From assembly GCA_032622095.1 (NCBI GenBank), contig CP136063.1:177361956-177425955 (forward strand): DNA of 64,000 nucleotides. Direction: 5' to 3'. A model generated the notes under the pieces. The model saw only the letters and a program-made list of their open reading frames with translations, was not told where the DNA came from and ran no database searches. This DNA comes from Siphonodentalium dalli. Its lineage: Eukaryota; Mollusca; Scaphopoda; Gadilida; Siphonodentaliidae. The position numbers and the translations under genes were made by a program. Shown in pieces: positions 1-64,000 of the stretch; the first letter of the stretch is position 1, and each line of letters begins with the position of its first letter.

Positions 1-330
1 TTTGTCCAAAAATACAAGAATCGTTCAATGTTAAATTTTGATCGCAACTGTAGCCAGTAAGAACCCACTGATCATATCCAATTTTCAAATATATCTTTGA
101 GGTTCATACCTAGCAGTTTTTTTGACAACATTTCAAATCGCACCGATCATAATACGCCAAATGGCACCATCTACCATTTTGGTGAAAAAAACGAAACGCT
201 CTTTAAACTATGTTGACCCCATTTTAGGCCGACACTCCAAAATTCAAGAATGGTGACAAGTCATCTCGAAAATAGACCTACTAAGCATACAAATCTGTTT
301 TAAGATAGCTTTTAGCAAGCAAAAAATGTG
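1..330 (-). repeat. Dispersed repeat, second copy at 47880-48365
   Basis: Read on the minus strand this segment aligns with 47880-48200. Shared landmarks are a 'ttcttgaattttgg' block, 'gggtcaac', 'gagcgtttcgt', 'gatggtgccat' and 'gatcggtgcgatttgaaa'. The other copy holds two diverged tandem units, this one about one and a half. No coding capacity is visible. The left edge is cut by the window. Family unknown. Confidence 0.7.
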
Positions 331-431
331 ATATGACGTAAGAAATCTGACTATTTGTCAAACGTGTCACTAAATATGGTTTTGGGGGAGGGGTAAGTTT
401 TTGCCCTGTATTCGCACTACGTACATCACAG

Positions 432-545
432 CTAGGGACCGACGAAGCTTCAAGATTCGATTCGATTTCGAATCTTACGTTCCGATTTGAATCGATTCGA
501 AAGCGGTCGTGTGATTCGGGATATTTCGAATCGTTGTATACAAGT
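432..545. mobile_element. Possible hAT-type terminus (fragment)
   Basis: The segment starts with TAGGGACC and is followed by repeated GATTCGA-type subterminal motifs. These resemble the ends of the complete hAT-like element at 18491-19755, which starts TAGGGATC. No matching right end or target duplication was found, so this is a fragment at best. Confidence 0.35.
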
Positions 546-1597
546 CCTTTATCGCAGTGAATAGACTGCATTATATATACAAAACATTAATTATATCCCC
601 AATACTTAAATTGAGGCTCCTTCCGCGACCAACTGGGAACTTCGTGGTCCAATGTGTACAGGGTAAGTTGTCCAATAGCCCACTGCTCATATATATATTG
701 GCCTCCCAGTCCCAGAGAGGGTTACTCGTGGCAGGTCGGTGGGTTACTCGTGCGACCTGCTGGTATGTCTGTGATGGTTCGCGTGTTCATCACGGTTGTA
801 CCATAATCGCAGCGCACACAGGTTTCCTCCACCACATAAAACCAGCAATGTGGCGATTTTGCCCGGCCACAGCTGCAGAAGCGAGTGAATTTCTTGTGAG
901 ACATATTTGTATATCGGTATTTGATATTCTTATACCAGAAAAACCTATATTGTGTTACTCAGCTCAATCAAATAATATATATTATTTTTTTAATTTTAAA
1001 ACTTAACACGATATAAATATATTAAATAAACATTCTGGGCTCCAACATGTCGTGTCTAAATTCGATCAACATCTTTATACAGAATATGTTATCCGGGAAA
1101 TGGAATATGGATGACCATTTAGCTTTCATGACAACTCAATTGATCCGATGGACAGGCCCAATTTGGGATACTATACATTACATAGTTACATACGATTCGT
1201 CGGTCTCTAATCACAGCGCCACAATATGACAACCATCCAATAGCAGATATGCCACGGATCACAAAAATATATACATATGGTGACAACATCCGATAAGTTT
1301 TTGTTAAACGGAGTTGAAACAGACACAATTCGCTGAATCAGCGAATAAAAATACATTCACGATTAGCGAAATACGTCACATCTCAAATCTCATATTGACC
1401 CCGCAACAACCGGATCCCGAAATTAGAATAATTGGGCTACATAGATATGGTGGTCGCTGAAATTCCCATTTCTTGTGACACCTCGGGTAATGAGAGCCCA
1501 TACTAATACAGTATCAATTGACACCACCAAATTCTACTCCCAAGTTTGTCATTAAGCTGGAAAACTGTTTTGGTATTTGGTAGTTGTATATACACAC
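546..1597. other. No supported gene
   Basis: AT-rich sequence. The open frames are short and lack splice context or recognisable motifs. It lies in the intron, or beyond, of the RFXANK/ANKRA2-like gene read on the minus strand. The next ankyrin-encoding exon was looked for here and not found. Confidence 0.5.
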
Positions 1598-1660
1598 CTC
1601 CTGAGATTTCCTGTATCGCCAGCAGTTCACCCTGTGCAGCTAGCTGGTGTAATGACAAGT
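1598..1660 (-). CDS. RFXANK/ANKRA2: RFXANK/ANKRA2-like gene, exon with start of ankyrin region
   Basis: This 63-nt exon is the most downstream one visible. It encodes LSLHQLAAQGELLAIQEISG, the conserved opening of the ankyrin domain in RFXANK and ANKRA2. The acceptor is cttattacAG at 1661 and the donor is GTGTGT below 1598. It enters with two bases that complete the codon begun by the exon at 4743-4809 (one base left over), so the phase matches. It leaves with one base. The remaining ankyrin repeats must lie left of the window. In vertebrates RFXANK is a subunit of the nuclear RFX complex with RFX5 and RFXAP. ANKRA2 uses its ankyrin groove to bind short peptide motifs, for example in class IIa HDACs. 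An invertebrate gene is probably the single ancestor-type copy, so which paralogue name applies is not decided. Confidence 0.82.
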
Positions 1661-1941
1661 CTGTAATAAGGTTCATATTAGTTAAAAGCATAGCTAAACA
1701 GATATGATAACCGTAATCAGAAAATATGTCATCAATTACCATTCACATGGATGGATGCTTAAAAATGAAAATTTTCATAATGGAGCAAGTGCAAGTTCTT
1801 ATCACCTAAAAGTTTAGCATTGAATTTCGCTAAAATCACACTTCTTAATCAAGCAGTCTGATCTGCACCCACAACTACGATCTGCACCCTGGAACTACTG
1901 ATCTGGGTGCTTAATACAAATTTTTGTCACCTTACAATTTC

Positions 1942-2060
1942 TAGGGATGTGGACTGGACCAGATCGCCAGTGGTGGTCTGGTCCAGTGAAGAGGCGGTCT
2001 AGTCCGGTCCGGTCCAGCTCTCGGTGGTCTGGTATTCTTGCCTGGATGGTTCCGGACCAG
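1942..2060. mobile_element. Possible hAT-type terminus with GGTCCAG repeats
   Basis: The segment begins TAGGGATGTGGACTGGACC and continues with repeated ggtctggtcc/ggtccggtcc motifs, in the style of hAT subterminal repeats. Related ggtccagtccgg sequence recurs at 2960-3065. No complementary terminus or 8-bp duplication was identified. Confidence 0.35.
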
Positions 2061-2579
2061 TCCAATCGTTATAACATACATTAAATGGCGGGACATGTGT
2101 TAAATCTTACTTTGGCATACGCGTTTGTGTTACAGAAAGCGTAAAGTTACTGCCAGGCAAGCTTGTATTAAACTCTGGACATCATATAATAGAATACATT
2201 GTATATAATAATGCACATTGTGGAAATGTGTATTGTATTTTGTTATCTCCATCATTGTATAGAAGTTAGAGAACGAATAAATGTGCTTAAAACTTGTGAC
2301 TGTGACTCATTGTATAGTTTGCATTTTAACATTTCCGCTATCCCCCACATGCTATGATTGGGTTGAGTGCAAATGGATCCAAGTTTTTCAGTACTCATAA
2401 CGTTTTGTTCTTAGCATTGCAAACTGAATATATTCCACATAGAGTGGTCAATTTCTGACATGCAGGTATGCATACCGCCGTACCAGTATTGATGTAGTTA
2501 CTTCAAGTTAGATATTGCCAACTATTGGCTAGTTTATGGAGATTCGGGACCTATTATTAATACATTGAAATGTAGATGA

Positions 2580-2896
2580 TTGATTGATTGATTGATTGAT
2601 TGGGGTTTTATGTCGCTTTAGCCACTAAGGCCATATCACAACATTGCCAGTTTTAGTGGTGGAGGAAATCCACACACTTACGGCTAATCTAACAGTGATT
2701 TCAATGGCTGATAAACTCGTCAACCATGTGCGGCAAACCACCGGCCATCGGCAAGTAACTGGCAACTTCACCAGATAACGATTTCGAGTTACAAACTCCA
2801 CGATGGAAACATGTGGATTTGAACCCTTATCGCCAGCGCTGGAAGGCGAAACGGCTTGGAGTTGTACCCCTAACCGATTGAGCCACCGAGGCCCCC
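2580..2896 (-). mobile_element. tRNA-derived SINE with (TGAT)n tail
   Basis: Read on the minus strand, the 5' end (from 2896) has an RNA polymerase III A box (tggctcaatcgg) and B box (gggttcaaatcc). A body follows, and it ends in a TGAT-type tail near 2580. A perfect 13-bp direct repeat, GAAATGTAGATGA, flanks it at 2567-2579 and 2897-2909. That is the mark of LINE-driven retroposition and of a fairly recent insertion. SINEs with this ending are common in molluscs. It lies in an intron of the RFXANK/ANKRA2-like gene. Confidence 0.88.
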
Positions 2897-2909
2897 GAAA
2901 TGTAGATGA

Positions 2910-4592
2910 GGGTTAGTTGACATGGTATTGGCCCAGTACTTGAGCTAGGCATACATCTATGTATTAAAGTTCGCGAACCGGTACTGTACCGGACCGCCAT
3001 TGGTGGACTGTCCAAAGTGTTCCAATGATGGTGGCCGGTCCAGTCCGGCCCTGAACCATACCGTTTTTTTGTGGTCCGCATCCGTATCCCACTCCTTGAA
3101 CAAGACCAGAATTTTAAAATCCAGTAAGTTCCATTTGTACCCCCCATACCTTGGGTTGGAAAGGAGCAGTGATCAACATAAATTACTTTATTGAAGTTCA
3201 ACGAAGAATTATTTGGAGATAAGGTTGTTAGTGGAAAATATTAGATCGATGTGAGTTAAACCGATGGGGGATATCTGGCTGATTGGCGACAGTGGTTCCC
3301 GCGTGATAAGCGTTGATTGATATTAAATAGATTCAGCACGGGTTTCTCGATTGTTCTAAAGTGTGCTTGAACGCAAACAAAGATTTTAGCGCTCATTCTA
3401 CGTTCAGCTTCTAAGGTGCGCTGTTGGTTTGAAGTCATGAGCGAGCCAGTTTCTGAAACAGAAGTTGCAGGGGCACAGGAAGATTATGAAAGGGCACATG
3501 GAGAAACCGCCACTGATGACAGGGAAGATGGGGCATTCAGTCTATATATGATGTGCACAATTTATTTGAAGCAAATGACGTTGTCCTGAATTTCTAGATT
3601 AAAACTTTTTATATAATTCGTAGTTGTAATTCTATAAATCATTTATGTTTGTTCGAGTGAAATGAGTTAAAATATAAACATTATTTATGTAATTTTAATT
3701 TACAATATCCAGGAAGCGAATAACTGAGAGCATGTCAATTGTTCATTCATGCATCACATGGGGTTGGCTCCCTGGAAAGTTTTCAAAAACCATGGACTGT
3801 CACTGTTATCAACTTCAAAACCCAAATCACAGGAACGTGTATGGCATGCTATGCTATTTTCCCGTTGAGTGGCCGACTATAGTATTATCGTGTGTGTAGG
3901 AAAAAAGTGGTGGTACATCTGTCGAATGGGTGATGGAGCATGTTATAACTTAGAAGACCATGTTGAAAACTGACAGGGAAACTGCTGAATGCTGAAACAT
4001 TCTATATTTGTGCACCGATATTGAATTTTTTTGAAGTTCTTGAAGATTGAAGTAGTCTGTGATATATATATCTATCATATGACTCAATCATTATTTACGT
4101 TGGAAACTATGTCATAAATCAATTTCATATCAATTACTAATTCATATCACCTTCCGATAATTTGATTGGTTTGTTGACAAAAAGTGTGTTCTGATTGGCT
4201 GAATGGCAGCCGGGGGCCCGAGCCGCATCTCTGACTAACTGCAGGTCAAATTCGTGCGCGTCAAATACACGAATCAACGCGATGCCGAAATTCTCGCAAT
4301 TATATTCTTGAAATATATAGTTTTGGACATTGTTATACGATAAATAGAATATGTAATTCGTATTTATCTAATAAACATACGATATAATGTCACAAACTGA
4401 GAACAGAATAGCGCACTATATCTTTGCGTGCATAATTATTTCTGCTAGTTCACCAGGTGTAATTGGGCTTCCGGTGCATTGAAGTGACGTCACATTAACC
4501 TTTTGCTGCCGATGTCATATGGCTATTTAGTGATTTGTGTGCGTTTTGGACATCATAATCAATTTATCATATGATAAATAGAATATGTAATT
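2910..4592. other. Intronic sequence, no supported gene
   Basis: AT-rich sequence between two exons of the RFXANK/ANKRA2-like gene. A 50-codon open frame on the plus strand (3437-3589) starts MSEPVSETEVAG and is rich in acidic residues. It has no splice sites, homology or context that would support it as a gene. Confidence 0.5.
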
Positions 4593-4596
4593 CGTG

Positions 4597-4710
4597 TTTC
4601 TCTCCTATGATATTTATGAAACTCGTCACGAATTTTCAGTTTTCTCTCGCCAGAGGCTCGAGAAAACTGAAAATTCTTAGACTCGTTTCATAAATATCAT
4701 ATGAGAGAAA
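4597..4710. repeat. Palindromic hairpin
   Basis: An inverted repeat with arms of about 50 bp: tctcctatgatatttatgaa on the left pairs with ttcataaatatcatatgaga on the right. The 'cagttttctctcg' and 'cgagaaaactg' blocks pair around the centre near 4653. It ends about 30 bp from the splice donor of the exon at 4743-4809. Confidence 0.8.
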
Positions 4711-4742
4711 CACTCATTTCATATCCTCTATATATTACTTAC

Positions 4743-4809
4743 TCTGCATGACAGTTGGTGTTGTTGTTGTTGTGTTTCCTCTCTGAACATTAGTCATTAC
4801 CGTGGATGC
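4743..4809 (-). CDS. RFXANK/ANKRA2: RFXANK/ANKRA2-like gene, 'TNxQRGN' exon
   Basis: This 67-nt exon has acceptor ctatttgcAG before 4809 and a strong donor GTAAGT after 4743. It starts in phase 0 and ends with one extra base. It encodes ASTVMTNVQRGN followed by a short threonine run and PTVMQ. The 'T..TN..RGN' motif just before the ankyrin repeats is characteristic of RFXANK and ANKRA2. The phases at both ends agree with the exons at 9023-9120 and 1598-1660, which is the main support for one gene across these pieces. Confidence 0.85.
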
Positions 4810-5184
4810 CTGCAAATAGTAAATTTGATAAAACCATGGTTAAATAAGTTTGTGTTTAGCATCATCCAGGATTCTGAGAATAGGTTTATGAAGTTTCTGT
4901 ATATGTAGAACAATGTAATTATAATATCACATAAATAATAACACCAATATTGTATACATACATTTTATGTGAATGATACACACTATTATAATTCATAATT
5001 TGAATTATGACCATCAATTGATGGTGAATAGCACTATTTTAAAAGTGTTAAAAAGTTATATTCATGGTTCCCAACCTCCAGTTACAATATGCAAAATCTA
5101 TTCTAAATCACCAATGGTTTGTTCCACTAAAACTGTTTAGAAAACAAATATGAGGTACTACCAAATCTTATAAATACTTAACAA

Positions 5185-6085
5185 TAGAGATGGGCGGTAT
5201 TGAAATTTCAATCTCGGTATCGGTAAATTTTCATCGATTTACCTCGGTATCGGTACGGTAATCGGTATTGCTATTAAATTGTATGACCAGAGCAGATATT
5301 CCCGGTATATTGCTGTAATTTAAGTTTTTAACTGAACAATATACATGTATATATGCCCACGGCCCACGGATTTACTACAGTCGTGACAACAGCTAAATTA
5401 GGCAACAAAATGACTTACACAATTAAGTGATATTCACACATCTCTTTGATGATTTACACGCATGCCATCGCACTGCTTTTGAAAAGAACAAGAGCATGAC
5501 TACAATATTTGTTCGTGTCAATTTGATTTTCATAACATTTCCGTGAGTGAATAGAATTGTGAGTAGTAATCAGTGATCACAATTCACAAATTTCTGAACG
5601 TTCGCGAGATGTCATGAAAATCGGCAAACTATTGCAATTTCCGAACTTGGACACAGATTATAGACTTGCGGCCTGTACCGAGTTGCCCACGCATTTTCCA
5701 GTTTGCACAGATACCAAAATTGACACATAATGCTCCAGCTGTGAGTAGTCAAACGTCATGATGTTAGTTACATTGTCATTAATATGTCGTAAAGATCAAA
5801 GATGCCGCCAACCAGCTGTGCCCTTGATGTAACAACGTTGCAATAGACTAATACATATAGTACCGACTTGTTACACCGAGTTATCATAATTATCCAATTC
5901 TCGTTGCTTACTGTTAACCGGTCATACAATTCATGTCATGGCCGCGGTGACAAGGTCACACACATAAGTTGGCAACACATTTCATTACCGAAAATACGAT
6001 ATTTTTAGTTTTGATTCGGTACGGTAAATCGGTATTACGCTGATACCGATACCGCACGGTAAATACCGAGTACCGCCCATCTCTA
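5185..6085. mobile_element. Non-autonomous hAT-type element with 8-bp TSD
   Basis: A 901-bp element with terminal inverted repeats TAGAGATGGGCGGTA and TACCGCCCATCTCTA. Exact 8-bp duplications CTTAACAA flank it (5177-5184 and 6086-6093). Repeated cggtatcggta motifs near both ends are typical hAT subterminal repeats. There is no transposase open frame. It lies in the intron between the exons at 9023-9120 and 4743-4809. Confidence 0.92.
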
Positions 6086-6093
6086 CTTAACAA

Positions 6094-7690
6094 TGTCATT
6101 TTGTTAATGGAGAATTAACATGACAATTAAAATGTATTAATGTTCCTCTAACTCATGTGAACCTATATGAAATAAATGGATAGAAAATTATATATCAAAC
6201 AAGATAGTAGTGTGTTTCAGACTGCACTCTTCATATCAATTGTATTATTTTATTTAATAGATGTTAGAACTTAAATAAAAAGCTAAACATGTTTAATAAA
6301 AATTAGCCTGGAGCCTTTGTTGTATTAGAATACATTTGTACATACAATGTATGACTGAAGGCATTTATAGCCGATAATTATCTAGTCCAAATTTTCTTTG
6401 ACGTAAACCAGCTGGTGAAATCGGTAGGGATTGGTACGATTGCCATTACTGTTCTATAGCGAACTTTACGCCAATATCCAGTGACGGGGGTATTTCGTCA
6501 AATTTAATCGACTTTATCATAAAAATAAATACAAATTGTTATATTTATTGGAAGGAGTGATGTCTGACAATCATAACGATGTATTATAATCTAACATTTA
6601 GGTTAAATTGTGCACAGAATATGCCATGCAATTACAAGTAACTAAGGTTTATTTGTGTTTGTTTATGCTCAGAGAAGACCCTAACAGTCGTGAGGTGAAA
6701 TGAGTTTTTATTTGTTTTGAAATTATGTAAACATTGTGATAAAATTTTGTTTTCACATTAAATTAATAGAGTTGACAACTCTTATCGAGTTAAATATAAT
6801 GTTTTCCAAGGAATAAACTGGGTTAGTATTGTTAATGTGAGCGTGGATAGAGTTTAGAGTATACTTCTTGTGAAGACAGTGTAAAAATAGAGTTATTCTT
6901 CTTGGGTGATACAGAAGTGACGTAATAGAGCAGGAGTTTTTGGTGAAGAATGGAGAAGCATTAGATTGTGAGAGGCCGAAGATAACATTTATTTCAAGAA
7001 AGAGAAGAAACGTGAGTGTTGTGAACCGGCAAAAGTTCTAGGCAAAGATGGGAATATGGGTTTCATTCCTCAAGTAGCTTCTACATTCGTATCCTTCTTG
7101 CAGACTGCTTAAAGACAGTGAACATTTTTCCAAGAACGATGAATTGGATGAAACCGAATCTTGACAAAAATAAACCAGTAACTCAGAATAATGACTTCAA
7201 CAGACCTAACAACACTGAGTTCTATGATGGTGATGTGGCATTAGAATCTACTGATATTTAGCTGGAAAAATTGATGATTCTGAAAAGACGATTAGTCTTC
7301 CAAAAATTGGACAAATATTAGATATCTACCAAAAGACAGTTTGCATCTTTGCAGCACTTGGCGTGAAGCAATTTTAAGTTCTTAACAGCAAAACGGAGTA
7401 AAATTGTATGAAAATATACAAACTGGTTAAATATCCAAGAAATTGATGAAGGATAGACAAATATGACAGTAGTTGATTTTCAAAACTTTGTTGAACAATG
7501 GTGGCTTATGATTCTGATGTTGAACAGATGGTATTAACTTATATTGGAGAGAATATAACTAACTGCTGTGGTGACAGTGATATTGTTGCAACTGAAAAAT
7601 TTCTTGAGCTGGATAATTGAAAGAAATCTGATGTTTATGAGGATGTCGATGACTCAGTACAGTCTTAGCAAATGGATTGTGTTGTGTAAA
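6094..7690. other. Intronic, with decayed coding-like stretches
   Basis: Mostly AT-rich. On the plus strand, about 7141-7260 and 7499-7620 read as short open pieces (MNWMKPNLDKNKPV...; MVAYDSDVEQMV...) broken by stops and frame changes. They look like the remains of a transposon or retrotransposon reading frame, but no family could be named. Confidence 0.35.
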
Positions 7691-7699
7691 TGAAATTAA

Positions 7700-8130
7700 T
7701 TTCATTTCAAACATTTCTCCACTAAATGTGGGCCGTAGGTTGTGCCGATGGATTCAAATGCGAAATCCAAGATGGCTTCAGGTGCCCATGTTTTTTAACA
7801 AATTTCGGAAGAATTGGACAGCAAATCTACCAAAGAACCATATGAAATTTGGATGACGGATGTGGCACGTAGGATTTAAAGATTAAGATCCAAGATGGCT
7901 GCTGTCAGCCATGTTTTTCAACGAATTTCAGAAAAAAATGATGGCTCCCATTTAGAGGTCACCCTGAAGATGCATATAAAGTTTGGTGATGATCGGACGA
8001 GGGATGTTCTCTGTAGGGTGTGCCAAATAATTTAGTCATGCAAAGAGTTAAATACAAGATGGTTACCGGTGATCCTAATCATGCCTGTAAATTTCCAAAA
8101 CATTTCTTAGATATATGTGGGCTGCAGGAT
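7700..8130. repeat. Diverged tandem units carrying 'ccaagatggct'
   Basis: Three degenerate units of roughly 120-160 bp. Each contains an 'atccaagatgg' core (near 7765, 7888 and 8055), followed by a 'catgttttt..aacaaatttc' block in the first two. They resemble in style the AAGATGGCGGC-bearing tandem units in the large palindrome at 43-47 kb. Confidence 0.5.
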
Positions 8131-8179
8131 GCAGGGACCAGCCTAGATGGCGACTTGGGAGACATCTTCTCCTTACAAT

Positions 8180-8360
8180 CGTAGCGGTCGCGTTGTATTA
8201 TAGAAGACCGATGACTTCTCTGATCGAGAGGTCTGGATCTCTTGGTCACGGTCGTTAGACGCTTTGTGTGATCACGTCAAGCTCGGTTAGTCCTTGGGAT
8301 TCCGGGTGCTGCCAACTTTCGGTGCGACTCCCGCACTTCCCTCTAGCTCGTTCTGTTACA
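8180..8360 (+). repeat. LTR1 of the 5S-bearing TRIM
   Basis: 181 bp, ending gttctgttaca, with its first base changed from T to C. Compared with LTR2 it lacks about 31 bp. The losses fall inside the 5S-like part, where part of the A-box region and the ggatgggtgaccg block of the C box are missing. Outside these gaps the two LTRs are close to identical. Confidence 0.8.
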
Positions 8361-8361
8361 T

Positions 8362-8375
8362 TGGGGGCTCGTCCG
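8362..8375 (+). promoter_or_regulatory. Primer binding site, tRNA-Pro type
   Basis: TGGGGGCTCGTCCG begins one base after the CA end of LTR1. It is complementary to the 3' end of tRNA-Pro, including the CCA, over 14 bases. The next four bases do not follow the usual complement. Distance and sequence are as expected for priming of minus-strand DNA. Confidence 0.8.
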
Positions 8376-8442
8376 CTCCTCGGAGTCCGTGTCATGATGC
8401 GACCGCTCTGGGGGAGGACTCGGGTGAGATTCGGTGAATCTC

Positions 8443-8458
8443 AAAAAGAACAGGGGAG
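8443..8458 (+). promoter_or_regulatory. Polypurine tract of the TRIM
   Basis: The purine run AAAAAGAACAGGGGAG has a single interrupting pyrimidine and lies three bases before LTR2. This is where plus-strand DNA priming occurs in LTR elements. Confidence 0.65.
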
Positions 8459-8461
8459 TAG

Positions 8462-8673
8462 TGTAGCAGTCGTGTTGTAAATATAGAAGGCTGATGACTT
8501 CTCTGATCGAGAGGTCTGGATCTCTTGGTCACGGTCGTTAGACGCTTTGTGTGATCACCGAAGTTAAAGCAACAACGAGTTCGGTTAGTCCTTGGATGGG
8601 TGACCGGCTTGGGATTCCGGGTGCTGCCAACTTTCGGTGCGACTCCCACACTTCCTTCTCTCGTTCTGTTACA
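8462..8673 (+). repeat. LTR2 of the 5S-bearing TRIM, 5S promoter region intact
   Basis: 212 bp, TGTAGC...GTTACA. It keeps the full 5S-like segment that is partly deleted in LTR1, so it is the better copy for recognising the family. Confidence 0.82.
8553..8626 (+). promoter_or_regulatory. 5S rRNA-like segment with internal pol III promoter boxes
   Basis: gatcaccgaagttaaagcaa resembles the 5S A-box region. The stretch 8583-8606 (ggttagtccttggatgggtg and on) resembles the C box bound by TFIIIA, and ccgggtgctg matches the 3' stem of animal 5S rRNA. The 5' half of 5S is only weakly recognisable upstream, so this is not a functional 5S gene. Whether RNA polymerase III uses it is not shown. Confidence 0.75.
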
Positions 8674-8909
8674 CAATGTGCCACTTCTCCTTATTTTAGT
8701 CCTAGGGAGAAGTGACTTCTCTCTCATAAACCAGAATTCATTTGTCCCAACAGTATATTTAAAGTATATTTACTGATTATAATGGTGTTCTTACTCACTA
8801 TAATGGTTTTATAAATGGGTTCTTGTGTTGTATAATACTTATTTGATCATAAAACGGTGATGTTGTGGTGTAAATTGAACTTCAGCCTTTGTTACTTCTC
8901 TCTGATAGC

Positions 8910-9008
8910 ACTCCAGTGGATGGCAAAAAGCCATATTTCCGGCTAAATCCTGAAAAGTTACCCATAATTCTGCTCTGGTTGAGGAGTCGATTATTTAGGT
9001 CATTACTG
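8910..9008. mobile_element. Half copy of TA-flanked mariner-type MITE
   Basis: Contains one arm of the MITE seen complete at 11351-11559: ggatggcaaaaagccatatt, then gctaaatcctgaaaagttac, and an end reading cattactg before TA (9009-9010). The left arm is missing. It stops 14 bp short of the last base of the exon at 9023-9120, inside the intron. Confidence 0.75.
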
Positions 9009-9022
9009 TAATAAAATCTTAC

Positions 9023-9120
9023 CCTCATCGGAGAGGATATGAGTGCCCCTGGTGTACCGGATCCTCTTCTTTCTTCCTTCAGTTTAGTTGGAGTTGTCTG
9101 ATTACGGAATCTAGATCCAT
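9023..9120 (-). CDS. RFXANK/ANKRA2: RFXANK/ANKRA2-like gene, basic linker exon
   Basis: A 98-nt exon with acceptor cttttttcAG before 9120 and donor GTAAGA after 9023. It takes one base from the exon at 11175-11326 (GAT split codon) and ends in phase 0. It encodes DGSRFRNQTTPTKLKEER and then a stretch ending GALISSPMR. This part corresponds to the low-complexity basic and serine/threonine-rich region between the 'DLEVA' block and the 'TNxQRGN' block in ANKRA2. Sequence conservation here is weak, so the assignment rests on phase and order. Confidence 0.78.
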
Positions 9121-9178
9121 CTGAAAAAAGAGTGTGTCAATTAATCCACAAATCTATTTTGTACTGTTTTTTTTTAAT

Positions 9179-9424
9179 TCCAGCGCTGGTGCAGCATTAA
9201 ATATCCTGAGCCAGTGCATTCTCTTATATATGTGACTCTTCCATAGGGAGCCTCACATATATAAGAGAATGCACTGGCTTAAAAGGTCAAGGTAAATATT
9301 GTTAAGCCAATGTATTATCTTATATATGCGAGGCTCCCTGGGAGACTCGCATATATAAGAGAATACATTGGCACAGTGTTTTCGCAAAAATTTCAGGACG
9401 CTCCAGTTATGAAAAGGTTTTAAA
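9179..9424. mobile_element. Double-cruciform TTAA-type MITE (degraded copy)
   Basis: Two palindromes of about 65 bp each (near 9211-9280 and 9303-9373) share the core cttatatatg...catatataag. They lie inside an outer inverted repeat of gcagcattaaa and cagt-type sequence. It is the same family as 10680-10896. The outer ends are worn: the right end reads gttatgaaaaggttttaa and the left terminal repeat is mostly lost. Confidence 0.7.
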
Positions 9425-9479
9425 TAATGCACATTCTAAACACTCGGACACAATAAAACAAACATTATACATATAAAAT

Positions 9480-10025
9480 GGAATTCACCTTAAAGGCACG
9501 GGTGGCGTTCGTTGCAGAAATATTTATATTTGTTCAAATCGCCATCAACAGAAGGAACACCAAAATATATACAGTTCCGCTCATATGCCACCAAACATAA
9601 TCAGCGCGTAAATAGTATATTGTCGTCAAGACGTACGATGGTGTACGTAAACAAGAGACTGCTCGTGTTACAGAAGTTGTGCTTCTGTTTACATAACACA
9701 GCGCAATTCTATTGGTTAATCACACAAAAATTATATAAACACTCTCTATTATTTCCATATCAGGATAACAGTAACAAATAACGCTCTTTATGTTTACCAT
9801 ATCCGGATCTAAACAAAAGCCAGGAAAAGTAATGTTTTTTTGCTTTTGTTTACATAACAAAGGGAGGAAATTTGACAATAACATACTGTTTTTGCCATAT
9901 TTCTGATTGTCATAAGAACAAAGTCTGTCTATATCTTACTATTCCTTCTGTTTATGGCGGTTTTTGTTGGAGGTGAATATTTTAACAGAATACCCACGCC
10001 AACGCCGCCCGTATCTTTAAAGGGG
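9480..10025. repeat. Dispersed repeat of about 540 bp, second copy at 61020-62822
   Basis: It shares with the second copy, in the same order, 'aaggcac', 'atttgttc.aatc', 'acagtt.cg.tcat', 'acgctctttatgtttaccat', 'cttttgtttacataacaa', 'caaagtctgtct' and 'ggcggtttttg..gg'. The second copy is split by a foldback element. The family is unknown and coding capacity is absent. Short open frames here are not supported. Confidence 0.75.
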
Positions 10026-10173
10026 ATGGCAGGAAGACAGTATTGTGGGGCTAAGCAGTCCCCACTCAAAATACTACAGAAATGCATATATTGCTGCCTT
10101 GTAGTGTCTGTTCTATGCATATATCTGTGTATCTTGGAAATAAATTATCCTCTTACAACTTATGATTGCAATA

Positions 10174-10343
10174 CAGCAATGCCCTAAATAATCGACTCCT
10201 TAACCACAGCAGAATGATGGGTACTTTTTCAGGATCTCACTGAGAGCTTTCCGATGAATGGCAACAAGCCATATTTCCGACTAAATCCTGAATAAGTACC
10301 ATAATTCTGCTGTGGTTAAGGAGTTAATTATTTAGGGCATTAA
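10174..10343. mobile_element. TA-flanked mariner-type MITE (partly deleted)
   Basis: An inverted-repeat element with outer arms gccctaaataatcgactcct and aggagttaattatttagggc, plus the cttaaccacagcagaat block in both arms. TA precedes it. The last bases of the right end are changed. It is shorter than the complete copy at 11351-11559 because part of the left arm is missing. Confidence 0.82.
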
Positions 10344-10454
10344 AATATGTATAATAATCAAGAAACAAACAAATTATCCCTTTCAATACTAAATCGTTAT
10401 ATGGACAATATTGGAATGGTATATTATTCATTTGCAGGGTGTTCTGGAAATCTG

Positions 10455-10487
10455 AGCAGACAGCAGACAGCAGACAGCAGACAGACA
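10455..10487. repeat. (CAGACAG)n-type microsatellite
   Basis: About four repeats of agacagc/cagacag. Short and imperfect. Confidence 0.8.
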
Positions 10488-10679
10488 AAAGATAGTAGAT
10501 GTGCATAAGGATTACTATTCATTGATGGAAAATGTTCAGATAATATGCTCAACAAATGTCTGTTGAACTTATTGTCTGAACATTTCCTAAGGGAACTACT
10601 CAATGTACTCATCAATGAGTATTCATCATTCGATTATTGAGAATAGAAAATGTTAAAGTTCAACAGATATGCTATTTAA

Positions 10680-10896
10680 CCCTTCCATGACTGGAAAAAC
10701 CCTGTGCCAATGCATTCTCATGTATGTGCGAGTCTTCCATAGGAAGCCTCGCATATATAAGAAAATACATTGACCTAACAATATTTGTTTTGACTTTGTA
10801 AGCCAGTGCATTCTCTTATATATGCAAGGCACCATAGAGAATGCACTGGCACAGGGTCTTTAATGCTGCACCAGCGTGGCTCCCGTCATGAAAGGG
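10680..10896. mobile_element. Double-cruciform MITE with TTAA duplications (piggyBac-like)
   Basis: The terminal inverted repeats CCCTTCCATGAC (10680-10691) and GTCATGAAAGGG (10885-10896) are directly flanked by TTAA on both sides. TTAA targets plus ends starting CCC are the piggyBac pattern. The inside holds two palindromes of about 65 bp joined by a short spacer, each with cttatatatg...catatataag. No coding capacity, so movement would depend on a transposase elsewhere. Confidence 0.82.
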
Positions 10897-11174
10897 TTAA
10901 CTTTAATCTGTAAAATATATTGGCAATGCCACAATTATTACTCAAATATATTTAAATGTGGACTTTTACTGTTAATATATCAGGACACAAACATTTTTTT
11001 GTGATATGGAAGTTTTTTTTAGGTTTCAAATGACTAAATGGATTTTTTTTTTTTTAAATAATTGAATTTTCATTCATATTAACAAATTGAATACGAAATT
11101 CTTCAACATCCCTCAGTGCACACCTGGTTTTTTTTTAAATGCCAAGACTGCAAAATATAACTTTAAATTCTCAC

Positions 11175-11326
11175 CTTCCGCTAATACCTGAGCTACCTCT
11201 AAATCATTGAGCTCCTGATCGCTATCGACGGGCGAGAACATACGCAGACCAGCATATCTTCTCACTGGAGACTTCATCATAGAATCTCTTAATCGATCAG
11301 CTGACTTGCTTTTATCATCCATGTCT
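11175..11326 (-). CDS. RFXANK/ANKRA2: RFXANK/ANKRA2-like gene, 'DLEVA' exon
   Basis: A 152-nt exon with acceptor gctaaattacAG before 11326 and donor GTGAGA after 11175. It takes two bases from an unseen upstream exon and leaves one. It encodes DMDDKSKSADRLRDSMMKSP, then a basic patch (VRRYAGLRMFSPVDSDQE), then LNDLEVAQVLAE. The 'DLEVA.VL' block is shared with ANKRA2. The N-terminal exon with the start codon was not found to the right. The complete mariner-type MITE at 11351-11559 begins only 25 bp upstream of the acceptor, close enough to overlap the branch-point area. Confidence 0.83.
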
Positions 11327-11350
11327 CTGTAATTTAGCAAAGGATACCTA

Positions 11351-11559
11351 CAGTAATGCCCTAAATAATCGACTCCTTAACCACAGCAGAATTATGGGTA
11401 ACTTTTCAGGATTTAGTCGGAAATATGGCTTGTTGCCATTCATCAGAAAGCTCAGTGAGAGTTTCCGATGAATGGCAATAAGCCATATTTCCGACTAAAT
11501 CCTGAAAAATTTCCATAATTCTGCTGTGGTTAAGGAGTCAATTATTTAGGGCATTACTG
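11351..11559. mobile_element. Complete TA-flanked mariner-type MITE
   Basis: A 209-bp, almost perfect palindrome flanked by TA on both sides (11349-11350 and 11560-11561). The ends are CAGTAATGCCCTAAATAATC and its complement. The arms carry cttaaccacagcagaattat and gatttagtcggaaatatggc. Related copies are at 8910-9008, 10174-10343 and 25888-25995. TA targets and CAGT ends indicate a Tc1/mariner-type transposase as the mover. Confidence 0.92.
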
Positions 11560-11561
11560 TA

Positions 11562-11970
11562 CCTATATGTGACAAATTACTAGAACAATATTGGCAGGCA
11601 TGAAAATATGGTGCCGTACATTTGCAGAGAGGTTACCAGAGGGTGAATTTAGTAAAGCTACCCTGCATAGCTGGCTAGTGTAAACAAATTCATGCTCTGG
11701 AGAAACCTCATTCTGCATGTCTGCTATGGGAGAACTAGACACAGATTTAAGTTCCCAGATGGCAATGTACACCCACTTGGCACTTGATTATGCATTGTCG
11801 TCTGCCAATTTGGGGATATAGAGAAACTAAACTAAAAAAGAAAAAAGAAACTTTCTAAAAAATTAAAAAACTTATTAATTTGATTATAAAGATATCTTCC
11901 AGAGAACATGAGACCAAAGAAAAATGAGGTCCCCAGAAGGTGAACCCACTGTGCGGGGTAGCGCCACTAA
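11562..11970. other. No gene; short dispersed motif
   Basis: Contains 'ccagagggtgaatttagtaa' and 'gctaccctgcatagctgg' (about 11634-11675), with related 'ccccagaaggtgaac' and 'gtgcggggtagcgcca' near 11930-11970. The same paired motifs recur at 33270-33445. A dispersed repeat of unknown type. Confidence 0.45.
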
Positions 11971-11974
11971 ATTC

Positions 11975-12200
11975 TCCTGGCACAGGAGCCTGCAATGCGC
12001 TTTGCTGCCTGTCCCCCTTTTGCACTGTCCCTATACACAGACGCTATATACGTGCCTACTTCACGTTAATAGTACTATATAGGAGTAAGGTCCCTATTAT
12101 AGTACTACCAACGTGAAGCAGGCGCGTATATACCGTCGGCGTTCAGGGGCAGTACAAAAGGGGGTGGGCAGCAGAGTGAGTTACAGGCCTCTGCGCTTCT
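11975..12200. repeat. Long imperfect palindrome, MITE-like
   Basis: Arms of about 105 bp pair around 12085: caggagcctgcaatgcgctt with the complement near 12160-12200, cccccttttgcactgtccct with gggcagtacaaaaggggg, and gcctacttcacgttaatagt with actaccaacgtgaagcaggc. GC-rich outer arms and an AT-rich loop. Flanking duplications were not resolved. Confidence 0.75.
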
Positions 12201-12266
12201 GGGGACATCATACTGCAAACATCCAGAACCATATTTTCAGGCTTGAATATTGGAAATAAAAGGCTA

Positions 12267-12867
12267 TTTGATCACATGCCCTCAGAAAGTGTTTAGCCAT
12301 TGGCTTTTCTTCAATTGTTTTATTTCACTCAATAATAATGTTATGCATTACAGAGTGAAAACTGATCACATGCCCTCAGAAAGTGTTTAGCCATTGGCTT
12401 TTCTTCAATTGTTTTATTTCACTAAATAATGTTATGCATTACAGAGTGAAAACTGATCACATGCCCTCAGAAAGTGTTTAGCCATTGGCTTTTCTTGAAT
12501 TGTTTTATTTCACTCAATAATAATGTTATGCATTACAGAGTGAAAACTGATCACATGCCCTCAGAAAGTGTTTAGCCATTGGCTTTTCTTCAATTGTTTT
12601 ATTTCACTCAATAATAATGTTATGCATTACAGAGTGGAAACTGATCACATGCCCTCAAAAAGTGTTTAGCCATTGGCTTTTCTTCAATCGTTTTATTTCA
12701 CTCAATAATAATGTTATGCATTACAGAGTGAAAACTGATCACATGCCCTCAGAAAGTGTTTAGCCATTGGCTTTTCTTGAATTGTTTTATTTCACTCAAT
12801 AATAATGTTATGCATTACAGAGTGAAAACTGATCACATGCCCTCAGAAAGTGTTTAGCCATTGGCTT
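12267..12867. repeat. 94-bp tandem repeat, about 6.4 copies
   Basis: Units begin with gatcacatgccctcagaaag at 12270, 12364, 12455, 12549, 12643, 12737 and a partial one at 12831. The spacing is 94 bp except one 91-bp unit that lacks three bases of the aataataat run. Copies differ at only a few positions, so the array is recent or homogenised. Confidence 0.95.
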
Positions 12868-13379
12868 TACTGAGAAACAAGAAAATTAAATTATGGCAAA
12901 AATAATTCGAAAAAACTTTGATTCCAACTTGAACTATATATATTGTATAAAACAGGAAAAACATTGGATTTATCTACTAGACGCTTATGCCCTTTGTCCT
13001 CATTAATCTAGACTGGAGTGCATTCTTTGCTTTTGTCTTGCATGTATGTATATATTGTATTAAATACTACCAAGTTTTATTTGATTGAAGGCAATCAGAA
13101 AACTAGAACTACATGTATGTCTACCGGTATAAGGCTGTCACAAAATATTCAGTAAAACTGGACACAAATTGAACAATCCTGATCTGTATTTCCATGTAAG
13201 TAATAATATTAACCATATTATTAATACACCTTGTTTATTTGTTTGTAAGCAATCAGATAACCAGAACAATTAAGTTATCATGGACACCAGAATAATTACA
13301 AATTCCGAGTCGAAAAAGGGCTAGCTAATAATCTTTAATAATAACAGTTATTAAAGATTGGTCTGTACTATTTAAGTAT
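12868..13379. other. No feature seen
   Basis: AT-rich sequence without supported genes, long repeats or recognisable elements. Confidence 0.5.
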
Positions 13380-13383
13380 TTAA

Positions 13384-13764
13384 CCGTTTACCCAACAGAA
13401 GGGCCCTGTGCCAATGCATTCTATTATATATGCGAGTCGACCATAGGTCGCCTCGCATATATAAGAGAATGCATTGGCTTAACACATTAAAAATTATAAA
13501 ATTGTTAAAGAATGTAGGAAAAAATGGTAAAAAAAGATTTTTTTAGGCCAATGCATTCTCTTATATATGCGAGGCGACCTATGGTCGACTCGCATATATA
13601 AGAGAATGCATTGGCACAGGGCATAACTGTAACTATCACAATGTGGTCAAGGAGCCGGTTCCAATGATATCCATATTTGTATGGTTCTATTGAGACAGAC
13701 CGAAGATATTTTAGGCTGTTGAAGCTTTATTTGGCCGGTTTTGGCCGGTTTGTTGGGTAAAGGG
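13384..13764. mobile_element. TTAA-flanked MITE with two 66-bp cruciforms
   Basis: Terminal repeats CCGTTTACCCAACA and TGTTGGGTAAAGGG are flanked by TTAA (13380-13383 and 13765-13768). Inside, two near-perfect palindromes (about 13404-13478 and 13551-13620) each read ccaatgcattctcttatata...attgg around cgaccataggtcg. They are themselves arranged as an inverted pair with gccctgtg/cacagggc. The core matches 10680-10896 but the outer ends differ, so it is a related subfamily. Confidence 0.82.
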
Positions 13765-13862
13765 TTAAATAGGTAGATTCAAGCTGTAACACATTTTAGG
13801 TTGATATTTCTGTCCCTGATGTCCATTTGAGAAAAATAGGTTTTCAGAAAACTCCATCTAGA

Positions 13863-15512
13863 TGTAATGTCCGTCACGAAAATACTATCATTGTTGTTAT
13901 AAAATTTTAATGCATGACTATATAATAACCATATCTTAGACACACTCAATATGCCTAAATGTCGATGTTCAAAATAAGTGCCCTTCGATGTCTAAGTTGA
14001 CCGCTAGCAAGAGTTGAAATATGTAATGTCAGTCACAGGTAATGTCAGTCATGGCATGTAATGTCAGTCACGTTTTGCGATGTGTTTCTATTCTGCTAGA
14101 TGACATAAAAATCTTGTAAGAACATATATACATGTACATGTAGTTGGATTTGTAAACATGCATTTGCATATACCGGTAGGTGCCTCTGCTACTAGTATTT
14201 TTGAATACTGCTCTCATACATGTACATTGTAAGCTTTGCTTCATTTGCATGTACATGTATGCGTATTTAATACGATAAGAAATGTTTCAGAACATAGCTA
14301 AGATTTGAAAAAATATTCTCAATTAAGATGCGCATTGTGTTCTGTCTATATGCACACCAGCATTTATTAGCCAATTTTTTGTATGAGGATATCTGTAGTC
14401 TATGATCAATGCATGATGGGCAAGCTTAGAATTTTCAAGCTAAACCTCCAAAATATTTCAATTAAAAGGGTCAATATCCTACCGTTAAAGACATATTATG
14501 TACTTGTTCGGGTGCGTGAAACTGGTAAATTAGTATTCAGGTGCTATGACAACTGGAGGATTGTAGCATTCTACTAACATCACCGAAAGGCTCAAGCAAA
14601 TCGACCGTACCACTCCATAGAAAACATTGCCTGAACTACGCTAAATTGTAAATATATACCACTCGAATCGGGACGCTTCTATCGTCGATAAACTAACGAA
14701 AATGATTTTGCTATCGGCAGTCACTGCATTTAATTAATATATAAGAATGACGGTGTGTGTTGTCAATTTAGATATAATATTTGTAAAAATAACTACTCTG
14801 AACAATAGTATTCTCCATTTCTATTTGATCACTATACCGGAGTGTTTCACATCACTTTACGAAAACTACAAGTTGACTGAAAATATTTCAGCTACATGTA
14901 GGTCATCTATTTGCAAATTCAAGTCACCGGGTATAATGAACAGTATGCTCAGACTTTTGTATAATGAGTTGTTCAATTTCGACAAGAAAGTCCACAGTAT
15001 TATGCTTATCATTTTTCCAGGAGGCTGCCATACAATGGTGATTCTTATCCACTTATTTATTCAACTGATTAGGTAAAACAAACTACCAGGGCAATTTCAA
15101 CATAGTTTTGGTCTAAAATTTCCAACTGAAATGTCAGGCATTAAGTATCAGTGCTTAAGAAATTGGCCAATGTATTAAAGACAACCTATCCAAACCACCT
15201 CCCTTTTCATTTAACATTATTTTGAAATATCTACCATGAAAACCTTAAATCATATGAGTTTCTGTAAATTTAAGACAAAATATTATTTGAAAATAAGCTA
15301 GAGCAGTGCTTTGATATTTTCATGTAATGTCAGTCACACAAACATTGAACAATGACATGTTATCATCACTTGACTAAATTCGGAACAATACACATATTTG
15401 GGTGAACCCTCGCACAAGACAAAACACACACAGCAGTAAGATTTTATATTTAGATTTGTAGCTCATATCATCACATTGAATCAGGATAAAGTTTGAATGT
15501 AATGTCAGTCAC
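13863..15512. repeat. Six scattered copies of tgtaatgtcagtcac
   Basis: The 15-mer, or a one-base variant, occurs at 13863, 14022, about 14038, 14057, 15323 and 15498, all in the same direction. Three lie within 50 bp. This is far more than chance. The function or parent element is unknown. Confidence 0.7.
14490..14880. repeat. Dispersed repeat, second copy at 23280-23640
   Basis: Aligns in the same orientation with the second copy through 'gctaacatcac.gaaag', 'ccatagaaaacat', 'cgggacgc', 'agtcactgcattt', 'acggtgtgtgttgt' and 'cggagtgtttcacatcacttt'. It continues upstream in weaker form. Open frames inside are not supported as genes. Confidence 0.7.
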
Positions 15513-16050
15513 ATGGAATTGCCCATCTAAAAGTCTCAGTAGCTAGATAATTTTCTCTCATCACATACCGGTATCTATGACACCAAAAAATGTCGTTACT
15601 TTCTCAACATATTACTCGATAGTTTTATTCTACACATATACCCAGTATATACATTGGAGGACACACACATTTAATAGTCCAGGAGCTACTGGGGCAAATA
15701 TGAGCCTGTTGGTACGAAATTTGCGGGCAAATTGCCATTGTGTTTTTTTGAAAGCTTGGTACCTCTGGCCTTAGAAATCACATGATAGCAAGCTGGATTC
15801 CACAGACCACAGCTAAATACTTCAAATATGGGCGGAATTACCACTGGTCTTACGATAATAAAGAAGTGTCTAAATTTTGGGAGTAGGGCAGTAGGGTTAA
15901 CAAAGTGCTAGTTTTTCACACTTACTTGCCAATTAAGAATGGAATGTGACCTGTAATATGTTCAAGATGGATACTTCTTTCAGCTTGTTTTTACTTTTTG
16001 TCGTGAGGCCATGACATTGAGCTTTTTATGAAGGTCAATGCAGGACAAAA
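15080..16050. other. No supported gene
   Basis: AT-rich. Contains two copies of the tgtaatgtcagtcac motif. Nothing else was recognised. Confidence 0.45.
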
Positions 16051-16355
16051 GATCAGTCCTTCGAGGAAAACACAGTGAGAGCACTTATTTGCTCTCGCAG
16101 TTCAGAAGACAGGTGTAATTGCGCCCGTAATATAATCTTAAGTTGGGATTTTTTTCAAACAAAATGTCATTGTGGGAGAGACTTATGTCCAGTTACACTT
16201 TCACATGCCCATAATTTAACTGAGATTGTACAGGTTCTAAATATACCTTCAAATGGTTCAATATTGAATCAACGATTACAGTGACCATGACCATTTTGAC
16301 AAGAGGGACAAGTGCAAATTTTAGCACCCACGAATTTAAAAATTACGACCTCTGT
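16050..16355. mobile_element. Truncated copy of the 39415-39792 MITE
   Basis: It shares 'cgaggaaaacacag.gagagca', 'gcagaagac', 'agttgggatttttt.caa', 'gtcattgtggga' and 'ggttcaatattga.tcaacgattacagt' with the complete element in the FASTK intron. The right end is missing. Confidence 0.65.
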
Positions 16356-16439
16356 GCAACCAATAGTTACTAAGGTTGCTAAATCGTAGAGTGTGTGGTG
16401 GAAAATCACACATTTTGTCGCACAATCGGCCCCACAAGG

Positions 16440-16620
16440 TCAAATGGCTAGTACAGCGTGGCTGAACAACAACTACACCTGGGCCGAACGGCAACTAAAC
16501 CACAGCCGAACAGCAACTACACCATGGCCGAACTGCAGTTAGGCCGGTAGAACCGTGGTGTAGTTGCAGTTCGGCTTTGGTGGCAACACTAACCGCACCG
16601 CGGTTAAGTGGACACTTGTT
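16440..16620. repeat. Short minisatellite with inverted half
   Basis: Imperfect repeats of about 22 bp, 'gccgaacagcaactacacca', are followed by their reverse complement (ggtgtagttgcagttcggc). The block can fold back on itself. Flanks are unremarkable. Confidence 0.6.
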
Positions 16621-16639
16621 TTGTCCAGCGGGGTATCTG

Positions 16640-17279
16640 GTTGCGTGGGGGAATTAAATCAGGTACAGTAAAGTCTGTATACTATAGAACTACAACAAAT
16701 TATGGTACCGGTAAGTGGTGTCTAAATCTGGGGATAATAAGGTTTATACTCTAACTAATCAATTGTAACACTGTTACAAAAGTGGAGGAAAAATGTACCA
16801 GATTCATGCAATATATACATGTCATATATTTGTAATATTATTATTATTAATAGTTTTCGGAAATTCTTATTAAATTTCTGCTGATAAATGCACATATACA
16901 TGTACCTAGACCTGCAACTTTAATAATAGCCCACTCAGGCTGCATTCATCTGCATTCATGAGAAAATAAATAACCAGATCATACAATCCGATCGTGCGCG
17001 ATGGTTACATAATCAGTCTATTGTAATTGACAGAAACAGAAGTTGTGCATCTAAAATCGCACGGTCTCTCAGTGTGCGCACACCGATCTTACATCATAAG
17101 GGTCTGCGACAAATATTGTGCAACATATATCGCTTTGTGTGTGGCCCGCTTTATATAGTTATATATTTTTTGTGAAAATTTAAACCAGATTCAGAAATCA
17201 TAATCATATTATTCTGTATCTGTAACTTTACACTGCAGAATCCAATACTGGCATATATGCAGTGGGAGAGAGGTCTGGG
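16640..17279. other. No feature seen
   Basis: No gene, element end or tandem repeat could be supported here. Confidence 0.45.
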
Positions 17280-18015
17280 TTATTTCTTTGAGTGCGCTCT
17301 TGAAGGAATCCACTGGCTCGATCTTATCAATTGTTGATTCCTCCTGACCTCCAACTGATTCCAGTCACATATGGTTTGGACAAAGAATGAGTTTGCGAAC
17401 TGGTTTGTGTTATGTGATGGTGGAATATAGTACTTTGTATGGTTACGGATGAGGTGTCGTGGTAATTGACTCATAACGTAGTCTTTAAGGTGCATGCTTT
17501 TCTTCCGTATACACTTTGTGCAGGGTATAAAGTATTGTTGAAGGGGAATAGCGGGACCAGCCCACCCACCACCTTATTCATAAGAGCCAGTCTGTCAATC
17601 TTTCTTCTCTTCTCCAACGGTGTTAGTTGGAGATCCTTCAGCATTTTTGTCATGTCTCCCTTTTCTCTACTTCTGTAGTTGTTTTTTATGAAGCGAGTTC
17701 CTCTTCTCTGTATCCGTTCTAATTTATTGATATCATCCTGTGGGTAGGGATCCCATACTGTGTCAGCATATTCCATAACAGGTCTGACTATAGCGATATA
17801 AAACCTGTTTTTCTAAACTTCTCTGGGCAGTGCCTCAGGTTTCTTCATAGGAATGCGATGGTATAGTTTGCCTTCCCGTCCGAAGTCAATGGTCATGCAC
17901 TCATGGTGTTGTTTAGAATAAGACTGAGGTAAGGGTGTTCTTGGACCTCTTTAAGGATGTTGCCGTTAAGGGTGTAGTGAAATTCGGTCTTCTTCCTTGA
18001 TGATAGTGTTGAATT
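17280..18015 (-). pseudogene. Non-LTR reverse-transcriptase C-terminal remnant
   Basis: Conceptual translation on the minus strand gives the end of a non-LTR retrotransposon RT protein in pieces. About 17900-18015 reads like the strand just after the RT core (TLNGNILKEVQEHPYL), but then has a deletion. 17471-17776 reads MEYADTVWDPYPQDDINKLE, then QRRGTRFI and LQLTPLEKRRK. 17280-17495 reads on in another frame, with FVQTICDWNQL close to the C terminus. At least one internal deletion and one frameshift break it. The catalytic YADD region is not present, so it is a dead 5'-truncated insertion. Its family differs from that of the 53-57 kb element. Confidence 0.85.
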
Positions 18016-18053
18016 TCATTCATGATTGATAATCATAATGTGAAAATAATATA

Positions 18054-18136
18054 TTGGCATAAACCAAAATTCCCAATATTAATTATTAAATTTATGGCAA
18101 TATTATTGCCATAATATTGGGAATTTCGGTTTATGC
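18054..18136. repeat. Palindromic hairpin, shared with 29580-29770
   Basis: Arms ggcataaaccaaaattccca and tgggaatttcggtttatgc pair around an AT-rich loop. The sequence just right of it (actggacataaagtccc, aataaggttttaatcgaatt) recurs inverted near 29660-29770. Confidence 0.75.
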
Positions 18137-18490
18137 ACAGTTACTGGACATAAAGTCCCAAAAATAAGGTTTTAATCGAATTTATAAATCGGAATCCTGA
18201 TAAAGTATCTCAAGTTATGAAAATATTAAAAAATGGCCTGACAAAAACATATCTCAAATAAAAGCACTATAACACAAAATACCGGTCATATGTCACCTGT
18301 TTCCTACAAATAACATACTCAGCTACAACTCTGCAGTGATAAAATCATTCCGGACGCCAAGTTAACAGAGTTTGAAACAATTTTCACCACTCGTCGCCAT
18401 CCGTGTCACCATTTTGTTTCTAAGCATTGTGCGAAGGTAACCGGTGTTCTGAAAAAAAGTGCAAGTGTTCCTACATAGTACATACTATTA

Positions 18491-19755
18491 TAGGGATCTG
18501 CGAATCTGAGATTTTGAATCGAATCAAATCTCGATATCGAATCTCCTTCCTGATATCGACATCGAATCGAATCAGCTAGTGATAGACATTGTTTACCAAT
18601 GTGTATTTCGGTGTCTCATGACAAAAAACTTCAAAATTAACTAGATACTATATAACAATATCGCATTAAACATCTGTTGGAACTTGTTTTTTTTTTTTTA
18701 GGAAAATCATAACATAGGCAAGTCACTCTCAGTCTCATGGAGGGTTTGGGATATGTAACATTGGATTTCTATGTAGCTGTGTCATGGCGAACATGACACA
18801 AGAAGTGACAGTAAGACACTTAAATACAGTTCAATCAACGTATCACAAACCCCATGTACATGTCATGGAAGTCACTTGTCTACATTATTTAATAAAGATA
18901 ATTAAGTGTTGACACAATTTGACATGGGTACACCCTTCAGCTATATAATTGTTGTTGTCCGATCCCAATGGTAGTTATCTGTTCAACTGTTCACCTCAAA
19001 CAGATCAAACACCTACATCACATATTCACAGTAGTTGTCTTCACGAGGGGGTCCCAGAAAACAGACACAAATTACAAGTATTAAATGTTATCAACAAGAT
19101 TCAATGGATCGAAACTTGGTGCAACGTGCTCGATTTCCTGGGAAACAGAAACTTAAAGTAGGAAATTTATAGGAATTATGCTGCAGTATCGCAGATAACT
19201 GGTCGCATTTAAGATGGTCCGTCCAAATGGATATCCATTTAAGAACGTAATAGACCGACTGTTCTAAGGTTTATCACTGTTTCTGTTCATTCCAAGCTAA
19301 GTTTGTCGCTCATAACGGCAACTGACATTGAATTTTATTCATGTAATCTGAATTGGATATTAGAAGTTCTAAACATATGGTAATCAATTGAGTTTCACAT
19401 TTAGCGATCACGCACCTTGTAGATAATTAACATAGCGTCGATACAGATTACAAATATATGCGGCGATTGATCACCATCACAGGTTGCGATCGAAGCACAT
19501 AATTTGCATAATGGCATGATAATGCACGTCTATTCTTAACGGCATGTATTCAAACTTAGCTACGTTGGCTAACATGGAAACCTTGTGCTTAAATTTTTGT
19601 GAGTTCAGGTCATTTGGCATGTGTTATCTAGACGCAAATCAAGAGACTAACACCGATTCGAAAATATCCGAATCAGCGGACCGATTGGGTGTCGATCTCG
19701 AATCGGTTGCCCGATATCGACATTGAATCGAATCTCGAATATTCGCAGGTCCCTA
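18491..19755. mobile_element. Non-autonomous hAT-type element, 1265 bp, 8-bp TSD
   Basis: Ends TAGGGATCTGCGAAT and ATTCGCAGGTCCCTA, with exact duplications TACTATTA at 18483-18490 and 19756-19763. Multiple gaatcgaatc-type subterminal motifs lie at both ends. No transposase frame. Inserted at the centre of the older palindrome. Confidence 0.92.
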
Positions 19756-19863
19756 TACTATTAGTTGCAGAACACCGGTCTTTCCAACTGCCAATTGAAC
19801 AAGTATAGAAAATAAAATGGCGACATGGAACGCGACGAGTCACTCGTCGCTAATGGTGAAAAT

Positions 19864-20759
19864 TAGTGTTGAAACGATTGGCGATTTTAAGGAATCGACT
19901 AGTCCCAGAGGTAATCGTCTACTAGTCGACAAGTCAGACCCCTTCTAAGAGTTCCAGTTTCTATGGCCATATGACGTATAAAATGGGCCATGTGGCATCG
20001 CAGTTTTGAGTATCCAACTCTTGGTTTCAGAACGTTCAAACGGAAAGCATGTGAACTATATAATCTCCCGTTTTGCCCGTGAGTCTCCCAATTTGATGTC
20101 TTAAACCAGGCTCTCCTGCAACCTCCATATAATCTCACAGTTTGGGGAATGCAGGTAATAAAAACATTTTATTTGAATAATATTGTCGCCTGTAACCAGG
20201 AAATAAATAGGCGAGTCTTGTTCGTAAGTCTCGCTAACGATATGTTGGGTGTGTTCTATTGTCTCTCTGAATAGGCGCCTCATGTCGCGGGGGAGGGGGG
20301 GTGGTATGGGTATTAGAATCTATTCACTTACTGAGTTGACTTTACCAGCTTGACTTGTCACGAATTATGTTTCATATACCGGTATTATTGAAGCCATTTT
20401 GTTGCATCATTACTCTAGTATTACACGTGCCACAGTGAGAAGTTATCACTGGTCAATTGCGTCACATTGAACTAGACAGTGTTCAGTCAGCAGCGACACT
20501 TCATGTCTTTGATGATCAACATAAAAGAAACCGCGCCAACACGTGCATACATTGGGTTCAGTTCAGGTCATGGAGTTCACTGTTCACCGCCCGTGCATGA
20601 CTGATGGCAGTGGCATCATTAAAGGAACAATGCTGTCATGATAGCACATAGGTAGTGCTTTTTCCCCCCGACTAATCGACTAGCAGATTTCGGGATCGAC
20701 TAATTTAATAATCGCATCGACTTCAACTAGTCCATTAATCGTTTCAACACTAGTGACTA
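19864..20759. mobile_element. Non-autonomous hAT-type element, about 896 bp
   Basis: The left end is TAGTGTTGAAACGATT. The right end is AATCGTTTCAACACTA followed by seven extra bases (gtgacta). GTGAAAAT occurs on both outer sides (19856-19863 and 20760-20767). Subterminal cgactagt motifs are abundant. The seven extra bases before the duplication are odd and may reflect imprecise repair. No transposase frame. Confidence 0.82.
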
Positions 20760-20959
20760 GTGAAAATTGTTTCAAACTCCGTTAATTTGGCATCCGGATT
20801 GATTTTATCGCTGCAGAGTTGTCTAAGCTGAGTTTGTTATTTATAAATTATAGGAAACAGGCAACACATGCCCGGTGTTTAGTGCTTTTATTTGAGATAT
20901 GTTTGTCCAGACATTTTAAAATATTTTCATAACTTGAGATACTTTAAAAAGTTTAGTCT

Positions 20960-22170
20960 TTATTACGACACAGTCCTAGGAATCACTGTCCATGTAATAT
21001 TAAATTTGATTAAAATATAACAAATAGATCTAGATACATTACCTCCACTATACAGATAACAGGTGCAGTTAGGCAACTTCAGATTTTGTTATTATGTAAA
21101 CAATCATCTCATTGGCTAGAGACCACCCCCTGTGCTCTATCACTAAAACAAACAATTGGATTTTTCGTTCGAAAAAATTGCATTTATCTCCCCACAATTG
21201 ACATGTGACAATTAAGTTAATTGTTCTTAATGCGCTCGTTGGGTCATATCAACTCTACCTGGTCTGAGTTGTACATAAATCGTGATTTTCCATCCAAATA
21301 TCAGCATAAATTCACATTTATGGAATTGGTGAAAATCATTTTTTGCTGACGCGGTAGTGTCTCTCTTCAGTTCCTTATTGACACTTCCTTAAAGCGAATT
21401 CGCAACATTTGACTAAAATACGAAACGGATCCCGGACATCTAATGTTGAAATGGTGATATCGGGTTGATAATTAAAATTCGAATGGTGTTTTTTATTCAA
21501 TTCAAAACATATAAATTTGTTTATCCGACCATCGCGATGTTCTTATTTGCCAAGTCCTGTAAAATCCAGGATCCAGTCTTGGTTCCTAGCACATAACAAT
21601 CACAGATACAGAGGGGAGCGGGTCGATTAGGTCCAGGGCTCTTTCGGCCTTGGACTTTTCGGTCCAGGGCTCTTTCGGCCTGGCTTGTTCGGCCGGGCTT
21701 GTTCGGCCCTATTCAATTCGGGTAATTAGGTAGTGTGGGTGTTAATTGGACGGCATGTTAATTGCCTTTGATTTGGGAGCGGTCTTTTGATGACAATAAA
21801 TTGCTGGACTTACATTCAACTTTATTTTCAAATGGGGCGGAAGGGCGAGTATTTTATTAGTTTTATTTATATTATTCTTCCAAACATAAATTTCGGGCAT
21901 AAGCGAGAAATTTACATAAAAGATATGCAAAAAAAAAACATTTAGGAGGGTACTAAAATAGGGTCGGCATGGTATGTTAATGTCGATTTTTTTGATTTGC
22001 CTTATTCGTGTCTTCTTTCTTTTTTTAGTACACCCCGGTATGAAAGTTGTTCATTGACCCTATGATTACACAAGCGTGCATTAACACTAATTACCTCATT
22101 CCACGTGACATGATTGACCATTTGGTCGCGTGTTTCTTCGCCACATCACCATTTCTCTCCGATATGCTCT
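20960..22170. other. No supported gene; short ttcggcc repeat
   Basis: Mostly unremarkable. At 21625-21710 imperfect copies of 'ggctctttcggcctgg' and 'cttgttcggcc' form a small GC-rich minisatellite. Confidence 0.5.
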
Positions 22171-22179
22171 CAAGTTGAA

Positions 22180-22283
22180 ATGAATCTCAACAAACAACAG
22201 GCGTATTGTTTACACCAAGTGCTAAATGGGCATAACATAATTGTTACGGGCCAATGTGGGACAGGAAAGACGTTTTTGCTTAG
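22180..22283 (+). CDS. PIF1-helicase-like first exon (orphan)
   Basis: A 104-nt open stretch starting at an ATG reads MNLNKQQAYCLHQVLNGHNI, then IVTGQCGTGKTFLL. It is followed by a consensus donor GTAAGT at 22284. The 'LN..Q...' lead-in followed by a Walker A loop (GQCGTGKT) is the start of the ATPase domain in PIF1-family DNA helicases, which unwind DNA in nucleus or mitochondria and also occur in mobile elements. No following exon with the next motifs was found up to 25 kb. It may therefore be a gene fragment, a gene with a very long intron, or a captured exon. The ATG start is the first in frame but unproven. Confidence 0.6.
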
Positions 22284-22449
22284 GTAAGTTAAAATTTGCT
22301 TATTTATTATTACATCGCTCTTTACTATCGCAAAACTAGTTGGTCGGTAATAGGGTAGGATGCAGACAGGTCGCGTGTGTGCTTGTGGCGTATGCACAAC
22401 GCGTAGAACACCCTGCTTTCCCGTGCGATACATAATGAGAGTAGTTTGT

Positions 22450-23960
22450 TTCGCGCCCGAGATGGTCGAACAGATCGAGACCGTCACCACAACTTTGGAG
22501 TTTGTAATGATACCCGGGAAGATTTCAAAGGGCCCTTGGCCCTCCCATACAACCCACTTTTGAATGCCTTATATAATTCCGATGAAGAGCGCTTGTATTG
22601 TTTGTGAGATTGATACATATATACCCATGCACAGTATGTGTTAGCCTATACTGCGCATGAGACGGATGCCACCAAAGCAAGAAGCAATGCACCACGTCCA
22701 TTTAGAACCACGACCGGCGGATAAAACCTTGATTAATCCGTGTGAGTTTTGTCCGTTGGTATATATATTGTTTCCAGTTGTGAAGAGAGAAGAGAGTAGG
22801 AGGGCGCGAAGCGCCCGGATTGGTCGAAAAGATCGAGAGATCTTCTCCTTCACCCCACGGTTGTTGTTTGAGGATATTGAACATAGAAAACATCATGTCT
22901 GAACACGGCAAAAGTTGAGTTGAATTGGTTGCTGTGTGGGGAAGAGCCAACGAGCTTTAATATTTTATATGTCTATATTTTAATATCCTTTCTGTTTATG
23001 GGAGGCTTCTGACTATTTTAGCAGCATACCCACCGGGAAAGTCATCCGTGCTTTAATGCCTCCTATCTATAGACTGGGCATGCACATTGTTCGCGAGTAC
23101 AATTTGGCACCTATGGTCAACACATCGCGGGGAGGGGCACACAGAGCCAAATTCACGGCCCATATTTCGCGCGTTGATATAAACAATATAACAATTAATA
23201 TAACATTCATGATGAAAACTTTAATATAACATTTATTAATATAACATTAATACACCATCAACCAAACGACCTGAATTAAAGACATAATGCACTTATTCGG
23301 TGTGAAACACTGATCAGTTAGTACTCAGGCATTATGTCAACTAGATGAATGTGTCATTCTGCTAACATCACGGAAAGTCTCCATAGAAAACATCATCTGA
23401 AATATATACGTTCAATTACAAATATTTACAATTCGATCCGGGACGCAACAGTTTCCGCCATTATGAAACGAAAACGATTTCGACATCGAGAGTCACTGCA
23501 TTTTATTTAACGGTGTGTGTTGTGTTGTGTTGTGTTGTTAGTCTGGATATAATTTGTTTATACAATAACTACATTCAGCAAGATTATCCCCAGTTCTATT
23601 TTATCACTCAATCGGAGTGTTTCACATCACTTTAGGGGACAAGAGAGATGTGGCACATATGCGTTGTGTATACTTTCGCAATCTAAAATCTTATACATGT
23701 AGTTTAATTATACGACTGCATGGATGTCCGCAATACACAACGTCCACATTTTCCATTTTGTGAACGTACACTAAGGCGTTTTAAATTTTATCTGTTACTC
23801 CACCTGACATATTTGTGCGCACCTGGGATGGTCGAAAAGATCGAGTGATCTTCTCCCCGAAATGTGACATACACAAGCCATGTAAAATGCAATGTAGAGA
23901 GTTTATGGGCGCGATCCGTCCATGATTTTCGAAAAGATCTTCTTTTTCACACCACAAAGT
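22450..23960. repeat. Repeated ggtcgaaaagatcgag motif
   Basis: Copies or variants lie near 22464 (tggtcgaacagatcgag), 22819 (ggtcgaaaagatcgagagat, continuing cttctcc), 23829 (same with tgatcttctcc) and 23929 (tcgaaaagatcttct). Spacing is irregular and all are in one direction. The surrounding bases are only weakly alike. Nature unknown. Confidence 0.5.
23280..23640. repeat. Dispersed repeat, second copy at 14490-14880
   Basis: Direct-orientation partner of the 14.5 kb copy. Here a short (tgtgt/tgttg)n run has expanded near 23513-23540. Confidence 0.7.
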
Positions 23961-24464
23961 TACCACACGTGTATTAATGCTCTCAATCAAGAGAACTGGA
24001 AGGCGGTGGCACCATAATCCGTACTATTCCAATTATCTGAATGAGAATTGAGCATTGTAGCCATTAATCCGGTAATCAAAGCCGATTTCGTACTCAGAGC
24101 ACTGGCTGCATGTCACACGTGTTTTAACAAATACCGGTTGCGAATAAGTAATTTGCTATTTAGAGAATGGACATGTGTTCCCAAATCGTAAAGAATTCCA
24201 CCGAGTTTGCACCTGAAAGAATATTCGAGTAACTAACAGCTATTTTCTCGTAAGTTGGCAAAGATACTAACAATCTGAATACACCATCGTTTCAAGAAAA
24301 AAATACGGAATATGATGATATAAACTCAGAATTCGCGAATGTTTGTGTGGCATAAAAATGTGTACTCTGTATTTTATTGCAAATCATCTGCCAATGAAAA
24401 TGCAGTATACAAAATTTTTACTTGCCAAACTGGTCTATATATTAATATAATAACTAACTATAAT

Positions 24465-25140
24465 CACAACCCAAAGGGTTGTTTTACGGTAACATAAGCG
24501 ACGTAAGTATATTTGTGACGTCAGTAATTTCTATACCCCATCAACATGAATTTTTTTTTTTTACATCCGGGCGATTCAGACCTATGGGCCCCTATGGTGG
24601 CCGCCATGTTGGAATAGGATTGACAAATTAATAAAACGAATTTATTTTTCTTCTTCGATCAGCCTCCCTATAGCAATACTATTAAATTTGAAAAACAAAA
24701 TCAACCTTATTCAAAATTAAATGCTTAATGTGGATTTAGCTGACGCGGGCGCATAGCATTCGGCAAACCTCGCCAGATTCCGTACCGTTACAGTTAGAAT
24801 ATCACAACCCAAAGGGTTGTTTTACGGTAACATAAGCGACGCAAGTATATTTGTGACGTCAGTAATTTCTATACCCCATCAACATGAATTTTTTTTTTTT
24901 ACATCCGGGCGATTCAGACCTATGGGCCCCTATGGTGGCCGCCATGTTGGAATAGGATTGACAAATTAATAAAACGAATTTATTTTTCTTCTTCGATCAG
25001 CCTCCCTATAGCAATACTATTAAATTTGAAAAACAAAATCAACCTTATTCAAAATTAAATGCTTAATGTGGATTTAGCTGACGCGGGCGCATAGCATTCG
25101 GCAAACCTCGCCAGATTCCGTACCGTTACAGTTAGAATAT
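24465..25140. repeat. Recent 338-bp tandem duplication
   Basis: Two adjacent units, 24465-24802 and 24803-25140, both starting cacaacccaaagggttg and ending gttagaatat. They are almost identical; the one difference seen is gacgtaagt against gacgcaagt. Each has a poly-T run and a tggccgccatgttgg block. This is either a very recent duplication or an assembly artefact. Confidence 0.93.
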
Positions 25141-25276
25141 TACGTCACCTGGCAGGCCATAGCAACGTTGGAAATGATGACGTAATTTCGTTACAAAATG
25201 GTGGCGCTCTCTTGTTTGCGAAATTTGAAATTGAATTGCTTGTTATTGTTATCGCTCGTATTTTAAATGTACAACG

Positions 25277-26477
25277 TATGGGAGGCCAAATTCACATTTA
25301 ATAATTAATTGTGCTTAAGCGCAATCAATTGCGCTTAAGCGCAATCAATTGCGCTTAAGCGCAATTCATGGTTATATGTAACAAAACACCCCTGGTGAAT
25401 AAATAGGTTTCTCCATAACTTAGCATTAACTCCTATTGACATGTCACTTCTTGGTTTCATTGGTTTGGATGGGTAGGGAGCTAGCCCAACTTCTTTATCA
25501 AAATGGCTGACTCGCAATAGTATCACCTTCTGTTTTAGTTGGAGCGATTCGTGATAGCATTATATTATCTTCGGTATATATTAGTTGGGGCTACTTGCAA
25601 TAGCATTACTTTCTGTATTAGTCGGGGCGACATTGATTTTCTTCAATTTTCGAGTATACAGGCACACCATATGAGGGAAGCAAGCCCTCGGTGACACCAC
25701 ATTCACACTATATGATCATGGAAATACTATAGATTTGTGCAAGAGCTGCTGATTTAATAAGAAAAACTAGAGCTTCAGGACTGAGACACCAAAGCTCCAG
25801 TAATTACACACCATTTTTTGGACAGGGAAGCTGATAATATGAAAATAGGGTTTTTTCCCCCTGATTTAAGTCAATAAGTAAACCATACAGTAATGCTCTA
25901 ATTAATCGACTCCTTAACCACAGCAGAATTATGGATAACTTTTCAGGATTTAGTCGGAAATATGGCTTGTTGCCATTCATCGGAAAGCATTACTGTATGA
26001 GTTAAGAAAGCCCTCATGCAGTGACACCTCATGCATGTATAGGATATTACCATAGTAAAGGCTAAAATCTGTGCAAAAATGCATTAAAAACATCATACAA
26101 AACATTACTAGAGTTCCGGGAAGGCGACATCAATTCTTTGGATAGAGGGATGCTGATAATATGTAATTAGGGGATTCTCCTTGTTGAACACATACTCACA
26201 GTTTGACTGTTGAGTACAGGTCAAAATTAGCCCAATGCTCATCTTGTGTTGCTAGGTGATACACCAGGTCATGCTAATAGTTTATGGGTAGGTTAGATAG
26301 TAGTCACAATTACGCTTAAGCGCAATTGATTGCGCTTAAGCGCAATTAATTGCGCTTAAGCGTAATTAATTACGCTTGGGCGTAAATGCCCTATTTGCGC
26401 TTAAGCACAATATGTGGTATTTGAGCTTAATGCAATTGATTGCAATTCATTATTAAATGTGAATTTGGCCTCCCATA
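25277..26477. mobile_element. TIR element with arrays of a GCGCTTAAGCGC palindrome
   Basis: Ends TATGGGAGGCCAAATTCACA and its complement at 26477. ACAACG directly outside both ends (25271-25276 and 26478-26483) could be a 6-bp target duplication. Just inside each end are several copies of aattgcgcttaagcgcaatt: three on the left (about 25310-25365), four or more on the right (26310-26420). No transposase frame. It contains a nested mariner-type MITE. The 6-bp duplication does not match piggyBac, hAT or mariner, and the superfamily is unresolved. Confidence 0.8.
25888..25995. mobile_element. Deleted mariner-type MITE nested in the TIR element
   Basis: Begins CAGTAATGCTCTAATTAATC, keeps the cttaaccacagcagaattat and gatttagtcggaaatatggc blocks of the left arm, and then jumps to gcattactg. 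TA flanks both ends. Most of the right arm is gone. Confidence 0.85.
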
Positions 26478-26483
26478 ACAACG

Positions 26484-27082
26484 GTATCACAGCACGTAAG
26501 TGTTAAGAACAAACGAGAAAGCACAAGCGAAGATAGCACAACGAGCCCATTACTGGAATGACTTTAGAGTCAAAGCAGTCAAAAGAAGAAGAAGAATAAC
26601 AACAACATGTCAACAACAACAACTTGTTTTGAAGTTGAAGTGAACTGTGTTCAAAGTGAAAATCAGTCAGTCGGAAAGAAATTCAATGACGAATCTGTGA
26701 CTGAAAAAAATATGAAAATGAAGGTCACTGGAATGGAATGTGGACTGGTCTGTGCAGACTGATCACCACGGCGATTTGACTTGTTCTGTTATTGTTCACC
26801 CCTAAGTAGTAACCATATAGGAAATGCACCGAACATACCACTATTGCACAATGACATCAGTTTGTTTGATCTAAATTATTTATCCACTCCAGCCCCAAAA
26901 CAATAGCCATTTGGCAAATTATCTCATTCCTTTTTGAAGTGCCTATCATCTACTGAAGCTGGATCCTACCACAGGCCATAAATTATGTCTCATTGAGTCA
27001 TTGTGCCCCATCCACGTAACCCGTTTTCATAAAAATGTATTCAGTATTATATGTAAATTTATCCAATAAAGATATTTTTCCC
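26484..27082. other. No feature seen
   Basis: No gene or repeat structure beyond short AAC/AAG runs near 26585-26620. Confidence 0.45.
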
Positions 27083-27086
27083 TTAA

Positions 27087-27520
27087 AGGTCCTCAATCCG
27101 AATCAATAGTCCCCATATCATCCAACAACAACAAGATTTTTTGAAATGCCGCTTCAGTTGACAGAATCGATTAATTACTCGAAAAAAAAACTGCAGTCAA
27201 TTATAGCATAAAATTGACAAAAACTTGTAATTTATCAACTTTTTGCTCAACGAATATTGCTGATTTGTCAAACATCTGACACACACACAAAAAAAAACAG
27301 TTGATTTTAGAATTATTCATCTTCATCTGCAATTTGGTCAGAAAAAGTATTCTCGTCTGCTGTTTGCTGGGCCAATTAAAATTAAAATGATAGATTTAAA
27401 AATCGGCATCTGATCACTCTGAGCTTTGATGTTGTGGGTTCCTCGACTTGAATCAAATATTTTTCACCTCCGAAGTCAAGGAAATAATAATCTTCGAGGG
27501 TTAATTCGGATTGAGTACCT
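27087..27520. mobile_element. TTAA-flanked MITE, AGGTACTC family, copy A
   Basis: Ends AGGTCCTCAATCCGAATC and ATTCGGATTGAGTACCT, flanked by TTAA (27083-27086 and 27521-27524). Internal landmarks shared by the family are tcctcgactcgaatcaaata-type and ccccatatcatc.aacaacaa blocks. Seven copies are recognisable in this window. No coding capacity. Confidence 0.85.
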
Positions 27521-28044
27521 TTAAAATTGCAAAAATTAAATTAAATAATTTTGCCTTGAAAATTGGTCGCTTGGCCAGATTCAACCTTCGCCTGATGATT
27601 GCATTGTGAAGAAATATAGTAAAATGTGCTATATGGCTAATATCGCTTGACTGGCGCCATGGATATTGGTCTGGAAATTAGAGAAATGTTAGAGGCAATA
27701 TCTCACTCTGACCCATGCATGTCTAACTGTGGCCCACATTCCTCTATATCTGGTGCTGCAACATATTCTCGTGCAAATAGGTTTATTTGTACCTAAATAT
27801 TCACATATGTTCATATTTGTTTTATTCATTTAAATTTGTTTAAATCAAAATTTAGAAAAACTAACGCCATTATACACTCTGCCAGGGCACCCTGCGTCAC
27901 CACACCAAATTTCGTTGAAATCTGGGCACCAAAATTAACAAAGACATGTTGGTCTCAACTTTACTCCAGTCTTATATATGTATATATAAACAGTCCCATG
28001 AAACATGTATACATTTATTGATGGACGTGTCATGGGCTCTTCAT

Positions 28045-28620
28045 ACAGGATCGCGTTCATTATTTCGAAGGTTCCATATTCCGAAGGGTCGCTATTCCAA
28101 AGGTTCTTATTCAGACATCGAAGGTTCGCTATTCTGAAGGTTTGCTATTCTGGGCGTATTTAACCAGAAAAGATGGACAACTCTAATACCAAGTAGTTAT
28201 TATTACCACGATTTTACAGTTATCCATCTTTATCTGGAAGACCGCCCGTTTGACCTCGTCCTTCTGGCACGATCAGGCCCAGAAACAATAAAAATAGCAA
28301 ACTGCAAAGATCGATATCTAATTACTCTGAGCTTTGATGGGTGGGTTCCTCGGCACTAATCAAATATTTTTCCCCCCCACCGAAACCAAAGAAAGAGTAA
28401 TTTAGCAGCGTCTTATCGGATTGAGTACCTTTAAGTTATTTCCTTCATAAAAAGAGTCTTATGATAAAGAACCCTCTCAAAACTTCAGAATATAGAATGA
28501 AACTTCAAAATAACAAGTTATAAAAACCTTCTGAATATCGAGGAATATAGTGAACCTTGGGAATGGTGAAACTTCGGTATAATGAACCTTGGGAATAGCG
28601 AACCTTTGGACACAGAGTGA
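28045..28620. repeat. Inverted array of gaaggttcgctattc units
   Basis: On the left (28064-28140) about five imperfect 15-18 bp units of the type cgaaggttcgctattc run in tandem. On the right (28490-28612) their complements (gaatagcgaacctt, gaaccttggg) run in tandem. A copy of the AGGTACTC MITE sits between them, probably inserted into the loop. Confidence 0.65.
28165..28430. mobile_element. AGGTACTC-family MITE, copy B (half)
   Basis: One arm only: atccatctttatctgga, gctttgatgggtgggttcct, cggattgagtacct, then TTAA at 28431-28434. The left arm is truncated. Confidence 0.75.
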
Positions 28621-28644
28621 CACGTCGCCGTCCTACGGTCCATA

Positions 28645-29465
28645 CGTACAGGGGCCTATACTATGGACCATAATAATTGTAATCACAAGGTTATGGGAGG
28701 TACACAGGAGGCGTCAAGTACAATAGACCACTGTATTGCAATAGTGTAGATTATACCCGTGTGCTCGTGGGCGCATTACCGATGGGTGATTGGGTTTGAT
28801 CAGAATGGCATTCACACTGCGGCAATCAAGCGGTTGTCTGGTGGAAAACAACCTAAAGTCTGTATTGGAGTATTGCCCAATTATGACATTCGTGCAGGGA
28901 CGTTGTTAGAGGGTCTCCTTTGTGGGAACACAACTTGGAGTTTAAACCTGCACCTGAGACCCTCTAGCTACGTCTCTTGTACATATTATCAATAGAATAC
29001 TCCAGCAATTCTGAATGGCAACCCAACTAGAAATTGAAATACATCGTACAACTAGAATTGTTGGAACAGACGATAACCATTGACGAAATATAACACAATG
29101 CACGAACGGTTGCGGTGTACTCACTGAGCGAGTATTTAAAGGATACCGATTACCACTAATCAAATTGAACACGGTTCACCCATGCACTAGCGATAACATA
29201 TCAATGAGTGTCTCCGATTAATCTTTTTTTTTCATTGGTCAATCAAGTCACATGTGGAAAACCTATTATTGTATTGGTCACCATGCATGTGTCACATGCA
29301 TGGTGACCAATACAATAATGTGAACGCGGCATTACAAGAAGTCGCCTTTTCACTGTTGGAATAAGAGTGGAGGTCTATGGTAATCGACACCTTTTGTGTG
29401 CCCCACAGACGCTTGTGATTACAATAATTGTGTTCTATAGTATAGGGCCCTGGCGTGATGGTATA
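28645..29465. mobile_element. Inverted-repeat-bounded element (unclassified)
   Basis: ggggcctatactatggacca and ataattgtaatcacaag near 28650-28705 recur inverted at 29395-29460. Weaker pairing goes on for about 100 bp more. Open frames inside (28759-28995 plus; 28942-29172 minus) do not resemble known proteins. Outer limits and target duplication are not settled. Confidence 0.5.
29265..29319. repeat. Near-perfect 27-bp-arm hairpin
   Basis: attattgtattggtcaccat and on to tgtg, then one loop base and the exact complement. The centre contains catgcatg twice. It would form a very stable cruciform. Confidence 0.9.
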
Positions 29466-29579
29466 TATCCCAAGTTGGCCAGAAATACAGGCACTCCTAT
29501 GAAACATACATTTATCATTTCATAGATGGACGTACGTGTTTTTGGGTTGTCCATACGTACTGACGTAATCATATTATAT

Positions 29580-29770
29580 TGATTTAATATTATTAAATAA
29601 TATTTTATTTAACTAACAGTGATTCCTAGGGACTGTGATTACGATACCGATTTATTATAATATAAAATAAATTCGATTAAAATTTAAAACCTTATTTTTG
29701 CAAATTTTGGGACATTATGTCCAGTACTGGCAGTACTAGCCAGTAGCTTTGGTTTATGGCTCCTATTTGT
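29580..29770 (-). repeat. Copy related to 18136-18190 and 20960-21000
   Basis: cagtgattcctagggactgt matches, inverted, cctaggaatcactgtcc at 20984-21000. gggacattatgtccagtact and ttaaaaccttatttttg match the sequence at 18140-18170 inverted. A fragment of the same dispersed family as the palindromic element at 18-21 kb. Confidence 0.65.
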
Positions 29771-30016
29771 TCGATATAAATTTTCAACTATTTCAGTTGA
29801 ATATAACTATAATAGTTAAATACAGGATGTACCTGATCTGTTTACAATATTTTCTTCTTGAACTTGTTTTGTTTATATCAGAAAAAATGAGGGTGCTGAT
29901 TGATCCAGGGGGAAATCTATTGTAAATAATGCGGATAGTGGATCAGGATTTCTCATGTTTTGTTCTTGCTGGAAAATCCATTTTGATTTGTGAGGAGCAC
30001 CCCACAAGCGGGTTAA

Positions 30017-30460
30017 CGGTACTCAATCCAATCAGAAAGTCCCCATATCATCAAGATACAACATTTCTCAAAATGCGCTTTAGATATCACTATCAGAATC
30101 GATTAATGCAACAAAATAATGCTAACCACACTCAACTATGGTATCAAATTTCACAAAACGTGTTATTTATCAACTTTTTGATAAATGAAATATGGCCATA
30201 TTATCACTTGAGTATTCATGAAATTTGGCCGTATTACCACTTGTTTTTAGAGTTATCCATCTTCATCCCCAATTTTGATGAGACCATCTGATTGATGGCG
30301 TGTTTCTGGGCCACAAACAATTGAAATAACAAACTTCAAAAATTGATATCTCATCACTCTTGAGCTTTGATGGGTGGGTTCCTCGACTCGAATCAAATAT
30401 TTTTTACCCCCGAAGCCAAAGAAATAGTAATTTAGGAGCATTAAATCAGATTGAGTACCT
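30017..30460. mobile_element. AGGTACTC-family MITE, copy C
   Basis: Ends cggtactcaatccaatcaga and gattgagtacct between TTAA sites (30013-30016 and 30461-30464). Both arms are recognisable, with a central block tggccatatta...tggccgtattaccac. The full-length type of the family. Confidence 0.85.
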
Positions 30461-30464
30461 TTAA

Positions 30465-30942
30465 AATACATCTAGAACATTATTGAGATATTAATATATC
30501 ATTATTAAGTAGGTAAGGCCATTTAATTTGGGCATATTTGTTATTTTGTTATATTTTTCAGTTTATGAAACCAATCTAAAAAACAGTAATCACAGTATAT
30601 GTCTTGAGTGTCATAAATCTATTATGATGAGTTAAAGAGCAGGTGAGTGTAAAGATGTGTGCAAGTTATTGATAGCCTGGTTGAACCTAAGAGCTTGTAC
30701 GAGATCATCTTGTTTGCTAATTTTGTAACGATATAATATATCATATATTTAATGTTAATAAAAAAAAATTAACATAATATTCCTATATCATCTTCGATAT
30801 ATGTATATCTCTCATAATGTCAATCCAACATGCAAAAAGTGTGGATATAATTAATGAACCAGTCCAAAAGTTTCTAGGATTACAAATCACCACCTAGAAG
30901 GGAAGCAGGAATGGCATGTTTTGTCAAATATTTAATCATTCA
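30465..30942. other. 3' flank of the FASTK-like gene
   Basis: AT-rich sequence downstream of the stop codon at 30943. On the minus strand possible ATTAAA-type polyadenylation signals lie at about 30929 and 30747; neither is proven. Confidence 0.4.
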
Positions 30943-31053
30943 CTAAAATCCATCAATATTAATTCCAAACTTAGCAACCAATAATTTTTCAAGAAAGTCC
31001 TTTCTTTCTAGGTGGTTCATAACTGTCAGATCTTTAACTGTGTCTGGCATTAT
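30943..31053 (-). CDS. FASTK-like gene, exon 6 with stop
   Basis: 111 nt, acceptor atcttttgtAG. It encodes IMPDTVKDLTVMNHLERKDF, LEKLLVAKFGINIDGF and TAG. The ERK.FLEKLL helix is the standard end of a RAP domain. It sits 3.4 kb from exon 5, across an intron full of repeats. Confidence 0.88.
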   Translation of the reverse strand: MMPDTVKDLTVMNHLERKDFLEKLLVAKFGINIDGF

Positions 31054-34000
31054 CTACAAAAGATAAAATTCATTGAAATGATATTCTCAACGAGAGGCCG
31101 ATCACGATCGGCAGATGTTTAACCCATACCTTGGCGATAGCGACTAGTCATAACTGATAACTTGTCAAAGATATGATCACAGGAATTAATCCATATATCA
31201 GTACCCAACTTGAAATCAAAAGCTCAAATAATTTGTCTTAAGGAAGGGTTAAAGTATTTGGGGTGGGGAGGAGTAGTTTTAAATCTCATAACTCTGTCCC
31301 TATTCACCCAAGGACATCTCACTGTAAGATCCAATGGTTTAGTAATTTCGGAGGACATTTTTAGGAGTTTAAGTTAACTCATTGGAAGCAAAAGTGATAA
31401 ATCCCTATCTTTAACACTTTTGACATGCCAGATATTCAAAATGTATTCACTTCTAAAGAGAAATTATAATTTGTTGACAAGCCAGACTGCTTAGAATGAC
31501 ATACATGAGGGGATTCCATCTCATATTTAAATGGTGCTTTAATTACGCCCCCCCCCCCCCCCCCCCCCCCCTTCCCCATTCTCCCCAGTTATTTGTTTAT
31601 CAAACATGGACAGATATAAGATCAGATCTGACCTGTGTATTAAATAAGATTAAGTGTTTCATAACAGGGGTGTATGCATGGTTTTCAAAAATATATGTAG
31701 TTTATACAATTCAAAAGTATTATCTCTATAATGTTATACAGACATAATATGATGAGGATGCTTGACCCTATGACCACTAAATCGTTCATATAAAAGAAAG
31801 TAAGTTAGCCCTCAATTAAATGGTTTCACACATTACAATGTTTTACAAGTAGCTTGGACACTAAAAGCCACAACCTTCAATGTTAATCTTCTAAGTGCTC
31901 TGTGGCCCCTAAAATTCAATCAACCATGAAAATATGAACAAATGGGAAAATAAGATTCCTGGAAACACTAACATCTACCATATTGATTTTCAAAACAAGT
32001 CATCACTTACAATAGTCATGTATATTTATCTGCCTGATTCCCATTGCATAGATAAATCATATTGGCCATCAGCTGTTATTTTAATTTCAAATTGAAAGCA
32101 CATGTCTGAAGGGTTAATATATTTTTCAAAAATCAATTAATCAGTCAAAACCAAAATTGATATAAGTGAATAATGTGCCAAGATACCCAACATATATTAA
32201 GAGATATGAGGAAGAGTCCATGTACATTATAGCATGTGTCTATGGAAACCTTGGAAAGGGTTAATTATTTTTGAAGCAAATTAATGGAATTTAGTCTTAT
32301 GTAGGTGAGTGGGGGCTCTTATCTCACCCTGTAATGAAATTTCAAGAATAGGATAAACACCAGTCTTATGCTGCCATTAATCAATTTGACAGTTAGAATA
32401 AACAAACAGCCAGCCACCAGTGTTGTTTATCTTGACCACCAGAGCTCTGTATAATATGTCATCACTCATTTCATAACAGATTTCACTTGGAATGACAACA
32501 TCTATAAAATGTCCTCTCATATACTCTGGATGTTGGATGATCACATGGTAATTTATTGATATCATTATATTACATGAAACTATTGCAATAAAATCTTCAT
32601 ATTTTCAAAACAGGATATCACACCTAATTAATCGTATAAAACTAAAATAAATGAAAGTGTCAATATTTGTTTTTTATTATTTAATTTTTTTTTTATTGTT
32701 ATTAAAGTTCAAACAAAATTTAATATTTGTATATATGCTAAATTTAGCAAGAAGTTAAATCTAAAAAAAATTAATTTTAAATTTTTTATTTTTTTCTTCG
32801 AAAAAGGGTCATAACTCCTTTAAAATTAATCGGATCAAACCCATATTCGGACTCGATCTATATTTTGGGCTTCGAAACTCACATACCAAATTTGGTTCCA
32901 ATCAAATAAAAAATGTTTGAGTTATGGCAGAATGCGTGAATTCTAAGTTGAAAAAGGGCCATAACTCTGTAACAAAAACTCAGATCAAACCCAAATTCGA
33001 ACTCGATCTGTATTTTGGGCTGAGAAACCCATATACAAAATTTGGTTTCGATCGGATAGAAAATGTTTGAGTTATCGCATTACTCGTAAAGTGTCTACGG
33101 ACAGACAGACAGACAGACAGACGGACAGACAGACAGACGGACGAACGACGAGTGGTCAATCCGGGCAACGACACTATGTTTACCATACTATGGTATGGGT
33201 AAACATAAAAATGATACCTGCATTTATCAGTTACCATGCCCAGCTTCATGTGTCTGACATTTGCAGAATGAGATCCCCATTCCCCAGAGGGTGAATTTAT
33301 TGACAAAAAAAGTACGGTAACTAAAAATACTGTTAATTTGAGACTATACTTCCCAGAAGATGAGGCCTAAGCAGAATGGGGTCCCCAGAGGGTGAATTTG
33401 GTAATGCTAGCTCGCTGTGCAGGGTAGCATCACAAAATTAGGGCCTGATTCTGCAAATGTCAGACAAACTATATTGCATTTAACTCGAGTCAGTCATCAT
33501 TTGAAAACCAAAGTAATTAATATTTAAGTGGCAAAATTCTTGGTAGCAAATTTAAATTAAAAGCTGGTATATATTTCATGTTGATACAGGTACACCTGCA
33601 AAAACACTTAAAATAAGAGTGCTGGGATACCCCCATGGTGAAATTGAAATATAGGCAGGTCGGAAACCAAATTGTGAAAAAAAATGTGATGAACGAACAA
33701 ATTCTAACCAACGACGGACGGAAATCCAACATTTTCAGATAAAGAAAGAGGGATAACTCTTGAACAGAAAATGTGAACAACGTCAATGAACCTGCCAAAT
33801 CTGCATACCAAATTTCATTGAGATCCGATAACCCATGGTTGAGATATAAGAGCAGATGGACGGAAATCCAGCATTTTCAGATAAACAAAAAGGGATAACT
33901 CTTGAACAGAAAATGTGAACAATGCCAATGCACCTTCTTTTGAAAGCCCTCCTGATGCCAAACCTGCATACCAAATTTCATTGAGATCCGATAACCAATT

Positions 34001-37000
34001 GGTTGAAATATATCAGCAGACGGACAGATATCCAACATTTTCAGATAAACAAATGTGAAAAATGTCAATGAACCCTCTTTTGAAAGCCCTCCTGATGGCA
34101 AACCTGCATACCAAATTTCATTGAAATCCGATCACACATGGCTGAGATATGATTGGACGGACGTATGCACGGACACATGTAATCCAGTACACCACCCCAT
34201 CTTTTGGGATGGGGGTATAATTATTGAAAAATATTCATGTTCTGGAAACTAAATTCAGATGAATGGACACTACATAATTTGTTTAATTTGCTGAGACAAT
34301 TTGGATGGAATACTTGAAATGGTTTGAACCAAAATGACTTTTACCAAAATTCATGAAGTTGATTTATAAGATGCCCTTCACTTTACACACACTGTGTGAC
34401 ATACACCCAGTCACAAGAAATTCAAACAAGGCTAGAGATATCACTCACACTGAGAGTCTGGTAACCCATTTTGGTTAATTGTCGTATCTTGGTTTGTTGC
34501 GGCCCCAACATGTAGTCTCCATTAACAGCACACTGGTTTTGACCCACCAACAAAATTGCTAACCTGAAATTCATGTTAGCATTGAATAAATAAAGTGCAG
34601 GACATTGTAAAGAGCTTAGCAATTTTGGGCACATTAAAGGTACTCAATCCGATTAAGCGCCCCTCAATTACTATTTATTTGTCATCGGGGGTAAAAAATA
34701 TTTGATTCGAGTCGAGGAACCCATCCTTCACATCTCAGAGCGATCAGATATCGATTTTTAAAATCTATTATTTTTCACCACCTGGAATATTTAGTGGCCC
34801 AGTAAAAGTCGACGAGAAGACTTCTCGGACCAAATAGCGGATGAAGATGGATAGCTCTAAAATCAAGTGGCTTTTTTTAGTAAAGAAAGGGTTAGTTGGG
34901 TGGCAAGAAAGAAGCTGAAATAAATGTAGATAAAGTATTACTTCATACAAAATAGGTTTGAAACATTGCACATTTTCAATAAAATTTTTCAAAGACTAGA
35001 CTTAAATCATAAGATTTCTTGAGCTATAGCCCAAAAGTATATCAAGACACATGCGTATACATGTACATGTATTACGCTATCACAAATCTGATATTAAATT
35101 TAAATGACACCAAAAGCACAGAAATTGTTTTTATTTAGGCGAATCTCATAAACTTGTAATTATATTGCAAATAAGATGAGATGTTTTATTTAATATTTGT
35201 CTTATCTTTCATTATAATTGGGAGAATGTTGTGTATGGAGGACACTAAAGATACACAATCCGAATTAACGCTACTGGCTCTGGGGGTAAAAAATATTTAT
35301 TCGAGTTGAGGAACCCATCCATAAGCTCAGAGTTATCAGATGTGAATTTTTTTAATTAGTTGTTTTTCACCACTTGGAATATTTGGCGGCCTGGCAAATA
35401 TTCGACGAGCGGACCGACATACTCTTGATACCAGATTGCAATGAACAAAATATTAGATTTAACAGTGATTAGCATTATTTTTTGGTAATTAATCGATTCT
35501 GTTAACTGAAGACTCTTTTGAAGAATGTTGTTGTTGCTGGAATCTGATGATACATGGACCATCAAATAGGATTGTGCAAAATTAGAAAGCTCATTCTATA
35601 CACATGTATATTCCTAATGGCCATTATCCGGCCAAAATAAACTATTTTATCATCCCTTGTTCTAGAAGTTGAATGACAATAGTATACTACAGCTAGCCCA
35701 TGCTGACCCAAGTTTTAAATAAATTGTTTAATGCCAGTAAGCACACCTTTTGTTGTCTGAGAAACTTCTTTCTTTGTTGTTGAACAAGTCTTCCCATGGA
35801 TCACTCGGAGTGTTTTGTAGAACAATGGGTCTATTTGATGTATTGAGGTGAATTTCAATATCTGGAAAAACAAATCTAGCTCAATTAAAAATATGGTAAG
35901 CACTGGTGATGGGTATTGCTGTTAAAATAGTCACATCCGTTAAAACCATGGTAAATAGTAAGAATATTATATTACAGACAAACTTTGTTCTTACACAAAT
36001 CATAAATATCGTGTAAATTGCATGTTATTGTCATTTTAGTACTCTGTGTTATGTAAACAAATGCCATGTTATGTAAACAACATAATGGGTCACTATAAAT
36101 CACTCTCCTAAAAAATCTTCAAGGTGTTGAGTGCTTTGCTTATCGCTCACTATTTACATGCTGTTTATAAACAAATGCTCGGCTCACACAAAGTGTGTTT
36201 TGTGGATAATATCGCATTCATACTGTCATACTAATAGTATATTCTTGAGGAAATTTTCATAATTTTGTAACTGTTATTTCTAAATTATAACCTACAACGA
36301 AGGACATCCGTGCCTTTAAAGCTAGTAGATAATTGAATTTACACCTGAGGTTTATCATTACTATGCAGCTATACATTCCATGCACAAGATCTTCACTTTT
36401 AATTCACACTTTGACAGAATACTGTATTCATGGGGCATCATACACAGTAGCATCCCAAGACTACTTTTCTATGCGAGAATTTGTGGATTAAAGGCCCACT
36501 TAATTTTCGAATGCCCAGATAACATTATATAAAATATATGCCATATATGTAATAAACTATGAAAATGTTGTTTTTATTGAGAAACTGGCATCTGTTCTGT
36601 TATCAAATTTATGCATAATGTCAATTATTTTCAATAGAAGAGGAATAACTCTATATATATTTAGATATAGAGTTATTCCCTTCCATTGAAAATGCATCTT
36701 TAGTTTGAATTCTGTTTCATTCTGGGAGTCAAAGGAAATGATTTTTATGATTTCAGCTATTTTCTATTGCTCTGTGGGCACCATACGAGGCCAAGATGTT
36801 CCAAATGATGATGAATTTAGTATTTTAATGATATTTTATGGCATAGATTGTTATTAAAACCGTATATCAAGGTACTATAAAACAAGGGGTACGCATCTAA
36901 GATGCTTTTGTCGAGTTTTTTGGCAGTCAAACCAAACTTCTGCCAATAAGGTGCACAACTCCAGGAGAAAAAGTCGGACGGTGGTATATTATTGCAATAG

Positions 37001-40000
37001 ACCTATATACCAAATATCAATTGAATCCGTTAATATTTCATTGAGTTATCGCACTAACGGTGATAAAATTGTTATTAAAATAGACAAACTAAGACCCATA
37101 ACTCCGGAATTATTTTTCGGACAAACCAGGTTTTCGAACTCGTCCGAGATATTGTTGCAAGAGACCCATGTACCAAATATTGTTTAAATCGGTTAATATT
37201 TCATTGAGTTATCGCGCTAACGGTGATAACATTGCTAAAAATAGACAAACTAAGACCCATAACTCTGCGAAAAAAATTCGGACAAACCTGATTTTCGAAC
37301 TTGTCCGAGATATTGTTGCAGGAGACTCATATACCAAATATTGTTGAAATCGGTTAATATTTCATCGAGTTATCGCGCTAACGGTGATAAAATTGCTAAA
37401 AATAGACAAACTAAGACCCATAACTCCGGAAAAAAAATTCGGACAAACCTGGTTTTCGAACTCGTCCGAGATATTGTTGCAAGAGTCTCATATACCAAAT
37501 ATTGTTGAAATTGGTTAATATTTGCGTGAGTTATCGCGCTAACAGTGAAAAACTAAAAAAAAAGTCATCAAAGATGGATAACTCTTGTCAAAAAGTTCGG
37601 ACGTGACCCTACAGGTGGTAAATAGTCATTGGGAGCAACTCACATAACAAAATTATTTTGAATCCGTTCACAAATGTCAAAGTTATAAGGCATTCTTTAG
37701 GTCCGCCCGCCCGCCCGCCCCGCCAACCGTCCCTCGTCAAACCATAAGTCGAGATTTTGAAAAACTTGACTAAAAATAATCGCTGACTCGAAAATGAAGT
37801 GGGCCTTTAACCCAATGATTACTGACTAGAATTTCCAATTCAGTTATAAAAGTAAATATCATTAACTCAATAAGAACAATTAATAAGACTTAAAGTGAAC
37901 CTCACCAGCAGTTTGGAAGTATGGTAGTATAAAACGACATTTGACCATCTTAGGATTCAGTAAGCTCTGCAATTCTTCGTAGATGAGTTCCAGTCCTTTC
38001 TGTCTTGCCATAGAAACATCCAAGCTCACAGATACCTTAGGACTTTGGTATAGACTTTTCAGTGTTTCCTGCAATCAGTTTGAACGTTAATGTCAGGTTA
38101 AATGTGAATGCAGGTACCAGGTTGAATTGAATAATAGTGGTACATATCTTCTTTGTGTAAAACATTGATTTAGAATGGAACTCATGACCGTCAGGACTTA
38201 CTATTTCAGACTCCTCAAATTGAGTAATATAAACAAAACAGTTTTATTTAGTGGAACATGTACTCTCAGGATCCAAATAATAGTACAGCACCAAATAATA
38301 ATACAGGGAGAAAAATTTCCCCAAATTGAATAAAAGTACAGACCCGAATAATAGTACAGGGTGGATTTTTTCAGCTTTCCCCAGAGTCATTGTCAGATTT
38401 AATAGCTAATTACTATTATAGCATTCAGTAACTGTCAACTTGTTAGAAGTAAGAAAAATATTATTTGGCAGAAAGTTGTGCATCTGAGGTAACCGTGATC
38501 TGAGGCCACATATTCATGTCAGTGAGCAAAATTAAATAATCCATTAATTAAGATACAGGTACTAGTATGATTATTTGGATCCTGAAAGTACCCCCACATT
38601 CTTGTAAAGAACAAACATGTACCAGTAGTACTAAATAAAAAATTATTTTAGATGGCTCTTTGACAAAATCATACATTCAATCAAACTCATAAATGTTCTT
38701 ATTTAAATATTATATCAAATAATGGTGTCAATTAATGGTGTGTACAAGACCAAAGTTGGAATATTGCACCAGGAACTAACATAATTCAGTGTGAGCATAT
38801 GAAAATGAGTGGCCATCAAAGAACTATCATAATGGAACTTTTCTGATTGGTACTACGCCAAAGCATTTACTTGAGGCCAAGGTTGCCACACATATCTTAC
38901 TCCTGTATTTAATTGTAGCTGCTTTTGTAAAGGGAAATAAAGTCAGAAATAGAACTTCAAAACATAGTTAGCATGACATTTGCTATGTTTTATCCACATG
39001 CACCATGCATGTACATATATAATTTAGTCAGGTTATGCATATCTTTATTATTATAATCATTTCTAACTAATATATTCTTTTTTGTGACAATAACATCACT
39101 TTAACTTGAATTATAATTTATGTTACATAGGTTAAGCTTGTGGTAACCAAAACTCCTATTCTCAAAACAGGGTACAAAATTCACGGATTTCCAAAGCTGG
39201 ACCTACCCAAAACATCAAATGTGGTACAATTTCAGCATCAGTCCTGCAGATTTCGAATTTGTGGGTAATCTACTAGTATTTTTTTGTTCGCCTGGTCTGT
39301 GCTTAGGTAACCCATGGGTTACCAGAGGAGTTACTCAAACTGTTATATCGCCACAACTGGTACTATTAACACTGAAGGGGTCACTCTCACCAAAAATGTG
39401 CTGAAGGGTACACAATCCTTCCCACGAGGAAAACACAGCGAGAGCATTTATTTGCTCCCGTAATGCAGAAGACGGGTGCAATATGGCACTCATACTATAA
39501 ATTATAATTGTAAGTTGGGTTTTTGCTCAACCAAAAAGTCATTGTGGAATAGACCTATGTCTAGTTACACTTTAATAATAATATTAATATGCCAATATTG
39601 CCATAGGCATAGTTGAACTGAGATGGTAAAGGATCTACATAAACCTTAAAATAGTTCAATATTGAACCAACAATTACAGTCTCCATTAGTATTTTGCGAA
39701 GATGGACCGGTGCGAATTTCAGCACCCATGAATTGAAAATTACGAGTGCGTACGGGTGCGAGAGCAATCACTCCCGTTTCCTGGGAAGGACTGGGTACAC
39801 ATGTTAAAATTGTTTTGAAAAATGTCCTGAAGGGCACACATGGTTGTGATCGACACTAATGCAGTTACTTTCTATGTGTTCCTGAAAGTCTGGCGCCTAT
39901 CAGCAGTTCTTTTTTGGTTCATTTTAATTTTCCTTGGAACATATACAATTATTATCTAACAGAAATCATGGTAGACATGAAAACTAAAAGTAATTTAGAA

Positions 40001-42454
40001 CGAGATTTCAAAACCTGTGTACCCTTCAGCACATTTTCAAAACATGTGTACCCTTCAGCACTTTTTTGGAGAGAGTGACCCCTTCAGCACTATTAATTAC
40101 TAATGAGCAACTAAAATTTTGGGACTTTGACTGTCAGCAATGAATTAAAGGCCCACTTAATTTTCGAACCCCCAGATCACATTATATAAAATATATGCAA
40201 TATTATATACCATTTGAAAGAGGAAGCTCCAAAATATTGTATTATCAACTTATCCAGTGTTAAAAAAACTGTGAACATGTTGTTTTTTGTTGAGGTACCG
40301 TACCGACGTGTTTTTGTCCTTAAGTTTCATCTGGATTGTAGTGTTGGAATGTTTCTATGATTTCAGCTATTTTCTATTAATCTATGGGCACCTTCTGAGT
40401 CACAGACATTCCAAATTGTGATGAATTATAGTATTTTAATCATATTTTATGTCATAGATTGTTATTAAAACCATATATCAAGGTACTATAAAAAAAAATC
40501 GGTGACTCAAAAATTAAATGGGCATTTAAGGTGAGAATCAGTGATAGCGAGACCTATATGTACATAAAACTGTGCTACACAACCTGTTTTTCGTTCACAG
40601 CATTTTCAGTTTAGGTAACATCCATGCAAACTGAATGGCCATTCGCCTCTAATTTGCACGCCTGCAGCATTATTAATGATAATCACCTCAGAAACCTGAA
40701 TTTTAAACTGTGGACTTTCTATGAGACTTGTGCCATACGCCAACAACATCTGAATACACTTTTCCTGTATAGGATGATCTGAAAGAAAAATAGTAATATA
40801 ATATAATATAGGCCTACATATACTTTTCTAATTATGAAACAAGTCTTCTTATGTTGTGTGTAAATTGATATCTTATTAAGTTGCAACTTTTGAATTCACT
40901 AGACATTAATTAATCTCAATGTCAATATATTTAGGTTTTTATGGAAGATCTTCATTAAAAACTATGTTTTATAAAAAATAATTATATTTATATAAACACT
41001 CAAGGCTCAAGCCCCATTAACCAAGTATTAAACATAACTTAAAAATAAGCTTTACATAGACGATGCAGACTGCAAATTTCTGAGTCAAACAATTCATTTA
41101 ACATATGGCCACTATCGCTCTGCAAAAATATATCACATAGTACCTCACCTCTGAGAATGTCAATAATTTCTGGAGAAAGGAACATGCTGAATAGATCTCC
41201 ATCAAATTTTCCAAGATATATGCTACCCAGAATGTAGTCTGACAAAGATTCAGGATACTGAATTCTAGGTGTATCAGCCAACTTCTCTTTAAATTTGTTA
41301 TGAATGGCATCATAAGAATATTCATCCATCTCCATTTGAAACATTCCCATTGCCCACATAAATTTTCCTATGTCTTTTGTTCGTGGGTTAAATCTATTAG
41401 AATTGCACTTGAACATTTCCACAGTCAGTTTGAGCAGAGTCTTCATGAGTTCGGGATGATAAAACTTCAGTGAAGCATATGCCAAACAGATATGCATCAC
41501 ATAATTGAGCCTGGAATTAAACATCTCACTTCTTGACTTAACAAGGCTGACAATTTTATCCCCAAAATGTTTGTAAAATGTCAGATTCATAAAACTTGAA
41601 TATCTAAATATTTTAAGTATATTAGAAATTGTGTCTGAATCAGCTTTTTCTGTGTCTTCTAACAGCCTTGTAGATATCTTGTCTAAGAGATCATATGACA
41701 TAATTCGAGTATGCCCTCTGAAGAAGGCACAACAAACAAGTCCTATTTCTCCGATTGTTAGTTCTCTAATATATTTCAATGTCATGGCTTCTGCTTCTGT
41801 GAAGATAATGTATGGAGCATTCCCATGAACATATACATGTAACATTATTCTCAGGAAGTTTGTTTTCGATATAGCTAATTTGTTAAGGTTTAGTTCAATA
41901 TAAGTGAACAATTTGGAAGTCATGCGGAATGGTTGGTGATTCCTCATAATAAACATATCCAAGAAAGTCAGATTCTGAGATAGCGATACATCTCCTGAAC
42001 TGATTCGTCTTGTAAGTTCCTGTTCCAGACTGTAGAGATCTCCAATTGATATTTTTTTACCACCAAGAACTCTAAACAATGAATTAGTATCATATTCAGG
42101 GAATTTTTTTGCTTCAAAAGGTATACTCTCTTGTTGTTCTCCAGTTGAACTAATGTGTTCTTTTTTAAACGTTCTATTGTATATGATTCTGGCAATGTTT
42201 AAATTAGATTTAACAACATTGGTCCGTTTCTTTGCAGATTTTAACATTCTTGATTTTGTATCCGTCGAAAAACAAGCATTTCCAATCGCATTTTCCCATT
42301 TTGATATGGAGTGACATCCTTTGTGACACTGATTGGCGAGGAAACTTGTTCTTATTCTCGAGAAAATTTTAGTCAAGTTTGCCATTATCAGATTTTGTCT
42401 CACTACAAACAAAAATCGCGATTTTGTTTCTTTAGTCGTCGATCCTAAAGACAA
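30943..42454 (-). CDS. FASTK-family (FASTKD-like) mitochondrial RNA regulator, six exons
   Basis: A complete gene model of six coding exons (42454-41056, 40778-40687, 38068-37906, 35861-35747, 34563-34449, 31053-30943) adds up to 1995 nt, or 664 residues. All five introns are GT-AG and every phase agrees. The N terminus is basic and looks like a mitochondrial presequence. If translation starts at the second methionine (codon 24, at 42385) the targeting peptide MANLTKIFSRIRTSFLANQ is cleaner. The middle is the helical repeat region of the family (for example LTIGEIGLVCCAFFRGHTR near residue 230). The FAST_1/FAST_2 region follows. The end is a RAP domain (RLAILLVGQNQ...LGPQQTKIRQLTKMGYQTLS). 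Family members act in the mitochondrial matrix on RNA processing, stability and translation. Which paralogue (FASTKD1-5 or TBRG4) cannot be fixed by eye. Introns 2-5 contain MITEs or tandem repeats, while the short 277-bp intron 1 has none recognised. Confidence 0.9.
31547..31570. repeat. Poly-C run in FASTK-like intron 5
   Basis: A run of about 24 C residues. Similar C or G runs occur near 43225, 47800, 51548 and 58446. Length is likely uncertain in assembly. Confidence 0.85.
32800..33160. repeat. 'aaagggccataactc' tandem block ending in (GACA)n
   Basis: Two and a half units of about 140 bp: gaaaaagggtcataactcc, aatcggatcaaacccata, tattttgggct, ataccaaatttggttc, gagttatggcag. An (acagacag)n microsatellite follows at 33100-33140. 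Blocks of this type are frequent in bivalve and gastropod DNA. In intron 5 of the FASTK-like gene. Confidence 0.85.
33700..34215. repeat. 'gggataactcttgaacag' tandem block
   Basis: Three imperfect units of roughly 140-160 bp: acggaaatccaacattttca, agggataactcttgaacag, ataccaaatttcattgagat. It ends with ttttgggatgggggtataat. A style related to the block at 32800-33160. Confidence 0.8.
34449..34563 (-). CDS. FASTK-like gene, exon 5 (RAP domain)
   Basis: 115 nt, acceptor tgaatttcAG, donor GTGAGT. It encodes RLAILLVGQNQCAVNGDYML and GPQQTKIRQLTKMGYQTLS, the RAP domain core with its LG...K...L...GY pattern. Confidence 0.9.
34638..34870. mobile_element. AGGTACTC-family MITE, copy D (half)
   Basis: Starts aggtactcaatccgattaag after TTAA (34634-34637) and runs through cgggggtaaaaaatatttga and gatggatagctctaaaatca. 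The second arm is missing. It begins 70 bp upstream of the acceptor of exon 5 of the FASTK-like gene. Confidence 0.8.
35249..35575. mobile_element. AGGTACTC-family MITE, copy E (degraded)
   Basis: Begins agatacacaatccgaattaa. It has the gggggtaaaaaatatttatt and atgttgttgttgctggaatc blocks of the family, but worn ends. In intron 4 of the FASTK-like gene. Confidence 0.7.
35747..35861 (-). CDS. FASTK-like gene, exon 4
   Basis: 115 nt, acceptor gtttttccAG, donor GTGTGC. It encodes DIEIHLNTSNRPIVLQNTPS and DPWEDLFNNKERSFSDNK. The 'D(I/F)EIHL' start is the usual entry to the C-terminal part in FASTK proteins. Confidence 0.85.
36492..37806. mobile_element. TTAA-flanked AGGCCCACT element with 161-bp tandem core
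   Basis: 1315 bp between TTAA sites (36488-36491 and 37807-37810), with ends AGGCCCACTTAATTTTCGA and its near complement. The interior (about 36920-37700) holds nearly five tandem units of 161 bp that start tagacaaactaagacccata at 37081, 37242 and 37403. It ends in a (cccg)n run. No coding capacity. It fills much of intron 3 of the FASTK-like gene. Confidence 0.88.
37906..38068 (-). CDS. FASTK-like gene, exon 3
   Basis: 163 nt, acceptor actgattgcAG, donor GTGAGG. It encodes ETLKSLYQSPKVSVSLDVSM and continues to CRFILPYFQTA, which fits the FAST_2 region. It ends with one base carried over. Confidence 0.85.
39370..40088. mobile_element. TIR element with 8-bp duplication, carrying a nested MITE
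   Basis: Ends CACTGAAGGGGTCACTCTC and GAGAGTGACCCCTTCAGC. ACTATTAA flanks both sides (39362-39369 and 40089-40096). gctgaagggtacaca occurs inside both ends. Without the nested element it is about 330 bp. An 8-bp duplication suggests hAT. In intron 2 of the FASTK-like gene. Confidence 0.8.
39415..39792. mobile_element. Nested MITE with 9-bp target duplication
   Basis: 378 bp with ends ATCCTTCCCACGAGGAAA and TTTCCTGGGAAGGACT. GGGTACACA is duplicated at 39406-39414 and 39793-39801, inside the older element 39370-40088. Nine-base duplications are typical of Mutator-like elements. A truncated relative is at 16050-16355. Confidence 0.82.
40149..40525. mobile_element. Short AGGCCCACT element (internal deletion)
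   Basis: Same ends as 36492-37806 (aggcccacttaattttcgaa; aaaattaaatgggcat) between TTAA sites (40145-40148 and 40526-40529), but 377 bp and lacking the 161-bp tandem core. It is either a deletion derivative or the ancestral form without the array. In intron 2. Confidence 0.85.
40687..40778 (-). CDS. FASTK-like gene, exon 2
   Basis: 92 nt, acceptor tttctttcAG. It completes a split TAT codon and encodes HPIQEKCIQMLLAYGTSLIE and SPQFKIQVSE, then donor GTGATT. An alternative donor nine bases earlier (CAG|GTTTCT) keeps the frame but fits the consensus less well. Confidence 0.85.
41056..42454 (-). CDS. FASTK-like gene, exon 1
   Basis: 1399 nt, codons 1-466 plus one base. It carries the presequence and most of the helical repeats. 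The donor CTAT|GTAAAG lies inside the open frame, which runs on for 17 more bases to a stop at 41039. That intronic read-through makes a false C terminus (KAYF). Confidence 0.9.
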
Positions 42455-42515
42455 CCCAAGGCGATAATTCGTACAACAATATTGCGGATACTAAACATCC
42501 GGAATGTGAAATTAA

Positions 42516-42885
42516 AGGTGCTCGGTGCGATTCGATGGTCCCCAATATCATCAGATTCCAACAACAACAACAAAAATTTAAATGCCGCTTTAGTTATCAG
42601 AATATCTTTGGCTTCGGGGGTAAAACAGATTTGATTCCGAGTCGAGGAACCCACCCATCAAAGCCGAGCGATCAGATATCGATTTTTTTATTTTTTTTAT
42701 TTTTCAAAATGTCCTTATTTGTGGCCCAGAAAAAAAGTCGTCAAACCGACGGTCTCGGACAAAATTGCGGATGAAGATGGATAACTCTAAAATAAAGTGG
42801 TAATACGGCAACATTTCGTGATACTCAAGAGATAATACGGCCATATTTCGTTGAACAACATGTTGATAAATAACACGTTCGTTTT
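42516..42885. mobile_element. AGGTACTC-family MITE, copy F, at the FASTK-like promoter
   Basis: Starts aggtgctcggtgcgattcga after TTAA (42512-42515) and carries ttcggggg.aaaacagatttg, gagtcgaggaacccacccat and gatgaagatggataactcta. The far end is truncated. It begins only about 60 bp upstream of the FASTK-like start codon, so it lies in the 5' leader or core promoter. Confidence 0.82.
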
Positions 42886-43573
42886 GGGAAATGACATGCT
42901 GATTCTTATTAGAGTGCCTGTCAGCCGGCTGTGTGTGTATAATCTAGTTAAGAAATTACTAAAACAGTGAAAAAGCCCTTCATTTTGCGCTAGTTTGTTT
43001 TAATAATTCCCATAAAATACGGAATTTGGCTCATTCAGAGAAATTGAGGCTCCAAAATGAAGGTACATAATGGTACATGAATGGTTTTCTGTTCTGATAT
43101 CCAGAATGTAAGGGCGATAAAATAGTCATGACATTTTAAGGACTTGTGAATTTGATATAGCGTATTCATCGAGAAATCTAAATTCTAAACATTTAGTCCA
43201 GGAGATATTGGTCGACCTCTGCACCCCCCCCCCCCAGGACTTAACTTCACCCCACTAATTTTCTTCCTTATGGTCTCTTCTAAATTTTTTCACTTATTAA
43301 CAAGAAAAAAAAGTGGCCGCAGAGACTCCAGACAAGATGGCGTCCATCATGGCGACCATTGTTTTTAAATGCACCAGGTCTCTTTGATCGCCATTATAGT
43401 AAAGATGATAGCACATGCGGTCTTGTTTTCCGCTCGATTCGTTATGCTAATATAACGCGATGTTATGTTTCGAATCAATGAATGTTATTGCTATTATAAC
43501 AACACCCATGCATATATATTTGCAGGAGATACTCGAGCTAGGATTCCTCTTATACCTGAGTTGAGGAATATTT

Positions 43574-44200
43574 ACCCAAATCCAAGATGGCGGCCAAAAT
43601 GGCCACCAGAAATAAAAAATCGCCGAAAATCGCTGATTTTAACACCAGTGAGCATTATTGTCATGACAACTCCACACCTGCTTACTATTGTAAGTTGGGA
43701 ACACTTAGGCGAAGAACTTTCCGTGTACCATATCCAAATAAAAGTCCCCCAAATCCAAAATGGCGCCCACAATGGCGGACAGATTTTGAAAAATCACCGA
43801 AATTCCCTCATATTCACATCATTGGGCATTATTGTCGAGACAAATCCACCCATGCTTACAATTGAGTTGTAAATACTGAGGTGAAGTAATTACATTACAT
43901 CTCATGCAAGAAATTGTTTTCCAAATCGAAGATGGCGGCCAAAATGGCGACCGAAATTTGAAAACAAGTCTACATTACTTTACTTTCTTACGATGGGCGT
44001 TATTGTTTCGCGATTTCTATCCACCATTACATGTTGATATGGAATAGTGACATGAAGTATTCATTAGGGTTTGGCAATTGATACTCACAGCCAATATCGC
44101 TGCTAAATTGGCGGCTAGAAATTGAAAAGAAATCGATATTTTCACATATTAATTTCAACTTTTTGTCATAATATCGGTATGTATGGACGAAACTGTACAT
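43574..44200. repeat. Tandem units with AAGATGGCGGC motifs, left arm
   Basis: Units starting ccaaatccaagatggcgg at 43574, ccaaatccaaaatggcgc near 43750 and ccaaatcgaagatggcgg near 43920, then a weaker unit near 44085. Spacing is about 165-176 bp. Each has a run like aaatcgccgaaaatcgctga and a gcattattgtc block in the first two. The mirror array is at 46640-47170 in the right arm. AAnATGGCGGC is the YY1-type binding consensus. Confidence 0.75.
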
Positions 44201-45342
44201 AAACCATCTACTATTTAACTTAAAGGTATCAAAACGCATAACATAGCTCGTATCCTTCTGGAAATATGAAACACCACAATTAATATCGCGATGTGGCATT
44301 TCGAAATCCAGTCTCCACTTAGCGCCGATAATGGCCGTAAGCGTAGGTGCGCCGAATAGTTATATCAGAACAATTACATGATAACAGATTCTGATATGCC
44401 ACGCCACGTCCATAATTATCTGGACCAGCTTCCATTTCTTTGTCTGAAAAATCTAGGTCGCGCACACCGACAAAGTATTCACCACTTCCTGGGAGTAGGG
44501 TCCCTCTAATCTTAACGTTTCAAACAATTCATTTTCCGGTGTCTAGCTTACAGAAGGTCATCTCTATGTATGTGTCTCATACCCATGGGATAACGACATG
44601 TACACCTGGCGAACCAGTTAACTAGTCACTTCTCAATAGATGGTTCGTCAACTCACAAACTCAGCGAACGCATTGGTATATGTGGACAACTTCGACAGTG
44701 TTTCGAAGGTTGCTAGCTGTCTCATTCCCTTGGACAGATGTCTATCTGCTAAGGAGAAGACCCGAGTGTACAGACTACCCACACTTCTTGACCATTATCC
44801 GAAGCAAACTGTGTGACGCCCCGCAGTTGTCTCGTCGAATATCTCCCAGCAGAGAAGAACAATGCTCGCGGTGCTAGTTTGTGGACATGCGCCATGATAG
44901 TGGGAATGAAATGGGCCACTGTATACAACACCCCTACACCTGGTGCATGTTTAAGATATCGAATGTCGTGCGTGTCGGTTTTATTTGGTGTGGTAAGATT
45001 GTATTTCCACATCCGTTTCGAAGCCTTTCTGATTCAACTACGTACACTTTTGTCTGGATAATAATATGCTAGCCTCCCTCAAAACAGTCGGATGGACTAA
45101 AGGATAATGTCTTTATAGCATGAATGTATGCTTGTTTTGTTATCCTCTCTCGGGGTTAGTGTCAGTATGTGGGCGGTATTATTCAAGAAAATGTCAGGAA
45201 CTGTGGTGCATTTATTTCACTATGTATTTAAAGAACAATTTACAGTCTAGATGGCAATGGCTGTGGCCGTTGGGGAACGCGACCTTTATGATCATATAGC
45301 TTTATATATATATAACTTTAGAATATAGTAGTTAATGTCTCA

Positions 45343-45501
45343 TGCAGGAAAATGGTCGCATTGGTGATGTTACCAAGAAATCACTTGGTGTACCAACGTT
45401 TGTTGAACTGAATGCAAGAGCTCATCAACGTAACATTCCTCTGGATGTTCTTCGCGTTGAACATTTCACCCTTTTGTTGATGGCATTTGTACTTTCTTGA
45501 A
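45343..45501 (+). other. 52-codon open frame at the palindrome centre
   Basis: Starts MQENGRIGDVTKKSLGVPTF, continues VELNARAHQRNIPLDVLRVE and ends in TGA. It lies where the arms no longer pair, so it is unique to the centre. Its composition looks protein-like, but no family is recognised and there are no splice sites that would extend it with certainty. Confidence 0.35.
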
Positions 45502-47879
45502 CCATACCACCCAGCGTGAGTATGACATATCAACCAACTATCAAAGGTATCGCCTTTAAGACTACACCCCAGTCTTGGTGGGGCTTATACAGCAGTAGCC
45601 AATGGCATACTCCTGGTCCAGTTGTTTAGGAACGGCTTCCAAACGGATGGGGACATACAATCTTATCATACAAGGAAAGCAAAGCCACACATGAGATCAT
45701 GTCTGAATCTAAAACATAACAAAATAAGGGGCGGTGCAGTCATGGTCCAATTTCATTTCCACTATCATGACACATACCCACAAACTAGCACCGTGTGTAT
45801 TGTTATCATCTGCTTGGATCTGTTCGGTGAGACGATTGCTGGACGCCAACAAGCTTGTTCTTATGATCATGTTCAAGGAGTTTGGATATATTATGCATTA
45901 TGGTCTTCTACGCCTTAGCAGAAATACATCCGTCAAATATCGGGCTTTCAACATTCGAAGCCATATACAGAAGTTGTCCGGGTACGTCAGTGCATTAGAT
46001 GAGTATGTGAATTGATGAACCATATATTGAGAAGTGGCTTTTTTGGAAGATCACCAGCTGTACACGTTGTTAACCCCATTAGGTCACCGAATACCTGTAT
46101 AGTGTATCGCAAAAGATGACGCATATACCCCATATGTAGCATCTGAATTATACCATAAGCTATACCACGAATGAAGCTCGCTAAGAATTCCAAGCTTTCG
46201 AAACCAACACGTGAGCTGGACACCGGCATATGTATTGTTTGAAACATTCCGATTAGTGGCACACTCCTACAAAGAAGAGTACTGAACTGTTGTTGTGAGT
46301 GAGATAGATTAATCTGACGAAGAGACGGAAACGAGTCTAGATAATGCTGAATGTGGCAAATTCAGAATAAGCTCAGGTACTGTTGTTTTGATTCTTGGAA
46401 GTCATAATATGACTATTCGGCGCACCTATATACGGTTACGGCCAGTATGAGCCCTTAGTGGAGAATGGATTTTGAAATGCCACATTGCGATTGTGGGTTT
46501 TCATCCTTCCAAAAGGCTACGACTTACATTGGAACTAATATGTGGCTTATATTATGTACCGTTTCGTTTATACAAATCAATATTATGACAAAAAGTTGAA
46601 ATTAGTATGTGATAATATCGGCTTATTTTCAATTTCTGCCCGCCAGTTGGCCGCCATATTGACGGTGAGTATCACTTGCCAAACCCTAATGAATAATTCA
46701 TACATATCAACATGTAATGGTGGGTAGAAATCGCGAAACAATAACGCCCATCCTAAGAAAGTAAAGTAATGTAGACTTATTTTCAAATTTCGGTCGCCAT
46801 TTTGGCCGCCATCTTCGATTTGGAAAACCATTTCTTGCATGAGATGTAAGGTAATTACTTCACCTCAGTATTTCCAACTCAACTGTACGCATGGATGGAG
46901 TTGTCTCGACAATAATGTCCAATGATGTGAATATGAGGGAATTTCGGTGATTTTTCAAAATCTGTCCGCCATTGTGGGCGCCATTTTGGATTTGGGGGAC
47001 TTTTATTTGGATATGGTACAAGGAAAGTTCTTCGCCTAAGTGTTCCCAACTTACAATAGTAAGCAAGTGTGGAGTTGTCATGACAATAATGCTCACTGAT
47101 GTTAAAATCAGCGATTTTCGGCGATTTTTTATTTCTGGTGGCCATTTTGGCCGCCATCTTGGATTTGGGTAAATATTCCTCAACTCAGGTATAAGAGGAA
47201 TCCTAGCTCGAGTATCTCCTGCAAATATATATGCATGGGTGTTGTTATAATAGCAATAACATTCATTGATTCGAAACATAACATCGCGTTATTAACGGAG
47301 ATTCGGCTTTGACCTATGATACCGGCATTTGGGAAAACGTGATATCGGACAAAAATATCCCGCAATGAATGCATATTATGGTCCTCATGTATTCGCCAAT
47401 GACTCCTCTATATGATAAATGTATAACATGACGCACAAATTCTAACATTTTCCCACAGAGACAAACGAAAGGTGGTAACATGTCAGAAAAATAGCATATT
47501 TTCACATTTCGGAGGCCATCTTGGCCGCCATATTGGATTCTGGGGTCGGATTTTTGGCTAATTTGTAAGGATTATATATTAGCATAACGAATCGAGCGGA
47601 AAACAAGACCGCATGTGCTATCATCTTTACTATAATGGCGATCAAAGAGACCTGGTGCATTTAAAAAAAATGGCCGCCATGATGGACGCCATCTTGTCTG
47701 GAGTCTCTGCGGCCACTTTTTTTTCTTGTTAACAAGTGAAAAAAATTAGAGGAGACCTTAAGGAAGAAAATTAGTGGGGTGAAGTTAAGTCCTGGGGGGG
47801 GGGGGGGTGAAGAGGTCGACCAATATCTCCTGGACTAATTGATGTCGAACACAGTTTTTCGTGTTTCGTGGGACCTTCG

Positions 47880-48365
47880 CATGGGTGGGTTAAAAGCGAT
47901 CTGAAAACGGATTATGTATGCCTAGTAGGTGTGTTTTCAGGATTCACTTGTTTCCATTCTTGAATTTTGGCGGGTCGGCCTAAATCGGGGTCAACGTAAT
48001 TTAGAGAGCGTTTCGTATTTACAGAAGACGATAGATGGTGCCATCTGGCGTATGGTGATCGGTGCGATTTGAAAATTCTCCAAACTACTAGATATGACTG
48101 TTACATGTATTTTTGAAAAATTTGATGTGATCGGTTAATTAGTTTTGGCTACAGTTATGATAAAAAATTAACACTGAGGCCTATGGGGATTCTAGTACTT
48201 TGGATAAATGGCGCCATTTTGCGTATTATGATATGCGCGTACTGATATTTCTAAAAAATACTAAGTATGAAACACAGACGTAGTTTTTAAAAGAATGGAT
48301 GTGATCAGATGATTCTTGCTGGGTACAGTTGCGATCAAAATTTAACACTTAACCCTATGGAGAAT
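47880..48365 (+). repeat. Dispersed repeat, partner of 1-330
   Basis: Directly outside the right end of the palindrome. Contains two diverged units of about 180 bp (second starting near 48180), each with tggcgccat/gtgccat, gtgatcgg/gtgatcag and a tacagttgcgatc-type end. Confidence 0.7.
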
Positions 48366-48475
48366 TTCGTGTTATGCTCAAACGTTAATTGTAATATCAC
48401 TTATTGTCAATCGTGCGCAACTATATATGTAGACTAACACTCGTGTTTTACCCACTGTAACTATCCGTGATTTAA

Positions 48476-48954
48476 AGGTACTCAATCCTATAAAACTCCT
48501 CTCAATTACTATTTCAATGGCTTCGGGGGTCAAAAATATTTGATTCGAGTCGAGGAAGTCACCCATCAAAGCTCAGATTTGTTAGATATCGATTTTAGAA
48601 ATCTATTATTTTTCGTTATCGGGAATTCTTTCTGGCCCAGAAGACTGTCAAAATTTCGTTATTATTACCACTTGATTATAGAGTTATCCATCCTTGTCTG
48701 TTTGAATAGAGTTTTGGCGTAAAATCTCGAGCAGGTTACCAAATTGACGGCAGTTATTAGTACTCATCTAGAGCAATTAACAAATTTCAAAAATCAATAT
48801 CTAATAACTCTGAGCTTTGTTTGATGGGTTCCTCGACTCGAATCAAATATTTTTTACCCCCAAAGCCAAAGAAATAGTAATATAGGACCCTCTGATCGGA
48901 TTGTTGTTGTTGGAATCTGTTGAGATGGGGACCCTCTTTACGGATTGAGTACCT
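48476..48954. mobile_element. AGGTACTC-family MITE, copy G (full length)
   Basis: 479 bp between TTAA sites (48472-48475 and 48955-48958), with ends aggtactcaatcctataaaa and cggattgagtacct. Both arms carry the gaatcaaatattttttaccc block and complement. Confidence 0.88.
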
Positions 48955-48959
48955 TTAAT

Positions 48960-50770
48960 AGATGCAATACATGATATAGTCATGCATCAAGATACAGTAA
49001 TTGGCAAAAGTAAGTATCGAATGGTTTTGTAATTTTGATAATATGCAGTCTGTTGAATCAAATGGAAATATTCACAACAAGACTGTTCACGATGTGATTA
49101 CATATTATATTATTGTTTTATTTGATACTTGTCTGTCTTGTTGTCCACTGACTAGTTTTTAAAATCACATCGTTGATCATAACGGGATGTAGTGTCACAA
49201 ATACACAGGTATATAGATGGTAGTTGCTCGTTGTCATTAACTCAATCGTTGTCATCGGAGTCTATCCCACATGCACTGAGAGAATCTGTGTTTTCGCATG
49301 ATTTGTGCTACTGATAAATGGACATTTCGGTGCAGCTGAGATCTTTACTGTAGCGGTATAGGCTTTGCTTTCGCCCTTCCCACATCAGTTATATTTGGCC
49401 AACTTCAGTACAGCGACTGAAACCCAACATTCACCATCAACATTCCGACCACAGTTAATTTCCACGCTTCGTGTATAGCTGTGGAAATTAAGTAAATTCG
49501 AATTTCCACTAACGTAGAGTTTAATGTGTAAAATAGATATCAACCATAGTTGCATTTTCCTGCAAATTCCCAGTAGGGGCTTAGTAACCGTTACTAAGGA
49601 GCTATCGGGACCGGTGGCAAAGTCTCCCGATCTTATAATGATCAGTGGCCTATGCAAAGCATGGCTGCATAGTTTTAGACATACATGTGCCCAACTTTGA
49701 ACAAAACCATCACCATGTGATTAGACACTGACTAAATTAAGGTAATACCAATGAATGATTAGTACACCATTGTGGCATTTGATTAGCAACCGTTGCTAAC
49801 CTCAAATAAGACATATGGTTCACTTTGACGGCCAGGTATATCTCAAATTTCACATTTGGGTATTAACTGCATCGGAAATGCAAACGTTGAATTACGACCC
49901 TGTCAGCTACAATTACAATTTCCAGTGAATTCCCGGTAATTTCCTAGACTAAGTTTCTCGATCTTATAATGATCAATGGCCCATGTGGCACTAACATGTA
50001 CAGTTTCATATCTGTGTCACCATTTGAACATAACCAATACCATCCGACTATAGACACTATCCAATTTATGGGAAAATACCACGGCCCAGAATGTTGATCG
50101 GATCAAAGCCAATTATATTATTGGGGGAGAACGATCCATTAAGCCTAAGTCGATGGTTTGTTCACAACAGATGGAGTCATGATAGATTATGAAGGATGAT
50201 AGAAGGGTCCCCTCAACTATGCCCTTCGACGCAGTATTGTCCCCGCACTGTGTCACTTGCATCTTATTGTGTTGTACTATATATAAGACTAAGCATATAA
50301 TGCACACATATATCTTCTTATAAATAAATTATCTCTTAGAAAGTGTCCAGAGATGTCTTGCCTATTTATACTGACAATTTATTTTTATTCTTGTGGCAAA
50401 GGATTTGAGGGAGCGATTTGTTATGTTGACTAAGGTGTTAATTTAGTATGTGAAACATGTATGCCGGGGGATGTATCGAGTAGACGGAGAAAGTGTTTTC
50501 TTTATCATCAGATGAACATAATTTAAACTCCCACTTTTCATCAACCCGACCAGGAATTATAGAACAACCATCTATATATGCCCAGCAATATTTAGCAATA
50601 CATATGGACATGATAACATTGTTTAACATTTTTTAACAATACCACCCTATCCACATGTATGGCTAAACATATCATTGGCATAGATGAGTTGTTGTAGTTG
50701 TTACATTGATGCTGGTCGGGTTTCTCCAAATTTAATACTAAAACAGAATGATCCATAAGCTACGGTGGCT
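48960..50770. other. No supported gene; short direct repeat
   Basis: A stretch near 49555-49655 (tgcattttcctgcaaattcc, gatcttataatgatcagtgg) is repeated in diverged form near 49910-49985. Open frames in it are not supported. Otherwise unremarkable. Confidence 0.45.
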
Positions 50771-50772
50771 GG

Positions 50773-51962
50773 TTTAGGACATGGGAAATTGTTTTTTATT
50801 TAATTTCGTGGCCACGAAATACTAATTCGTGTCCACGAAATTACTAATTCGTGGCAACGAACTACTAATTCGTGGCGAATTATAACTGATTGACCTTTGC
50901 ATATATCCAGATACCTTTACGGTTGGATAGGATAGGATATGATATTTTATTTCAATATACACATATTAATACACAATACATTTGACAAATATTGTATTGT
51001 ATATTCTAGGGGGTGGCATAGTCAGACTAGACTGTCTTACGGTATGGTTACACTTGATGATGTTTTAGAAACTATGCGTACGACCGCAGAGAAGCTACTA
51101 TAAACCCCTTATGGCGTGGGACCCCGGGCTCTATGGGGATATTAACGTCCGATATAAACTAGCACAGAGAGAACGGGGAAATACGGGTCAGGTGGCTCCA
51201 AGAAAAACTGAATATTCATTAGTTTTTTACCACAAGGGATCGAATGGGAATGACATTTCACTCGGCATATATATTGACCGATTTAAGTCAAATAAGGGGT
51301 TTTGTAGGGTGGGCCCAAAACAAACTTATAAATATTCACCCCTTTCAACCATACCCGATCCAAAATGGTCGCAGCTGAGAAGGGGCCAAATATGGTACAC
51401 TTATTTCTCGGCCACTTGACCGATATAGATCAAATAATGGGTGTTGTACGGTAGCTCACAAAGCAACCTAAATTTTCACACCTTCAGCCCAATCGAGCGA
51501 AAATGATAAATGATCAGAGGGGTCCATATATGGTACCATGCAATAGCCCCCCCCCCCATTTTAGGTGTGTTGTAGGGTGACCCGTGATGAGACAAACTAA
51601 ATATTCACCCGCTTTCACCATCCACGATCCAAAATGGCCGCCCCAGATGGTTCAAATATGGCACCTATATATAGAATTTCTCGGCCCCTTAACCGTTTGA
51701 TGTGGTAGAATTGGTGCTGTAGGGTGGCCCCGGGTTGGTGAAAGGGGTGATACTTAATTTGTTTTACGGGCCACCATACAACACCCTTTATCTCAAATCG
51801 CCGTGGCTCATGCCAAGATGGTGGACAACTACAACCAGATCATCTCTATCCGCTTCCATTACAACAATGGGACTGACGATCGTATATCACAATTAGTTAT
51901 TTCGTGGCCACGAATTAGTTATTTCGTGGTCACGAATAAAAAAAATATTCCCATGTCCTAAA
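50773..51962. mobile_element. TIR element with TTCGTGGCCACGAA palindrome arrays
   Basis: Ends tttaggacatgggaaattg and attcccatgtcctaaaa. Just inside the left end are four ctaattcgtgg/ccacgaa palindromes (50800-50880), and inside the right end two (51895-51945). The middle (51110-51780) has degenerate units of about 150 bp with 'gggtgttgtagggtg' and 'aaatattcaccc'. A target duplication was not resolved. Confidence 0.7.
50924..51045 (-). mobile_element. 3' tail of a non-LTR retrotransposon
   Basis: Read on the minus strand: gacagtctagtctgactatg, ccaccccctag, an AT-rich run with gaaataaaatatcat, and a terminal (ATCCT)n microsatellite. The first part matches the 3' UTR of the element ending near 53400. 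Short microsatellite tails are typical of CR1/jockey-like LINEs. A 5'-truncated copy. Confidence 0.6.
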
Positions 51963-52530
51963 AGTTTTGACTGACACTTACATAAATATGACTCGCAGAA
52001 TTTATAGCAAACAACTCCGTATTATGCGGTACTTCGTCCTGGCAATAAACATTAATTTTTTCAATTGATGAAAAAACAATCAATCAATTTTACAACGAAA
52101 TCCTGAAACTGTAGTCATGATACACATTACATTTGTAGAATAGTGGACATTATCACTGAAGCACGTGATTGTGATATATACGGTTGATGTGAACCACATT
52201 TTTATCAACTACTGTATCTGGTGGCCTGACTATATTGCAAGTTAATTTGGTAAAATCACATGTAGTTACGATATATTACATGTAAGAGCCATGCATATGT
52301 GATATATGATAGCCATTAAGTTCACCAATGTGAACATTTTAGTAAATTGTCAAACTCTATATAGGGTCCAACGTTAGTTTTGTTCGCAACTGTAGTACAC
52401 TACCCGCGGAGACTTATCTGACGACATCATTCTCAAAAATAATTTCAACTCGCACAATTCATGAAAAGGCTAATTGTGTTAGTTAATATCTGTATAATCA
52501 GGAAACGCTCTTTAAATTTTTTAAACCGTC
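51963..52530. other. No feature seen
   Basis: AT-rich, with no gene or repeat structure that can be supported. Confidence 0.4.
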
Positions 52531-52534
52531 CAAA

Positions 52535-53395
52535 CAATTTGTTTCCACTAAAATGTCAGACTGGAAACAAGTAGACTCTGAAAGTAGACCGCTATATTTG
52601 ATACTTTTGTTAATTTCAACTCGCACATCCAACAGAAGGTTAGTTATGAGGATTAATTTTTTGTATAATAAGCAAACGCTCTTTAAATTCTTAAAACAGT
52701 CCAAAAACACTTTTTTCCAATAAATTTTCAACTAGACACAGGTAAACTCTGACAGTAGACACGCTATTGATAAATAAACCGTTCGCATGTCGTTTTAGAC
52801 AATCCGAAATTGCGCGACCGTTGTTTTCGACCAAAGGAATCTGACTTGTGAAATCAGTGAGGGTGGGGGTAGGGTTAGCTTTTCTGTGATATCTTTACCA
52901 AAAATCGATGTATCGAAGTTTTGTTTGTGGAATATGATCAAGATATCCTTGTAGATTGTTCATGTTCGTCTATATGGGATCTAGCTGATTTTAAGAATAT
53001 ACAATGCCTTAATATTTGGGAAAGAAAATTGAAAATGCAGTCATAAATACAATTCATCTGATGATTTTATGATAAAATTCCACATTAAGATATGTAATTA
53101 AGTAATTTGTGGCAAGATCTCTCCATGTTTTTCGATTTCTAAGAACAAAGAAAGCCACTTACCGAACTTGCTATGCGTAATAGCATGTTTTTATTACCAG
53201 GTGGATGGGGAAAAAAATAGAGGGGTACACAAACAAAAGCCTCACACAAACCTGTTTCCACTAAAATATCAAGCTGGAAACAGGTAGATTCTGAAAATAG
53301 ACACACTGGTGGTATAGAAACTGTTCTCATATCGCTTTTAACATTCCGAAAACGCGCGACCATTTTTTTCGACATAAGGAATCCGACTATGTGGG
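52535..53395. repeat. Three diverged copies of a 'tttccactaaaat' unit
   Basis: Similar segments at about 52540-52600, 52710-52850 and 53250-53395 share tttccactaaaatgtca, ggaaacaagtagactctgaa, cgcgcgaccattttttt and ggaatccgactatg. The last abuts the 3' end of the non-LTR element. Confidence 0.6.
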
Positions 53396-53576
53396 GGATG
53401 GCATAATCTGGCAAGACTGTCTTCCTGCCATCCCCAGTATGGTAAATATAGAAAGTAATAACTTATAGTAAGATGGCATTGGGTGAGCCGTGCACATATT
53501 GTGTATATGTAATTTATGAGTTTAGGGCTTAGTTTAAGAGTGTGTGAAAATTTATACTACCCGAGGCGAGGGATGT

Positions 53577-55886
53577 TCAATACCATGTATATGGTTCAAA
53601 TTCAGATGATCGGGTTGTATGTTTGGCGGATGAGGTTACAGGGACTACTGATTCGTATAGATTTACGTTGAACGTGTTATATGTATACTTAACGGGGTAC
53701 GTTCTGGGGGCAGTCTGATGTATATTGTATTTTGATTTTGTATTTTGTATTTTCTCTTGTATGTCATAAATTTTCTTGACGAAGGCAATACAACTATTGA
53801 ATTGAATTGGACATCCTCGATTCTTGCATTTGATATCGTTAGAATATGCGCTTATTGTTTTCTCTGTGATGTGTTTTTTGAATACGTGCCTACTTTGATT
53901 TTTAGTCATAGTGTTATCTAAGTTGTTCCATGAGGTTGGGAATGCATGAAATGGTAGCTGTTCAGAAAAGGAGGTTCTCGGGGTTTTGAGGAATAATGGG
54001 CGCTGTTGTCTAGTATCCGGTCCGGCAATACGTTTAGTAAACATTTGGGAAAAGGATTCAGGCAGGCGGTTGTAATACCAGTCATGCGTGAATAGGGTAG
54101 TATGGACTTTGTGAAGGTCGTATACTTTCAAGATATTCTCTTTTTTAAACAAAGGTTCGGTATGGCTCCTGTATTTTTTATTACACACAATTCGTATTGC
54201 TCTTTTTTGTAGTAAAAAAACTCGTTTTACCTCGGGAACATGGCCCCATATCTGGATTCCATATACCAAGTGACTTTGGATTAGGGCATAATATAACGTT
54301 TTAAGGGCGCTGCCTGGGGAAAAGTTTTTGACTTTGTTTATATGATATATGGCGTGCGCTAATTTGGAGCAGACTGATGATATGTGTTTCTTAAATTATA
54401 GATTTTCATCTATGTGAATGCCTAAATATTTCGTTGAGGTTTCGTGCTCACGATTTCCAATACGTTTCAATTCTGTGTTATTTAAGAGAATTTTCATAGT
54501 GCTCCATTTGGTGTCGTTATTTTCCGGGTGCGTGAGCTTATAATTGCTCTTTTCTGAGTTTATAGAAAGCTTATTGCAGCAACACCAGGTGTATATATTA
54601 CGTAGTTCATTGTTCACATAGCTTTCAATTTGAGTACCGTTATCCCCGCTAGTCATTAAGGTGGTATCATCTGCGTAAGACAATATATTCATGCTTGTCG
54701 CGTTTGGCATATCGTTAGCTTAGATTAAAAAAAATTATGGGGCCGAGTATGGAGCCTTGAGGGACTCCGCACGTTATGTCCATTAGTTTGGATTTATTTC
54801 CCTGTAGTTCAACATATTGTCGTCTGTTGTCTAGATAGCTTTGGAACCAAGATAGGGCAGTACCCCTTATCCCGTAATGATATAATTTTTAAATTAATAT
54901 ATCATGATTTATAGTGTCAAATGCTTTAGAGAGGTCTAGGAATAGTGCTATTGTTGAATCCCTGGTTGTTTTATCATTGTTATTGGCTATTTGGTCGAGA
55001 AGATGTACGATTGGATGAAAAGTAGAGTGGTTTGGACGGAAGCCATATTGGTGCTTGTACAAAATATCGTGCTCAGTTAAAAAATCTATTAGGCGTTTTT
55101 GCATTATTCGTTCTAATAGCTTGGAAAAAGTAGGTAGGATGCTGATGGTCTGTAGTTGGAAATTTCGTGTGCATTGTTATTTTTTGGTATTGGAACAACC
55201 TTTGCTATTTTCATCTTTTCTGGGACAATTCCTTGTTCAAATGAGAGGTTAAATATATGTTTCAATGCCGGAGCTATGGTTTCAATTGTTTCCTTCATGA
55301 GTTTAGTGGTTATCCCTTTAAAATCCATACTAGATTTACCTTTCATTGATAAGCAGGTTAAAATAATTTCTTGGATTGTGGTTGGGGTAACATCAAAGAT
55401 GTCAAGGTGGTCTATTCTATTGCGGAGATAATCAGACAAATCTGCGTTGTGTTCATTCGCAACAAGTTGACTGGTTTTACGCCCAATGCTCGAGAAGTAC
55501 GCATTAAATTTATCAGCCATAAGGCTGGGACAAGTGATTTCAGTCCCGTTATCGAAAAGGACCTTAGGGTGATTAACAGTGCCCCCTTCCATCTTTAATG
55601 CACCCTTCAATATTGTCCAAGTTTTCTTCAGATCGTTCTTGTTTTCATCAAGAATTCGTGAGTAATATAATTGTTTGCTCTTTCTGAGAAGTTTATTATA
55701 TAATTGACGATAATTTAAATATGTATTTGTAGCTCGATCGGATGCTGATTTAAGTTTCTTGGTGTATAATTCTTGCTTTACGATACTTGATTTAATCAGA
55801 CCTCGTGTCATCCCGGGCTCGCGTTTTATAAATTTCTTGGGTATTTTACGATTCTTGGGTGGAAATGCCAATTCGTAGGCATTCAA
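53577..55886 (-). pseudogene. LINE reverse transcriptase in pieces
   Basis: In order: a linker and RT start (55886-55113, with AKVVPIPK and SNYRP); a fragment with YGFRPNHST and ALFLDLSKAFDTINHDIL (55104-54889); a stretch with CGVPQGSILGP (about 54880-54725); a fragment with LSYADDTTLM (54710-54396), the catalytic Y-A-D-D; and the C-terminal region from 54269 with LVYGIQIWG and a W-N-N-L block near the end. One-base losses separate the first two pieces and the YADD part. Two stops interrupt it. Motifs are otherwise well kept, so the damage is fairly recent. Confidence 0.9.
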
Positions 55887-56929
55887 ATATATTTCAAGGA
55901 AATTATCGTATGCACGATCAATTGAATTACATTGTAGTACAGATTCAAATTTGCATGTTTGTAAAACAGATTTGAAATTACTGATATTTTCAGCGCTAAA
56001 AGATCTTTGTTTGGTATTTGGGCCTGTGTCGAGGGTGTGAGATGCGTGTATTTGTTTATGCGGTTCGCTATATAGAATATGCCAAAATGGTCAGATACGT
56101 CACATGTAATTATGCCTGCGCTATGTTCATTGCGAATATTGTTTGTGTAAATGTTGTCGATCAGAGTAGCTGAGTGGTCTGTCATTCGAGTAGGCTTGGT
56201 TATCGTGGGCACGAATCCTCTGGTGAAAATGTTGTTAATAAATTCATTTGTTTTGGAATGCGTTTTAAAATTAAGTAAGTCTATGTTGAAGTCTCCTGCT
56301 ATGTAGGACTTGTGATTTTTGATTTTTTCTAAAATGCCATCATATTTCGCCATGAATTTATCGATATCAGCTTTTGGTGCTGTATTCGGCCTGTAAACAC
56401 AACCGACGATATGGGAGTTATGCTTTCCTGGGTTTATTTCTATAAATACAGTTTCGATTACATGCGGAATGAATTCAGTAAGATCAGGTCTAATTTTGTA
56501 TGGAATGTTGTCTTTAACAAATAGGCATACACCTCCCCTGCCATCGTCGTCGTCTAACCGACATCTAAATTCCATAGGATGATAACCCGGAATTTGGTGA
56601 TCGGATGATTGATTAATTTTAAACGTTTCTGTTAGGGCAATTATGTCAAATGCATCGGTGGATTTCAAGTCGCATAGTACGTTACACATCGATTCGAAAT
56701 TTGCATTTAAGCTTCTACAATTCAAGTTAAAAATGGAAAATTTTGTTTTCTTATTCAAGTAGTCATGGGCCTGTGTTGGGGAGAAATACTGACAATCATT
56801 ATCGGGTAGAATGCTAGGATCTAAATACGTATCCGCGTTATTTTCTTCTATATTGGCCCATTTTGCGGCGAAATCATAAGCGTCCGAGTCCCTGACCTCA
56901 TCCAGAGTAACCACATTACTTGCTGACAT
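55883..56929 (-). pseudogene. LINE endonuclease domain (frameshifted at its end)
   Basis: An apurinic-type endonuclease with its key blocks in order: FSIFNLNCRSL near residue 65, ALTETF near 98, GRGGVCLFVKD near 130, VGCVYRPN near 175, AGDFNIDLL near 212 and CDVSDHFGIFY near 280. All catalytic blocks (N, E, D-N, SDH) are present. The last 35 or so residues are out of frame: the true frame shifts near 56020 and continues as a linker into the RT region. In the intact parent it would nick target DNA to prime reverse transcription. Confidence 0.88.
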
Positions 56930-56999
56930 TGAATTGGATTGTGTGAATTATGAAAGTCGTGCCCTTTAGTGAGAAGGAATTATTCATAGGAATATACAA

Positions 57000-57419
57000 A
57001 ATATGTACACAGTCACCCTGGTCGTACGTGCATATATATCAATAGGTTTGTTTCGTTTAAGCATTATAAGGTGATATATACAAGTTTGCTTGTGGGCATA
57101 GCGTTATCGCTGTAAAAATGCATTTCTACAGAGCTCTGTTCCACGGCCTAGATTTCGACAATTTTATGTTAGGTCAGTTGTCGACCGAATAATGCAACTT
57201 CTGGTGTCCGGTCAGTGGCGGGGTTAATATGTGTAGCTGGGGCGAATATCGGCCTTTCGTTAGACACCAAAAGGAGCCCTCTACGTGCTGTATTCCTCGA
57301 GATATCGGCCGTTCCACGCAATTTGAAATTCTGTTCCGCAGATTGTCGTTCTATTCCATATTCCATCCCATCCCGCAGATTGTCATGTCCCCTATAATAT
57401 CATTCCCCAGCGTTATGCC
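57000..57419. other. No feature seen
   Basis: No gene or element ends recognised. Open frames at 57169-57435 overlap on both strands and are unsupported. Confidence 0.4.
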
Positions 57420-57665
57420 AACCAATTTAGTTTGAGATTCCAACGTTTCCCCTCAGTTTGGGCAACGTTATGCCAACCAATGGGCTTAGTTGCCAACGTT
57501 GTCCCTCCGTTGGGCCAACGTTATGCCAACCACGTGGTGTGGTTATCAACATTGCTCTGTATATGTCGTCCAACGTTGACCCAAATGAGCAAAATTACGT
57601 TGGCCCAACGTTGGTTGCCAATTTTGGCCCAAACATTCAGAGGGTGGTTGTGACAACGTTGGTCA
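57420..57665. repeat. Minisatellite of CCAACGTT-type palindromes
   Basis: Imperfect units rich in gggccaacgttatgccaacc and caacgttgg, about eight occurrences of aacgtt. AACGTT is self-complementary, so the block is both tandem and palindromic. Confidence 0.7.
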
Positions 57666-57722
57666 AACCATGCCATGCTATCTGGGCATGCCCGTAGTGA
57701 TAGACGATTGGAAGAGCTGTCC

Positions 57723-57742
57723 TATATATGTCATATATAGTA
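57723..57742 (+). promoter_or_regulatory. Possible TATA region for the signal-peptide exon
   Basis: tatatatgtcatatatagta lies 83-102 bp upstream of the ATG at 57825. The spacing suits a TATA-type promoter with a short leader. Composition alone supports it, and AT-rich runs are common here. Confidence 0.3.
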
Positions 57743-57824
57743 AAATTCAATTGATAAGGGGTAGACAGTCCGATCTGCATGTGGAATTTTTTAGCCGACG
57801 TCGCATTATCTTAAAATCGAAAAT

Positions 57825-57897
57825 ATGGTAGGAGTTTCGGTGATAGTCGTGGCTTTTCTGGCTAATTCTTTCTCTTTAGTCGTTTCCCAAAGTGCAG
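57825..57897 (+). CDS. Signal-peptide first exon of a secreted or membrane protein
   Basis: 73 nt from an ATG to a consensus donor GTAAGT. It encodes MVGVSVIVVAFLANSFSLVV followed by SQSA and one extra base. This is a classic signal peptide: a short start, a hydrophobic core of about 14 residues and a small-residue cleavage region near SQSA. The mature protein lies in later exons to the right, none of which could be identified before 64000. The long repeat-rich stretch that follows would then be intron 1. It could be a chance open frame, but the combination of ATG, hydrophobic core and strong donor is suggestive. Confidence 0.5.
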
Positions 57898-58830
57898 GTA
57901 AGTAACGAATTAAATCTGATTTACGCAATATTTGATGTATCGTTGCATAGATATAATACTACTACATGTATATCTAAACAAAACAGTTTATTCGTTCGAC
58001 TTTAAAAATCAACGACAGTATAACAAAAAATTTCCGTTGATTTATCAGGATTTATCGGAAATTCTTCAGCTCCACACAAACCATAAGAATGGGCTCTTGT
58101 GTAGTTGTGGTAGAAATAATTAAACATTTTGGAAGAACACAATACTTGCAACAAGAAAGATGTCGGACTTCCAGTCTGGAGTAAACTACATAACGCATAT
58201 AAAATAGTATCCGAATGTATGTTTAGAAAGACTCTCGGACTGCATGGTCTGCGCATCGTGTTTAGTGGGTTGGCAGTAGGTTCTATTTTGAGTCATCTAC
58301 CCAGGGTATGTCGGGAAAAAAAAAATTCAGGCACGTATGATAATTTTTTTACTTTTGACCATTTTTTGGGCCCACACACCCCTTAATAATTGACCCAAAA
58401 TATTTTCCGTTTTTGCAATTTTTTTTTCAAGCCATTTGTTTTACCCCCCCCCCCCCCCAGTAACACGAAAACAAGCATTTACCAGAGAACACCAAAACAA
58501 TAAAAAATATTTAAAGACACATGTATCCCATATGCTATTAATGCAGGAGATTTCTGTATGACGTTAGTCAAATAATAACATGTCAATGAATACAGTCATA
58601 TATGGTACCGTTTCATAGAACTGTTTTACTACATTTATGTATTTCCAATTTAGACCACTGACTCAAAATCTTAAATCTAAATCTAAGTGGCACATATTTT
58701 ATTGGAAACAAGATGTTACTAATAGTGCTGTTCATATGTGGTGTATTTATACCACGATCGCCTATCTTACTATATAAATAAAGCTATCTGTTTAAATTTT
58801 ACATTTAATCAACACCTGTTACTGTTGATT
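57898..58830. other. No supported exon; poly-C run
   Basis: Probable intron of the gene starting at 57825. Poly-C of about 15 at 58446-58460. No exon with matching phase and convincing coding content was found. Confidence 0.45.
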
Positions 58831-58832
58831 AA

Positions 58833-58999
58833 ACTTCGCAGAGTGGATTAAACTTTCTCCATACAATTTAAACGTAAAAGTGTTTATCCATCGTATTGTA
58901 AAGATCGTGACACAAACTTCGCAGAGTGGATTAAACTTTCTCCATACAAATTGAACGGAAAAGTGTTTATCCATCGCATTGTAAAGATCGTGGCATAAA
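58833..58999. repeat. 83-bp tandem duplication
   Basis: Two units starting acttcgcagagtggattaaa at 58833 and 58916, each ending near cattgtaaagatcgtg. A few base differences. Confidence 0.85.
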
Positions 59000-59002
59000 C
59001 AA

Positions 59003-59143
59003 AATATACGTATAGTGTTTCTGAATAACAAATTTAATCCACTCGTGGGATTGGCGATTTACACCACTCGCTGAAGCTCGTGGTGTAAATCGCCAATCCC
59101 ACGAGTGGATTAAATTTGTTATTCAGAAACACTATGCGTATAT
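59003..59143. repeat. Near-perfect palindrome with 65-bp arms
   Basis: Arms atatacgtatagtgtttctg...cgatttacaccac and complement, with loop tcgctgaagctcg centred on 59073. The motif cactcgtgggattggcgatt is in each arm. A MITE-like foldback, but flanking duplications are not evident. Confidence 0.88.
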
Positions 59144-59700
59144 TCTATATTTAATTACATATAGCGTTATGGTGAAGCTGAAATTTCACTAGTTTACAAG
59201 TTGGAATTGTAGTAGTTTTATGTGGTGATCTTTCCACTTATTTTCTTAGTTTTACAGCTGAGATTTATGCCAAAGGATGTCATATCTATATATATTTGTA
59301 AAAGTTTCGTGTTTTTATTTGTTTTACAAACGAATTATGCTAAAAACAAGTTATTTTTACGACAATTGTTATTGTTTATATTATAATTACCTTCTTTTAT
59401 CATTGAGTTGAACTAATAAACTTATAACTCCTGCAATCGTCAGATACATAGCATAACTGTTCCCGTACATGTTGCATATATGTCGTTTGTTCAATTTGAT
59501 ATGATAGCGATTGCTTCTGCAATTTTGTCCATCAGTTTTAAGTGTGAATAGACTTATACACTGTTAAAAAAAGCAAAAGAACCAGTAGTTGGTTCTTCGT
59601 GCTTCAAACACGGTAACTGACTGTTGTAGAACCAAATGACCTACAATTACTGCTGTTTTGGTTCTTGAGAATTGAAGAACCAAAAGTGGACAGACGGATT
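59144..59700. other. No feature seen
   Basis: AT-rich. Short near-palindromic 'agaaccagtagttggttcttc' and 'gttcttgagaattgaagaac' blocks at 59578-59690. No gene. Confidence 0.45.
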
Positions 59701-59713
59701 AATTACAACTAAA

Positions 59714-60530
59714 CTCCAATCATCGTCGTCGCTTTCGTCGTTGTCATTATCATCGTCGTCATCGTAATCACCGTAAGCATCTCCATTGCCATCGTCATCG
59801 CCAATGCCGTCGTAATCATCGCTGTCGTCATTGTAGTCATCGCCAGCAATCTCTATCTCCGTCGTAGTCACCGCCATCATCGAGGTCGTAGTCATTATCA
59901 TCATCGTTGTCGTCTTCGTCGTCATTATCATGATCATAATCGCCGTGTCGTCGTTATCATAATAGCCGTTGTCATCATCGCTGTCGTCATCATCACCATT
60001 GCTGCCGTCGTCGTAGTCATCATCATCGGTGCTGTGACTGTCATCGTCGAAGTCACCATCATCATCGTCTAAGTCATCATCATGTTCATCGCTATCGTCA
60101 TAGTCATCATCATAATCATCGAGGTTGTCGTCGTAGTCATCATCATAATCGATGTTGTCGTCGTAGTCATCATACTCGCTGTTCGTGATCGCTGTCGTCG
60201 TTGTCGTTGTCGTCTTAATCAGCGTCGTCGTCATAATTATCGTCGTCGTGGTCATCATAATCATCTCCGCTATTGGCAGCATCATCCTAATTATTACCAT
60301 CATCCGCGTCGTCGTGTAGCAACATGGTCAATATCACTATTATAGCCATCAATGTCGACATCGTCATCATTATCATCATCATTATCGTCGTCGTCGACTT
60401 CATCGACGCCATCTGTGTCAATTACGATCACCGTCGAAGTTGTCGTATATATTTAGTTGTTGTCGTCGTCTCCATCATCGCTATCATCTTCACCATCCGC
60501 ACGCAATAAAGCCGTCCTCGTTTTCGTCAT
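59714..60530. repeat. (CGTCATCAT)n-type trinucleotide array
   Basis: About 800 bp of imperfect tcg/tca/atc triplets. Read on the minus strand it gives long Asp/Tyr/Asn runs, which are a by-product of the repeat and not a gene. Confidence 0.93.
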
Positions 60531-60559
60531 TATCGTCAACAACAACATCTATTTATTAC

Positions 60560-60785
60560 TTGAACGACGACAGCAATGATGATGATGACGATGACGACGA
60601 CAGCAATGATAATGATGATGATGACACGACGACGACAACGATGATGATGATGACTACGACGACGGCGGCGATGATGATGTCTACGACCGGGACAGCGATG
60701 ATGGTGATTACTACGACGACTGCGATCATGATTATGATGACTATGACGACAGCGATGATGGTGATGACCACGACGACAGCAATGG
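60560..60785. repeat. (GATGACGAC)n-type array, opposite orientation
   Basis: Triplets gat/gac/acg in the complementary sense to the array at 59714-60530, separated by about 30 bp. The two can pair as a large imperfect hairpin. Confidence 0.9.
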
Positions 60786-61019
60786 TAACTAGATTGCACT
60801 CAGAGAGATGCCAACGTGCGCAAAAATGTAATAAAAAATTATTTAAAAAATAATTAAAAAATAATTTCACTGTATTTTACTTAATTTATTTAATTTAATT
60901 TAATGTTAGCAAAAAAAGACAATTACCATTTCTCATTTCATCACAGATAAAAGGCAAATTACTATATTAATCATTTAAGTAATTAAAACCAATTCCATGT
61001 TGCCGAAAGGATGAGACTT

Positions 61020-62822
61020 TAAAGGCACGTGAGGCCTTAGTTGTCGAAAATATTCATATTTGTTCCAATCACCGTAAACAGAAAAAACAGTAACACTGGG
61101 GGGAAACTGTTTCACAAGAATCGATTCTATCGCCTTTCGGGTTCCGTCTCTATCGAATTAAGTCCCGTCTCTTTCGCGACTTGAAACAAATGTTTTCAAA
61201 GTTTTGACCTCCATTTATACACTAAATGTTAAAACAGAACGTATTTTAACAAACATTAGGGCTAGATTGTGTCTTTGTGCGTAATTATTGGTGATAATAA
61301 TGCGAAGTGGGCAATTTTTTGCACACTTAGAAGAGTAATGTGTTTGTGTGCATTTCCTTTGTAAATTAAGCAGCATTTTGATGCTCCGTTTATCGGCCTT
61401 TTTACCTTTTAATTAGACTGAAATATGTCTTCGTGTATGATCGAACACCAGGACACGATTACAGCACAGCTCTCGGTGGCTCCTCATAGTAAAATACTCT
61501 CAAATTAATTCATCAAAATAAGCAACGCAATGTTCCGATTCTAATGTGATTTTTATGTTCACGATCGGTTCTTTCGCCCCCCCGTTTAATGTAATATTAT
61601 ATTCGACCAGATAGTTCATTTGTGTTTCTAGTTGCCATATTACCATATATGGTTCAAACTATAGTCACAGCAACACCAATATGAGTTTTTTAGTAGTACC
61701 AAAGCATCATAGGTTGGATATTAAAGATTATCGGTCGATCATCTTTAATATCTGACCTATGATCGTTTGGGACCACTAAAACTCATCTATTGATTTACTA
61801 TGGCTACAATTTTAAACCATATATGACCATGTATTGTCATTGGGCAACTATAGATGTACAATCAAATAATCTGATCGAATATGAATGTACTGTAGACAGG
61901 AACGAAAGAACCGATCGTGAACATAAACATCACAATAGAATCGGAACCGTTTGTTGCTTTTTGAGGCACTAATTTAAAGGACTTGTACGGCGAGGAACCG
62001 TCGGGAGGTATTGTATTATAATTATCTAATGTTCAACCATAAAACTTGACAAGTTTCAGTCCAATTTAAAGTAGACAAGGCCGATAATCTGTGCATCAAA
62101 GTGCTGCTTAATTTTCATGGGAAATGCACCCAAATGCACTACGTCTCTAACTTTGCACAACATGCAGCCGATTTTGCATTACTGTCATCAATAAATACGT
62201 ATAAAGACATAATCTGTCGATTGTTATTGGAGAATACATTCTGTTTTGACATTTAGTCTATAAACAACGGTCAAAACTTTGAAAATATGTTTTAGAAATC
62301 GCGAAAGAGTCGGAACTTAATTCGATAGAGACGGAACCGGAAGGGCGATAGAATCGATTCTGGTGAAACAGTTTCCCCCCAGTGAGTAAAACGCATACAG
62401 TTTCGTTCATATATACCATGACCATCGCGTAAACAACTTGTTATCACAAAGACCTACTATATTTTACCTAAGCAAGAGCCTGATTGTGTTACAGAAGACA
62501 GCACAATGCTACTGGCTAATCACACACAAATGGCATAAACGCTCTTTATTAGTTCCATATCAGGAATTCACCCACAAAGAACGCTCTTTATGTTTACCAT
62601 CATAATATAAAGAAACACCAGAAAAGTAACTTTTTATGCTTTTGTTTACATAACAATTGTCAACCATATGACAATAACATATATACTGTTTATGCGATAT
62701 TTCTTATTTGTATACGGACAAAGTCTGTCTACATTTTGATGTTCTTTCTGTTTGTGGCGGTTTTTGACGGTTGGAAATATTTTCACAGGATACCCACCGC
62801 CAAGGCCAACCGTACCTTTAAT
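61020..62822. repeat. Second copy of the 9480-10025 repeat, split by an insertion
   Basis: 61020-61093 matches the start of the 9.5 kb copy and 62385-62822 matches the rest, with the same order of landmarks. Removing 61094-62384 and one AGTAA restores the repeat. This dates the foldback element as younger than the repeat. Confidence 0.82.
61094..62384. mobile_element. 1.29 kb foldback element with 5-bp target duplication
   Basis: The element is a palindrome throughout: ends CACTGGGGGGAAACTGTTTC and complement, continuing as paired arms (atcgattctatcgcc, ccgtctctatcgaattaagt, atcggcctt, cgatcggttctttcg) to a centre near 61739 (aaagattatcggtcgatcat). Arms are about 640 bp with perhaps 20-25% mismatch. 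AGTAA is duplicated at 61089-61093 and 62385-62389. No coding frame. CAC ends with 5-bp duplications recall Transib-type elements, but the ends are not a clear match, so the superfamily is open. Confidence 0.88.
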
Positions 62823-62884
62823 ATCGATTAAATTTTTTTCAGCGGCATATTTTCATTTTCCGATAGTCAAAGCGAGCGCACGTA

Positions 62885-63260
62885 ATGATGACCACGACGA
62901 CGACATCGATGATGATGACTACGACAACGATGATGATGACTACGACGACAGCGATGATGATGACAACGACGGCGACAGCGACGATGGTGATTACAACGAT
63001 GACGACAGCGATGATTATGACTACGACGACAGCGATCATGATGATGAATACGATGATAAAATGATGATGATGACAACGACGATGATAAAGATGATGGCGA
63101 CTGCGACGCGACTATGATGACTACGAGGACATCGATGGTGATGACTACAACGACAGCAATGGTGATGACAACGATGACGGCAGCAATGATGACGATGGCG
63201 AAGACTGCAGCAATGATGATGATGATGATGATGACGACGACGACATGGATGACATAGTGA
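62885..63260. repeat. (GATGATGAC)n-type trinucleotide array
   Basis: About 375 bp of gat/gac/acg triplets in the same orientation as the array at 60560-60785. Shadow open frames on both strands are not genes. Confidence 0.93.
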
Positions 63261-63261
63261 T

Positions 63262-63455
63262 GGGTGGGAATTTGATGGGATGGTATGGGGTGGGCTGGTG
63301 ACGGAATGGTAATGGGATTGGGATTGGGGTGGAAAGTGAATGGGATGAGATGGGGATGGGGATGGGATTGGGCTGGGGATGGGGATGGAATGGGATTGGG
63401 ATTTGGATGGGATGGAATGGGAATAGGATTGGGATTGGGATGAGATGGGATGGGA
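63262..63455. repeat. (GGGATGGGATT)n minisatellite
   Basis: G-rich runs of ggatggg, gggattggg and atgggatgg for about 190 bp. Many GGG runs on one strand could form quadruplexes. Confidence 0.88.
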
Positions 63456-63800
63456 TGCCGGGTAAACCATGGTTTACCAGGCTATACTCTGGTAAAATGT
63501 GGTAAAGTCAGGTTAATTTAACAGTGATATACTCTGGTAAAAGCCATGTAAAAAGGACACACCCTTGTAAATGCCAAGTAAATTATGATAAGTCAGGTTT
63601 ACAATGCTATACTCTGGTAAAATTTAAGCCACGTAAAACCCATGTAAAAAGGAAACACCCTTCAAAATTCTAAGTAAAGGCGTGGTAAAGTCAGATTAAC
63701 AATGAAAACGGACATACCCTTGTAAATTCCAAGTAAAGGCATGGCCTACCCACTTTACTCTCGTAAAATGCTGGTGAAACAGGACATAGATATACATGGA
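63456..63800. repeat. Irregular 'ctatactctggtaaaa' minisatellite
   Basis: Repeated segments tactctggtaaaa, ccatgtaaaaaggacacacc and cttgtaaatgccaagtaaa recur every 60-120 bp. Five or more imperfect partial copies. Confidence 0.75.
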
Positions 63801-64000
63801 TAAACCCCATGTAAATCATCAGAACTTACTCTATTAAATCACTTCTTCTGGAAAAACTATTTAAAACGCTCTTTAAATATTTGTATTTGTTATATTTCTG
63901 AATATATCCGTTATTTAGTCAATATAGATTTCTTCCTTCAGTGGAATAACGAAGTGTCTCAATCGTCACGAGGAGAATTCTATCGTAACTTGAAAAAATA
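63801..64000. other. Right edge, no feature seen
   Basis: AT-rich. No gene or repeat boundary was identified before the window ends. Confidence 0.4.

Follow-up and report, generated by a model that had tools for sequence, protein, structure and literature searches.

A 5S rRNA-bearing TRIM family with a tRNA-Pro-type primer binding site, and a hybrid with a larger LTR family, in the scaphopod Siphonodentalium dalli

The window analysed here, a 64,000-nucleotide stretch of the S. dalli genome, contains at positions 8180-8673 a complete small LTR-interior-LTR element with a primer binding site (PBS), a polypurine tract and a CAAT duplication at its flanks. Its features, in window coordinates, are as follows.

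8176..8179, + strand: left copy of the target site duplication, CAAT, 4 bp, a length backed by 34 of 49 family copies
8180..8360, + strand: 5' LTR (LTR1), with internal deletions in its 5S-like part; first base C, not T
8270..8311, + strand: 5S-like remnant of LTR1, its A box mostly and its C box partly lost to deletion (ends placed by eye)
8361..8461, + strand: interior, 101 bp, no coding sequence seen
8362..8375, + strand: PBS, TGGGGGCTCGTCCG (14 nt), the complement of the tRNA-Pro 3' end
8426..8442, + strand: stem-loop GAGATTC/GGT/GAATCTC, directly upstream of the polypurine tract
8443..8461, + strand: polypurine tract region, purine-rich, abutting LTR2
8462..8673, + strand: 3' LTR (LTR2), 212 bp, TGTAGC...GTTACA, with TG...CA ends
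8553..8626, + strand: 5S rRNA-like segment of LTR2, equivalent to host 5S positions 41-113 by alignment to host 5S
~8562-8577, + strand: A box, with a 1-nt insertion (presumed box position)
~8580-8585, + strand: IE (presumed box position)
~8593-8610, + strand: C box (presumed box position)
8674..8677, + strand: right copy of the target site duplication, CAAT, 4 bp

The initial annotation described two direct repeats around a 101-bp interior, and that arrangement holds (8180-8360, 8361-8461 and 8462-8673), as do a 14-base tRNA-Pro-type PBS at the start of the interior, set off from LTR1 by one spacer base (8361), and a purine-rich tract that runs up to LTR2. The repeats had been given as starting (T)GTAGC and ending TTACA; LTR2 has the leading T, and the first base of LTR1 is C. 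The CAAT flanks had not been reported. With two LTRs, a PBS, a polypurine tract, a length of <1000 bp, no coding sequence and a target duplication within the 4-6 bp range (exact 4 bp in 34 of 49 family copies, exact 5 bp in 2 of 49), the element has the features of a TRIM. The window copy is decayed, LTR1 having lost two pieces of its 5S part and LTR2 having gained a base in its A box; an intact family copy is ~525 bp long (212+101+212). The interior stem-loop is retained in both subfamilies described below, as seen in the interiors of the window element and of locus L076. It reads GAGGTTC/GAACCTC in subfamily B, and differs by one compensatory pair (A-U to G-C), probably a single event. Interior folding z-scores were -0.8 for the window element and -2.6 for L076, and the stem-loop is a possible packaging signal. 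Elsewhere in the window, ORFs on the minus strand at 53577-56929 resemble LINE remains, one of which (55883-56929) has an endonuclease domain (Exo_endo_phos, Pfam). A 471-aa ORF matched no Pfam family at E<=0.001, with a weak match only above that threshold, and ARAGORN detected no tRNA in the 64-kb window.

The LTRs had also been proposed to hold 5S rRNA sequence including the C-box region. For LTR2 this is borne out in full: aligned to the host 5S gene (L007, the reference for all 5S alignments), it matches positions 41-113 with a local score of 96, and none of 500 dinucleotide shuffles exceeded 27. For LTR1 the score is just 33 (shuffle maximum 27) because ~15 and ~17 nt of its 5S part have been lost, with a CTTGG repeat on either side of the second gap. 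Within the LTR2 match, we take the A box, IE and C box to occupy the positions listed above. Other copies are better preserved: L058 matches 5S 41-113 with few differences and is better kept than the window copy, and the L076 LTR shows no difference from 5S 37-84, after which it carries an extra G. Rfam returned nothing at gathering scores over the 64-kb window and nothing at E<=1 over 7900-8950. Among five other loci scanned, 5S_rRNA matches of 18.6-23.4 bits, under the gathering score of 38, were obtained in L058, L050 and L072, and none at E<=10 in L073 and L076; low scores of this kind are expected from a partial 5S. Host 5S genes are clustered at C2:200.18-200.35 Mb and C9:133.54-133.60 Mb, the C9 units being largely ~1.36 kb, and the host gene is, we presume, animal-like and lophotrochozoan.

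The genome (2.23 Gb, 9 contigs) was searched with LTR2, which gave 61 matches from the best-scored of 2113 first-look candidates, and with the interior, which gave 40 matches from the best-scored of 434. By BLAST, LTR-matching sequence flanks the interior on both sides in 34 of the 40 interior loci, the window copy included, and on one side in the other six (L017, L030, L036, L041, L042 and L049). In L041 and L042 the 3' LTR has shrunk to its two ends, and L017 has a diverged LTR end that was recognized by eye. Across 90 loci, 21 are solo LTRs and 7 are arrays with more than one interior (L020, L040, L047, L050, L054, L077 and L078). The window element thus belongs to a dispersed family and is not a single copy. 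Full-length copies, solo LTRs and 4-6 bp duplications had been named in the initial annotation as what a search should find, and all three are present.

Target duplications were assessed on the 62 of these 90 loci that have both ends, 59 of which show TG...CA, and then on the 49 that remained after dropping 13 with like flanks (<=4 differences in 16 flanking bases). An exact 4-bp duplication occurs in 34 of the 49 (25 of 35 in subfamily A and 9 of 14 in B), and 42 match at >=3 of 4 bases; exact 5-bp duplications were found in two copies (L095 and L099) and an exact 3-bp duplication in one. When left and right flanks of different copies were mispaired as a control, 4 bp matched in 1.3% of cases. 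In 13 of the 49 copies no exact duplication of 4 or 5 bp is present; these and the two 5-bp copies we count against the best explanation. The longest unbroken match to the tRNA-Pro complement in the 40 interior loci was 15 nt in 5, 14 nt in 22 and 13 nt in 1 (13-15 nt in 28 of 40 altogether), with shorter matches of 11 nt in 1, 9 nt in 1 and 8 nt in 2; the remaining 8 lack the TGGGGGCT start of the PBS.

Distances between the two LTRs of a copy have a median of 0.05 in subfamily A (29 pairs, 0.013-0.121) and 0.019 in subfamily B (11 pairs, minimum 0, with one pair showing no difference in 213 bases), so B was active more recently than A. Pairs with similar flanks (L002/L006, L083/L084 and L093/L094) could represent duplicates. 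Several loci depart from the standard structure. L058 (C4:259462772-259463883) has a single TRIM LTR and a PBS (~14 nt) followed by unrelated sequence, with no interior. The solo LTRs L051, L061, L064 and L070 lie at four places with nearly the same flanking bases, perhaps because another repeat carries them. L072 includes at 1020-1211 a long near-perfect inverted repeat, perhaps a MITE, with a miRNA-model match below its cut-off.

Sequence retention between the subfamilies was measured as expected identity in 15-base windows between 80 A and 31 B LTRs, with L076 and L094 being one locus counted twice. Identity is 0.88-0.98 at LTR 1-30, 0.38-0.54 at 31-75, 0.84-0.85 at 76-90, 0.91-0.93 at 91-135 (5S 40-84), 0.73-0.78 at 136-150 (5S 85-99, the second half of the C box) and 0.65-0.72 at 181-210; at 151-180 it is 0.92-0.96 for A against B1 and 0.69-0.77 for A against B2. 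By box, the values between A and B are 0.95-0.96 (A box), 0.90 (IE) and 0.82-0.86 (C box). Agreement with host 5S for A, B1 and B2, respectively, is 0.96, 1.00 and 0.98 in the A box, 0.90, 1.00 and 1.00 in the IE, and 0.85, 0.78 and 0.82 in the C box, the place where TFIIIA binds; the C-box values count against the best explanation. B1 equals host 5S (1.00) over positions 41-79, agreement at 5S 98-113 is 0.66-0.83, and within subfamily A the most variable parts of the segment are the IE (0.85) and 5S 73-79 (0.80). Between subfamilies, then, the A box and IE have been retained, and the C box is no better kept than other parts of the LTR. This pattern would fit constraint on only a portion of the promoter, and exchange between the subfamilies could give the same result.

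Possible traces of the primer itself are found at individual loci. L078 has, after a TRIM LTR, a 38-nt insert that equals the complement of the tRNA-Pro 3' half at 37 of 38 positions; next come 9 nt equal to an LTR end, then another PBS and the interior. A PBS comprises 18 nt, and since the insert is longer than this the primer was apparently copied; a pattern for the 38-nt insert found no second place in the genome. A host tRNA-Pro gene was sought by pattern and gave only two matches, both on C2 near the palindrome described next, with a pattern that was one C too long for a gene without an encoded CCA. This palindrome, at ~1445-1518 of L075 (C2:216065126 region), consists by eye of two 3' halves resembling tRNA-Pro, both of which stop at about the same position of the tRNA. 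It adjoins the LTR end of another tRNA-Pro LTR family (the same end as in L079 and L114), and it looks like two primer-bearing cDNA ends joined.

A pattern made of the LTR end plus an 18-nt tRNA-Pro PBS occurs at 14 places, of which 9 match the TRIM. L071/L085, which does not, represents a larger tRNA-Pro family with a 932-bp LTR, TGTAGCGG...CTGTTACA. The TRIM LTR has these same ends, TGTAGCGG and CTGTTACA, and no significant BLAST similarity was found between the two LTRs (best E 0.08). Downstream of its LTR, L085 encodes a 224-aa gag-like ORF (Retrotrans_gag E 0.006, below the curated cut-off) that matches a stretch of an L114 ORF at 59% identity over 201 aa. L114 encodes protease, RT, RNase H and integrase, arranged as in Ty3/Gypsy elements, and its 13-nt PBS reads as in the L071/L085 family. 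The gag-like ORF, the coding feature seen in the L085 copy, thus resembles that of a Ty3/Gypsy-type element. The family is rare, as a search with the L071 LTR end and PBS region returned 12 matches from 12 candidates. It includes a solo LTR (L109) with CGTG on both sides, seen by eye, and two weaker relatives of the LTR (L112 and L113); ARAGORN found no tRNA in L071-L087.

The two families meet in one hybrid locus (L108/L111, C9:118842844-118844089), in which an L071/L085-family LTR leads into the PBS, a TRIM interior (94% identity) and a TRIM 3' LTR (88%), with no TRIM 5' LTR. AATA lies on both sides, the right copy having been read first and the left fetched afterwards, which makes insertion of the hybrid as a single unit most likely. 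This single locus suggests strand transfer between co-packaged cDNAs. Following the established scheme of LTR reverse transcription, the simplest route would be for plus-strand strong-stop DNA of the larger element to anneal, through the PBS copy it carries, to the TRIM's minus-strand DNA, and such a second-strand transfer would need both cDNAs in one particle. On these grounds a larger retrotransposon of the L071/L085 type probably moves the TRIM. At L049 and L030 TRIM interiors are also preceded by other repeats ending at or near the PBS boundary, making them possible hybrids that we did not count. Several other copies of the L049 upstream repeat stop near the PBS boundary, and a scan of 1.8 kb upstream of L049 found no TG start with ACAG before it and no matching target duplication; L030 has a different repeat upstream and a truncated 3' LTR match.

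The initial annotation called the element Cassandra-like and stated that TRIMs with 5S in the LTR are known only from plants. Its copies, solo LTRs and target duplications support a TRIM with 5S-bearing LTRs; it is not plainly Cassandra, because its 5S is partial and the host 5S looks animal-like. The restriction to plants does not stand, as Ajax, a 5S TRIM, has been described in two nemerteans (Kojima 2024, PMC10886601), the only animal 5S TRIM report in the titles and abstract openings of the literature searched; a meeting report also mentions Helenus and Ajax (PMC12859917). According to PMC10853983 and PMC10886601, Cassandra is likewise a TRIM with 5S promoter sequence in its LTRs and no coding capacity, but is a plant element of 565-860 bp; as in Cassandra, both LTRs here contain 5S sequence, though a partial one. 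Animal Helenus elements are also TRIMs with Pol III promoter-like LTR sequence and 4-bp target duplications, and some bivalve Helenus families, like Gypsy-13_CGi, use a tRNA-Pro primer, with a PBS region common to Gypsy elements, whereas their LTR sequence is tRNA-derived and that of the present family 5S-derived (PMC10886601). As to tRNA-derived sequence in the present LTRs, an A-box-like TGGTCCAGTGG was noted by eye in subfamily B, and Rfam gave no tRNA match on L072, L073, L076, L058 or L050. The design is therefore a known one, in plants and ribbon worms; what is new here is the tRNA-Pro/4-bp variant, the hybrid and the candidate partner.

How such an LTR came about can be read in other ways. 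The family could descend from the nemertean Ajax lineage, with primer and target duplication having changed along the way. The lophotrochozoan look of the host 5S gene would suit such descent. The design is also the same: the Ajax LTR contains part of a 5S that includes the A box, IE and C box, and Ajax has a short interior and TRIM length, as well as a PBS and LTRs that far outnumber interiors (1114 against 151 for Ajax-1_LiLo; PMC10886601). All three boxes are found here too, with a less well kept C box and, in the window copy, an insertion in the A box. However, Ajax is described from two lineid nemerteans with a tRNA-Leu primer, a 5-bp duplication and lengths of 421 and 434 bp (PMC10886601), unlike the scaphopod family with its tRNA-Pro primer, a duplication of 4 bp in 34 of 49 copies and 5 bp in 2, ~525 bp when intact, LTR-interior arrays (for example, L020, L050 and L054) and a hybrid with a larger LTR family. 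The scaphopod family differs from the published description in two stated features, primer and target duplication, and we regard common descent as improbable. Still less probable, and the least likely of the readings considered, is that the 5S part is a 5S-derived SINE (SINE3), mobile alone and lying in or next to an LTR. The sequence TGGTCCAGTGG upstream of the 5S part in subfamily B looks by eye like a tRNA A box, as found in SINE heads, and SINE3 shares a 5S internal promoter, but SINE3 elements are moved by non-LTR retrotransposons and have no LTR, PBS or polypurine tract. A SINE3 insertion has been proposed as the origin of such LTRs (Kojima 2024, PMC10886601). Against an independently mobile head, a search with a 97-base stretch of L076 that lies ahead of the 5S part and extends into it (the top 40 among 893 candidates scored, 11 of the 40 matches identical) found LTR sequence beyond the head in all 25 distinct loci examined, covering 31 of the 40 listed matches, and a head outside an LTR in 0 of 25. 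A separate SINE insertion, an outcome that would have spoken against the element, was thus not seen in these loci, and exact 4-bp duplications bound 9 of the 14 subfamily B loci with both ends and distinct flanks. SINE3 may nevertheless be a remote origin of the LTR.

Doubt of another kind attaches to what the 5S boxes do and to how the hybrid arose. The 5S-like part might be a passive fossil, with Pol II transcription from other LTR sequence, as could be argued from the departure of the C box from host 5S (0.78-0.85) and from the absence of TTTT, the expected terminator, from both reference copies (the window element and L076), which we also count against the best explanation. Set against this are the identity of 0.91-0.93 between A and B at LTR 91-135, compared with 0.38-0.54 at LTR 31-75, and of 0.95-0.96 in the A box, and a depletion of TTTT relative to shuffles: 16 of the 80 LTRs in A contain it where 0.60 is expected, and 3 of the 31 in B where 0.77 is expected. 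As the copies share ancestry this depletion amounts to one or two observations, and as LTR 136-150 reaches just 0.73-0.78 while the level of the 5S part is matched at LTR 16-30 and, for A against B1, at 151-180, the conservation is not special to the 5S boxes. On balance a passive fossil seems unlikely to us, to about the same degree as descent from Ajax. For the hybrid, recombination between two integrated elements at their common PBS, in place of reverse transcription, would explain why the junction falls in a short stretch common to both (LTR end and PBS), but it would not by itself place the same four bases next to the TG and CA ends, a coincidence with a chance of ~1/256, or 1.3% by the mispaired control; we consider it highly unlikely.

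We favour, with a probability of roughly 0.8, the reading that the window element is a decayed copy of a TRIM family whose RNA was packaged and reverse transcribed by Ty3/Gypsy-related proteins from a tRNA-Pro primer and integrated with a 4-bp target duplication. Pol III, recruited through the 5S boxes of the LTRs, would start upstream of the boxes in the 5' LTR. The RNA would then be taken into the particles of a partner, presumably the L071/L085 family or a close relative, where tRNA-Pro would prime its reverse transcription by the partner's proteins, and the partner's integrase would insert the cDNA, giving the 4-bp duplication. For Cassandra, transcription reportedly begins and terminates within the 5S sequence of the LTRs, the RNA ending in the 3' LTR (PMC10886601). 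The window element and L076 have no TTTT run that could serve as a terminator for the TRIM RNA. We lean, by a small margin over even odds, towards the fuller proposal that the 5S sequence was captured separately from Cassandra and from Ajax, in an animal that is not among the published hosts, that a tRNA-Pro Ty3/Gypsy-type element mobilized the family, and that the hybrid records an encounter of both cDNAs within one particle. An independent animal capture is plausible because primer and target duplication differ from those published for Ajax.

Most useful in this finding are the hybrid and the candidate partner. For Cassandra, Kojima 2024 reports that nothing points to its autonomous partner (PMC10886601). 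The hybrid points to a candidate partner for a mini-retrotransposon with a Pol III-type promoter and, if the proposal is true, would be the first physical link between a 5S TRIM and an autonomous partner. The young subfamily B, with its nearly identical LTR pairs, offers material for tests. If the family is independent of Ajax, capture of the 5S promoter by LTR elements would have recurred.
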